Shown: positions 1 through 41,663 of the stretch, piece after piece
How the letters are laid out: the number at the start of each line of letters is the position of its first letter
Position numbering within the stretch: position 1 is the stretch's first letter
NCBI GenBank assembly: GCA_011056835.1
Contig: DSDU01000004.1
Span: forward strand, 1 to 41,663
Length of the DNA: 41,663 bases
Direction of reading: 5' to 3'
Origin: Deltaproteobacteria bacterium
GTDB lineage: Bacteria; Desulfobacterota; Syntrophia; Syntrophales; UBA6807
Translations under genes and position numbers: made by a program
The notes under the pieces: model-generated
What the model was told of the DNA's origin: nothing
The model's database searches: none
The model's input: the letters and a program-made list of their open reading frames with translations, nothing else

Positions 1-1
1 A

Positions 2-1876
2 GTCTTTGTCATTCTCTTCTTTGCTCTGGAAAACAAGATGTCGTCGGTAGCGTTCTTGTCAGGTGCAATCGGATCATTAGTGGCCGGTCTCTTCGGTATG
101 CAGGCGGCAACCCTCTCCAATGCGAGGACCGCTCAGGCGGCATTGGATCATGGACAGGGCAGGGCCCTGACCGTGGCATTCTTCGGCGGATCGGTCATGG
201 GTCTTTCCGTTGCATCGCTCGGTCTGCTGGGGCTCGGCATTTTCTTCTATTTCTTTGCCGCGAAAGATCCGGTCGTCATCAACGGGTTTGCCATGGGCGC
301 ATCATCCATCGCCCTCTTTGCCCGTGTCGGCGGCGGTATCTTCACCAAGACTGCCGATGTGGGGTCCGACCTGGTCGGTAAAGTAGAAGCGGGCATTCCT
401 GAAGACGATCCGAGGAACCCCGGTGTCATCGCCGATAACGTCGGCGACAACGTGGGCGATATCGCCGGTATGGGGGCGGACCTTTATGAATCATACTGTG
501 GTTCCGTCATCGCCGCCATCGCCATCGGCTCCACCATGGGTATGGGCGTGGAAGGCATGGCGATGAAGTGGATGGCTTTGCCCATGCTCTTCATCATCGT
601 CGGCCTGATTTCATCGGTCATCGGGATCGGACTTTTTAATTTCCTCAAGAACATGAAACCTCAGTCAGCGCTGAGCAACTCTCTCTACATAGCTGGCATT
701 CTCTTCATCATTTCATCCTATTTCGTCGTTAAACACACAACGGCCGGCATGTCAGCGGAATACCTGAAGAGCCTGGGGATGATCAGCGCCCTTGGACCCT
801 TCTGGGCAGTCCTCCTCGGTATCGTTGTTGGGATGCTGATCGGTGCCATTACTGAGTACTATACGGCCCGCGGTCCCATCAGGAGAATTGCAGCACAGTC
901 ACAGACAGGTGCGGCGACCAACATCATCAGCGGTTTCGCCATTGGTCTTGAGAGCGTTGCAGCCCCCATTTTCTGTATCGCTATGGCCATCTGGCTCGCG
1001 TATCTGACGGCGGGTCTTTACGGCATCGCGATCGCCGGTGTGGGAATGCTCGGCACTGTCGGTATGACTATGTCCGTGGACAGTTACGGTCCCATTGCCG
1101 ATAACGCAGGCGGTATTGCCGAACAGGCCCACATGCCCCCCCAGACCCGGGAAATCACCGACGGTCTTGATGCAGTGGGGAACACCACGGCAGCCATCGG
1201 TAAAGGATTTGCCATCGGTTCTGCCGCACTGACCGCACTGGCCATGTTTGCAGCATACACGGCAACGGTAAAAACCTTTCCCGGATTTGAGACTTTCGCC
1301 CTCGATCTGACGGAAGCCCATGTGATTGCGGGAGTGTTCCTGGGCGGATTGCTTCCCTGCCTGCTCGCTGCGATGACCATGAATGCGGTGGGCGATGCGG
1401 CCTATGACATGATCAATGAGATCAGGCGTCAGTTTAGAGAGATTCCTGGGATCATGGAAGGAACGACGCCTCCCGATACCAACAGATGTGTCGATATGGC
1501 CACGAAGGCGGCGCTGAAGAGAATGGTCATACCCGGTGTCTCTGCTGTTGTGACTCCAGTACTCATCGGTATCCTCATTGGTCCCCACGCTCTTGGCGGA
1601 TTCCTCGCCGGCGCAACGCTGACCGGTGTCGTCCTCGGTCTCCTCATGGCGAATGCCGGTGGTGCTTGGGACAATGCGAAGAAATACATCGAGCAGGGTA
1701 ACTTTGGCGGTAAGGGTTCCGAGGCCCACAAGGCGGGTGTCATCGGCGATACCGTCGGCGATCCCTTCAAAGATACATCCGGACCGTCAATGAACATTCT
1801 GATCAAGTTGATGTCGGTCGTTTCACTTGTTACTGCTCCGGCGATTGTCACGCTGTACCAGAAGATCTACGGATAA
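2..1876 (+). CDS. hppA: K+-dependent membrane-bound pyrophosphatase (5' truncated by window)
   Basis: Integral membrane pyrophosphatase that couples PPi hydrolysis to export of H+ or Na+. The frame is open to the window edge, so the gene starts upstream; about 625 codons are present and roughly the first 70 residues of the usual ~690 are missing. The substrate-binding loop is present ([15 protein letters not shown], then DNVGDNVGD), as is the C-terminal [14 protein letters not shown] motif. The segment [16 protein letters not shown] carries Ala and Gly where K+-independent enzymes carry Lys and Thr, which marks the K+-dependent subfamily. The Glu of DLYESY lies where K+-dependent Na+-pumping enzymes carry it, so Na+ transport is possible; the sequence alone does not settle the ion. 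The gene is followed 27 bases later by a strong terminator, so it ends its own transcript. Confidence 0.95.
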
Positions 1877-1903
1877 TTCACATACGAAGATCAGAATGAT
1901 TTC

Positions 1904-1937
1904 AAAGGAGGCGGATCACATCCGCCTCCTTTTTTTA
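1904..1937 (+). terminator. Rho-independent terminator of hppA
   Basis: A perfect 13-bp inverted repeat (aaaggaggcggat / atccgcctccttt) with a 3-base loop runs into a T-run. It lies just after the pyrophosphatase stop codon. Confidence 0.9.
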
Positions 1938-2055
1938 TCGATGCTACGTTGTAAGAGATCAGCAGATGACGGGAGAATGTGTGGACGGGGATTCTGAACC
2001 GATGTCACCGTAATGACGGGATTCCATGCAATCACGCGACGTTCCGGAAAATGGC

Positions 2056-2084
2056 TTGACAATTATCGGTCGAATCACTATAGC
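2056..2084 (+). promoter_or_regulatory. Sigma-70-type promoter of ychF
   Basis: TTGACA at 2056-2061, a 17-base spacer and TATAGC at 2079-2084. It predicts a start near 2091, about 95 bases before the ychF start codon. A small inverted repeat (CACTA/TAGTG, 2076-2091) overlaps the -10 region. Confidence 0.6.
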
Positions 2085-2185
2085 ATTAGTGTCGCAATGC
2101 AGTCAGTATCAGCAGATACAACAACCATGAATTCAAGCTCAGACCCCGATAATTGCGTCAAGTATGTGGTGAGAAGGAGTCATGT

Positions 2186-3280
2186 GTGGGGTTTCGCTGT
2201 GGAATCATAGGCCTTCCCAATGTTGGTAAATCCACGATATTCAACGCTCTTACCGCCGCCGGCGCCGATGTGGCAAATTATCCTTTCTGTACAATAGACC
2301 CTAATGTGGGCGTCGTCAGAGTTCCCGACGAGCGGCTTGAAGCGATCGCCCGGATCTTAAAACCACCGCAAACAATATATACAACGATGGAATTCCTTGA
2401 TATAGCTGGCCTCGTGCAGGGCGCCAGTAAAGGCGAAGGGCTGGGAAATAAATTTCTGGGCCACATTCGTGATGTGGATGCCATTGTTCATATTGTGCGA
2501 TGTTTCGATGATCCCGACGTTGCCCATATCTATGGACCGGTTGATCCCGCGCGGGATATCGAAATTATAAACGCGGAACTTTTGTTGGCTGACCTCGACA
2601 CGGTGGAGAAGAGAAGTGCTAAAATAGAACGTCAAGCGAAATCGGGGAATAAATCATACCAAAGAGAATATGACGCTTGCGTACGAGTGGAAGAGAACCT
2701 TGGCAGGGGGGTGGCGGTTCGGAATATCAACTTCAGTGACGATGATGCCGATGCTCTTCGTGATCTGAATCTACTCACGAACAAAAAGGTCCTTTATGTG
2801 GCTAATGTGAGTGAAGCGGTTCTTAAAGGCGAAGGCGTCTATGTGAGAGTCATCGAGGAAATCGCACGGATTGAAGGTTCGAAAGTCATAACGATATGCG
2901 GTGACATGGAGTCGGAAATAGCCGAGCTCGATGAAGAAGAAAGAAAGGAATTCCTGTCAGATTTGGGTCTGGAGGAATCCGGTCTTCAGAAACTGATCAA
3001 GGCAGGATATGAACTGTTGGATCTCATTACTTTTTATACGACTGTCGGTCCTGAGCTCCGCGCATGGACCATCAAAAAGGGTACGAAGGCTCCGAAAGCC
3101 GCCGGCAAGATCCATAGTGATATGGAGCGCGGTTTTATTCGGGCGGAAATTGTAACGTATCGGGATTTTATTGATTCGGGGGGACTTGCCGCAGCTAAAG
3201 AAAGTGGCCGTGTCCGCATTGAGGGGAAAGATTATAGTATCGAAGACGGTAATATCGTTTACTTTAGATTTAACGTATAG
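2186..3280 (+). CDS. ychF: YchF/OLA1-type ribosome-binding ATPase
   Basis: Obg-like P-loop NTPase of the YchF family (364 aa, the usual size), which binds ribosomes and prefers ATP over GTP. The P-loop GLPNVGKS is at residues 9-16, followed by switch regions and a DIAGL G3-like motif. The usual NKxD is replaced by NVSE (in VANVSE), the family's ATP-specificity feature. The C-terminal TGS domain (about residues 280-363) includes [12 protein letters not shown]. The frame is open back to a TTG at 2153, but the GTG at 2186 is preferred: it follows AGAAGGAG with a 6-base gap and gives the family N-terminus [16 protein letters not shown]. It is a monocistronic housekeeping gene with its own promoter. 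Confidence 0.95.
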
Positions 3281-3532
3281 CTGAAGTGAAGAGCGTCATC
3301 CCTCACGTATCGAATCCCCGGCAGAAAAACAATCAAGGACTGTGTTTCTCTGATTATTGATATTTGAAGATGACCCGCAACCGGCGGGATTTAATCCCTT
3401 CTGGTCTAATTTCCCGAAGCCTGCTTCGAGTTATTCCCGCAAAAGCTGGAATCCGTGAATTGACCGGTCAAGCCGGACAATGACATAGCATGAAACCCCT
3501 AACTTGCTGCGGGATAGTTCATTCGCTGTAAT
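3281..3532. other. Hairpin-rich non-coding spacer
   Basis: No credible gene. Several short inverted repeats lie close together: CCCGC/GCGGG near 3370-3388, GGGATT/AATCCC near 3385-3397, CGAAG/CTTCG near 3415-3428 and CCGG/CCGG near 3463-3477. The text 'attcccgcaaaagctggaat' resembles a worn copy of the GC-rich dispersed spacer repeats common in bacterial genomes; similar scraps occur near 2010, 12890 and 22430. Confidence 0.4.
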
Positions 3533-3566
3533 AAAAAAAGGCGGTAAGCCTTACGCTTACCGCCTT
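3533..3566 (-). terminator. Terminator for the minus-strand gene at 3681-3947
   Basis: Inverted repeat aaggcggtaag (3538-3548) / cttaccgcctt (3556-3566), flanked on the minus strand by a T-run (A-run 3533-3539 on plus). It is oriented to stop transcripts from the small gene upstream. Confidence 0.8.
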
Positions 3567-3609
3567 CACCTATATTGACAGAGTGATTATGTGGTTTCTA
3601 TCGCTCAGG

Positions 3610-3669
3610 TTGCCTTAGGGGGCCGGTGGGTGGAAAGGAGGGAACATAAAACCACCCACCGCTAGGCAA
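3610..3669. other. Large imperfect hairpin between convergent genes
   Basis: A 10-bp perfect stem (cggtgggtgg 3624-3633 / ccacccaccg 3652-3661) is enclosed by a second stem (ttgcct 3610-3615 / aggcaa 3664-3669). The 18-base loop contains AAAGGAGGG on the plus strand. There is no T-run. It lies just past the stop of the 3681-3947 gene and before its terminator, so it could be a 3' UTR stabilising structure or part of a small RNA. Confidence 0.5.
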
Positions 3670-3680
3670 TTTAAAACTTC

Positions 3681-3947
3681 TTAATCATCTTCGGAATCGT
3701 CCCACTGGTGATCCGAAAGAAAAAAACTGTCGAATATCTCTCGGTCTGATTTCTTTTTCTTTCTTACCTGAAAGAGCGAATCATTGTTCTGCATTTTTTC
3801 ATTTGACACGGATACGACAACGTGATCGTTCTCTGATTTTACATCTGCTCCGTTTTCTGATGAAGGTTGCCCATTTTCATTAATGTGTTTCTTCCATCCC
3901 TTCATCGCGTCCTGTACAACTCTGACTTGCATTATTTCTAAATTCAT
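3681..3947 (-). CDS. Small acidic hypothetical protein behind a sigma-54 promoter
   Basis: I do not recognise this 88-residue protein. It is hydrophilic, has no cysteine, signal peptide or membrane segment, has a Lys-rich patch (KKKK) near residue 67 and ends in the acidic tail WDDSEDD. The frame opens at an ATG at 3962, but a sigma-54 promoter predicts the transcript to begin at about 3960, inside that codon. The internal ATG at 3947 (MNLEIMQVRVV) is therefore the more likely start; its ribosome site is weak (AAAAGAAA), and Met at 3932 is also possible. It lies 300 bases downstream of a sigma-54 activator gene on the same strand and ends at a good terminator. It is probably a real regulated gene of unknown function. 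Confidence 0.6.
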   Translation of the reverse strand: MNLEIMQVRVVQDAMKGWKKHINENGQPSSENGADVKSENDHVVVSVSNEKMQNNDSLFQVRKKKKSDREIFDSFFLSDHQWDDSEDD

Positions 3948-3970
3948 ATGTTTCTTTTGCATTTTTATTT

Positions 3971-3987
3971 AGCAATTGGCATGCCAA
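3971..3987 (-). promoter_or_regulatory. Sigma-54 (-24/-12) promoter
   Basis: Minus-strand TTGGCATG-CCAA-TTGCT matches the RpoN consensus YTGGCACG-N4-TTGCW, with exactly 10 bases between the GG and GC dinucleotides. The -24 element also forms a 12-bp palindrome TTGGCATGCCAA. The predicted start is near 3960. The neighbouring gene encodes a sigma-54 activator. Confidence 0.75.
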
Positions 3988-4202
3988 CTCTTCAAGTCAC
4001 AGTCATAAAAAAAGCGCGGTATTATTTATGTATTAATATCAGTATGATATGCTTGCTTGAGTCGGAAGTACCTGTTAACCACAGTGGATGATAAATGGAA
4101 ATATGTCGATATAAAAGAGAGGAATCGGGAATAATCGTGCGAAGATAGAACGCTAACTTGAAATAGGTAGGATATACGAAGGGTTATATGTTGGATGAGG
4201 TC

Positions 4203-4237
4203 GTGCGATAAAAGAACAATGTGTTTGCATATCGCAC
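4203..4237. repeat. Inverted repeat GTGCGATA-N19-TATCGCAC
   Basis: Perfect 8-bp arms at 4203-4210 and 4230-4237, just beyond the stop of the activator gene and about 220-265 bases upstream of the sigma-54 promoter. There is no T-run, so it may be an enhancer site for the activator rather than a terminator. A related half-site (tcgtgcga) occurs near 4136. Confidence 0.4.
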
Positions 4238-4246
4238 AGAAAAGTA

Positions 4247-6358
4247 CTAGATCGCGGGGATCTCCTTTGCAGAATTATCATTTTTTTCCAATTTTTTAAG
4301 CTCCCGTATCAACGTATAGCGGGAGATGCCCAATCGTCGTGCCGCCACGGTCTTGTTCCCGTTACTGAGTTCAAGAGTTCGTTCCAGAATCCTTTCCTTA
4401 ATTTTTGCTGTCAGTTGTTCAATCAACAACTTGTAATTTACGGGATGGGAATATCCGTAAGGAGAATAATCATCATCTGCCGAGGCGGGAAGTTCTTTCT
4501 TTGCCGCTTTCTTAATTTCCGCGGGAAGATTATCTTTCGTTATATACGCTCCCACATTCTGAAGGATCATGACACGCTCGATTATATTTTTAAGTTCTCT
4601 GACGTTTCCGGGCCAGGGATATCTTATCAGAACCTGCTCAGCTTCCTTTGTAAAGCCCACCACCTTTTTGTTAAATTTGTTATTAAACTCTTCGATATAA
4701 TGCTGGGACAGAATGATGGTGTCATCATCACGCTCACGGAGCGGGGGTATGGTAATGGGGACGACGCTGATCCGATAATACAGGTCCTCGCGAAACAATC
4801 CTTCGGACACCATTCGATTTAAGTCCCTGTTTGTTGAGAAGATAAATCGTACATTGATGGGGATGTTTTCGTTCCCGCCCAATCGACGGATATGGCCGTC
4901 CTCAAGCATTCGCAGAAATTTTGCTTGGAGTTGAAGGTTCATATCGCCTATTTCGTCAAGAAGCATCGTACCACCGCTTGCATATTCTATAAGCCCGAGC
5001 TTCCGTTTCCTCGCATCGGTAAAAGCGCCGGCCTCAAATCCAAAAAGCTCGCTCTCCAGCAAGGTGCCGGGTATCGCGGCACAATTGACATCGACGAAAC
5101 GTTTGGCTTTTCGTCCGCTCTGTCGGTGGATTGCCCGAGCCATCAGTTCTTTACCGGTACCGCTTTCACCCTGAATCAGTATGTTGGTATCGTGCTTCGC
5201 AACTTCCGTGATCACATGAAAAATGCCCTGCATTTTATTTGAGTTGCCGATGATATCATGAAAACCGAGCAGTTCATCTTCACGCTTTTTGAGCATCTCC
5301 ACTTTTGTTTTCAGTGATTCCGCCTCCATGGAAAGCAGCGAATGCATGATAGCGTTGTCATATGACGCTGCTGCATTTTTGACAAGGATGTCGAGGACGT
5401 TCACTTCATCAGGTCCATATGATCCCTTCGGTTTCGCCAGGTACAGGACAGCTTTGAATTTTTCGGCTATGTTGAGAGGAATGGCGATTTCAGATTCGAA
5501 TTCTTTGAACAATGAGGGGATGCCTGAATTATTACCAGATGTCTGAATAATTGTATCTTCTGAATCCAGGGCATGTTTGATAATGCTTTGGTTAATCCGA
5601 GCCATGAATTCTTCTTCCGTGTCGCCGACAACAATTCCCCCGTCGCTTATGAGACATTTGTCTTTTTTAACATCAAGAAAATAGATGAGTGCCTTGGTCG
5701 ATTCACAGATCTTGAGCGCGTTCTCGATCACAATCTTGTGAATATTATCAAGAACATAATTGGCGTTCAGCTGCGACACCGCCTCCTGAAGAACCACGAG
5801 CCGTTCGATCCTGTTTTGATTATCTTCAAAGAGCCTGGTGTTGTGGATGACAATGCTGATCTGGTTGGCAAAGGTCAGTAGTATGCCGATTTCATTGTCC
5901 GAGAATCTCGTTTTTTCCTTCGACCAGAGACATATGATACCGATAACCTCATCCTGTGTTTTCAAGGCGGCGTAAAATGTCGAGCCGCGCTTGTAGAATT
6001 TGGTGATCTTGCGATCCGCCTCCGTTATTCTCGGGTCCGTCTCGGCATCTTCCAGCGCGATATAGTAACCGCTTTTAGCAACTCGTGTTTCGAGGGAGTC
6101 GTGCTTGTAAATGTTCAGATTCGTTGAAAAAGCATATTTTGCTTCTTCAGGACTGTAGTTTTTCACCACTTTTGTCGTGAGATTTTCCTTTTTTTCATCG
6201 AGGAGACAGATAATGCCGCGGTGAAACCCCATCGTTTCAACAACATCATCGAGTATCCGTTGGAGGATGTCGTCGACCCGTGAGGGAAATGTCAGCAATG
6301 TACTGATACGGAAAAAAGCATCAAGAATTTGTTCGGTGGAATAGAAGAAGTCGTACAT
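4247..6358 (-). CDS. GAF-GAF sigma-54-dependent transcriptional activator
   Basis: Enhancer-binding protein (703 aa) that would remodel RpoN holoenzyme using ATP. Order: two GAF sensory domains (about 20-170 and 195-340), a short coiled-coil linker, the AAA+ domain (about 370-600) and a Fis-type helix-turn-helix (about 655-692). Seen directly: Walker A GESGTGKE at 397-404, Walker B LLDEIGD at 466-472, LYYRISVV and PPLRER, WPGNVREL, and the Fis helices around GNKTVAARRLGISRYTLIREL. The sigma-54-contacting loop reads GAFTDA (444-449) instead of the common GAFTGA. There is no receiver domain and no adjacent kinase, so control is probably by a small ligand bound to a GAF domain. The likely target is the sigma-54 promoter immediately downstream. 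Similar layout occurs in NifA/FhlA-like regulators; the signal cannot be read. Confidence 0.93.
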   Translation of the reverse strand: MYDFFYSTEQILDAFFRISTLLTFPSRVDDILQRILDDVVETMGFHRGIICLLDEKKENLTTKVVKNYSPEEAKYAFSTNLNIYKHDSLETRVAKSGYYIALEDAETDPRITEADRKITKFYKRGSTFYAALKTQDEVIGIICLWSKEKTRFSDNEIGILLTFANQISIVIHNTRLFEDNQNRIERLVVLQEAVSQLNANYVLDNIHKIVIENALKICESTKALIYFLDVKKDKCLISDGGIVVGDTEEEFMARINQSIIKHALDSEDTIIQTSGNNSGIPSLFKEFESEIAIPLNIAEKFKAVLYLAKPKGSYGPDEVNVLDILVKNAAASYDNAIMHSLLSMEAESLKTKVEMLKKREDELLGFHDIIGNSNKMQGIFHVITEVAKHDTNILIQGESGTGKELMARAIHRQSGRKAKRFVDVNCAAIPGTLLESELFGFEAGAFTDARKRKLGLIEYASGGTMLLDEIGDMNLQLQAKFLRMLEDGHIRRLGGNENIPINVRFIFSTNRDLNRMVSEGLFREDLYYRISVVPITIPPLRERDDDTIILSQHYIEEFNNKFNKKVVGFTKEAEQVLIRYPWPGNVRELKNIIERVMILQNVGAYITKDNLPAEIKKAAKKELPASADDDYSPYGYSHPVNYKLLIEQLTAKIKERILERTLELSNGNKTVAARRLGISRYTLIRELKKLEKNDNSAKEIPAI

Positions 6359-6394
6359 GGTTCACTCTCGCGACATGTCGAAGTTTTTGCTGAG

Positions 6395-6411
6395 TGTGCA
6401 TAAAGTGCACA
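6395..6411. promoter_or_regulatory. Palindrome upstream of the activator gene (possible operator)
   Basis: TGTGCA-TAAAG-TGCACA, 6-bp perfect arms, 37 bases before the start codon and just downstream of a -35/-10-like pair. A second TGCAC/GTGCA pair occurs at about 6455-6472. The position suits autorepression. Confidence 0.45.
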
Positions 6412-6422
6412 GTGTTCTTAAT

Positions 6423-6447
6423 TATGATAGATTGACGAGAATGTCAA
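6423..6447 (-). promoter_or_regulatory. Possible sigma-70 promoter of the activator gene
   Basis: Minus-strand TTGACA at 6447-6442 and CATAAT at 6428-6423 with a 15-base spacer, which is short; TAATTA at 17 bases is the alternative -10. Confidence 0.35.
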
Positions 6448-6519
6448 ATCAATTTGCACAGTGAGAAGGTGCATCACGCCGTCAATCCCCGGAAGGTCCG
6501 TTATTCTGCTCAACTCGGC

Positions 6520-6768
6520 TCAGGGCCGACTGGAGATCGGATTATGCGGTGCCTCCGTTCGGATAATTGTCGTCATACACGTTTCATCATCCCACATGAA
6601 GTGTTCGGCCATGCTTACATACATTGAGACGTTGATAAGTTCCTTGTTGGTGAATCCATCATAGAAAAGGGCCATTTCGATGAGAGTCGACAGGCAGGGC
6701 CGCGTCTCTTTCTCCTTGACTTCCGCGCCGGTTCGGCAAAGGTGGCGCCGAGGATGAGCGAGAATCAA
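6520..6768 (-). CDS. Short unrecognised reading frame (doubtful)
   Basis: An 82-codon frame with protein-like composition in its second half (MALFYDGFTNKELINVSM, then YVSMAEHFMWDDETC), no recognised family and no convincing start: AAGGAG at about 6712-6717 is not followed by a start codon at a normal distance, and the first ATG after it is at about 6690. It lies directly downstream of the broken frame at 6816-7052 on the same strand and could be part of the same degraded gene region. Confidence 0.2.
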   Translation of the reverse strand: MILAHPRRHLCRTGAEVKEKETRPCLSTLIEMALFYDGFTNKELINVSMYVSMAEHFMWDDETCMTTIIRTEAPHNPISSRP

Positions 6769-6815
6769 ACAAAATCCGGCAATTTTGATTTCTGGGGCAA
6801 CTGCGGATCGATTTG

Positions 6816-7052
6816 TTAGTCCAGCGTCGTCAATCCCGCTAACAGCCCCATGTGGGGACTTTTCAACAGCCAGTTTATGACGAAGGCGGGTCCGGCGACA
6901 ACGATGTACGTCACGGCGCCTGTGCGCATACGGAAAACAATTATCAGACCGACGGACGTGACCTGTTCCGTTATCCTATTATATGAAAGAGAGAATTCCC
7001 CGGTCTATTGAAGCATTACGTTGATCTTTCCGATCGATTGTTGTTTGGCCAT
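6816..7052 (-). pseudogene. Small gene after EF-G interrupted by an amber codon
   Basis: Starting 18 bases after the EF-G stop, an ATG with a good ribosome site (GAAGGAA, 8-base gap) opens a frame beginning MAKQQSIGKINVMLQ that hits TAG at 7007-7005 (codon 16). The same frame then stays open for 62 more codons, through a hydrophobic stretch (VVAGPAFVINWLLKS), to TAA. The first 35 residues loosely resemble the start of phage tape-measure-type proteins, but I cannot confirm this. The simplest reading is a small gene inactivated by a nonsense mutation; readthrough is the alternative. Confidence 0.45.
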
Positions 7053-7070
7053 AGACTAAATTCCTTCGCC

Positions 7071-9104
7071 CTAGCTTTTATCAAACCGAAGGAACTGCAT
7101 GGTGAAATTGGCTCTTCCCTGTGTGGCGGAACGGAGATCTGTCGAGTAGCCGAACATCTGTTTGAGTGGAACACGTGCAACGATTTCACTTATGGGGCCC
7201 CTGGGGTTGATGCTCTCGACTTCTCCTCGCCGTGAGTTGATGTCTCCGATCACTTCTCCCATGAAGTCGCTTGGTGTCATAATGTCGACCGTCATAATCG
7301 GTTCAAGAAGGATGGGGCCTGCCTGGGAACACCCGTCTCTGAAGGCTGTTGATGCTGCGATTTTATATCCGAGTCCTGTTGATTCACCCTCTCTGTATGT
7401 TCCTCTCTTTATTGTGATTCTCATATCGGTGACGGGATATCCAGCGACCACGCCGGTTAATGATGCATCCCGCAGAGCCTCTTCGATGACGGGGATATAG
7501 ACTGCAATTGCATCGGATATGTCGATGTTGTTGATGATCGTTAACCCCGAACCGCGCTTGTCCGGTTCCAGATGCAGGACGACATGGCCGAAATGTTTTG
7601 CGTCGCCCAGCTCACGTTGAAATGTGCCCTCCACATCGACACTTTTTTCTATTGTTTCCCTGAACACGACTTTTGGTTTGCCCACGTTTACCTTCGTATT
7701 GTATTCTCTAATCAGTCGGTCAAGAATGATCTCGAGATGGAGTTCTCCCATCCCGGAGATAACCGTCTGAGCTGTTTCGTCGTCATATTTTACTTTCAGC
7801 GTCGGATCTTCTTCCATGAACTTTGCCAGTGCCGCTGATAATTTTTCCTGATCCGCCGGGGTTTTTGCTTCGATGGCCTGACTGATTACCGGCTGGTAAA
7901 ATTCTATCGGTTCCAGCAGAAGCGGGTGCTCTTCATCGCAGATGGTTTCCCCCGTGGAGGTATTTTTCAATCCCACAACAGCAACGATGCTGCCGGCTCC
8001 CGCCTCGTTTATCCTTTCTCTTTTGTTGGCATGCATTTTCAGAAGCCGGGCAATTTTTTCTTTTCTTCCGCTGTTTGCGTTGTACACATCCTCGCCGACT
8101 TTCATGGTTCCCGAGTAAATTCGTAAGTAGGTGATCTTTCTGCCTTCATCCATGGCGACTTTGAAGGCGAGGGCCGCAAAGGGCTCTTTTTCACTGCTTA
8201 TCCGTTTTTCAACTTCTTTTGTATTCGGGTTGACTCCTTCGATTGGCGGAACATCTTCCGGTGACGGAAGATAATCGACAACGGCATCGAGGACCGGCTG
8301 GATTCCCTTGTTTCGTAATGCCGTTCCGCACATGACGGGTACGATCCGAAGTCGAAGTGTTGCAGCGCGGATGGCCTTTGTCAATTCCTGATCGGCAATA
8401 TCCAAGCCTTCAAGATATTTTTCCGCTATATCATCGTCAAGTTCGGCAATGGTTTCAATCAGCCTGTCTCGATACTTTTCAGCCTCAGGGATGATGTGTT
8501 GAGGGATGTCGACGTAATGATAGACGACGCCATAGTGCTGCTCCTCCCAGGTTATGGTTTTTTGTTGTACGAGATCGACAATACCTTCGAAAGTATCTCC
8601 TGTGAAATATGGTACCTGAAGAATCAGTGGCGTTGATCTGAACCGCTTCTTCATCATATCGACAGTTTTAAAAAAGTCCGCGCCGATGCGGTCCATTTTG
8701 TTGATGAATGCGATTTTCGGGACACGGTGTTTGTCCGCCTGGTGCCACACTGTCTCTGACTGCGGTTCAACACCGCCGACCGCGCAGAATACTACCAAGG
8801 CTCCGTCGAGGACACGAAGCGAACGTTCGACTTCCATGGTGAAGTCAACATGACCCGGCGTGTCGATGATATGAATTTCATGGTTGCGCCAGTCGCAGGT
8901 CGTTACCGCCGAGGTAATCGTGATTCCCCGTTCCTGTTCTTGAGGCATCCAATCCATGACCGCTTCTCCATCGTGCACCTCGCCGATCTTGTATGATCTT
9001 CCGGTGTAATAGAGAATCCTCTCCGTGACGGTCGTCTTTCCTGCATCGATGTGGGCGATGATGCCGATATTCCTGATTTTAGAAAGTTTTTTCTTTGCGG
9101 TCAT
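7071..9104 (-). CDS. fusA2: Elongation factor G, second-type (EF-G2-like)
   Basis: Ribosomal translocase GTPase (677 aa; canonical EF-G is about 690-700). G1 AHIDAGKT at 17-24, G2 RGITI, G3 DTPGH, G4 NKMD and G5-like CGTALRN are all present, followed by domains II-V ending in [12 protein letters not shown] and the C-terminal [11 protein letters not shown] segment. It is not in a str operon: rpsL, rpsG and tuf are absent. The signature [21 protein letters not shown]-type effector region and the shorter length suggest the extra EF-G paralogue common in deltaproteobacteria, but the window cannot show whether it is the only copy. It follows the GerMN gene by 55 bases on the same strand and probably shares its promoter. 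The ribosome site is weak. The symbol is tentative. Confidence 0.9.
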
Positions 9105-9159
9105 AACTATGCACTGTCCAGGTTATTTCAGGGTTATGTGTTCTAAGGCCGCTTCAGGC

Positions 9160-9777
9160 TCAGGGGGAGCGCTGGGCCAACAAGTCATTGTTAACGGTGA
9201 AGGGGTTTCGAGTGTCTATGTGGCCCTTGATGGTTGCTGTCTCTTTGCCGTTGATGAGAAGTTTGACTCTTTTAATTTGAGGTATGTTTTTACACAGAGA
9301 TGTCGTGAGGGAGTATATTGTCGAGATTTCACTGGTCGTTCCTCCGGGATGTCGTTCAATCAGGTTATTGTCTAAGCTGATATAGGCCGTGCCGTCCGTT
9401 ATTCTTGTGCCCGTGCATGTCGTTTCTTCGGGCAGTGTGTTGACATTCCCCTGTTTTGATCCATCCAGAAGACCTTTGACAATTTCTAAAGCCTGGTCAT
9501 CGATGTTTTTTCTCTTTGGGACATATCGTACTTCCGATACAAGGAATCGTTCGTTTGCGTCGGAAAAGTAAAGATGTACTTCTTTCTTTTCTCTCTTCTG
9601 AGCAGTCGCATCTTCCCCCGTTATGGGAGGGTAGATGTAATCAAACAGTGAAACAAAGAAAAAGACAAGAAACGCTGCCGATATGATGACCATGACGGAA
9701 AGAACGAACATCTTGACATTCTTTTTCTTCTTTTTTGCTGCTACCGCTTTTGTTTTCCGTTGTTTTTTTGAACCCAT
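9160..9777 (-). CDS. GerMN-domain membrane-anchored protein
   Basis: A 205-residue protein with a Lys-rich cytoplasmic start (KKKKKN), one transmembrane helix (about residues 24-47) and an exported GerMN domain (about 66-200). The domain matches the GerM/sporulation-germination fold in VHLYFSDANERFLV, the VPEETxL-like segment (TLPEETTCTGTRI), and TAYISLDNNL. In non-sporulating Gram-negatives such proteins are found near N-acetylmuramoyl-L-alanine amidases and have an uncertain envelope role; no amidase is present here. It is the first gene of a probable operon with EF-G and has a good promoter 37 bases upstream. Confidence 0.85.
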   Translation of the reverse strand: MGSKKQRKTKAVAAKKKKKNVKMFVLSVMVIISAAFLVFFFVSLFDYIYPPITGEDATAQKREKKEVHLYFSDANERFLVSEVRYVPKRKNIDDQALEIVKGLLDGSKQGNVNTLPEETTCTGTRITDGTAYISLDNNLIERHPGGTTSEISTIYSLTTSLCKNIPQIKRVKLLINGKETATIKGHIDTRNPFTVNNDLLAQRSP

Positions 9778-9813
9778 TCTTAGTTTTTCCCACCGTCATG
9801 TGAAATCGTGGAT

Positions 9814-9842
9814 AACTTATGGCAATTTTCGGGCACTGTCAA
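9814..9842 (-). promoter_or_regulatory. Sigma-70-type promoter for the GerMN/EF-G operon
   Basis: Minus-strand TTGACA (9842-9837), a 17-base spacer and TAAGTT (9819-9814). The predicted start lies about 30 bases before the GerMN start codon. Confidence 0.55.
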
Positions 9843-9969
9843 GTAAAGAAGTATGTGGGTCATGCCTTGGACGTACGTCATCATCGGGCTGACCGAGCGT
9901 ATGGATGTTTTATCATCATGACAAACCGGGGGATGTTCCCGACAGAGAATCATTATGAAGAAAATAATA

Positions 9970-10767
9970 TCAACGGCCCTTTTGCGTTAAATCGGAAATA
10001 TGCCGGCGTGCCTTCTGTCCGAAAGCTGATTCAGGGTCGGCTGACGCAGCCGACTGAAATGCCTGCAATGCATTTTCCAATTCGTTAATGCTCAAGTAAC
10101 TGATTCCGAGCCAGTAATGTGATTCAGCGATGTAAGGCGCGAACTCTATGGATTTCTGAAGATGTGAGATGGCCTTGGCGGTATTCCTGTCCGAAAGATA
10201 GGCGACTCCCATATCTTTATGGATAAGAAAGGGGATTCGGCTGTTCGGGTTTCTCCGCAGTGCCGTGGTATAGTTATCTATGGCGGTCGAATACTCGCCC
10301 TTCTTATAATACGCGAGTCCTATATTATACAATGCGAGATCCGGTGTTTCATAGAGATCGTTTGCAAGCGCCAGTGAAAATTGTCGAATGGCATCATCAT
10401 AGCGGTCTTTCGCCAGATAAATCGTTCCGAGATAATTATAGGCTTCGGAGTAGTCGGACTTCACATTGATGGCGTATTTCAATTCTTCAATGGCCTTTTC
10501 GGTGAACCCGCCCCCATGGTAAGCAATACCCAGAGAATAGTGTACTTCAGGATCCTTGGGCTGAAGTTTTGCCGCATCCTTGAGTTCTTTCAATGCCGCC
10601 GTGTAGTCCCCCATTTTTAAATATGCCGCTGCGAGATCAAGATGTGCCTGTGCCTGCTGTTCTTTGGGGATGGCGTTGATCGGCGCTGTGGCACATCCGA
10701 GAAGCCCCCATATCATGCAGATCATAATGATTGTTTTCAATGAAAGCCTAATGATTGTTTTCTTCAT
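9970..10767 (-). CDS. TPR-repeat lipoprotein (PilF/PilW-like)
   Basis: Outer-membrane-type lipoprotein of 265 residues made of about six tetratricopeptide repeats. The start at 10767 gives MKKTIIRLSLK, a hydrophobic stretch and a lipobox LLGC, and sits behind GGAG with a 9-base gap; the frame also opens at 10800, but that overlaps the preceding gene. Repeats are clear in AHLDLAAAYLKMGDYTAAL, VHYSLGIAYHGGGFTEKAI, AYNYLGTIYLAKDRYDDAI, LYNIGLAYYKKGEYSTAI and SHYWLGISYLSINELENAL. The architecture resembles the type IV pilus pilotin PilF/PilW, which would fit the PilT genes elsewhere in the window, but generic TPR lipoproteins look the same. It is the last gene of the three-gene operon. Confidence 0.85.
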   Translation of the reverse strand: MKKTIIRLSLKTIIMICMIWGLLGCATAPINAIPKEQQAQAHLDLAAAYLKMGDYTAALKELKDAAKLQPKDPEVHYSLGIAYHGGGFTEKAIEELKYAINVKSDYSEAYNYLGTIYLAKDRYDDAIRQFSLALANDLYETPDLALYNIGLAYYKKGEYSTAIDNYTTALRRNPNSRIPFLIHKDMGVAYLSDRNTAKAISHLQKSIEFAPYIAESHYWLGISYLSINELENALQAFQSAASADPESAFGQKARRHISDLTQKGR

Positions 10768-10783
10768 GGAATTACGCTCCAGT

Positions 10784-11359
10784 TTATTTTCTGTTGCCAT
10801 TTATCCACCAATCACCTTTGTCATTAAACCACCATTCCGTCGAATCGGTATTGATGATCGTTTCTGCCATACTTTTTGCCGATTCCGTCACCAGCCGCTT
10901 TCTGGCAAACTCGATCCATTCGGAACTGTATTTATTACCCAGGTCCCCATGTTCTTTTAACTGCAAAATGAGTGAAAGCTGATCAGCGTCATGGGCTATA
11001 ATCGATTCCTTTGTCTTCATTTCGTTAAATTCCATAATGGCAGCTTTAATCTCCTCGCCGAAAAAAAGAGAATCCGTCAGTTCTCGGACTGCCTTCTCTT
11101 CGTTGACGGTGACATATTTTTTATTCACATAATTCATGTCGCCGGTTCGTGCCTCGGGAAGATCATGCATGAGGCAGATTCTGAGAACCTTCAGCTCTTC
11201 GACGTCTTTTTCCAGCTTGCAGAGGGTGTATGCGATGAAAATCGTACTCAGGATATGCTCCGCCACCGATTCGCGTCCCGACCCGAGAAACTGAAATCCC
11301 GATCGAGGGGTTTTTTTCAGCATGCCGGTTTCAAAGAGGAGATTGACGATGGGTTTCAT
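10784..11359 (-). CDS. HD-domain phosphohydrolase (YfbR/HDDC2-like)
   Basis: Metal-dependent HD hydrolase of 191 residues, probably acting on 5'-deoxynucleoside monophosphates by similarity to the HDDC2/YfbR family. Metal ligands are visible as His in ESVAEHILST, the HD pair in CLMHDLPEARTGD, and the distal Asp in AHDADQLSLIL. The C-terminus is unusually Trp-rich (EWWFNDKGDWWINGN). The start ATG overlaps the stop of the upstream coiled-coil gene (ATGA), implying translational coupling. The TPR lipoprotein follows after 16 bases. Substrate is inferred from the family only. Confidence 0.87.
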   Translation of the reverse strand: MKPIVNLLFETGMLKKTPRSGFQFLGSGRESVAEHILSTIFIAYTLCKLEKDVEELKVLRICLMHDLPEARTGDMNYVNKKYVTVNEEKAVRELTDSLFFGEEIKAAIMEFNEMKTKESIIAHDADQLSLILQLKEHGDLGNKYSSEWIEFARKRLVTESAKSMAETIINTDSTEWWFNDKGDWWINGNRK

Positions 11360-11571
11360 GATAGATCCTTTTTAAGTGTCTTGACTCTGTTTTCCATTGT
11401 GTCTGATAGTTTTTTCATCTCAACCTGGAGCGCGCCGATACCCTCGGGTTTCATTGCCGCCAGCTTGTCAAGGCGTTCTTTCCAGTACTGTATGACCGAT
11501 ATTTCATGCTCTGTTTTCACCCGTTCGACTTTCTTCTGAAATTCCCTGAGAAATGCTGCATTATCTTTCAT
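11356..11571 (-). CDS. Small coiled-coil protein
   Basis: A 71-residue, highly charged, helical protein (FQKKVERVKTEHEISVIQYWKERLDKL) without membrane segments or recognised family. It overlaps the HD gene by 4 bases (ATGA), which supports it as a real gene. Only a weak ribosome site (GGGG) precedes the ATG. The coupled arrangement suggests it is made in proportion to the HD hydrolase and may bind it; that is inference. Confidence 0.65.
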   Translation of the reverse strand: MKDNAAFLREFQKKVERVKTEHEISVIQYWKERLDKLAAMKPEGIGALQVEMKKLSDTMENRVKTLKKDLS

Positions 11572-12056
11572 ACTCGATTCCCCGATTCACTTTCTGCGGT
11601 TTCCACGTTCCGGACAAATATCTATAGTGGTAAAGAGAACATGAAACATCAAATTGCATTCTATATACCACTTATGCCGTTCCATGCAATAATAAACCAT
11701 AAAATGGTGGGAGGCACTTGAAAAACATCCATCTGCGGCATACCCCCCATCCTTATATCGTTGCGACGTGTATGGAAGGACGGTTCAGGGTCGGGGACTA
11801 AAGATGCAAGACAAGTACTCAATAGTGAATAGGTCAAGAGATGGGTGGCAGGAAAGTCAGATATCGATATCAGAGAATGTGCCTGTGAAAAATTATTGTT
11901 TGGATATTGAGTATCGATCACGGTTCATTTCATCAAACCAAGCATATGGTGCCTCTCTTTTCTCCCTCCCCGCAGCATCACGGCGATTGCGATAGTATTG
12001 TATCCGGGCGGTTTTCAACGGTCATGCACGTTTTTCATTGAACGCATACATGAATA
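11572..12056. other. Spacer without convincing genes
   Basis: The short frames here lack ribosome sites and protein-like composition. A TATAGATAT stretch near 11618-11626 could be a -10 element for the operon at 11571 but has no good -35. I see no repeats or terminator. Confidence 0.4.
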
Positions 12057-12715
12057 TCACACAACGCTGAACATCCCATTTTCGAATCGTATTTTTTCAT
12101 TCCTGAGAAATCGTTCAAGATGCTTTCGAATATGGGCGCTTTCCATGAAATTGAAGATTTCCAGAGGTTCCCTCGGTTTCTTATAGATGTTCCATCGGTG
12201 TATGATTTCATCGAACGTTCAGGGCTTTTCGAGAAAATCAAGAAGGGCGGTTTTCCTCTGATTGATCACGGCACGGTACCGCTCAGCCGGTACGATGATG
12301 TTTCCTCCAATAATACCGGTTTCGTGAGATGAAATGAAGACCCTTGCCGGTATGGTCAGCACCTTGTCGATGGAATTTATGGTTTCGTCGATACCTGATA
12401 CGCCATCACCGGACCAGGGACCGAATGGTCCCAGATCGATATCTCCCAGATTGAGGATTTCATCAGTGGGGAAATAAAGACAGCAATGACCGATTGCATG
12501 TCCCGGTGTATAGATGATCCGCATTGTTGTGGAACCGAACGAGAACGAATCGCCGGCTGTAAATGAACTTGTCGATGTCCATTCGCGATAATTGATTTTT
12601 TTCTCAGAAGAGAACTCCATTCCGTTTCGAAATCCGTCCCTTTTAGAAATAATCGAGGAGTGTATCGAGAGACTGATGGCAGGCCACCGCATCTTCACGT
12701 ACAACTACCTATAAA
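12057..12715 (-). pseudogene. Decayed metallo-beta-lactamase-fold hydrolase
   Basis: Remnant of an MBL-fold hydrolase with the C-terminal helical extension of the glyoxalase-II-like group. Intact core (12704-12219): FGSTTMRIIYTPGHAIGHCCLYFP, LNLGDIDLGPFGPW, VFISSHETG, which include the later metal ligands. Three lesions are visible. The frame is closed by TGA at 12221-12219 after LLDFLEKP, but the same frame continues with TFDEIIHRWNIYKKPREP and runs to FSVV-stop at 12057, exactly the family's C-terminus. The upstream segment (VREDAVACHQSLDTLLDYF) is in another frame, so a frameshift lies near 12650. The N-terminal part with the HxHxDH motif is missing. It is very unlikely to be active. Confidence 0.8.
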
Positions 12716-12720
12716 GAATC

Positions 12721-12937
12721 AATTTTCTTCTTGTCACAAAAGGTATTTTTAACCTTGACATAATCCGATCATTCAGGTATATGTCGCGCAATCTCTATAC
12801 GGTTAAAGGTGTTTTTGGGGTGTGGTTATACGGGAGTGTGGCATGAGAGAGGTCTATAACCGATAATACCCCCTGTAATGTGGTGGATTTCTGAGAAAGC
12901 GGGAATGACGGTTCAGTCATTATGCTCCCAGTGTTAC
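12721..12937. other. Non-coding spacer replacing the N-terminus of the broken MBL gene
   Basis: No gene seen. It contains 'gagaaagcgggaatgacgg' with AATGAC/GTCATT arms near 12904-12922, resembling the GC-rich dispersed spacer repeats; this may mark the deletion that removed the start of the MBL gene. Confidence 0.35.
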
Positions 12938-12982
12938 TTGGAAATTCATATATTGTTTTATTATTAAAAGGAGGTAGTAAGT

Positions 12983-14182
12983 ATGGCAGGTCTGTGTTTT
13001 GAATTTTCAGAAGAGCAACGGATGCTTGAAGACAGCGTAGTGCGCTGGGCGTATGACTGGCTGGAGCCCCAGATGGAGCATATGTACGAAATCGACGAAA
13101 TGCCCGCCGATCTTTTCAAGCAGACAGCGGGACTCGGAATCAACGGAATCGTGTTTGAAGAGAAATACGGTGGAACCGCTATGGGTTACGTCGAGACTAC
13201 TCTTGCATACGAATCCATCGCCCGGGTCAGCAATGCCCTTTCCATGACCGTCGGCGCGAGCCAGACACTCTGCTTCGATAATTTCCGTAGAAACGCCACG
13301 GAAGAGCAGAAAATGGAAGTGCTTCCCAAGTCAGTTAGCGGTGAATGGATCGGCTGCCTCGGCATCACCGAGCCCAATGCCGGGTCCGACGCCATGAGCC
13401 TGGCGACAAGAGCCGAAAAGAAAGGCGACAAGTATATCGTCAACGGCAGCAAGATATTCATCACCAATGCTCCCGTAGCAGATTTCTTCACCTTTTACGC
13501 CAAAACAGAACCCGAAAAGGGGCCCCATGGAATTTCCGCATTCTTTGTCAAACTTGATGAAGTAAAGGGAAAAGGTTTCACCTGCGAAAAGATCAAGAAA
13601 TGGGGTATGAGGACATCCCCCACGGGTCTTCTTACTTTTGAAGACATGGAAGTTCCCGAAGATCAGCTCATCGGTGGTCTGAACAAAGGTGTCGCCGTTC
13701 TGACGAGCGGTCTGTGCACCGAGAGAATCACTCTTTGCGGTTGTACGCTGGGTTCACAGCGACGCTGCCTCGAAGACTCTCTGAGATATGCAAAAGAGAG
13801 AGTCCAGTTCAAGAAACCCATCGCGTCCTTCCAGTTAATCCAGGGCAAACTTGCCGATATGTACTGCGACTATAAGGCCTCCCGGTGGATGGCCTACAGT
13901 GCGGCGTCATACTGCGACAGTCTGGAAAACAAAACGGGTGGAAAAGGAACCGACCTTGACCGTGTATCGGCAGCAGCCCTTCTGTACTGCGGCGAGAAAG
14001 GCACCAAGATCGGTCTGGATGCCGTTCAGATCCACGGTGGTTACGGATACTGCCAGGAATACGCTGTAACCAGACACTTCCTGGATCAGAAACTGTGGGA
14101 AATCGGTGCCGGTACGTCCGAAGTCAGAAGAATAATCATCGCCAGAGAGCTGATGAGGGACGACTTCGCCAGCGGTCGGTAA
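12983..14182 (+). CDS. Acyl-CoA dehydrogenase, isovaleryl-CoA-dehydrogenase-like
   Basis: FAD-dependent acyl-CoA dehydrogenase (399 aa) passing electrons to ETF. The strong site AAAAGGAGG precedes the ATG. FAD/substrate motifs: CLGITEPNAGSDAMSL, FITNAPVADFF, VQIHGGYGYCQEY. The C-terminal segment reads WEIGAGTSEVRR, so the position that is catalytic Glu in short/medium-chain enzymes (YEGTSE) is Gly here; instead Glu247 in LCTERITL lies where isovaleryl-CoA dehydrogenase carries its catalytic base. This places it in the IVD-like group acting on branched or possibly alicyclic/aromatic-derived acyl-CoA. The protein is unusually Cys-rich. It is monocistronic, with a terminator right after. The exact substrate is unknown. 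Confidence 0.9.
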   Translation: MAGLCFEFSEEQRMLEDSVVRWAYDWLEPQMEHMYEIDEMPADLFKQTAGLGINGIVFEEKYGGTAMGYVETTLAYESIARVSNALSMTVGASQTLCFDNFRRNATEEQKMEVLPKSVSGEWIGCLGITEPNAGSDAMSLATRAEKKGDKYIVNGSKIFITNAPVADFFTFYAKTEPEKGPHGISAFFVKLDEVKGKGFTCEKIKKWGMRTSPTGLLTFEDMEVPEDQLIGGLNKGVAVLTSGLCTERITLCGCTLGSQRRCLEDSLRYAKERVQFKKPIASFQLIQGKLADMYCDYKASRWMAYSAASYCDSLENKTGGKGTDLDRVSAAALLYCGEKGTKIGLDAVQIHGGYGYCQEYAVTRHFLDQKLWEIGAGTSEVRRIIIARELMRDDFASGR

Positions 14183-14202
14183 GCTCCGAATACAAATGGA
14201 TC

Positions 14203-14236
14203 AAAAAGCCATGGTCTTTCGACCATGGCTTTTTTT
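14203..14236 (+). terminator. Rho-independent terminator
   Basis: Perfect 14-bp stem (aaaaagccatggtc / gaccatggcttttt) with a TTTC loop and a T-run, 20 bases after the acyl-CoA dehydrogenase stop. Its A-rich left flank also makes it plausible in the reverse direction. Confidence 0.92.
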
Positions 14237-14356
14237 ACTGATGTAATTCCGATATCCTTTCCTTCTTCTCAAGCCGTCGTTCGTCAGGTGTTCTGCCTTT
14301 AATCAAATGATAGGGATGTTAGGACTGACCAGCCGTTTGGCGGCGCCATTCCGGAT

Positions 14357-14385
14357 TTGACTTTCAACGATAAGTTGAGTATAAA
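14357..14385 (+). promoter_or_regulatory. Sigma-70-type promoter of the LysM gene
   Basis: TTGACT (14357-14362), 17-base spacer, TATAAA (14380-14385); start expected near 14392, about 30 bases before the ATG. Confidence 0.6.
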
Positions 14386-14422
14386 CGAACAGATTTAAAA
14401 CAACCTTACGGCGGGGGACGCA

Positions 14423-16222
14423 ATGCGCAATAAGAATTTCCCAAGGGTGATGATGTTTCTGATGATTTTCTTCCTTGTAACGTATCCGTCGCCATCCGTT
14501 TCCGGCAAAGTCGAGGATACTGCTCACCTCACACTCCAGAAAACGATCATATCCAAGAAAAGTCTGGATACCTATGTCGTCCAGAAAGGGGATTGGATAT
14601 TCAATATCATAAGACAGAAATTTGGCGCCTCCGAGAAAGAGATTGTCAAGATTCTCGAACAGGTAAAGCAGTTGAATCCGGAAATCAGGGATATTCATCG
14701 GATATCGCCGGGTCAGGAACTGATTCTGCCGAACAGAGAGACTCTCGCTGCGGCAGAGGCGGAAAGCAAAACAAGACTGAAAAAATCACAAGGGAATGAC
14801 AAGGATGCAGAGGAAGCGTCGGCTCTACCGTATGTTGTAAAGGAAGGAGAAACACTATCCGACATAATTCATAGCGAATTGAGTGCGGTGGACGAGGATA
14901 TTTACCGGATGTTGCGAACGGTTAAGCGTTTGAATCCAAACGTTAAAAACATAAATAAAATATATCCGGGACAGAAACTGCTCCTGCCGTATGTCGGCAG
15001 TCAGGACCGGGGGGAGCGAGGGGATCAACTGTCGGGCAAAGGAACGTCTTTTATTGCAGTGAAGCGGACTGAACCGACCAAAGTAGTTAAAAAGAAAATT
15101 CTCAGGGAAGAGGAGCCGGTGGTAGAAAAAGAGCCGGCACAGCTGAAAGAAGAGAAGAAGACAATCATTCCGCCTGAGAAGAAGATAGCCGTGATACGGT
15201 ACATTCTCAGCAGAATCAACGGAAGTGTCATTTCCGAAGGCAAGTACTTCATTCCGCTTTTTCCGACAGGGCAGATTACGGTGGACTGTTCATCGGTTCC
15301 TGTGATTGAACTTGACGATGGAATGACCGTTTTGCTTGACTTTTCGGGGAGTATACCGTCGGGAATCAAGCAAGTCATCGAAACGACATGGAAAAATTAT
15401 GTCATTATGAACATTGGGTACGATAAGGACGTGCCGTTCATGGTGGAAGAAATCATCAATAAATCGAAGGATTATTCATGCAAGTCAGTCAGAAATTTTG
15501 TAACGGTGGGTCATACGCCGTCGATTCGTCTCTATGTTGACTGGATTGTATCTGAAACGGAATCAAAGGGGGAAAAACCCTATTCTTTCGGTATTAAAAA
15601 CGTGAAGAACTCGTCTTCCCTGCTGCCGGGGAATATCCGCGAATATTCCGATAAGAAGGGATTCGAAGTTGTAGAGTTGCTCCGCGGGTCCGAGGTGGTG
15701 GCGATGAGTGAAACCTTTGATGATGCGGTTATCCCCGTACTGGCATATGAGACGAATGCCGTATTAGCGGAATCGCTGCTTACTATCCTGGGATATGAAC
15801 CTGAAAAAGCGGCAGATGTGGAAATATACAATATGAAGGAGCACGGCTTCAGCCTGTTGTTAAAAGTGGATCTGTTTCTGACCTTCGACAATAAACGGGT
15901 GATACTGCATTCGAAGCAGATTCCGCAGCATTTTATCGACGCCTTGAAGGAACGGGGAATGAATTATGTCTTTCTCCCCCCGGAACAGAAAAAAGAAAGC
16001 GTTGTTGAAACGGTTCTTTCGGCGATCGAAGCCCCCTTTGTTGCGGATACGTTTCGATTCTCTTTTTCTCAGTCGGAAGGAAAGATCGGCGGTGACATTG
16101 TTCTGGCGGCTATAAGGACGGTAAATAAGAACAAAGCCGTATATTTTGTCACTCAGGATATAGACCCGGGGATCAACGGGTTGCTTCAAAAAAAATGGGG
16201 AGTTGATCTGATACGATATTGA
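14423..16222 (+). CDS. Exported protein with two LysM domains
   Basis: A 599-residue exported protein. An N-terminal signal sequence (hydrophobic about residues 9-22, then VSG) is followed by two LysM modules: YVVQKGDWIFNIIRQKFG to SPGQELILP (about 51-101) and YVVKEGETLSDIIHSELS to YPGQKLLLP (about 136-187), each an extended form with an internal helix. After a Lys/Glu-rich linker comes a large region (about 250-599) that I do not recognise. LysM modules bind peptidoglycan or other GlcNAc polymers, so an envelope location is likely. The stop codon overlaps the TTG start of the PP-loop gene, although the two products have no obvious functional link. Confidence 0.85.
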   Translation: MRNKNFPRVMMFLMIFFLVTYPSPSVSGKVEDTAHLTLQKTIISKKSLDTYVVQKGDWIFNIIRQKFGASEKEIVKILEQVKQLNPEIRDIHRISPGQELILPNRETLAAAEAESKTRLKKSQGNDKDAEEASALPYVVKEGETLSDIIHSELSAVDEDIYRMLRTVKRLNPNVKNINKIYPGQKLLLPYVGSQDRGERGDQLSGKGTSFIAVKRTEPTKVVKKKILREEEPVVEKEPAQLKEEKKTIIPPEKKIAVIRYILSRINGSVISEGKYFIPLFPTGQITVDCSSVPVIELDDGMTVLLDFSGSIPSGIKQVIETTWKNYVIMNIGYDKDVPFMVEEIINKSKDYSCKSVRNFVTVGHTPSIRLYVDWIVSETESKGEKPYSFGIKNVKNSSSLLPGNIREYSDKKGFEVVELLRGSEVVAMSETFDDAVIPVLAYETNAVLAESLLTILGYEPEKAADVEIYNMKEHGFSLLLKVDLFLTFDNKRVILHSKQIPQHFIDALKERGMNYVFLPPEQKKESVVETVLSAIEAPFVADTFRFSFSQSEGKIGGDIVLAAIRTVNKNKAVYFVTQDIDPGINGLLQKKWGVDLIRY

Positions 16223-17199
16223 AGGTTACGGCAATCGGTCTTTTATCCGGCGGCCTTGACGGCATCCTTGCCGTCAAGGTCGTTCAGGAACAGGGGGTAC
16301 ATGTTGAAGGTGTAACGTTCGAGACACCTTTTTTTAATGCCGAAAAGGCTCGATCGGCTGCACGGCATATCGGTCTTTCTCTGACAGTCGTGGACATTAC
16401 AGACGAGCATCTTGTCATGCTTCAAAATCCCAGGTACGGTTATGGGAAGAATATGAACCCCTGTATCGACTGTCATGCCATGATGCTTCGAGTTGCGGGT
16501 CGCAGAATGGTAGAGACGGGAGCCGACTTCATCCTTACCGGTGAGGTACTTGGCCAGCGGCCTATGTCACAGACCAGACAGTCGCTCCACATCGTTGCCA
16601 AGAACTCGGGCTTTGAGGGATATATCCTGCGCCCGCTGAGCGCACGGCTCCTTTCTGAAACCATTCCCGAGCAGGAGGGGAAGGTCGATAGAAATCGACT
16701 CCTTGATATTCAGGGAAGAAGCAGAAAACGCCAACTTGAAATGGCGCGTCACTATAACATCACCAGTTATACCACCCCCGCCGGCGGATGTCTGCTCACG
16801 GATCCCTTGTTTTCAAAGCGTCTCAGGGACTTGTTTGACCATCAGACGGATACGACGGTCAGGGATATAGAGCTTCTCAAGCACGGAAGGCACCTTAGGT
16901 TGAGCAACACGGTAAAAATAATTGTCGGCCGTCACAAAGGTGACAATTGCGCGATACAGGACCTGGTCCGGGAACATGATATTGTCATCAAAATGAAGGA
17001 TTATCCGGGACCGCTCGTTCTCATAGTGAACGGCTGTGATGAAGAAGCGCTCTTGACCGCCGCTTCGATATGCGCTTTATACAGCGATGCGCCGGACGAC
17101 CGTGAAGTCATGGCAAACTGTCATCATCCAAACGGTTCCTTCACGTCAGTGTCAATCGTGGCTGCTCGAAAAGAAGACGTCCGGTCGCTTATGATCTGA
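16219..17199 (+). CDS. PP-loop ATPase with NFACT-R-like domain (tRNA-thiolation type)
   Basis: A 326-residue protein with an N-terminal PP-loop adenylation motif SGGLDG (residues 10-15), as in MnmA/ThiI tRNA thiolases, a CxxC pair in NPCIDCHAMM, and a conserved Cys in TPAGGCLLTDP. The C-terminal part (LKHGRHLRLSNTVKIIVGRHKGDN) resembles the NFACT-R/DUF814 RNA-binding domain. Together these suggest an enzyme that activates a tRNA nucleotide for sulfur insertion; the target is unknown and this group is often annotated only as a thiouridylase-like protein. The likely start is TTG at 16219, overlapping the LysM stop by 4 bases. Confidence 0.82.
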   Translation: MKVTAIGLLSGGLDGILAVKVVQEQGVHVEGVTFETPFFNAEKARSAARHIGLSLTVVDITDEHLVMLQNPRYGYGKNMNPCIDCHAMMLRVAGRRMVETGADFILTGEVLGQRPMSQTRQSLHIVAKNSGFEGYILRPLSARLLSETIPEQEGKVDRNRLLDIQGRSRKRQLEMARHYNITSYTTPAGGCLLTDPLFSKRLRDLFDHQTDTTVRDIELLKHGRHLRLSNTVKIIVGRHKGDNCAIQDLVREHDIVIKMKDYPGPLVLIVNGCDEEALLTAASICALYSDAPDDREVMANCHHPNGSFTSVSIVAARKEDVRSLMI

Positions 17200-17383
17200 C
17201 GACTATTACTGCTTTAAAGCCTCTACGTTTCAGGTTCCCGGGGAAAGGCCCCATGCCAATAGCAAGTAAATCCGAACCTATCGGGACGGGACAAACGGGC
17301 GTTTTTCAACAGCCTCATTTTGTGCCTTTTTCAACGGCCTGTTAACGGGACGACTTTGCAGGTTGCCGCACGATGGGAATTCA

Positions 17384-17671
17384 TCAGTCATCAGTGCAGA
17401 CGAGTTCATCAAATTCGGCCACTTCCACAACGGGTGACGTTGAGAAGGAAATGCCCGTTAATTTCTGAAGTGCCACAGAAGTTTTCAACACCTGTTCCAG
17501 ACTCGGGAAGTCGACAATAATGACCAGATCGAATTGACCGAGAAGCGTATACATGGACTGCAGCTCGCCCCCGTTTTGTTTGATCAGGGCAATGACCTTA
17601 TCCGTCCGGGAAGCGCTGATTCCGGAGAGCGCTTCGTGAGAGTATTTTCCAAACATGAAAAAACGAGTCAT
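17384..17671 (-). CDS. GYD-domain protein
   Basis: A 95-residue single-domain protein of the GYD family (dimeric alpha-beta, ferredoxin-like fold), recognised from FMFGKYSHEALSGISASRTDK, GGELQSMYTLLGQFDLVIIVDFP and LTGISFSTSPVVEVAEFDEL. The biochemical role of the family is unknown. The start follows GGGAGG. It has its own promoter and sits between the PP-loop gene (opposite strand) and the DUF4301 gene. Confidence 0.9.
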   Translation of the reverse strand: MTRFFMFGKYSHEALSGISASRTDKVIALIKQNGGELQSMYTLLGQFDLVIIVDFPSLEQVLKTSVALQKLTGISFSTSPVVEVAEFDELVCTDD

Positions 17672-17709
17672 AATGGTTTACCTCCCTTCCTGTATTCTTT
17701 GTTGCTTGT

Positions 17710-17738
17710 ATGGTAAAGCATCAGCTCCGCCCGGTCAA
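17710..17738 (-). promoter_or_regulatory. Possible promoter of the GYD gene
   Basis: Minus-strand TTGACC (17738-17733), 17-base spacer, TACCAT (17715-17710), about 39 bases before the start codon. Confidence 0.45.
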
Positions 17739-17796
17739 TGGAAATCATGGCATGATGAGCACAGCCGATCCCGGACGATGAGCCCCGACCAATGAA

Positions 17797-19326
17797 TCAC
17801 ATTTCACGATGTTCTGTCCTCAGGAGGTCGCGAACAGTTTTAACCGGATTGAATGTCATGATCGGAACTTCCACAAAAACAGTATTCCAGGCTGCCATCG
17901 CACCGTTCCAGAGACCGGGGTGTTCAAGGGCTTTCAGCTGTCTGCCTTCAAAGGACTTTTCAGAAATGAAGAATGCCGATCTGTCGACGAACGCCTCAAG
18001 ATCGTATTTTGCTCCACGATGATCTTTAACACCGCATACGATGTCAACAGGGTTGAAATGCGTCGATGAGGACCAGATACTCCGCTGCTCTTCCGATGCC
18101 ATGTCGACTTGTGCCTGTTCAATAATTTGAAGCGAAGGTGTTCCGTTTTTGATGACCCAGAATGGACCTCCTCCCGGTTCTCCCTCGTTCTTCACCATGC
18201 CGCAGACCCGAACAGGCCTGTTCAATATATCAATAAGAGCTTGAATCTTCCGGGTATGGGGGAAATCTTCAAACTTCGAAGGAAGAGTGACTGATAGTGT
18301 ATCCCGGCAGAACGATCCGATATCGGTGATAGTTTTGTCGCTCACGTTATCTTTCTCAAGATCACGGATGTGCGAGTGTATCCGGTCCTGGAGCAATACC
18401 AGATATCCGCCGAGAACCTTTTTAAAAAGAATGGTGTCAGGCTTCAGCCGATCAGGAACTATATTGTCGATATTCTTAACAAATATAATATCGTGATTGA
18501 TGGTATTGAGGTTTTTCAAGAGAGCTCCGTGACCTCCAGGCCTGAAGATGAGCTTGCCCGCTTCGTCTCTGAACAGCTGATTCGCCGTATCAACGGCTAT
18601 GGTATCCGTCGACGAAAGCTGCAGAGAAACCATGATATCATACCGTGTATCATATCGAAATTCATAGAGCTTGACTACATCGGTAATATGCTTTTCAACA
18701 TCGGACTGATGTTCCGATGATATGGTGAAGTGGATACGACAGTTCCTGTTCGAATCTCTGATATAACCGACTGCTTCAACAAGATGTTCTTCCAGTGCGG
18801 TGCGGGAATATTCCCCGTATGAGTGAAATTTGAGAACAGCTTTGGGAAGATGGCCGTAATTAAGCCCTTCCGCTGTAAGAATGTGATCCAGAATCGTGGT
18901 GAAATCATCGTTTTCACTAAGTGATGCAATGTCAAGCCCCTTCCGTGACAAGACCTTTTTGAGGTCATTGTAAAATGGGTAATTCGGCAAGTCGTCTGCA
19001 ATCATCTGAGCGTCATGACTTTCATTGAAGTCTTCCATGTCTCTGAATTCAAACCAATCTTTGAACATTCGACTTGCAGCTCCCGACGCGGGTACAAATT
19101 TCATCATCTTTCCCTGCCTCGCCGCCTCATCATGGGCTTCAATATATATGTGTCTTTGATCGGCGGGAATAGTTACAATTCCGTCATCCATGGTGCATGG
19201 CCTGTCAAGTCGCATCGGTTGAAAACCTCTCCTGAAAATGTCGAGTTGATGCATTACGGCATCAACAGACAATCCTTTCCGCGTGATCATGTCAACATCC
19301 TGAGGGGTCATTATTGTGTGAGTCAT
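17797..19326 (-). CDS. DUF4301 family protein
   Basis: A 509-residue cytoplasmic protein matching the DUF4301 family by its start (MTPQDVDMITRKGLSVDAV, MHQLDIFRRGF) and KFVPASGAASRMFKDWFEF, which resembles a nucleotide-sugar-pyrophosphorylase-like phosphate-binding turn. Conserved-looking segments include FRPGGHGALLKNLN and GEPGGGPFW. The family's function is not established. The ATG at 19326 follows GGGAGG with a 6-base gap; an in-frame TTG two codons earlier is less likely. It is transcribed divergently from the pilT operon, whose promoter lies about 70 bases upstream. Confidence 0.85.
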   Translation of the reverse strand: MTHTIMTPQDVDMITRKGLSVDAVMHQLDIFRRGFQPMRLDRPCTMDDGIVTIPADQRHIYIEAHDEAARQGKMMKFVPASGAASRMFKDWFEFRDMEDFNESHDAQMIADDLPNYPFYNDLKKVLSRKGLDIASLSENDDFTTILDHILTAEGLNYGHLPKAVLKFHSYGEYSRTALEEHLVEAVGYIRDSNRNCRIHFTISSEHQSDVEKHITDVVKLYEFRYDTRYDIMVSLQLSSTDTIAVDTANQLFRDEAGKLIFRPGGHGALLKNLNTINHDIIFVKNIDNIVPDRLKPDTILFKKVLGGYLVLLQDRIHSHIRDLEKDNVSDKTITDIGSFCRDTLSVTLPSKFEDFPHTRKIQALIDILNRPVRVCGMVKNEGEPGGGPFWVIKNGTPSLQIIEQAQVDMASEEQRSIWSSSTHFNPVDIVCGVKDHRGAKYDLEAFVDRSAFFISEKSFEGRQLKALEHPGLWNGAMAAWNTVFVEVPIMTFNPVKTVRDLLRTEHREM

Positions 19327-19392
19327 GGTCAACCTCCCTTAAATCGGTGTGTAATATCCATGTTTAGGTCGACTGAAAACCACTTCTTAGTC

Positions 19393-19422
19393 TTGACAAT
19401 ATTCCTTTTTTGTTCCTATACT
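19393..19422 (+). promoter_or_regulatory. Sigma-70-type promoter of the pilT operon
   Basis: TTGACA (19393-19398), an 18-base spacer and TATACT (19417-19422). It predicts a leader of about 105 bases before pilT. Confidence 0.6.
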
Positions 19423-19536
19423 TCCCGCCGTGGTCGTTGTGCAGGTCGTATATGTATCACCTGTTTTTTTTCATTGCAGTCGCTGATCGACAACCGCGAT
19501 AACGAAAATAATTCAGGAGAAAAGGAGATTTTCAGT

Positions 19537-20619
19537 ATGGCAAAAATAGACGCCTTTTTCAAGCTCATGCATGAGCAGGGTGCTTCAGATCTTCATCTCG
19601 TGTCCGGTCAGCAGCCGGTCATACGTATCAGGGGCGACATGGAACGGGTAAAATATCATATCCTGGACAATGATGAGTTGAAGGCAATGCTCTATGAAAT
19701 TACTCCGGAACATAAAGTCAAACAATTCGAAGAAACGGGAGATGTCGACTTTGCGTATGAAGTTCCAAACCTCGCCCGGTACCGGGCAAACTTCTTTCAA
19801 CAAAAATATGGCGTTGCTGCAGTCTTCCGTGAGATTCCCAGCACGATTATGACGGCCCAGCAGCTTGGCCTTCCTCCGGTCATCACCAAATTGGCGAGTC
19901 TGCCGCGAGGGCTCATCCTGGTGACGGGTCCGACAGGCAGTGGAAAATCTACGACCCTGGCTGCTATCGTCGACGAGGCGAATCGGACCCGTAAGGATCA
20001 TATTATTACCATAGAGGATCCCATCGAATTCGTACACGAGAGCAAAAGCTGTATTATCAATCACCGGGAGGTGGGTTTCCATACGAAATCTTTTTCAACG
20101 GCGCTTCGCGGTGCACTCCGTGAAGATCCCGACATTATTCTGGTCGGGGAATTGAGGGACCTTGAAACGATATCGCTGGCGGTGGAGGCGGCATCGACGG
20201 GACATCTCGTTTTCGGAACTCTGCATACCACCAGTGCCTCGAAAACGCTGGACCGCGTCATCGAGGTATTTCCGGCGAGTGAACAGATGCAGATTCGTTC
20301 GACGCTTGCTGATGGAATCAGAGCAGTAATTTCACAGGTGCTGTTCAAACGTATTGATAAGCCCGGACGTTGTGTGGCCCTCGAGATACTCATAGCTACC
20401 CCGGCGGTTCGAAACCTGATCCGTGAGGCGAAAACATATCAGATCCCCTCTATCATGCAGACGGGGCGGAAGTTTGGTATGCAAATGCTTGACGACGCCA
20501 TTATGGATCTGCTTAACAGAGGATGGATCGGCGCCGAAGAAGCGTATACCAAGGCGAACGATAAAACAAAGTTCAGGCCGTTCCTGCGGACGCCGCCGGC
20601 TGATTTTACGGAAGTGTAG
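19537..20619 (+). CDS. pilT: PilT twitching-motility ATPase
   Basis: Hexameric retraction ATPase of type IV pili (360 aa, normal length). Walker A GPTGSGKS at 131-138, Walker B/Asp box IILVGELRDLETI, His box GTLHTTSASKT, and the PilT-specific AVRNLIREAKTYQIPSIMQTG near the C-terminus, required for retraction in characterised PilTs. The frame is open far upstream, but the ATG at 19537, behind AAAGGAG, gives the standard start MAKIDAFFKLMHEQGASDLHL. It is first in an operon with a second PilT-like ATPase and a receiver-like protein. Confidence 0.95.
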   Translation: MAKIDAFFKLMHEQGASDLHLVSGQQPVIRIRGDMERVKYHILDNDELKAMLYEITPEHKVKQFEETGDVDFAYEVPNLARYRANFFQQKYGVAAVFREIPSTIMTAQQLGLPPVITKLASLPRGLILVTGPTGSGKSTTLAAIVDEANRTRKDHIITIEDPIEFVHESKSCIINHREVGFHTKSFSTALRGALREDPDIILVGELRDLETISLAVEAASTGHLVFGTLHTTSASKTLDRVIEVFPASEQMQIRSTLADGIRAVISQVLFKRIDKPGRCVALEILIATPAVRNLIREAKTYQIPSIMQTGRKFGMQMLDDAIMDLLNRGWIGAEEAYTKANDKTKFRPFLRTPPADFTEV

Positions 20620-20661
20620 TCATTATCTGAGATGCATGTATGTCAAAGCTGAGGAGGATAT

Positions 20662-21834
20662 ATGAGAAAACAGGAAATTGATTACATTTTGGGGAAGATG
20701 CTTGATTCCCATGATAATGTCTCCGACCTGAATATTACCGTGGGCAAACCGTTTCAGGTCGAATCGTCGGGTCAGCTTTTAACGGTTCTCAGTCCGCCGT
20801 TTTCCGAATTGACACCGTTTCAGACGGAAATCCTGGCGTTGAATCTTATCAACCAGGACCGTCGGCTTACGGAGATTCTTGTCAGAGAGGGATCGTGCGA
20901 TGCTTCGTATGAACTGCCGGGCAAAGCCCGCTTCAGGGCAAATATATTTTCCCAGCGTGGAAATTACTCGGCGGTATTACGAAAGCTGGAGACGCAGATA
21001 CCGACAATCGACCAGATGAGTCTGCCGAAGGTGTTTCATAAAATGGCCGGGGAGTTAAACGGAATTATACTCATAACAGGCGCTACGGGCAGTGGAAAAA
21101 CGACATCGCTGGCGACGATCCTTAATGAGATCAACGAGACCCGGTCCGTTCATATTATTACATTGGAGGACCCCGTAGAGTTTCAACATCCCCACAAAAA
21201 AGCGACATTTAATCAGCGTGAACTCGGCCATGATTTCGATACGTTTGCCAACGGTCTCCGTGCCGCTCTGCGGCAGGCGCCGAAAGTGATTCTTGTCGGC
21301 GAAATGAGAGATCGGGAATCGGTGGAGATAGCCATGTCCGCAGCAGAAACAGGACATCTCGTTCTGAGTACGCTCCATACCGTCGATGCTGGTTCGACAA
21401 TAAACAGAATTATCGGAATGTTTGCTTCAGAAGAGGAAAATCAGATCCGTGTACGATTATCGGATACGATACGGTGGATTGTCTGCCAGAGGCTGCTGCC
21501 GAAGGTTGGAGGGGGAAGAGTAGCGGCATTTGAGGTCATGCAGGCGAACCTGAGGGTCCGGGATACTATTTTGCATGGTGAATCCGAGGGAAAGACGTTT
21601 CGGGAGATAATTGAGGGAGGGGCGGCCTTCGGGATGACCACGTTCGATAACGACATCGTCGGTTTATATGAAAAGGGCTTGATAACGGAGGAAACGGCGC
21701 TGTCATATGCAACGACACGGGGCGTTGTCGGACGCGGCATTGATCGACTGAAATCTTCCCGTGGAGAAGCGACGACGGAAATCGAGGATCTGCAGGTCGA
21801 TCAAGACTATGGTAAACCGAGAAGAAATCTATAG
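20662..21834 (+). CDS. PilT-like ATPase, second copy (PilU/PilT2 type)
   Basis: Secretion-ATPase-family protein of 390 residues, diverged from the preceding PilT. Walker A GATGSGKT at 140-147, Asp box VILVGEMRDRESVE, and His box STLHTVDAGSTI are intact, so ATPase activity is expected. It lacks the AxRNLIRE-type C-terminal motif in the form seen in the first copy (here NLRVRDTILHGES) and has a ~25-residue charged extension. The start follows GAGGAGG. PilU-like accessory retraction motors have this relation to PilT. It is followed by the receiver-like gene with a 20-base gap. Confidence 0.9.
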   Translation: MRKQEIDYILGKMLDSHDNVSDLNITVGKPFQVESSGQLLTVLSPPFSELTPFQTEILALNLINQDRRLTEILVREGSCDASYELPGKARFRANIFSQRGNYSAVLRKLETQIPTIDQMSLPKVFHKMAGELNGIILITGATGSGKTTSLATILNEINETRSVHIITLEDPVEFQHPHKKATFNQRELGHDFDTFANGLRAALRQAPKVILVGEMRDRESVEIAMSAAETGHLVLSTLHTVDAGSTINRIIGMFASEEENQIRVRLSDTIRWIVCQRLLPKVGGGRVAAFEVMQANLRVRDTILHGESEGKTFREIIEGGAAFGMTTFDNDIVGLYEKGLITEETALSYATTRGVVGRGIDRLKSSRGEATTEIEDLQVDQDYGKPRRNL

Positions 21835-21854
21835 TGGATAAGGAGATTATAGCA

Positions 21855-22370
21855 ATGGCAGAGGAAAAAGGAATCCTCCAGGAAGTTGCATCAGCGTCAT
21901 ACAGCCCGAAAGACATTCCGTTTGATTTTGTCGGAGAGGAGAACAAGACGGCAATTGTCTGCGAGAGCGATCAGGAAATCCGGAACAGAATTGTCGATGG
22001 GCTGAATCAGGACGGCTACTTTATAACAGAGCCGGCTTCCACCCGGGATGCCCTCAAGTCTATGCGTTTTCATGTCTATCAAGTTATTGCTGTCAACGAA
22101 AATTACGAAACGGACAACCCCAATAATAATATCATCCTCGAATATCTTAACCGTCTTCCCATCAGTGTGCGGCGAAATATCTTTGTTGTCATGATAACAA
22201 ATCGTTTCAGAACGATGGATAATATGGCCGCATTTAACAGAAGCGTCAACATGATCGTCAATATAAAGAACATTGATGAATTCGGGGCGATTCTGAAACG
22301 GGGTATTGCACGGAATGATGAGTTTTATCATGTCTTCAAGGATATAATGAGAAAACTCGGCAGGATATAG
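21855..22370 (+). CDS. Degenerate receiver-domain protein of the pilT operon
   Basis: A 171-residue protein whose centre looks like a response-regulator receiver (TAIVCESDQEIRNRIVDGL, then FITEPASTRDALKSM). The beta-3 strand reads YQVIAVNENY, with no Asp at the usual phosphorylation site, and no output domain follows, so it is probably a phosphorylation-independent pseudo-receiver. It may regulate or tether the PilT motors. The frame opens with GTG at 21834 overlapping the previous gene, but the ATG at 21855 is preferred because AAGGAG lies 9 bases before it. Confidence 0.75.
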   Translation: MAEEKGILQEVASASYSPKDIPFDFVGEENKTAIVCESDQEIRNRIVDGLNQDGYFITEPASTRDALKSMRFHVYQVIAVNENYETDNPNNNIILEYLNRLPISVRRNIFVVMITNRFRTMDNMAAFNRSVNMIVNIKNIDEFGAILKRGIARNDEFYHVFKDIMRKLGRI

Positions 22371-22538
22371 GATGAATGCGGCTGTCGGCAGACGCCGACC
22401 ACCGCACGATTTTGATCATACCACGACAGGAATGACGAGACGAAAAAAGCCGACATAAAGCGATACGGAGTCCAATGTCGACGCTTTTCCACAACAGAGT
22501 CTGTGCTTCGCAGCGCATGACCTCCTGACTGCTTACAC

Positions 22539-23159
22539 TTACTTCGTTTTTGATGCCTTCAAATATCCCTTTGCCAGGTTTGTATTCACATGGATGACGC
22601 CCTTGTTAAGGTTCTTGAAGGGATAATCGTCGCTTATTGCCGGCAATCTGTCCGCATCAGCCTGTGACGCAATGACCGAGCCTGCCGGGACATACCGATT
22701 GTCCGGTATGGCGACGCCCATGAGGATAACACCGGGTTCCACAACACAGCGACTGCCCACCGAAGATTTGAACACAAGTGTCTTCATGCCGACAAACGTG
22801 TCGTCGCCGACGACCGCCGGACCGTGTATCTGAACCTGGTGAGCCAGAGATACACGCTTTCCCACATAGACGGCATACTTCTTCCCATTGACTTCATAGA
22901 GGTTCGACTCGATCGGTTTCCCGTGCTCTTCAGTTTCCAAGGCATGGATAATGACGCCATCCTGAACGTTCGAGTCATCGCCCACGTATAACGGTTGCCC
23001 TTCATCGCCGCGGACACATGCCGTGGGGGATACCATGATGTTTTTCCCCAGAATCACATTACCGATCACAGCCGCCAGGGGATGTATGTACGTGCTGGGA
23101 TCGATAAGCGGTTCCGATACGGTTGAACTGAAATCAGTGAGCACATTCTTTTCAATCAT
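22539..23159 (-). CDS. Gamma-class carbonic anhydrase (Cam-like)
   Basis: Left-handed beta-helix hydratase interconverting CO2 and bicarbonate, 206 residues, trimeric in the family. Metal-ligand histidines: His72 in VIIHALET and His107/His112 in SLAHQVQIHGP. It keeps the features of the active Cam subclass from Methanosarcina: the DEGQP loop with the catalytic-type Glu, and the ETEEHGKPIE acidic loop; the shorter CamH type lacks that loop. The N-terminus shows no clear signal peptide, unlike Cam. A strong site AAGGAGG precedes the ATG, 51 bases after coaE. It could serve CO2/bicarbonate supply for carboxylation. Confidence 0.88.
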   Translation of the reverse strand: MIEKNVLTDFSSTVSEPLIDPSTYIHPLAAVIGNVILGKNIMVSPTACVRGDEGQPLYVGDDSNVQDGVIIHALETEEHGKPIESNLYEVNGKKYAVYVGKRVSLAHQVQIHGPAVVGDDTFVGMKTLVFKSSVGSRCVVEPGVILMGVAIPDNRYVPAGSVIASQADADRLPAISDDYPFKNLNKGVIHVNTNLAKGYLKASKTK

Positions 23160-23210
23160 TTTTTTTCCTCCTTATCAATACAGAGAGCGGTCGTGAGACG
23201 GGAACGACAA

Positions 23211-23846
23211 TCAGGAAAACAACCGGCCCCGTCTTCCGACTTCTTTTTCTTTTTCAACGAGTTGCTTCCAGATCTCCTCAACGGCCTTTTTTGTTTGACT
23301 GAGGGTTCCTTCATTGTTGACGACGAGATCCGCGTGGGCGATCTTCTCATCGATCGGCATCTGGGCCTTCAATCGTTCCTCCGCCTGAGCACGGCTGAAG
23401 TTGTTCCGCTTCATGACCCGCTTGATCTGCTCTTCCGGCGATATGTAGACAAGAATAATCAGATCGAACAGTGACTGAAGCCCCACTTCCAGAAGCAGCG
23501 GTACATCAGAAATCACAATGGCCCGTCCGTCTTTCATTTGGATTGCATCCATCCGGCGTTTCCATTCGTCGATAACGGCGGGATGAACGATGCCGTTCAG
23601 GATATTCAGTTTTCCGGCATGACGAAAAACAATGTTTCCCAGCTTCTCGCGGTTTATCGTTTTATCGTTGTTGAGGATTTGCGAGCCGAAGGTGTTGACG
23701 ATTTCAGTCCATGCCACGCCGTTCGGTTCTTCTACGAAATGGGCAAGTGCGTCAAAGTCGATGATGTATGCCCCGTGTTCGAGAAAGAACCTGTCTACCG
23801 TCGATTTACCGCTTCCTATCCCGCCTGTCAATCCGATGTTCAGCAT
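23211..23846 (-). CDS. coaE: Dephospho-CoA kinase
   Basis: Last step of coenzyme A synthesis: ATP-dependent 3'-phosphorylation of dephospho-CoA. P-loop GGIGSGKS at residues 8-15, DFDALAHFVEEPNG, IVHPAVIDEWKRR, VISDVPLLLEVGL and the lid region FSRAQAEERLKAQMP are all typical. 211 residues, slightly longer than the ~200 average. No clear ribosome site is visible before the ATG. It precedes the carbonic anhydrase gene on the same strand and probably shares its transcript. Confidence 0.95.
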   Translation of the reverse strand: MLNIGLTGGIGSGKSTVDRFFLEHGAYIIDFDALAHFVEEPNGVAWTEIVNTFGSQILNNDKTINREKLGNIVFRHAGKLNILNGIVHPAVIDEWKRRMDAIQMKDGRAIVISDVPLLLEVGLQSLFDLIILVYISPEEQIKRVMKRNNFSRAQAEERLKAQMPIDEKIAHADLVVNNEGTLSQTKKAVEEIWKQLVEKEKEVGRRGRLFS

Positions 23847-23903
23847 GCGCCGTTAGTATCATATGAAAGATTTTCGATCAACTGAAAATGATCGGACTTG
23901 ACA

Positions 23904-23933
23904 TTGACGAAACAGTGAATATTTGAATATAAA
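23904..23933 (+). promoter_or_regulatory. Possible promoter for the 24109 gene
   Basis: TTGACG (23904-23909), 18-base spacer, TATAAA (23928-23933). It would give a long leader of about 170 bases that holds a small hairpin TACATC-CCT-GATGTA at about 24075-24090. Confidence 0.35.
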
Positions 23934-24108
23934 ATAAGCAGTTCCTTAAAAATGTTTTCTGCGTGAGTGATAAGGGGATGTAATCAAAATATGATGCTCA
24001 CGGAACAACGCGAACAATGGAATATTCGGAACGGTTTTTGATCGTACGAATCTTCCAGGATGCGGCCGCAGTAATACATCCCTGATGTAACAAAAAGGCG
24101 AGGTGGAT

Positions 24109-24441
24109 ATGACCATTGACACGTTATTGAAAAATGCTGAGAAGTTTGAACTGGATACCTATAAGAAGCCGCCCGATTTCCTTGAACGCCATGTATCGTT
24201 CACCGGTATGCCGGAAAAGCATCCCTATGACCCGGGAAAAATAATTCTGATAGCCGATCCACTGAGTACAAACGTATCATACTATGAATTCGATATCACG
24301 GATATCGAGGGTGCGGAAGAATTGCCCAACCTGGGTACTATCGACGGCAAGTCGGTCAGGATTATTCGTATATGGGTCCGGCGGGGAAGCATCGGCATAC
24401 GTTCAACGCCCTTCGTGGTGGAAGACACGGTAAAGCGTTAA
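24109..24441 (+). CDS. Conserved small hypothetical protein
   Basis: A 110-residue soluble protein that I cannot assign to a family. It begins MTIDTLLKNAEKFELDTYKKPP and has an alternating beta-like middle (KIILIADPLSTNVSYYEFD) and a basic C-terminus (IIRIWVRRGSIGIRSTPF). The ATG at 24109 is chosen over the in-frame GTG at 24103 because GAGG precedes it. It stands alone between coaE and rfbB. An inverted repeat AAGCGTT/AACGCTT spans its stop codon but has no T-run. Confidence 0.65.
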   Translation: MTIDTLLKNAEKFELDTYKKPPDFLERHVSFTGMPEKHPYDPGKIILIADPLSTNVSYYEFDITDIEGAEELPNLGTIDGKSVRIIRIWVRRGSIGIRSTPFVVEDTVKR

Positions 24442-24517
24442 AAACGCTTAATGACAAATGAAGAAGAACATTCTCCGGTAGTCTGCTTTTGATGTTTGGA
24501 TTTTGTGACGGGAATAT

Positions 24518-25582
24518 CTATTCCCCGTAGTGCTCCTTCATCCAGGCCTGATATTCACCGCTGCGGACACGTTCCACCCAGGCGGCGTTGTCCATATACC
24601 ACCTGATGGTCTTTCTGAGCCCGGACTGAAATGATTCTCCGGGATGCCACGCAAGATGGTTTGTCAGCTTGGAAAAGTCGATGGCGTAACGCCGGTCGTG
24701 GCCGGGGCGGTCTTTGACGAAGGTGATCAGGTTTCGCCGCGGGCCGGCAGAATCCGGCCCGCACAGTTCATCAACGATGTCGCAGATCATTTCCACAATG
24801 ACAATATTTTCCATTTCCATATTGCCGCCGATATTATACGTTTGCCCCCGTTTCCCTCCGTTCATAATGGTCAAGATGGCTTTGCAGTGATCTTCCACAT
24901 AGAGCCAGTCCCGTACATTTTTTCCGTCGCCGTAAACAGGCAGGTTCCTGCCCTCGATTGCATTCAGTGTCATAAGAGGGATCAGTTTTTCCGGAAACTG
25001 GAAGGGTCCATAATTGTTCGAACAGTTTGATATGGTTACGGGCAGTCCGAAAGTTTTATGATAGGCGCTCACCAGGTGATCCGACGAAGCCTTTGAAGCG
25101 GAATACGGGCTGCTCGGTTTGAACCGGGTCGTTTCCCGAAAAATGCCCCGCTTTCCCAGGCTGCCGTACACCTCGTCGGTACTGATATGGTGAAAAAGGA
25201 CAAAATGATCCATATGTGCCCGGGCGATTTCCAGCAGATTATATGTTCCCACGATGTTGGTGAAGATAAACTCACCCGGTTGCTTGATTGAACGGTCCAC
25301 GTGTGATTCCGCTGCAAAATGACAGACCGCATCGATATCATGTCGTGAGAACAGGTCAGCCATGGTTTTGAAATCGCAGATATCGGCCCGCTCAAAATGG
25401 TATCGTCCGGGATACTGTCTGTCAATGCCGTCCAGATTGTCGGGATTTCCCGCATAGGTGAGTTTGTCGACGTTTATTATTCGTCCTTCATAATCGGTTT
25501 TATGAAAGATGTAGTGGATAAAGTTGCTTCCGATGAAGCCGCACCCACCTGTTACCAGCAGATTCCGTATGAATTTCAACAT
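24518..25582 (-). CDS. rfbB: dTDP-glucose 4,6-dehydratase
   Basis: NAD-dependent dehydratase of the dTDP-L-rhamnose/deoxysugar pathway (354 aa). Rossmann motif TGGCGFIG at 11-18, DKLTYAGNPDNL, the STDEVYGSLG active-site segment, the YSASK catalytic Tyr/Lys pair, and NCSNNYGPFQFPEKLIPL are diagnostic of RfbB/RmlB. The frame is open to 25732, but the ATG at 25582 follows AAGGGG and lies 52 bases after a clear promoter start, so the upstream stretch is not coding. RmlA, RmlC and RmlD are not in the window. Confidence 0.95.
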   Translation of the reverse strand: MLKFIRNLLVTGGCGFIGSNFIHYIFHKTDYEGRIINVDKLTYAGNPDNLDGIDRQYPGRYHFERADICDFKTMADLFSRHDIDAVCHFAAESHVDRSIKQPGEFIFTNIVGTYNLLEIARAHMDHFVLFHHISTDEVYGSLGKRGIFRETTRFKPSSPYSASKASSDHLVSAYHKTFGLPVTISNCSNNYGPFQFPEKLIPLMTLNAIEGRNLPVYGDGKNVRDWLYVEDHCKAILTIMNGGKRGQTYNIGGNMEMENIVIVEMICDIVDELCGPDSAGPRRNLITFVKDRPGHDRRYAIDFSKLTNHLAWHPGESFQSGLRKTIRWYMDNAAWVERVRSGEYQAWMKEHYGE

Positions 25583-25640
25583 TGTGTCGCATCCCCTTTC
25601 TTTCTGAAGCGTCACCGCTCGTCGGCGTGGAATGTATTCG

Positions 25641-25669
25641 TACATATCCATATGAGAAGACGTTGTCAA
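25641..25669 (-). promoter_or_regulatory. Sigma-70-type promoter of rfbB
   Basis: Minus-strand TTGACA (25669-25664), exactly 17-base spacer, TATGTA (25646-25641). It fixes the rfbB start downstream at 25582. Confidence 0.6.
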
Positions 25670-25883
25670 TAGAATAGTGCCCTGTCTCTTCGGGTTGTGT
25701 TGCGCATTCATCGTAACGTGGTTTTGATGCATCTGCGGCGTGATCGGAGCAATTCCGGCATCATCTATCGTCCTGAGACGGTTGGAACCGCCGGTCTTTC
25801 GCCTTGCCGAGATTTTTTAGCAGAAAACTCCATGATGACCCCCGATCAACTACATTTTCATTTAAATAACATCCCATCTTATC

Positions 25884-25912
25884 TTGACAGGCAAAGCAAT
25901 TTTTCATAATGA
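25884..25912 (+). promoter_or_regulatory. Sigma-70-type promoter of the HAD gene
   Basis: TTGACA (25884-25889), 17-base spacer, TAATGA (25907-25912); CATAAT at 25905 is an alternative. The start near 25920 gives a short leader of about 18 bases. Confidence 0.5.
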
Positions 25913-25937
25913 TGATACAAGCAACCTCGGGGGGAAC

Positions 25938-26783
25938 ATGTCATTCGACCAACTTGTTCGTTACTATTCAAAGCCGCTGGAACCAATTCCCACAATGATG
26001 CACCGTAAAGGGTCTTTACGAGGGGAGGTCAAGGCGGTTCTCTTCGATGTGTACGGAACCCTGTTTGTCAGTGCGGCAGGAGATATCAGTATCGCCCGGG
26101 AAGCGGCGGATCGGAATAGTGAAGCCGTTAAGAATCTGCTGGGAAAATTCGGAATCAGCAGGGACGCATCGTCGTTGCAGACAGTATTCTTTGAAGCCAT
26201 CGATCATGAAAAAAAGCGGCTCGAAGGTCAGGGGATAGATTATCCCGAAGTTGTAATCGAAGCGGTATGGAAAAAGGTCCTGGGGGTTGATGACGATACA
26301 GTCATCAAGCGGTTTGCACTGGAATATGAACTTATTGTGAATCCGGTCTTCCCCATGCCCCACGCGCGGGATGTCATTACGGCGCTCAAAAGGAAAAAAA
26401 TTATCCTCGGCATAATCTCCAATGCCCAGTTCTACACGCCCTACCTCTTTTCAGCTCTCATGGGAGGAGCACCCCGGGATCTTGGATTCAATGAAGATCT
26501 CCTTTTTTTCTCATATTCATTCGGGTATGGAAAACCGTCATTTTTTTTATTCGAGCGGGCGGCGGAGCGCCTCGCTGAATACGAGGTGCGAAGGGATCAA
26601 ATCATTTATGTGGGAAACGATATGTTGAAGGATATCTATCCCTCGACTGCCGCGGGTTTTCAGACTGTTCTTTTCGCGGGGGACGGTCGGTCACTGCGAC
26701 TGCGGGAAGATGACGACCGGTGTGCCGGCGTTGCCGCCGATCTGGTGATAACCGATCTTTTGCAGCTCATGGATTATCTGTGA
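25938..26783 (+). CDS. HAD-superfamily hydrolase
   Basis: A 281-residue haloacid-dehalogenase-type hydrolase, probably a phosphatase. Motif I is FDVYGTLF (Asp37 nucleophile; the general acid position is Tyr rather than Asp, i.e. DxYGT), motif II GIISNAQFY, motif III Lys in SFGYGKPSFF, and motif IV IYVGNDMLKDIYPSTAAGF. The DVYGT form resembles haloacid dehalogenases and some REG-2-like members, so substrate prediction is unsafe. The start at 25938 agrees with the promoter; the frame upstream overlaps the -35 element. It is followed after 45 bases by a membrane-anchored hypothetical gene. Confidence 0.88.
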   Translation: MSFDQLVRYYSKPLEPIPTMMHRKGSLRGEVKAVLFDVYGTLFVSAAGDISIAREAADRNSEAVKNLLGKFGISRDASSLQTVFFEAIDHEKKRLEGQGIDYPEVVIEAVWKKVLGVDDDTVIKRFALEYELIVNPVFPMPHARDVITALKRKKIILGIISNAQFYTPYLFSALMGGAPRDLGFNEDLLFFSYSFGYGKPSFFLFERAAERLAEYEVRRDQIIYVGNDMLKDIYPSTAAGFQTVLFAGDGRSLRLREDDDRCAGVAADLVITDLLQLMDYL

Positions 26784-26828
26784 CGTATCGGACACAGTAA
26801 ACAGGTTTCATTCTTTGAGGAGCGCGAG

Positions 26829-27785
26829 ATGAAGGAAAACCGAAAATATTTCGTTCTGGCAGGCATTCTATTTGTTGTTATCGTTCTGGCGGTTATGAAC
26901 TGGCATACTTTTTTACCGACGGAACAACGACGACCGTCTGAACCGTCGCCGGGCGTGCAGGTGGATCAAGAAACGGCTGATACGGGCGCCATAGACAAAC
27001 CGGGCGCCGAACATGAAAGAATGCGGGGAGAAGACGTCCCAGAAACGGCCGTACTGGAAAAAAAGGAAATAAAAACCATAAAAAAGGAGATGAAGAGCGC
27101 TTATCAACGTCTCTTAGATGATGTGGGCGGTTTTTTCGGATATCTTGATCAACAGAACTACATAAAAGAGTACGGATTGGAGGGGGGGACCCGTCGCCAC
27201 TTTCTCACGCTCCTTGCCGAGCTATCGGCGTATCCACCGGTTATTTCAGGTGAAACTCAGGATATCTATACACTGACACACAACATGGCACATTTTTATC
27301 GGGTGATACGAACGGAGAATATTTTTCTGGTCAAAGACATCCTCTCTCATGAAAGTGAGATTGTGGAACAGGTCGCCGATTTGCTTTATGAATGGATAAC
27401 AGAGGAGATGGGAAGAAAAAATCCCGAGGTGAAAACATCAATTAAAGATCTCTACGAATATGCCGGTTTTTTCCTTTCTACACTCTCGGGGAGGGCCTAT
27501 CTTGCACGGCGTCCCTCGAAGACTCGAATGATTGTCCTCTACTATTCGATCCTGATCACGGATGCTGCAAATCAGGCGGATCTGAACCGTTACGGAATTG
27601 ACATCCTTCCCCCGCTGAATCTTCTCATGAATGATATGGAGAACCAACGGAATCTTGATTATCAGCGAAAGTATCTTCGCCGACTCGGTTCCATTAAGCA
27701 ACGAGTGATCGGGCAGAGGGAGCAAGGTGTTATCAAATATGAAAGCGGGAGAGGTATCCCTTATGCCGGCGGTACCACAAATTAG
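26829..27785 (+). CDS. Membrane-anchored hypothetical protein
   Basis: A 318-residue protein with one N-terminal transmembrane segment (about residues 8-24), a disordered acidic linker, a coiled-coil (ETAVLEKKEIKTIKKEMKS) and a helical C-terminal domain (about 95-300) without recognised family. It is probably anchored with its bulk outside the cytoplasm. It is likely co-transcribed with the HAD gene. Its last 53 bases overlap tail-to-tail with the gpsA-like gene, so the two transcripts are antisense at their 3' ends. Confidence 0.7.
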   Translation: MKENRKYFVLAGILFVVIVLAVMNWHTFLPTEQRRPSEPSPGVQVDQETADTGAIDKPGAEHERMRGEDVPETAVLEKKEIKTIKKEMKSAYQRLLDDVGGFFGYLDQQNYIKEYGLEGGTRRHFLTLLAELSAYPPVISGETQDIYTLTHNMAHFYRVIRTENIFLVKDILSHESEIVEQVADLLYEWITEEMGRKNPEVKTSIKDLYEYAGFFLSTLSGRAYLARRPSKTRMIVLYYSILITDAANQADLNRYGIDILPPLNLLMNDMENQRNLDYQRKYLRRLGSIKQRVIGQREQGVIKYESGRGIPYAGGTTN

Positions 27786-28932
27786 GAATCAGGCGATAGA
27801 GCAGTCTCGAAAAGGGTCCGATGTATTCTTTTTCTCTTTTATCGAACTGGGTCGCCTGGATTATCCGTTCAAATATTTCCTCTTTTGATCCACCTTCATT
27901 GAAAATCTTATAAGCGCAGTGGAAGAGGGGACTGTACATGTTTTTCTTTTCAAGGTATCGATGCACATTTTTTATGGTATTGGGGCCTTCAGGTGTGCCG
28001 TCGATTTTCCGAAGCACCTGAAGGTTGGTTTCAATGGGATTTCCGTTGAAAAGATCATAAAATAGTTTGCCGTATCTGAAATTCTTGCTGGCATCGGACG
28101 AAAGCGTTACGTACATGTCTCCCACGCCTGCCTGACTGTAAAAAGCCTGGAAACTTCCGCCAAGCAGCTTCGCCAGCGATCTGATCTCCACTCCCGACCG
28201 CGCGAAGAGCGTTCCGGGAATCGAATCCCCCAGGTCCAGGCATTCGGTAAGACCTTTCAGGTTTGCAACGATATTTTTGAGGGCGCCGCAAGCTTCGATA
28301 CCGACAATGTCAAAATTGTAGTATGACGTCAGCTCTTTTTTGTTGAGCGTCAGCAGGTTTGCGCTGACCTCCCTGGCAACGTTTTTCTGCCCCGCCACGG
28401 TTACACAGACGGGCTTCCCCATGGCGATATCGACATCAAAAAAGGGTCCGCCGATACAGACCGTGGTAAATTTGTGACGGATATCGAAAAAGTGATTGTT
28501 GATCATCTGAGAGGGAGTTACCAGCTCCCGGGTCTTTTCGTCGGAGGCGAGGCCTTTGATGGGGGAAATAATACTGGTGGTCTTTTTCTTTCGTGATATG
28601 ATTGGTTTAAGATAGTCGAGCAGCTCGGGGAGTCTGTTCATGGTGATGCAAAGAACGATCAAATCGTTTTCTTCGACCACCCGCTCCAAGTCATTGGATG
28701 CAACGACATTCATGGGAAGTCGAGGAACACTGTCGATGCTCCCCAGTTTTTTTTCCAGATCCGTGGTGAGATGTTTCGGGTTGAGTCTTTCTCTGTTGAT
28801 CTCCCGACATAATTCGGCGCTATGGTAGTAAAGTGTGACATCTTGCCCGTCCCGCCCGAATTTGTATGCGAAAGATGTCCCCAGTCTTCCCGGGCCGATA
28901 ATCGCCACTTTTTTAAAATTTATGTCAGCCAT
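27733..28932 (-). CDS. Diverged NAD(P)-dependent glycerol-3-phosphate dehydrogenase-like protein
   Basis: GpsA-type dehydrogenase (399 aa) that would interconvert sn-glycerol 3-phosphate and DHAP. The Rossmann loop reads GPGRLGTS at 13-20 in place of the usual GAGSWGTA, and the catalytic Lys is in CGALKNIVANLKGL, with the downstream substrate motifs SQAGVGDMYVTLSS. It is about 65 residues longer than typical GpsA, with a C-terminal basic and aromatic tail (FSRLLYRLIPNLWYRRH) that could bind membrane. Given these changes the substrate may differ, so the symbol is left blank. It overlaps the preceding opposite-strand gene by 53 bases. Confidence 0.8.
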   Translation of the reverse strand: MADINFKKVAIIGPGRLGTSFAYKFGRDGQDVTLYYHSAELCREINRERLNPKHLTTDLEKKLGSIDSVPRLPMNVVASNDLERVVEENDLIVLCITMNRLPELLDYLKPIISRKKKTTSIISPIKGLASDEKTRELVTPSQMINNHFFDIRHKFTTVCIGGPFFDVDIAMGKPVCVTVAGQKNVAREVSANLLTLNKKELTSYYNFDIVGIEACGALKNIVANLKGLTECLDLGDSIPGTLFARSGVEIRSLAKLLGGSFQAFYSQAGVGDMYVTLSSDASKNFRYGKLFYDLFNGNPIETNLQVLRKIDGTPEGPNTIKNVHRYLEKKNMYSPLFHCAYKIFNEGGSKEEIFERIIQATQFDKREKEYIGPFSRLLYRLIPNLWYRRHKGYLSRFHI

Positions 28933-29168
28933 GGCCTTGATTTCTCACTGTTCTTCGGAGCGTGACTATACGTGCAAATCCAACGGCATGTCAAACAAAA
29001 ATGTCCGTGGACTCTCATGTTCCGGCAATGCCTGGGCTAAACGGCATGGCGAAAGGGAAAAATCGAACCGTATGTCTCCTGCCGGGTCGGGTGATGAAAT
29101 GATAACTACCCATATTCGGAGCACATCTCCCGCCCTGAAGCTAATTCATGCCTGATCCCTGCAACGTT

Positions 29169-30986
29169 TCACTCGGCCTCCCGTTCCCGTGTTTCATCAG
29201 TTGCAAGCAACGCCCGTATTTCCGCTCCTTCCATTTTTTCTTTCTCCAACAGGATGCGGGCTCCTTTTCTCAGGATTTCTTCGCGGCCCTTCAAAATTTC
29301 CAGTGCCCGTTCGTACTGAGTCGTAATGATATCGCTGATTTCCTTGTCGATCATTTCCGCCGTCGCTTCGCTGTAATCCGTCTTTTCAGGCAGCCCCACA
29401 TTCAGAAAGCCCGGTCGCTTTTCATGCGCAAAATAGACCTGGCCTGCGGTTGCGCTCATACCGTATTCTTTGACCATGCTTTTTGCGATGTCCGTCGCCC
29501 TTGAGAGATCGTTATGAGCGCCCGTCGATATGTCTCCGAATACGATTTCTTCCGCAGCCCGACCTCCCAAGAGGGTGGTGATTCTGTTGAGCAGTTCGGT
29601 CTTTTTCATTAAAAAGCGGTCTTCCGTGGGAACCTGCATGGTGTAGCCGAGGGCGGCAATGCCCCGCGGTATGATGGAAATCTTATGAACGGGGTCCGTC
29701 CCCGGCAGGGAAAGTGCAACGAGTGCGTGTCCCATCTCGTGATGAGCGATGATTTCCCGCTCATTCTTGTTGATAAGCCGGTTTTTCTTTTCCAGGCCCC
29801 CAATGATCCGTTCCACCGCCTCTTCAAATTCAGGCATGTCGACTTCCTTCTTGTTCCGGCGAACCGCAAGGAGGGCTGCTTCATTGACGAGATTGGCCAG
29901 ATCCGCTCCCACCATGCCCGGCGTCATTTCCGCGAGCTTTTCAATGTCGATGTTCTGAGAGATCTTTATATTTTTTAGATGAACCTTGAGGATCTCAAGC
30001 CGGCCTATCTTGTCGGGTCGATCCACCAGGACGTGCCGATCGAATCGGCCCGGCCGGAGCAGCGCAGGATCGAGTATCTCCGGCCGGTTTGTGGCGGCCA
30101 TCAGAATGACGCCGACTTTCGGATCAAACCCATCCATTTCGACGAGAAGCTGATTCAATGTCTGTTCCCGTTCGTCATGCCCCGACATACCGCCGACGCC
30201 ACGGGCTTTCCCGAGGGCATCCAGTTCATCGATAAAAATAATGCACGGCGCTTTTTGTTTTGCCTGAACAAAGAGATCACGTACCCGGGCAGCGCCCAGA
30301 CCGACGAACATTTCCACAAATTCCGATCCGCTCAGACTGAAAAAGGGGACACCGCTTTCTCCCGCCACCGCCTTTGCAAGCAGGGTTTTCCCCGTTCCGG
30401 GCGGGCCTACGAGAAGAATGCCCTTGGGGATCTTTCCTCCCAGTTCGGTAAACCGCGCGGGCTCTTTCAAGAAATCAATGACTTCGACCAGTTCCTGCTT
30501 TGCCTCATCAACACCGGCGACATCATTGAACGTCACATTTAATTCGTCTTCCATATAGATGCGCGCCTTGTTTTTTCCGAGAGTCATGAAGCCTGCCTGC
30601 TGACCGCTCAGCCGTTTCATCATGAAATACCAGATGCCGATGAATATAAAAATTGGGAAAACCCATGAAAGAAGGTCCCGCAGAAAAGTCGATTCGATTT
30701 TTCCTTTAAAGACAACATGGTATTGCTCGAGCATTTTTGATAACTCCTGATCGACTCGGACGGTCTTGAAGGTCTTGTCTTCACCTCCTATCTTCATCTT
30801 TCCCTGGATCTCGTTTTCCGAGATTGCAATTTCCTGAACACTTCCCTGTTTCAGATAATTGAGGAATTGACTGTACGGAATTATTTCTACCTTGTACATT
30901 GATGCAATATAGTTCTGAATTAATAAAACCACCCAGATACCGATGAGTACGTACCATATGGAAAATTTATGCTGTTTTTCCATCAT
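29169..30986 (-). CDS. ftsH: ATP-dependent zinc metalloprotease FtsH
   Basis: Membrane-bound AAA+ protease for damaged or regulatory membrane and cytosolic proteins (605 aa). Two transmembrane helices (about 10-28 and 108-124) bracket a periplasmic domain; Walker A GPPGTGKT at 194-201, Walker [33 protein letters not shown], and the zinc site HEMGH at 416-420. Shorter than the ~640 of Escherichia coli FtsH, mainly by lacking the long C-terminal tail. It follows the methyltransferase gene by 83 bases on the same strand with a strong GGAGG site, so co-transcription is likely. Confidence 0.95.
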
Positions 30987-31069
30987 CGCTTCTCATTTCC
31001 TCCTCTGTTGTCGGCCTGTATCGAACTGCTTGACCCGGTTATAGCTGCATAATGCGATTCATTGTATCA

Positions 31070-31765
31070 TTAACGACGACTTCGATAAATAAAATAGTCG
31101 GTCGGGTTGCCCCTCTTGTCAATGTCCTCTACGGTTAAAACATCGGTCGAATGAAAGATCTCCTCAAGGCACTTCAGAAACTTCTCGCAGCGGTGAGCCG
31201 ACCATACGGTGAGCACTCCCCCCGTGATGAGCATGCTTCTCATTTTTCTGACCATGGGTGATTCGTACAGCTCACGGTTGCCTTCGAGGGCGAGGCGTGC
31301 GGGACCGTTATCCACGTCGAGAATGATGGCGTTGTATGTCTTTTCTGATATCTTAACATAATCTTTGATATCCGACTGAATGAGACGTACCCGGGGGTCG
31401 AACAGGGCCCCTCCATTGTGTTGCACAAAGTAGGTCCGCGCCCACTGTGCGACGTGTCTGTTGATTTCGACAACATCGGCGACTGCTACGTTTTTGTAGT
31501 CGAGGGCTGCCTGGAGAGCGTACCCTATGCCGAGGCCTCCTATAAGAATCGACAGGGATGATTTGCCGTTGTCCAGAGGTTCGATGGCGTGTCGTGCCAG
31601 TGCTTTCTCAGAGAGGATGTTGTAGCTTGCCATGAGGAAAACCCCGTTATAGATGATCTCGTAAACAGGCATTTCAGAATCGCCGCGATCGAGAATCTGT
31701 TGCAGTTGTAATTCACCCTGGGGAGTTGTAACACGATGCAGAACTCTTTTATAATGTGTTTCCAT
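31070..31765 (-). CDS. Spermidine-synthase-like class I methyltransferase fold protein
   Basis: A 231-residue Rossmann-fold protein. SAM-binding-like loop ILIGGLGIGYAL, acidic DVVEINRHVAQWA and the DVDNGP catalytic-type segment place it with the spermidine synthase-like family, where the co-substrate is decarboxylated SAM and an amine, but the usual GGGDG and gate-keeping residues are changed, so it could act on another substrate. The start at 31765 (METHYKRVLH) follows GAAAGG with a 7-base gap; an upstream in-frame Met at 31801 has no ribosome site. It is upstream of ftsH. Confidence 0.75.
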   Translation of the reverse strand: METHYKRVLHRVTTPQGELQLQQILDRGDSEMPVYEIIYNGVFLMASYNILSEKALARHAIEPLDNGKSSLSILIGGLGIGYALQAALDYKNVAVADVVEINRHVAQWARTYFVQHNGGALFDPRVRLIQSDIKDYVKISEKTYNAIILDVDNGPARLALEGNRELYESPMVRKMRSMLITGGVLTVWSAHRCEKFLKCLEEIFHSTDVLTVEDIDKRGNPTDYFIYRSRR

Positions 31766-31932
31766 GGCACACCTTTCGGGACCGATTACCCCTCCCTGCA
31801 TTGTTTCTGCCGTGTCCCACGCTGATCGTGACAGAAATGAACAATGATGAGGGACTCAAGGAATCGCAGTCGTTCGGATCCAGCTCGATAGCCTGTTCCT
31901 GTTCGCACATCTCCATGTATGAATATATTGTT

Positions 31933-31961
31933 ACCATAGCGATAGAGGCAATCTTTGTCAA
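31933..31961 (-). promoter_or_regulatory. Sigma-70-type promoter for the methyltransferase-ftsH unit
   Basis: Minus-strand TTGACA (31961-31956), 17-base spacer, TATGGT (31938-31933), followed by a leader of about 160 bases. Confidence 0.5.
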
Positions 31962-32075
31962 TGAAGGAGCGGTCAAAGATAGTGAGTATTCGGTGGAGTG
32001 TCATTGGTCGGGTGGTAATGAAAGGGGCAGGAGAAGGGGGTTGCCTTGAGGGCATGAGTCGCTGACGACGGAAAC

Positions 32076-32810
32076 TTACACGAGTGAGAAATATATTTTC
32101 AGTAATCTCCTGAGATGGACATCCGGTCCACGGATAATCCCTTCAAAATATAGAGAGTGATACGTATCCCCTTCCATTGTGGTGCTTGCATACTTCGGGA
32201 TATCTTTTTCTTCGATCGTTTCCTGTTTTACCTTTATCCAGTGTGCCATCGGTTCCGACGATATCATGCTGCTGTCAAGCAGTCCTCTGATCTTCGGCGA
32301 CCACCCGTCTCTGGGATCGACAGTGACGGCGATCTCATACGGAACCAAGGTCACATCCAGACCGGCAGGGCGGGGGAAACCTATTACTGTTGGGGTTTTG
32401 ACGAGCAATCCGTCGGTCACGCGGATGAAGCACCAGACGAATTCGAGATACGTCTCATACCCCGCAAACGTTGGGGGGGCGACACCGTGTCTGATATCGA
32501 TCAGCGTGCGGCATAAAAAAGATTTTATGACTCCCACATATTCCAGCCGCTCGACCGGATCGTCGGGTTTGTCCTGCACGGGCAGGGCATCGAATGCATA
32601 GATTTCATCAAGCGCACGGAGGCGATTATCGATAACGCGCCGCAATGTTGCCATTATCTCATCATCTGCCGAGCCGGTGTCACACTCTTCAAGTAACTGT
32701 TCGGCATAGTGCATGATCTGATAAGGATGCCGGACGGTACGCTTATCGGAATGAGTCTTTGAACGTTTCAGTTCGGCGGGCCATTTCAGGAAGTCCGGAG
32801 TAATCCACAT
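32076..32810 (-). CDS. Hypothetical protein
   Basis: A soluble protein of 244 residues (start chosen at 32810, MWITPDFLKWP, behind GAGG at a 7-base gap; the frame is open to 32897, with a basic N-terminus if that start is used). No motif that I recognise. The second half is beta-like (GLDVTLVPYEIAVTV, IRGPDVHLRRLLKIYF). It lies on the same strand and about 180 bases downstream of etfA, and could be the last gene of that operon, but no shared function is evident. Confidence 0.6.
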   Translation of the reverse strand: MWITPDFLKWPAELKRSKTHSDKRTVRHPYQIMHYAEQLLEECDTGSADDEIMATLRRVIDNRLRALDEIYAFDALPVQDKPDDPVERLEYVGVIKSFLCRTLIDIRHGVAPPTFAGYETYLEFVWCFIRVTDGLLVKTPTVIGFPRPAGLDVTLVPYEIAVTVDPRDGWSPKIRGLLDSSMISSEPMAHWIKVKQETIEEKDIPKYASTTMEGDTYHSLYFEGIIRGPDVHLRRLLKIYFSLV

Positions 32811-32993
32811 GATGCGCCTCTTTTTCTGCCGTTCCGTCGTCGTAACTGCACGCAGCGTGATTTCATGTATGGGTTTCTTTTCGAACCGGTTTTTCAAGAA
32901 TCAGCTTCGTAATAACCGGTCCTTTCCGAAGTCTTCTCCCAGGCATTCCTGCGGTCCCAGAAGTCTCCATGTATATCAACAGGTGATGATGTC

Positions 32994-33950
32994 CTAAGCC
33001 TTCGCTTTCTTTACCGCTTCGATCAGTTTCGGAACCACGTCGTAGAGATCACCGACGATGCCGTAATCGGCGGCGCCGAATAGAGGGGCGTTCTCGTCTT
33101 TGTTGACGGCGCAAATTACCTTGGCATCGCGGATGCCCGTGACATGCTGAACCTGTCCCGACACGCCAAGACCGATGTACAGGTCGGGTTTGACGGATAT
33201 TCCGGACAGGCCGATACAGAGCTCTTCCGGCAGCCAGTGGGCCTCCTCGGAAATAGGTCTCGTGCAGCCGATTTCACCCCCCAGGGCGGTTGCCAATTCC
33301 TGAACAAGTGAAAGATCTTCTTTCCTTTCAATGCCCCGCCCGGCACAGACCACGATTCGTGATTCGGTGATATCTTTTACCTGTGTCTCCTTTGGCCTTC
33401 GTTCGAGTACTGTCGACGGTGACGGTTGCGGTGCCTGCAGTTCCCGTATCGTCCCCTGTCTGCCGCTCTGCTGTGGTGCCGGTTTATATGTTCCAGGGGG
33501 TATTGTTGCCATTACAGGCCGGGTCATACAGGCTACTTTCTGAATTGCCGCTCCGCCGTATGCAAGCCGGTCCATTTCAAGAACGTTGTTTCCTTCATCG
33601 AATGTTACGCCGATGCAGTCACTGCACAGGCCCGTCTTCAATCGGGCGGCGAGCCGGGCGGCAATATCCTTGCCCCGCACGGTGGCCGCGATGAGGAAGA
33701 CATCGGGATCGGCTGTTTGTGCCTCAGCGACAATTACCGGAATATATGCGTCCAGCGGTTGATCCCCTGCAAGGGCGGGTAACTCCATGATTTCATCCGC
33801 CCCGAAGGCGATACAATCATCGGCGCTGTCGGTATTTCCGATGAGGAATGCACTTGTCGTCGTCATCAGTTTCGAGGCGAGATCACTGCCGATTGACAGC
33901 AGTTCTGCTGTTTGTTGAAGGTTTTCTGCAAATATCCACACTCCGGCCAT
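32994..33950 (-). CDS. etfA: Electron transfer flavoprotein, alpha subunit
   Basis: FAD-binding alpha subunit of ETF (318 aa), accepting electrons from acyl-CoA dehydrogenase. The C-terminal FAD domain shows the family signature: GRGIERKEDLSLVQELA, GCTRPISEEAHWLPEE, IGLSGISVKPDLYIGLGVSG, and AVNKDENAPLFGAADYGIVGDL. The N-terminal domain is short and there is no extra ferredoxin domain. It follows etfB by 11 bases. The context with FixC/FixX suggests the FixB-like branch, but a bifurcating role cannot be decided from motifs alone. Confidence 0.94.
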   Translation of the reverse strand: MAGVWIFAENLQQTAELLSIGSDLASKLMTTTSAFLIGNTDSADDCIAFGADEIMELPALAGDQPLDAYIPVIVAEAQTADPDVFLIAATVRGKDIAARLAARLKTGLCSDCIGVTFDEGNNVLEMDRLAYGGAAIQKVACMTRPVMATIPPGTYKPAPQQSGRQGTIRELQAPQPSPSTVLERRPKETQVKDITESRIVVCAGRGIERKEDLSLVQELATALGGEIGCTRPISEEAHWLPEELCIGLSGISVKPDLYIGLGVSGQVQHVTGIRDAKVICAVNKDENAPLFGAADYGIVGDLYDVVPKLIEAVKKAKA

Positions 33951-33961
33951 GATGTACCCCC

Positions 33962-34726
33962 TTATCTAAGAACGCCTTCTTTGGCGAGCGCCTCAATGAA
34001 AGCAGTTATGTCAGATGGTTCTGCCGTGAACTTCACGCAGTTCCGTTCCATGCTCGCCGCCGTCATGCTTACTGTCCGCAATGTCGGTTCATATGCAGAT
34101 GAAAGATCGTCTTTGGTAATCGTGATAACTTCTTTCTTTGAGGCCGTCAAGGTATCCTTAACGCCGGGAATCCGGGGATTATTGATGTCGGGCACGACCG
34201 TTACCAGTGCCGGCATCGGCGCCGCCGTAACTTCGATACCCTCCTCGACCTTGCGTTCTGCGATAATCCGGTTGCCGTCGATGGTCAGTTTCTGAACAAA
34301 CGAAATACAGGGTATGCCCAGGGTTTCCGCAAGGCGCGGTCCCACCTGTCGGGCATAGAGATCGCTTGAGCCCTCGCCGCAGATGATGAGGTCGTAATCA
34401 AGCTTCCTCCCGATGACATCGGCAAGAATGGCCGCCGTCTGTGACGGTTCCAGATTTTCAAAAGACGGATCACTGATGAAGCAGGCTTTGTCAGGTCCGC
34501 GGGAAAGGGCATCTTTCAGCCCCTTCGTTCCGCCCGGTATACCGACTGTCAGGGCGATGACGGTTCCGCCATGTTCTTCTTTTATCCGGGCTGCCTCTTC
34601 GATTGCGTTGCGATCATAGTCGCTGAGTTTGTAGTTGACCGATCGCATATCCAGTTCTCCCGACGAACCGGCCCGGATATATGCTTCATCTATGACCCAT
34701 TTAAAACAGGCTATAATGTTGGGCAT
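33962..34726 (-). CDS. etfB: Electron transfer flavoprotein, beta subunit
   Basis: AMP/flavin-binding beta subunit (254 aa). Family features: NIIACFKWVIDE start, NYKLSDYDRNAIEEAARIKE, GGTVIALTVG, and the LIICGEGSSDLYARQVGPRLAE segment that binds the second cofactor. It resembles FixA in length and order. It precedes etfA with a short gap, with coordinated translation, and follows the acyl-CoA dehydrogenase gene after a 189-base gap holding a hairpin. Confidence 0.94.
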   Translation of the reverse strand: MPNIIACFKWVIDEAYIRAGSSGELDMRSVNYKLSDYDRNAIEEAARIKEEHGGTVIALTVGIPGGTKGLKDALSRGPDKACFISDPSFENLEPSQTAAILADVIGRKLDYDLIICGEGSSDLYARQVGPRLAETLGIPCISFVQKLTIDGNRIIAERKVEEGIEVTAAPMPALVTVVPDINNPRIPGVKDTLTASKKEVITITKDDLSSAYEPTLRTVSMTAASMERNCVKFTAEPSDITAFIEALAKEGVLR

Positions 34727-34855
34727 CGTTCACCACCTCGTGTTGACGGAAAATAAAAGGTAAATCCTCGTTCGAAGGATATGCACGCCTCCCCGGTGTC
34801 CTTACTGAAAACCTATCCGGTCAACCAGGTTTTTCTGACGGCGACCGGTTGAGAA

Positions 34856-34889
34856 CGTTCACCGGCACTCGAACGAGCGCCGGTGAACG
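34856..34889. repeat. Intercistronic hairpin between acd and etfB
   Basis: Perfect 11-bp inverted repeat (cgttcaccggc / gccggtgaacg) around a 12-base loop, no T-run. It may act as an mRNA stabiliser or partial attenuator setting different levels of acd and etfBA. Weaker TCAACC/GGTTGA arms sit at about 34821-34852. Confidence 0.6.
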
Positions 34890-34915
34890 CTGGTAATCAG
34901 TGTACAGGGCGTATG

Positions 34916-36055
34916 TTATCTCAGAACGTTTCCGGAGATCACCATTCGCTGTGCCTCCGATGTTCCTTCGTATATCTCGGTTATTTTGGCGTCACGGAAC
35001 AGGCGCTCCACCTTTGCGCCTTTAACGTAACCGTAACCACCGTGGATCTGCACTGCTTTGGTTGTGTGCTTCATGGCCGCTTCGGCGGCGAACAACTTGG
35101 CCATCGCGGCCTCTTTGCTGAAGGGTACACCCTGATCCTTCATCCATGCCGCACGATAGGTGAGAAATCGGGCCGCGTCGAGATCCGTCGCCATGTCGGC
35201 GATCATCCATGAAATTGCCTGCTGCCGCGCGATCGGTTTCCCGAACTGAACCCGTTCTTTCGACCATTTGATGGATTCGTCGAGCGCCGCCTGGAGAATA
35301 CCTACCGACTGGGCCGCGATTCCCACGCGACCGTGATCAAACCCGGTCATGGCCAACATCAGACCGGCGCCTTCCTTGCCGATGAGGTTTCCTTTCGGTA
35401 TGCGACAGTTCTTGAAGAGCATTTCAGATGTCTGAGAGGATCGAAGGCCCATTTTGTTGAAATGCTCACCCGCCTGCATACCCGGGGTCCCCTTTGGAAC
35501 GATGAAAGCGCTCATCCCCTTTCGTCCCGCCTCCTTATCGGTCCATGCAAAAACAAAGTACGTATCGCCGGTGGGCCCGTTCGATGTAAAAGTCTTCACC
35601 CCGTTCAGGACATATTCATCGCCTTCCAGGACGGCGGTCGATGTAGCGGACATCACGTCGGTTCCGGCACCCGGCTCGGTCAGGACAAAGGCCCCCAGTT
35701 TCTCTCCCTTTGCCATGGGGATAAGATATTTCTGCTTCTGATCCTCATTTCCGAACAGGAGCGTCAACATGCATGCGATGCCCACATGAATCGACACGGT
35801 GAATCCCGTGGAGGAGCATGATCGGGACAGTTCCTCCACGACAAGGGCATGAGTCAAATAGTCCGCTCCGGCGCCGCCGTATTCCGTGGGAATCGGAATG
35901 CCCATCCAGTCCCCCGCAGCAAGCTTCTGGAAGAGCTCCCCGGGATGTCGACTGTTTTCATCGATTTCCGCGGCGATCGGGTCGACATAGGTTTCGGCGA
36001 ATTCACGCATGTTTCGGCGAATCAGTTCCTGTTCTTCCGTTAATTTAAAATCCAT
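34916..36055 (-). CDS. Acyl-CoA dehydrogenase (short/medium-chain type)
   Basis: FAD enzyme introducing the 2,3-double bond into acyl-CoA and reducing ETF (379 aa). FVLTEPGAGTDVMSATSTA, FTSNGPTGDTYFVFA, and VQIHGGYGYVKGAKVERLFRDAKITEIYEGTSEAQ are canonical; catalytic Glu363 lies in IYEGTSE, the pattern of butyryl/medium-chain enzymes, unlike the IVD-like gene at 12983. GAGGAGG precedes the ATG. It lies between fixX and etfB in a co-directional run, so it is the likely electron donor to this ETF. Chain length preference cannot be read. Confidence 0.93.
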   Translation of the reverse strand: MDFKLTEEQELIRRNMREFAETYVDPIAAEIDENSRHPGELFQKLAAGDWMGIPIPTEYGGAGADYLTHALVVEELSRSCSSTGFTVSIHVGIACMLTLLFGNEDQKQKYLIPMAKGEKLGAFVLTEPGAGTDVMSATSTAVLEGDEYVLNGVKTFTSNGPTGDTYFVFAWTDKEAGRKGMSAFIVPKGTPGMQAGEHFNKMGLRSSQTSEMLFKNCRIPKGNLIGKEGAGLMLAMTGFDHGRVGIAAQSVGILQAALDESIKWSKERVQFGKPIARQQAISWMIADMATDLDAARFLTYRAAWMKDQGVPFSKEAAMAKLFAAEAAMKHTTKAVQIHGGYGYVKGAKVERLFRDAKITEIYEGTSEAQRMVISGNVLR

Positions 36056-36169
36056 ATGTGCCCTCCTCTTTTTATGTTATGCCGTTTTTATTCATACCTT
36101 CACGGTGAGCCCATGTTCTCTCCTCGGAAGGATCATCCCCTGCATAGTTTGATGTGCAGCCACGCTGTC

Positions 36170-36454
36170 TCAGCCGAAGCGGAATTGCACGCCGGCGCCG
36201 CCGTCGGGATAGTTCCAGTCCAGCACGTCCTTCCCGCAGGCGATACGACAGGTCCCGCATTCGAGGCAGCCGTCGATAGTGAGAGTGACCGCACCGTTTT
36301 CGTTTTCACTGTACAGACCGGCAGGACACACGAGAATCGCCTTTTTCAGCCGGGGATCTTTTTCCATTCCCGGTTTTATCGTGATGTGCGGCTTCGGACC
36401 GGGCTTGAAGACATCAAGCCCCAGTTTCGCTTTCAACTCCATGGGATCGCTCAT
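36170..36454 (-). CDS. fixX: FixX-type ferredoxin-like protein
   Basis: A 94-residue ferredoxin-like partner of FixC. Cys cluster CLECGTCRIAC gives Cys63, 66, 69 and 73 for one 4Fe-4S centre, with CPAGLY (Cys43) as in FixX. It would pass electrons between FixC and quinone. The start codon overlaps the fixC stop by 4 bases (ATGA), indicating coupled translation. Confidence 0.92.
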   Translation of the reverse strand: MSDPMELKAKLGLDVFKPGPKPHITIKPGMEKDPRLKKAILVCPAGLYSENENGAVTLTIDGCLECGTCRIACGKDVLDWNYPDGGAGVQFRFG

Positions 36455-37737
36455 ATCTTCGTCGCCTTTCTGAAATCTTTGAACATGGAAAGCATTTCAC
36501 TGATCGTCAGATACCGCCTGATCGTCGTATACAGCCGGTTCTTCGATCCTGCCGGCACTTCATAGATGTCTTTCATGATGTTTCCGAACAGATCCGGGTA
36601 ATGACTCAGTATTCTCGGGTCATCCAGCACCGTCGGTGTTTCCCTGAAATTCTTGAAATCCTCCAAGACGAAACTGTTTTCAAGCATGGTCTTGTATACC
36701 GACAGCATCTCAGTGCCGTAATCACCGGCGTCTTTTGCCTGCAGCACCGTCTGAGCGGCGTAATAGCCGGAGGCGAGCGCGTATTCCATTCCTCTCACGG
36801 TAACGCCGAGATTCAAGGCCAGTCCTGCGGCGTCACCGGCGACAAGAATACCATTCCCCGAAAGGGCGGTCAATGACCGATATCCTCCTTCGGGGATGAC
36901 ATGAGCCGAGTATTCCACGGTCTGTCCCCCCTTGATCAAGGCGGCCACTTCGGGGCGGTTTTTGAATCCGTCAAGAAATGCCGGCGCTTCCATCGACGGT
37001 TCGTCGTCGGTGAGCGCTTTGATACCGATGACAATACCGAGACTGATACTATCCTTGTTGGTATAGAGAAAACCCCCGCCGAATTTTCCCTTGGTAATGT
37101 CGCCGAAGAAAAGACGGGCCGTTCCCTCGTTCCCTTCAAGATTAAACCGGGCGTTGATGATATCGGCATCGAGTTCGATAACCTCCTTGATTCCTACGGC
37201 ATAATCGCCGGGCAGGCCGGGTCGGCGGAGTCCCGCTTTCTCCGCGATGAGCGAGAGCACTCCGTCGCAGGCAACCACCACATCGGCATGAAGGTCGTCA
37301 CCGCCGGTGAGGACGCCGCTGATTTTTCCGTTATCGATAATCACATCGTCTACTTTTGCTGAACTCAGGAGCATGGCGCCCTGTGCTTCCGTCTGTTCAG
37401 CCAGCCACCGGTCAAACCGGGAGCGCAGGACGCTGTAGCTTTGATAGGGTTCCCGGCACAGCTCCCTGCCGTGATAATCCACGGTGATGGAACGATCCTT
37501 GGACATCATGCTGAACCCTTCGTGGGTAATGAAACGCTCAAAGGGCGCCTGGTCCCAGAGATCGGGAAACAGGTCGCGGACAGGATTGACATAGAGACGC
37601 CCGCCGGTGACGTTTTTTGATCCCGGATAGTCCCCCCGCTCCAATAGGATGACTTCGAGTCCCTCCCGGGCCATCGTATATGCAGCCGCCAGACCGGCAA
37701 GACCGGCCCCGACAACGATCACATCGAACTTTTCCAT
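36451..37737 (-). CDS. fixC: FixC, ETF-quinone oxidoreductase-like flavoprotein
   Basis: FAD flavoprotein of the FixC/ETF:QO family (428 aa), mediating electron transfer between ETF and the quinone pool; in FixABCX systems it takes part in flavin-based bifurcation. Dinucleotide-binding motif GAGLAGLAAAY begins at residue 10, DYPGSKNVTGGRLY follows, and LVAGDAAGLALNLGVTVRGMEYA carries the second FAD motif. The frame opens at 37815, but the ATG at 37737 (MEKFDVIVVGAGLAG) is the family start, with AAGGA just before it. It heads the run fixC-fixX-acd-etfB-etfA. FixC lacks the C-terminal ferredoxin domain of ETF:QO, which FixX replaces. Confidence 0.92.
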   Translation of the reverse strand: MEKFDVIVVGAGLAGLAAAYTMAREGLEVILLERGDYPGSKNVTGGRLYVNPVRDLFPDLWDQAPFERFITHEGFSMMSKDRSITVDYHGRELCREPYQSYSVLRSRFDRWLAEQTEAQGAMLLSSAKVDDVIIDNGKISGVLTGGDDLHADVVVACDGVLSLIAEKAGLRRPGLPGDYAVGIKEVIELDADIINARFNLEGNEGTARLFFGDITKGKFGGGFLYTNKDSISLGIVIGIKALTDDEPSMEAPAFLDGFKNRPEVAALIKGGQTVEYSAHVIPEGGYRSLTALSGNGILVAGDAAGLALNLGVTVRGMEYALASGYYAAQTVLQAKDAGDYGTEMLSVYKTMLENSFVLEDFKNFRETPTVLDDPRILSHYPDLFGNIMKDIYEVPAGSKNRLYTTIRRYLTISEMLSMFKDFRKATKI

Positions 37738-38133
37738 AATCCTTGATTCCCTCTTTATTGTGTTGATCACGCCGCACCAAAATCCGTAACCCATTTTGCC
37801 GTAAAGTTCAACCACAAAGAAGGAAACTTATACGTTCAGATCAAATGCCGGCCGGGGAATCCCCGCTGTGGATAAGGGACCTGGATGATGAGATAATGGG
37901 ATAAACCCCGTGAGCATCCGAGAAAAAAGATGTGAATGCACATGATTGACAGTCAATATTTTGGGATGTGCGACGGCTCACGACTGTTGTGTGAGACAGT
38001 AGTGACTGCAATCCTGCCATTGCTGCACCCTTTGCCGGGTTTGAGGTAGACAGCAGTCATCAATTCAAACATTAACAGCGCATGTCGCCGTGTCATTCAT
38101 GCATTGAAGATTGTCACATGAAATTGATGTGAC
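37738..38133. other. Spacer upstream of fixC
   Basis: No gene seen. The stretch 37932-37957 holds two adjacent palindromes, ATGTG-AATG-CACAT and ATTGAC-A-GTCAAT. A GCAAT/ATTGC pair lies at about 38011-38026. A clear fixC promoter is not visible. The hairpin TTGTCACAT/ATGTGACAA is at 38111-38135. Confidence 0.4.
37945..37957. promoter_or_regulatory. Palindrome upstream of fixC (possible operator)
   Basis: Perfect ATTGAC-A-GTCAAT, 208 bases before the fixC start, in a spacer otherwise lacking features. Its length and symmetry suit a TetR-type repressor, a family that often controls fatty-acid oxidation; no such regulator gene is in the window. Confidence 0.4.
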
Positions 38134-38170
38134 AAAAATAAAGAGGCAGGGCCACATGACCCTGCCTCTT
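38134..38170 (-). terminator. Terminator of the PEP-CTERM gene
   Basis: 11-bp inverted repeat aagaggcaggg (38141-38151) / ccctgcctctt (38160-38170); on the minus strand it is followed by a T-rich tail (tttatttttg). A second perfect 9-bp hairpin lies just beyond, at 38111-38135. Confidence 0.75.
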
Positions 38171-38227
38171 CAAGTGCTAGTAAAATAAAAACCACAATTT
38201 TAAAAAACCGTCAAGCCACTTGTTAAG

Positions 38228-38977
38228 CTAAAACTTCCTCCGCAACCCCGCCAATCCGATCAATCCAAACCCAAGAAGCAGCATAGTGGTCGGTTCGGGA
38301 ACAGGGGTTTCGTGAAGGAGAATTGATGTATCAATGCGAAAATTTGATTCGGTTGTATGCCGTTCGGCAAAAAACAGATCGAAATTATAGTCATTACCGT
38401 TCTCTAATCCTAATGTGTCCAAATTTACACTGCCGCTGATAGCGCTATGAATTCCCCCCAGGTCAACAACAAGCTGCCCGTCGATAAAAACCCACAAATC
38501 ATCGTCTCCGGTGAATGAAAAGGTTTCGCCACCCAGGTAGGTGAAGCTGGTATGAATCTCGAAAGTAAAATGGTAGTTGTGAGATCTCCCTTCGTTTCCT
38601 AACAACTTGTTGTCAATAGGAAAGAACGAATTATTGCTGTATGAATAGACATTGCCGGAACCTCCATTATCAAGGGTTATAGTAAAGCTGTCGGTCATGT
38701 TGACGCCAACAACATCGTTGTACCATTCATTGAATAGAGACAAATCACCGGGCATTGAGGACGTTGTTTTTGTGGTGCGTACCGGTTTTTCGTCAAGTCC
38801 CAATTGGTTTTCAACCAAGCCCGTGACATGTCCGTCAATTGAACTTTCGAAGTGGGGATGAGAGGAATTGAAATCACGTATCGTGCCCGTCAAACTAATC
38901 GTATCCGCCTGCGCCATTCCCACCAAACCAAAGATCAATAGCACGGATGCTAGTCCTGCAAAGTATTTCTTCATCAT
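38228..38977 (-). CDS. Fibro-slime domain protein with PEP-CTERM sorting signal
   Basis: A 249-residue exported protein. Signal peptide: [18 protein letters not shown] then VGMAQA. The body matches the fibro-slime domain: [59 protein letters not shown] and [18 protein letters not shown]; this domain is related to PA14-type folds. The C-terminus [20 protein letters not shown] plus RRKF is a PEP-CTERM tripartite signal, so it should be processed by an exosortase and displayed in the extracellular matrix. No exosortase gene lies in the window. GGGGG precedes the start by 5 bases. It is controlled by a sigma-54 promoter. Confidence 0.92.
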
Positions 38978-39060
38978 TCATTCCCCCTTATAATAATTAT
39001 TTTTAATATCTGATGTTCTCCTGCCAGGCGTTGAGCGTGTGTGATAAACTTGATAATTAT

Positions 39061-39080
39061 ATTTGCAAAATACATGCCGT
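39061..39080 (-). promoter_or_regulatory. Sigma-54 promoter of the PEP-CTERM gene
   Basis: Minus-strand CGGCATG-TATT-TTGCAAAT: GG and GC are exactly 10 bases apart as in RpoN -24/-12 promoters; the -24 T is replaced by C. The start is predicted near 39053, about 76 bases before the ATG. Confidence 0.7.
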
Positions 39081-39141
39081 TTCGTAACCAATTGAATAAA
39101 GGTAAGATTTAAAAATTATTGCCTTTCAAGCCTTTTCACAG

Positions 39142-39160
39142 TTGTAAAGAAATCCGACAA
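39142..39160 (-). promoter_or_regulatory. Upstream repeat 1 (probable activator-binding site)
   Basis: Core ttgtaaagaaatccgacaa, with TTGT/ACAA ends, embedded in a longer match (39133-39166) to the copy at 39222-39255. It lies 64-82 bases upstream of the -24 element, a usual distance for sigma-54 activators. Confidence 0.6.
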
Positions 39161-39230
39161 TTTTTTGCTCCGGACGTGCATGGCCGTGCTGAATCCCTTG
39201 ACAGGGCTACATCAACGCAAACTTTCACGA

Positions 39231-39249
39231 TTGTAAAGAATCCCGACAA
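39231..39249 (-). promoter_or_regulatory. Upstream repeat 2 (probable activator-binding site)
   Basis: Core ttgtaaagaatcccgacaa, matching the first copy at 17 of 19 positions, in the same orientation and 89 bases further upstream. The conserved flanks include TTTCAC and a T-run. Confidence 0.6.
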
Positions 39250-39259
39250 TTTTTTCATT

Positions 39260-39719
39260 ATTTTACAATTCTCGTATTTTTCAAGATTTTTGTAGATCAG
39301 CGTATATGTTTTCATTTTAAAAAATCAGAAAGCGACTTGTAATATTGAAAGTGGTTTTTTACATTCATAATAATACGCAATAGCTGTACGTGTTGGCAGT
39401 GAAAATTATTTCATTCAATAAAACACACCAGTCTTGCCGGAATTCACAGGACTGCCAAGATATATGATGGCCTCTGTTCAGTGGGAAGCGCCGCGAAAGA
39501 AACCCTTGTCGTTGAAGAGGCAAGGGGACAGCTGTCGACTGCGTGGGTCCACTGTTTCAAATACAGGCAGATTAGCGCTGGTTCTTGTTGACCAGTAGAA
39601 TAAGAAACAGTTCGATCGTACCCTTAGGCACGACGGATCATGTTGACCGGAGGTGCACGAATGTGGTAGTTTCTCTCTGGATAATTCGGGACAATCGTAA
39701 GGAAACTCCCGATAACAAC
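39260..39719. other. AT-rich spacer between the PEP-CTERM gene and htpX
   Basis: No gene seen in about 460 bases. The part nearest the PEP-CTERM gene is strongly AT-rich, which would favour DNA bending; the part near htpX is balanced. No clear htpX promoter was identified. Confidence 0.45.
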
Positions 39720-39736
39720 AGGAGGAACTATTGAAA

Positions 39737-40627
39737 ATGAAAAGGATTTTGCTTTTTCTTGCGACTAATATCGCAGTGTTGGTTATTTTAAGCATTGTTC
39801 TCAGACTACTCGGAGTTGACCGGATACTTGATGAGAGCGGCGTCGGTCTCAATATGACCAGTCTTCTCATATTTGCGGCTGTATTCGGGTTCGGCGGGGC
39901 ATTCATTTCACTCGCCATGTCGAAGTGGATGGCAACACGCCTCACGGGAGCCGCTATCATCAAGGCTCCCCGCAGTGAGGGGGAACTGTGGCTGCTTGAT
40001 ACGGTTAAAAAGCAGGCCGCGGTAGTCGGTATCGGTATGCCCGATGTAGCGGTCTTCGATTCTCCCACGCCCAACGCCTTTGCCACCGGGATGAATAAAA
40101 ACAAAGCGCTTGTAGCGGTCAGTGAGGGATTGCTCCGCAGCATGAACAGGGATGAGGTTGAGGCGGTTCTCGGTCATGAAATGAGTCATGTTGCCAACGG
40201 CGACATGGTTACCCTCACGCTCATACAGGGTGTGGTCAATACCTTTGTCATTTTTATTTCCCGGGTGGTGGGTCACTTCGTCGACAGGGTGATATTGAAA
40301 AACGAGGAAGGACACGGAATCGGTTTTTTCATTACCACTATTGTTGCGCAGATTGTTTTTGGTATCCTGGCCAGTGTCATTGTGCTCTGGTTCAGCAGAC
40401 AGCGGGAATATCGGGCAGATGTGGGCGGCGCACACCTGGCGGGACGTGAAAAAATGATCTCCGCCTTGGAAAAACTTAAAAAAGGGATTCAGGAACCCCT
40501 CCCGGAGCAGATGTCCGCCTTCGGTATCAACGGCAAGCCTGTCACGCATGGATGGAAGGTGCTCTTCATGAGCCATCCCCCTCTAGAAGACCGAATAGCG
40601 GCTCTGAGGGGCGCAACGATGCTGTAA
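39737..40627 (+). CDS. htpX: HtpX membrane zinc metalloprotease
   Basis: Inner-membrane M48 protease for misfolded membrane proteins, complementary to FtsH (296 aa, typical). Two N-terminal membrane helices (about 5-24 and 42-62), zinc motif HEMSH at 147-151 within [16 protein letters not shown], two further membrane helices, the EYRADVGGA segment with the third zinc ligand, and a C-terminal [13 protein letters not shown]. The ATG at 39737 gives [15 protein letters not shown] as in known HtpX; an in-frame TTG at 39731 lies nearer to AGGAGG and could be the start. It stands apart, with no obvious operon partner. Confidence 0.94.
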
Positions 40628-40917
40628 TAATGACGACCTGTGTGCAATTACGATCCGTGAGATTCGGTATTGTATCTTTGTCGGTGTTAAGATGGCCGTC
40701 ACAGAGTGGCAAAATTGAAAACGGATGAAGACAGATCATAATTAAAGCAGGTCAACACAGATGTAAAACAGGTGTCTTCTTGATGTTGTTCTTGAGAGCA
40801 TCTGATGTTGCAGCGTTTTCGATATATGAACCCTTATGGTGAGTGACTGAAAAGGAATTACCAGAACATTATCAGCCGTCTTTTTGCAGACATCAAACAT
40901 GAAAGTCGAGGTTTGCC
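40628..40917. other. Spacer upstream of the Gly-rich protein gene
   Basis: No gene or convincing promoter seen. It contains TTTGTCGG at about 40678-40685, half of the upstream-repeat motif found before the PEP-CTERM gene, without the second half. Confidence 0.35.
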
Positions 40918-41562
40918 ATGGAAAAGAAATTTATTATATTGTTAACCTTGATAATGTGTTTGTCGGTTCCCGTCACCTTGGCATACTCCTACGGAGGCGG
41001 AAGTGGAGGCGGCGTTTCACAGGCGGAAGACAGTTCTTTCGGCGGCGGGGCGGTGAGTTGGGCGCCGAATCCGAACGGAGCCGATGTCATAGGCTCTTCC
41101 ATATGGAGTGGACGGCCCGAAAACCTGGAAAAAGGACCTTATCAACCTGACAAGGCAGTTGAAGATGCCGAGCAGGAACTTCTTGACGGTTTCAGGAGCG
41201 GACAATACAGCGCCGATGAGGTTCAAACCAATCTTGAGTGGGCCCAAAAGGTGGGAATTTCAATATCCAACGAGGCACAACAAACACTCAACAGCATTAA
41301 AAATCCTCCCAAGACACCGATCAAACCACAGACAGCACCTGTCAAATCTGGTGAATTAACTACAAAACAGCAAAATAAAGCTGTTAAAGTCATCGACATA
41401 ATGAATGAGTATTATAAGCTGAAAGACAAACGTAAGGAGCAGGGGAGGCCATTGACCAAGGCTGATTTATACGGCCTCGGTGCAAAAAGTGAAATGAAGG
41501 ACAAGGTTCCCGACGAGGTTAAGAAATACGTCGACAAGGCATTCGATATATTTGGATTTTAA
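40918..41562 (+). CDS. Exported Gly-rich hypothetical protein
   Basis: A 214-residue protein with a signal peptide (MEKKFIILLTLIMCLSV, then PVTLA-Y) and a Gly/Ser-rich segment after cleavage (SYGGGSGGGV, SSFGGGA). The rest is hydrophilic and helical with Pro/Lys-rich stretches (IKNPPKTPIKPQ) and no recognised family or PEP-CTERM signal. GAGG precedes the ATG. A gene starting with almost the same residues begins 70 bases downstream at the window edge, so this is probably the first of a tandem family of secreted proteins of unknown function. Confidence 0.7.
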   Translation: MEKKFIILLTLIMCLSVPVTLAYSYGGGSGGGVSQAEDSSFGGGAVSWAPNPNGADVIGSSIWSGRPENLEKGPYQPDKAVEDAEQELLDGFRSGQYSADEVQTNLEWAQKVGISISNEAQQTLNSIKNPPKTPIKPQTAPVKSGELTTKQQNKAVKVIDIMNEYYKLKDKRKEQGRPLTKADLYGLGAKSEMKDKVPDEVKKYVDKAFDIFGF

Positions 41563-41632
41563 CTATTGTAAAAGCATGGTGCTGTTCATGGAGCCGAGAA
41601 ATCGTTGCGGCAGACCTCAAAGGAGGCAACAC

Positions 41633-41663
41633 ATGGAAAAGAAACTAATCTCTGCGATACTTG
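41633..41663 (+). CDS. Start of a likely paralogue of the Gly-rich exported protein (3' truncated)
   Basis: ATG behind AAAGGAGG (5-base gap) opens MEKKLISAIL, close to MEKKFIILLT of the preceding gene, and the window ends 10 codons in. The similar start and strong ribosome site suggest a tandem relative, but 10 residues cannot prove it. Confidence 0.5.
   Translation, partial: MEKKLISAIL

What the first reader, a model, noticed from the sequence alone, without database searches (positions are those of the whole stretch)
38978..39260. Sigma-54 promoter plus paired 19-bp upstream repeats control a PEP-CTERM matrix protein
Seen: a minus-strand -24/-12 element with exact RpoN spacing (39061-39080), and two direct copies of a 19-bp motif with TTGT/ACAA ends at 39142-39160 and 39231-39249, matching at 17 of 19 positions. 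Known: exosortase/PEP-CTERM systems have been linked to RpoN and a PrsK/PrsR-type regulatory pair. Inference: the repeats are binding sites of that activator, and the motif could be used to find the whole matrix-protein regulon of this organism.
Basis: partly seen in the sequence, partly recalled or inferred. Interest (0 to 1): 0.65.

Follow-up and report, generated by a model that had tools for sequence, protein, structure and literature searches.

The report
Paired PEP-CTERM boxes before σ54 promoter
The paired DNA repeats are copies of a switch first predicted in 2006, the binding box of the regulator PrsR, which turns on secreted matrix (PEP-CTERM) proteins; the new detail is that the boxes and promoter keep spacings set by the turn of the DNA helix in this bacterial order.

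Summary
The minus-strand -24/-12 element (CGGCATGTATTTTGCA, 39064-39079) and two direct 19-bp repeats (17/19 identical) lie upstream of a fibro-slime PEP-CTERM gene. The genome holds 24 copies of the motif (up to 3 mismatches) against 3 for a reversed control. Boxes precede every PEP-CTERM locus whose upstream DNA is in the assembly (6 of 6). One contig carries an exosortase, prsK and prsR, then another box pair.

This is the "PEP-CTERM box" of Haft et al. 2006: a 17-nt motif ending TTTACA, about 63 bp, then a σ54 site. The D. vulgaris PrsR was later shown to bind its predicted PEP-CTERM targets by DAP-chip.

Apparently new is the geometry in Syntrophales. Box-to-box spacings cluster at about 90, 101, 111 and 121 bp; box-to-promoter distances at about 65, 75, 97, 109, 120 and 131 bp. 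In the short class an IHF-like site lies 18-19 bp upstream of the -24 element. The window has all of these (89 bp, 64 bp, 39085-39097). This suggests a helically phased loop enhancer. Binding, IHF occupancy and regulation were not tested here.

The parts
38228..38977 (-). Regulated gene: secreted 249-aa protein with signal peptide, fibro-slime (TIGR02148)/PA14-like domain and C-terminal PEP-CTERM sorting signal (VPEP...GLAGLRRKF)
   Evidence: Fibro_Slime 134.6 bits, cut-off 45; PEP_CTERM 25.8, cut-off 16; PF07589 32.7, cut-off 20.7
39064..39079 (-). sigma-54 (RpoN) -24/-12 promoter CGGCATGTATTTTGCA; predicted start of transcription near 39053 (inferred)
   Evidence: starts 64 nt after the proximal box, inside the 61-66 nt class; no good site in any control region
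39085..39097 (-). IHF-like site ATTCAATTGGTTA (8 of 9 consensus positions of WATCAANNNNTTR) between box and promoter
   Evidence: same fixed offset (-19/-18 from the -24 T) in 13 of 28 short-class promoters, shuffles at most 3
39143..39159 (-).
   Evidence: matches Haft motif 1 in length, TTTACA end and distance to the sigma-54 site
39232..39248 (-).

Best explanation
This is the enhancer-promoter region of a PEP-CTERM matrix gene, a member of the PrsK/PrsR regulon. Phosphorylated PrsR (an NtrC/AtoC-type sigma-54 activator) binds the two boxes. An IHF-like bend between box and promoter, and helical spacing that keeps both boxes and the promoter on a fixed relative face, let the PrsR assembly loop back onto sigma-54 RNA polymerase at -24/-12 and open the promoter. 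The gene product is exported and processed by the exosortase encoded next to prsK-prsR. Shown by sequence: the boxes, the promoter, the regulon, the prsK-prsR-exosortase cluster, the quantised spacings and the fixed IHF-like site. Inferred: PrsR binding here, IHF occupancy, looping and cooperative use of the two boxes.
For: Motif recurrence 24 versus 3 in the control, mostly as pairs. Boxes at 6 of 6 testable PEP-CTERM loci; C54, C58 and C159 lack readable upstream DNA, and C54 shows a perfect sigma-54 site TGGCACGAGCCTTGCT at its contig edge. Exosortase-like gene, PrsK and PrsR on C166, with the GAFTGA sigma-54-contact motif and a C-terminal Fis-type helix in PrsR. RpoN present. Sigma-54 site after the box in 74% of loci, 0% in controls. 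56 box pairs in 20 of 155 order genomes, none in the reversed control, with spacings only in bands 87-93, 98-103, 108-114 and one at 76, continued by 120-122. Box-to-promoter comb with period 11.1; single-box loci, held out, keep the same phase (V-test p=0.005). IHF-like core at a fixed offset in 13 of 28 promoters. Published support: Haft 2006, DAP-chip of DVUA0057, RpoN-dependence of pepA in Aquincola (PMC9850573).
Against: No binding or expression data exist for this organism. The best exosortase hit is below the curated cut-off (98.2 against 105.55 bits), though it sits beside prsK. For single-box loci a free-period test is not significant (p=0.35); only the test at the pre-set phase is. 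The genome encodes many other AtoC-like activators, and in D. vulgaris two regulators share a motif (PMC4641369), so another activator could also bind.
Confidence: 0.86

Rival explanations
1. The boxes bind PrsR, but the distal box is not an active partner: it is a redundant or duplicated copy, and the spacing comb is inherited from a few ancestral duplicated promoters.
For: Single-box loci exist and also have sigma-54 sites. Some promoter regions within a genome are recognisably homologous (clusters).
Against: The comb survives after collapsing homologous regions (109 of 121 kept) and after leaving out each of the four genomes tested. It holds for opposite-strand box pairs (91, 109, 112, 112, 113 bp) and in a few non-order genomes (78, 89, 90 bp; a fourth at 63 does not fit). 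Drift without selection would fill the gaps at 94-97 and 104-107.
Confidence: 0.17
2. A different sigma-54 activator (one of the other AtoC-like regulators in the genome) recognises the box; PrsR is only genomically linked.
For: Dozens of related activators are present. In D. vulgaris, DVU0110 and DVUA0057 share a predicted motif (PMC4641369).
Against: PrsR is the only family member over the curated cut-off and lies beside the exosortase-like gene and a box pair. Its phylogenetic profile matches the motif (Haft 2006), and its D. vulgaris counterpart was enriched on all five predicted PEP-CTERM targets.
Confidence: 0.07
3. The repeats are chance or a structural repeat with no regulatory role.
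For: A lone -24/-12 match is common by chance in the window.
Against: Motif enrichment, position before PEP-CTERM genes, and coupling to sigma-54 sites all far exceed controls.
Confidence: 0.01

Closest known systems
PEP-CTERM box / motif 1 + motif 2 upstream of PEP-CTERM genes, with PrsK-PrsR (Haft et al. 2006, PMC1569441)
   Same: 17-nt motif ending in TTTACA, sometimes repeated; spacer averaging 62.8 bp; sigma-54 -24/-12 site; PEP-CTERM gene; prsK-prsR-exosortase in the genome.
   Different: Here the box is usually paired with quantised spacing; about half of the promoters use box-to-promoter distances over 92 bp, the maximum Haft reported; an IHF-like site sits at a fixed place; some targets are PilZ or other non-PEP-CTERM genes.
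DVUA0057 regulon of Desulfovibrio vulgaris (Rajeev 2011 PMC3333781; Kazakov 2015 PMC4641369)
   Same: The PrsR of D. vulgaris; [quoted passage not shown] regulon of exopolysaccharide/biofilm genes with sigma-54 promoters.
   Different: Helical phasing, cooperativity and IHF sites are not mentioned in the text of the 2015 paper (term search).
LuxO-sigma-54 qrr enhancers of Vibrio (PMC4740811)
   Same: Natural sigma-54 enhancers whose loop lengths (about 80-120 bp) cluster in steps of about 11 bp.
   Different: Different activator and target (small RNA genes). There the comb is enhancer-to-promoter only; here box-to-box spacing is also quantised.

Membership tests
PEP-CTERM box (Haft motif 1/motif 2) | 17-nt motif ending TTTACA upstream of a PEP-CTERM gene | tested here: met
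   TGTCGG-N5-CTTTACA twice at 39143-39159 and 39232-39248; PEP-CTERM gene at 38228-38977. The logo itself is a figure and could not be compared base by base.
PEP-CTERM box (Haft motif 1/motif 2) | sigma-54 -24(GG)/-12(GC) site 32-92 bp (mean 62.8) after the last motif 1 | tested here: met
   CGGCATGTATTTTGCA starts 64 nt after the proximal box
PEP-CTERM box (Haft motif 1/motif 2) | Motif enriched at other PEP-CTERM genes of the same genome | tested here: met
   6 of 6 PEP-CTERM loci with readable upstream DNA
PrsK/PrsR regulatory system | PrsR equivalog (TIGR02915) above cut-off | tested here: met
   626.1 bits, cut-off 502.6, C166:4731-6059
PrsK/PrsR regulatory system | PrsK (TIGR02916) adjacent to prsR | tested here: met
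   424.6 bits, cut-off 300, C166:2382-4454
PrsK/PrsR regulatory system | PrsT TPR lipoprotein (TIGR02917) in genome | not tested
PrsK/PrsR regulatory system | PrsR physically binds the box | not testable with these tools
   only precedent: DAP-chip of DVUA0057 in D. vulgaris (PMC3333781)
Exosortase/PEP-CTERM sorting system | Exosortase (EpsH, TIGR02602) in the genome | tested here: inconclusive
   98.2 bits against cut-off 105.55 at C166:1577-2107, next to prsK; ADVCSGIRS motif present
sigma-54-dependent transcription | rpoN in the genome | tested here: met
   two genes, 459 and 443 bits, cut-off 277
IHF-assisted sigma-54 promoter | IHF consensus site between enhancer and promoter | tested here: met
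   ATTCAATTGGTTA at 39085-39097, 8 of 9 positions, same offset as in 13 of 28 promoters
IHF-assisted sigma-54 promoter | IHF genes present and IHF bound | not tested
   no genome search left for ihfA/ihfB; binding needs an experiment

The most novel reading that the evidence does not exclude
In Syntrophales, PrsR works from an obligatorily phased two-box enhancer. Two PrsR assemblies about 8.5, 9.5 or 10.5 helical turns apart are brought together by DNA looping, and IHF at a fixed place sets a second phased loop to sigma-54 RNA polymerase. Evolution changes both spacings only in whole helical turns.
Probability: 0.6. Interest if true: 0.5.

Novelty: new member of a known kind. Interest (0 to 1): 0.4.

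Why it matters
It confirms a 2006 bioinformatic prediction in an uncultured Syntrophales lineage and gives a near-complete list of its matrix-protein regulon. The natural comb of spacings across many promoters is an unusually clear evolutionary signature of DNA looping by a sigma-54 activator. It turns the question of how PrsR uses repeated boxes into a simple 5-bp versus 11-bp insertion test.

Tried and rejected
The first genome pattern was one base too long (20-mer) and found nothing useful. A box-to-promoter pattern search used N6 instead of N5 inside the sigma-54 site and gave 0 hits in 151 genomes; that was my error and is not evidence about the long class. Setting a non-own centre by locus failed, so Gamma/Betaproteobacteria were not surveyed for pairs. 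The hit at window 18464-18482 was rejected: it is inside a 511-aa ORF. A weak hidden second box upstream of single-box loci was sought and mostly not found; several instead have an opposite-strand box. The one-value-per-genome-per-bin periodicity test is not relied on, because its binning favours an 11-bp period.

Full report
Observation. The window is contig C6 of a 3.4-Mb, 261-contig genome. The two 19-mers and the minus-strand -24/-12 element are present as described. On the coding (minus) strand the order is: distal box TGTCGGGATTCTTTACA (39248-39232), proximal box TGTCGGATTTCTTTACA (39159-39143), IHF-like ATTCAATTGGTTA (39097-39085), sigma-54 site CGGCATGTATTTTGCA (39079-39064), and the gene from 38977. 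The gene encodes a fibro-slime PEP-CTERM protein.

More than chance. In the window, 3 matches at up to 3 mismatches against 0.06 expected. In the genome, 24 against 3 for the reversed pattern. Most of the good hits come in pairs 87-91 or 110-112 bp apart. After the boxes, a sigma-54 site scoring at least 0.85 occurs in 74% of 62 regions, and in none of the reverse-complement, shuffled or upstream controls.

Regulon and regulator in this genome. TIGR02595 finds 12 PEP-CTERM tails. Those on C6, C26, C51 (2), C75, C87 and C202 (3) lie downstream of boxes, making six loci. C54, C58 and C159 genes begin at contig edges, so their upstream DNA is missing; C54 shows a perfect TGGCACGAGCCTTGCT there. 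Boxes on C21, C32, C107, C115 and C166 point off or nearly off their contigs, so their target genes cannot be read. The box pair on C28 precedes a gene without a recognised PEP-CTERM tail; its promoter match is weak. Contig C166 carries an exosortase-like gene, prsK and prsR in order, then a box pair 110 bp apart. Two rpoN genes are present. PrsR is 88% identical to that of a Deltaproteobacteria MAG and about 70-76% identical to Syntrophaceae, Syntrophus and Smithella, so the organism belongs to or near the Syntrophales.

What is already known. Haft et al. 2006 described a 17-nt motif 1 ending in TTTACA, sometimes repeated, then a spacer of 62.8 (S.D. 10.6, range 32-92) bp and a sigma-54 motif, before 99 of 167 proteobacterial PEP-CTERM genes, and named PrsR as the binder (PMC1569441). 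In D. vulgaris the response regulator DVUA0057, listed as PrsR by Haft, pulled down all five predicted PEP-CTERM targets in DAP-chip (PMC3333781); its regulon was later reconstructed as exopolysaccharide/biofilm genes (PMC4641369). In Aquincola, pepA is RpoN-dependent (PMC9850573).

What seems new: spacing. A gapped search for two boxes over 155 genomes of the order gave 56 pairs in 20 genomes and none for the reversed control. Start-to-start spacings fall into bands 87-93 (29 pairs), 98-103 (15) and 108-114 (11), with one at 76 and none at 58-75, 77-86, 94-97 or 104-107. A longer-range search added 120, 121, 122 and three scattered values, 136, 156 and 159. Outside the order only four pairs were found: 78, 89, 90 and 63; the last does not fit. 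After removing homologous regions the periodicity stands (R 0.59 at 11.0 bp, p at most 0.0002), and it survives leaving out each of the four genomes tested. Opposite-strand box pairs under 130 bp apart show 91, 109, 112, 112 and 113 bp.

Distance to the promoter. Box-to-sigma-54 distances cluster at 61-66, 74-76, 97-99, 108-110, 119-122 and 127-135 (R 0.71 at 11.1 bp for paired loci). Single-box loci, tested separately, are not significant with a free period (p=0.35) but keep the phase set by the paired loci (p=0.005). About half of these distances exceed Haft's maximum of 92.

IHF-like site. In short-class promoters the core WATCAANNNNTTR (up to one mismatch) begins 19 or 18 bp upstream of the -24 T in 13 of 28; shuffles never exceeded 3 at any one offset. 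IHF-like sites are also enriched over dinucleotide shuffles in long-class spacers (14 of 19, 6.6 expected) but not upstream of the distal box (13, 12.5 expected). The window has this site at the same place.

Mechanism. The best reading is a sigma-54 enhancer: PrsR on two boxes, an IHF bend, and loop contact with sigma-54 RNA polymerase, with helical phase constraining both spacings. A precedent for enhancer-promoter combs of about 11 bp exists in Vibrio qrr genes (PMC4740811). Binding and looping are inference. I found no paper describing phasing or IHF for PEP-CTERM promoters in the library searched, but that library lacks most subscription journals.

Limits. The spacing pattern was noticed after the fact, then tested on wider searches. 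Pair detection used exact half-sites (TGTCG, TTTACA). The sigma-54 score is a hand-weighted consensus. IHF genes were not searched for. PEP-CTERM calls in relatives used a regular expression, not the curated model.

Noticed in passing
G000:C32 (L031, 1-60) and G000:C115 (L034, last 130 bases): Both contigs carry the same sequence (ATTAGAGCCTCCTGAAAAAGTAAAACACATTGATAT) just downstream of a box or box-promoter, apparently the end of a repeated, possibly mobile, element inserted in two leaders of the regulon.
   Followed up: partly
G000:C13:14818-16215 and C66:11198-12595: Two full-length rpoN genes in one genome (contamination estimate 4.66%); which one serves the PEP-CTERM promoters is unknown.
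   Followed up: no
L095, L099, L100, L102, L103, L105, L106 (about 58-59 bp upstream of prsR): In Gammaproteobacteria a box (TGTAAAGTNNNCCGACA-like on the + strand) sits at a fixed place at the prsK-prsR junction, inside the variable 3' end of prsK; possibly autoregulation.
   Followed up: partly
L194, L209 and L224 (relatives in the order): Boxes with sigma-54-like sites also precede PilZ-domain proteins (Pfam PilZ above cut-off in L194 and L224; L209 resembles L194), hinting at a link between the PrsR regulon and cyclic-di-GMP.
   Followed up: partly
G000:C75 (L032), PEP-CTERM tail at C75:2045-2113: The gene after the C75 box pair reads as a 208-aa ORF without the tail, while the PEP-CTERM tail lies in a separate open frame: frameshift or assembly error.
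   Followed up: no
window 3971-3986 (-): A strong sigma-54 site TGGCATGCCAATTGCT lies just downstream of a 703-aa sigma-54 activator with GAF-like N-terminus (4247-6358, -), without PEP-CTERM boxes: another sigma-54 target.
   Followed up: partly
window 39260-39290 and the equivalent place in C51, C87, C202, C26, C32: A further conserved stretch just upstream of the distal box (TGTAAAAT-N4-GTGTAAAA-like) is shared by several promoters of this genome.
   Followed up: no
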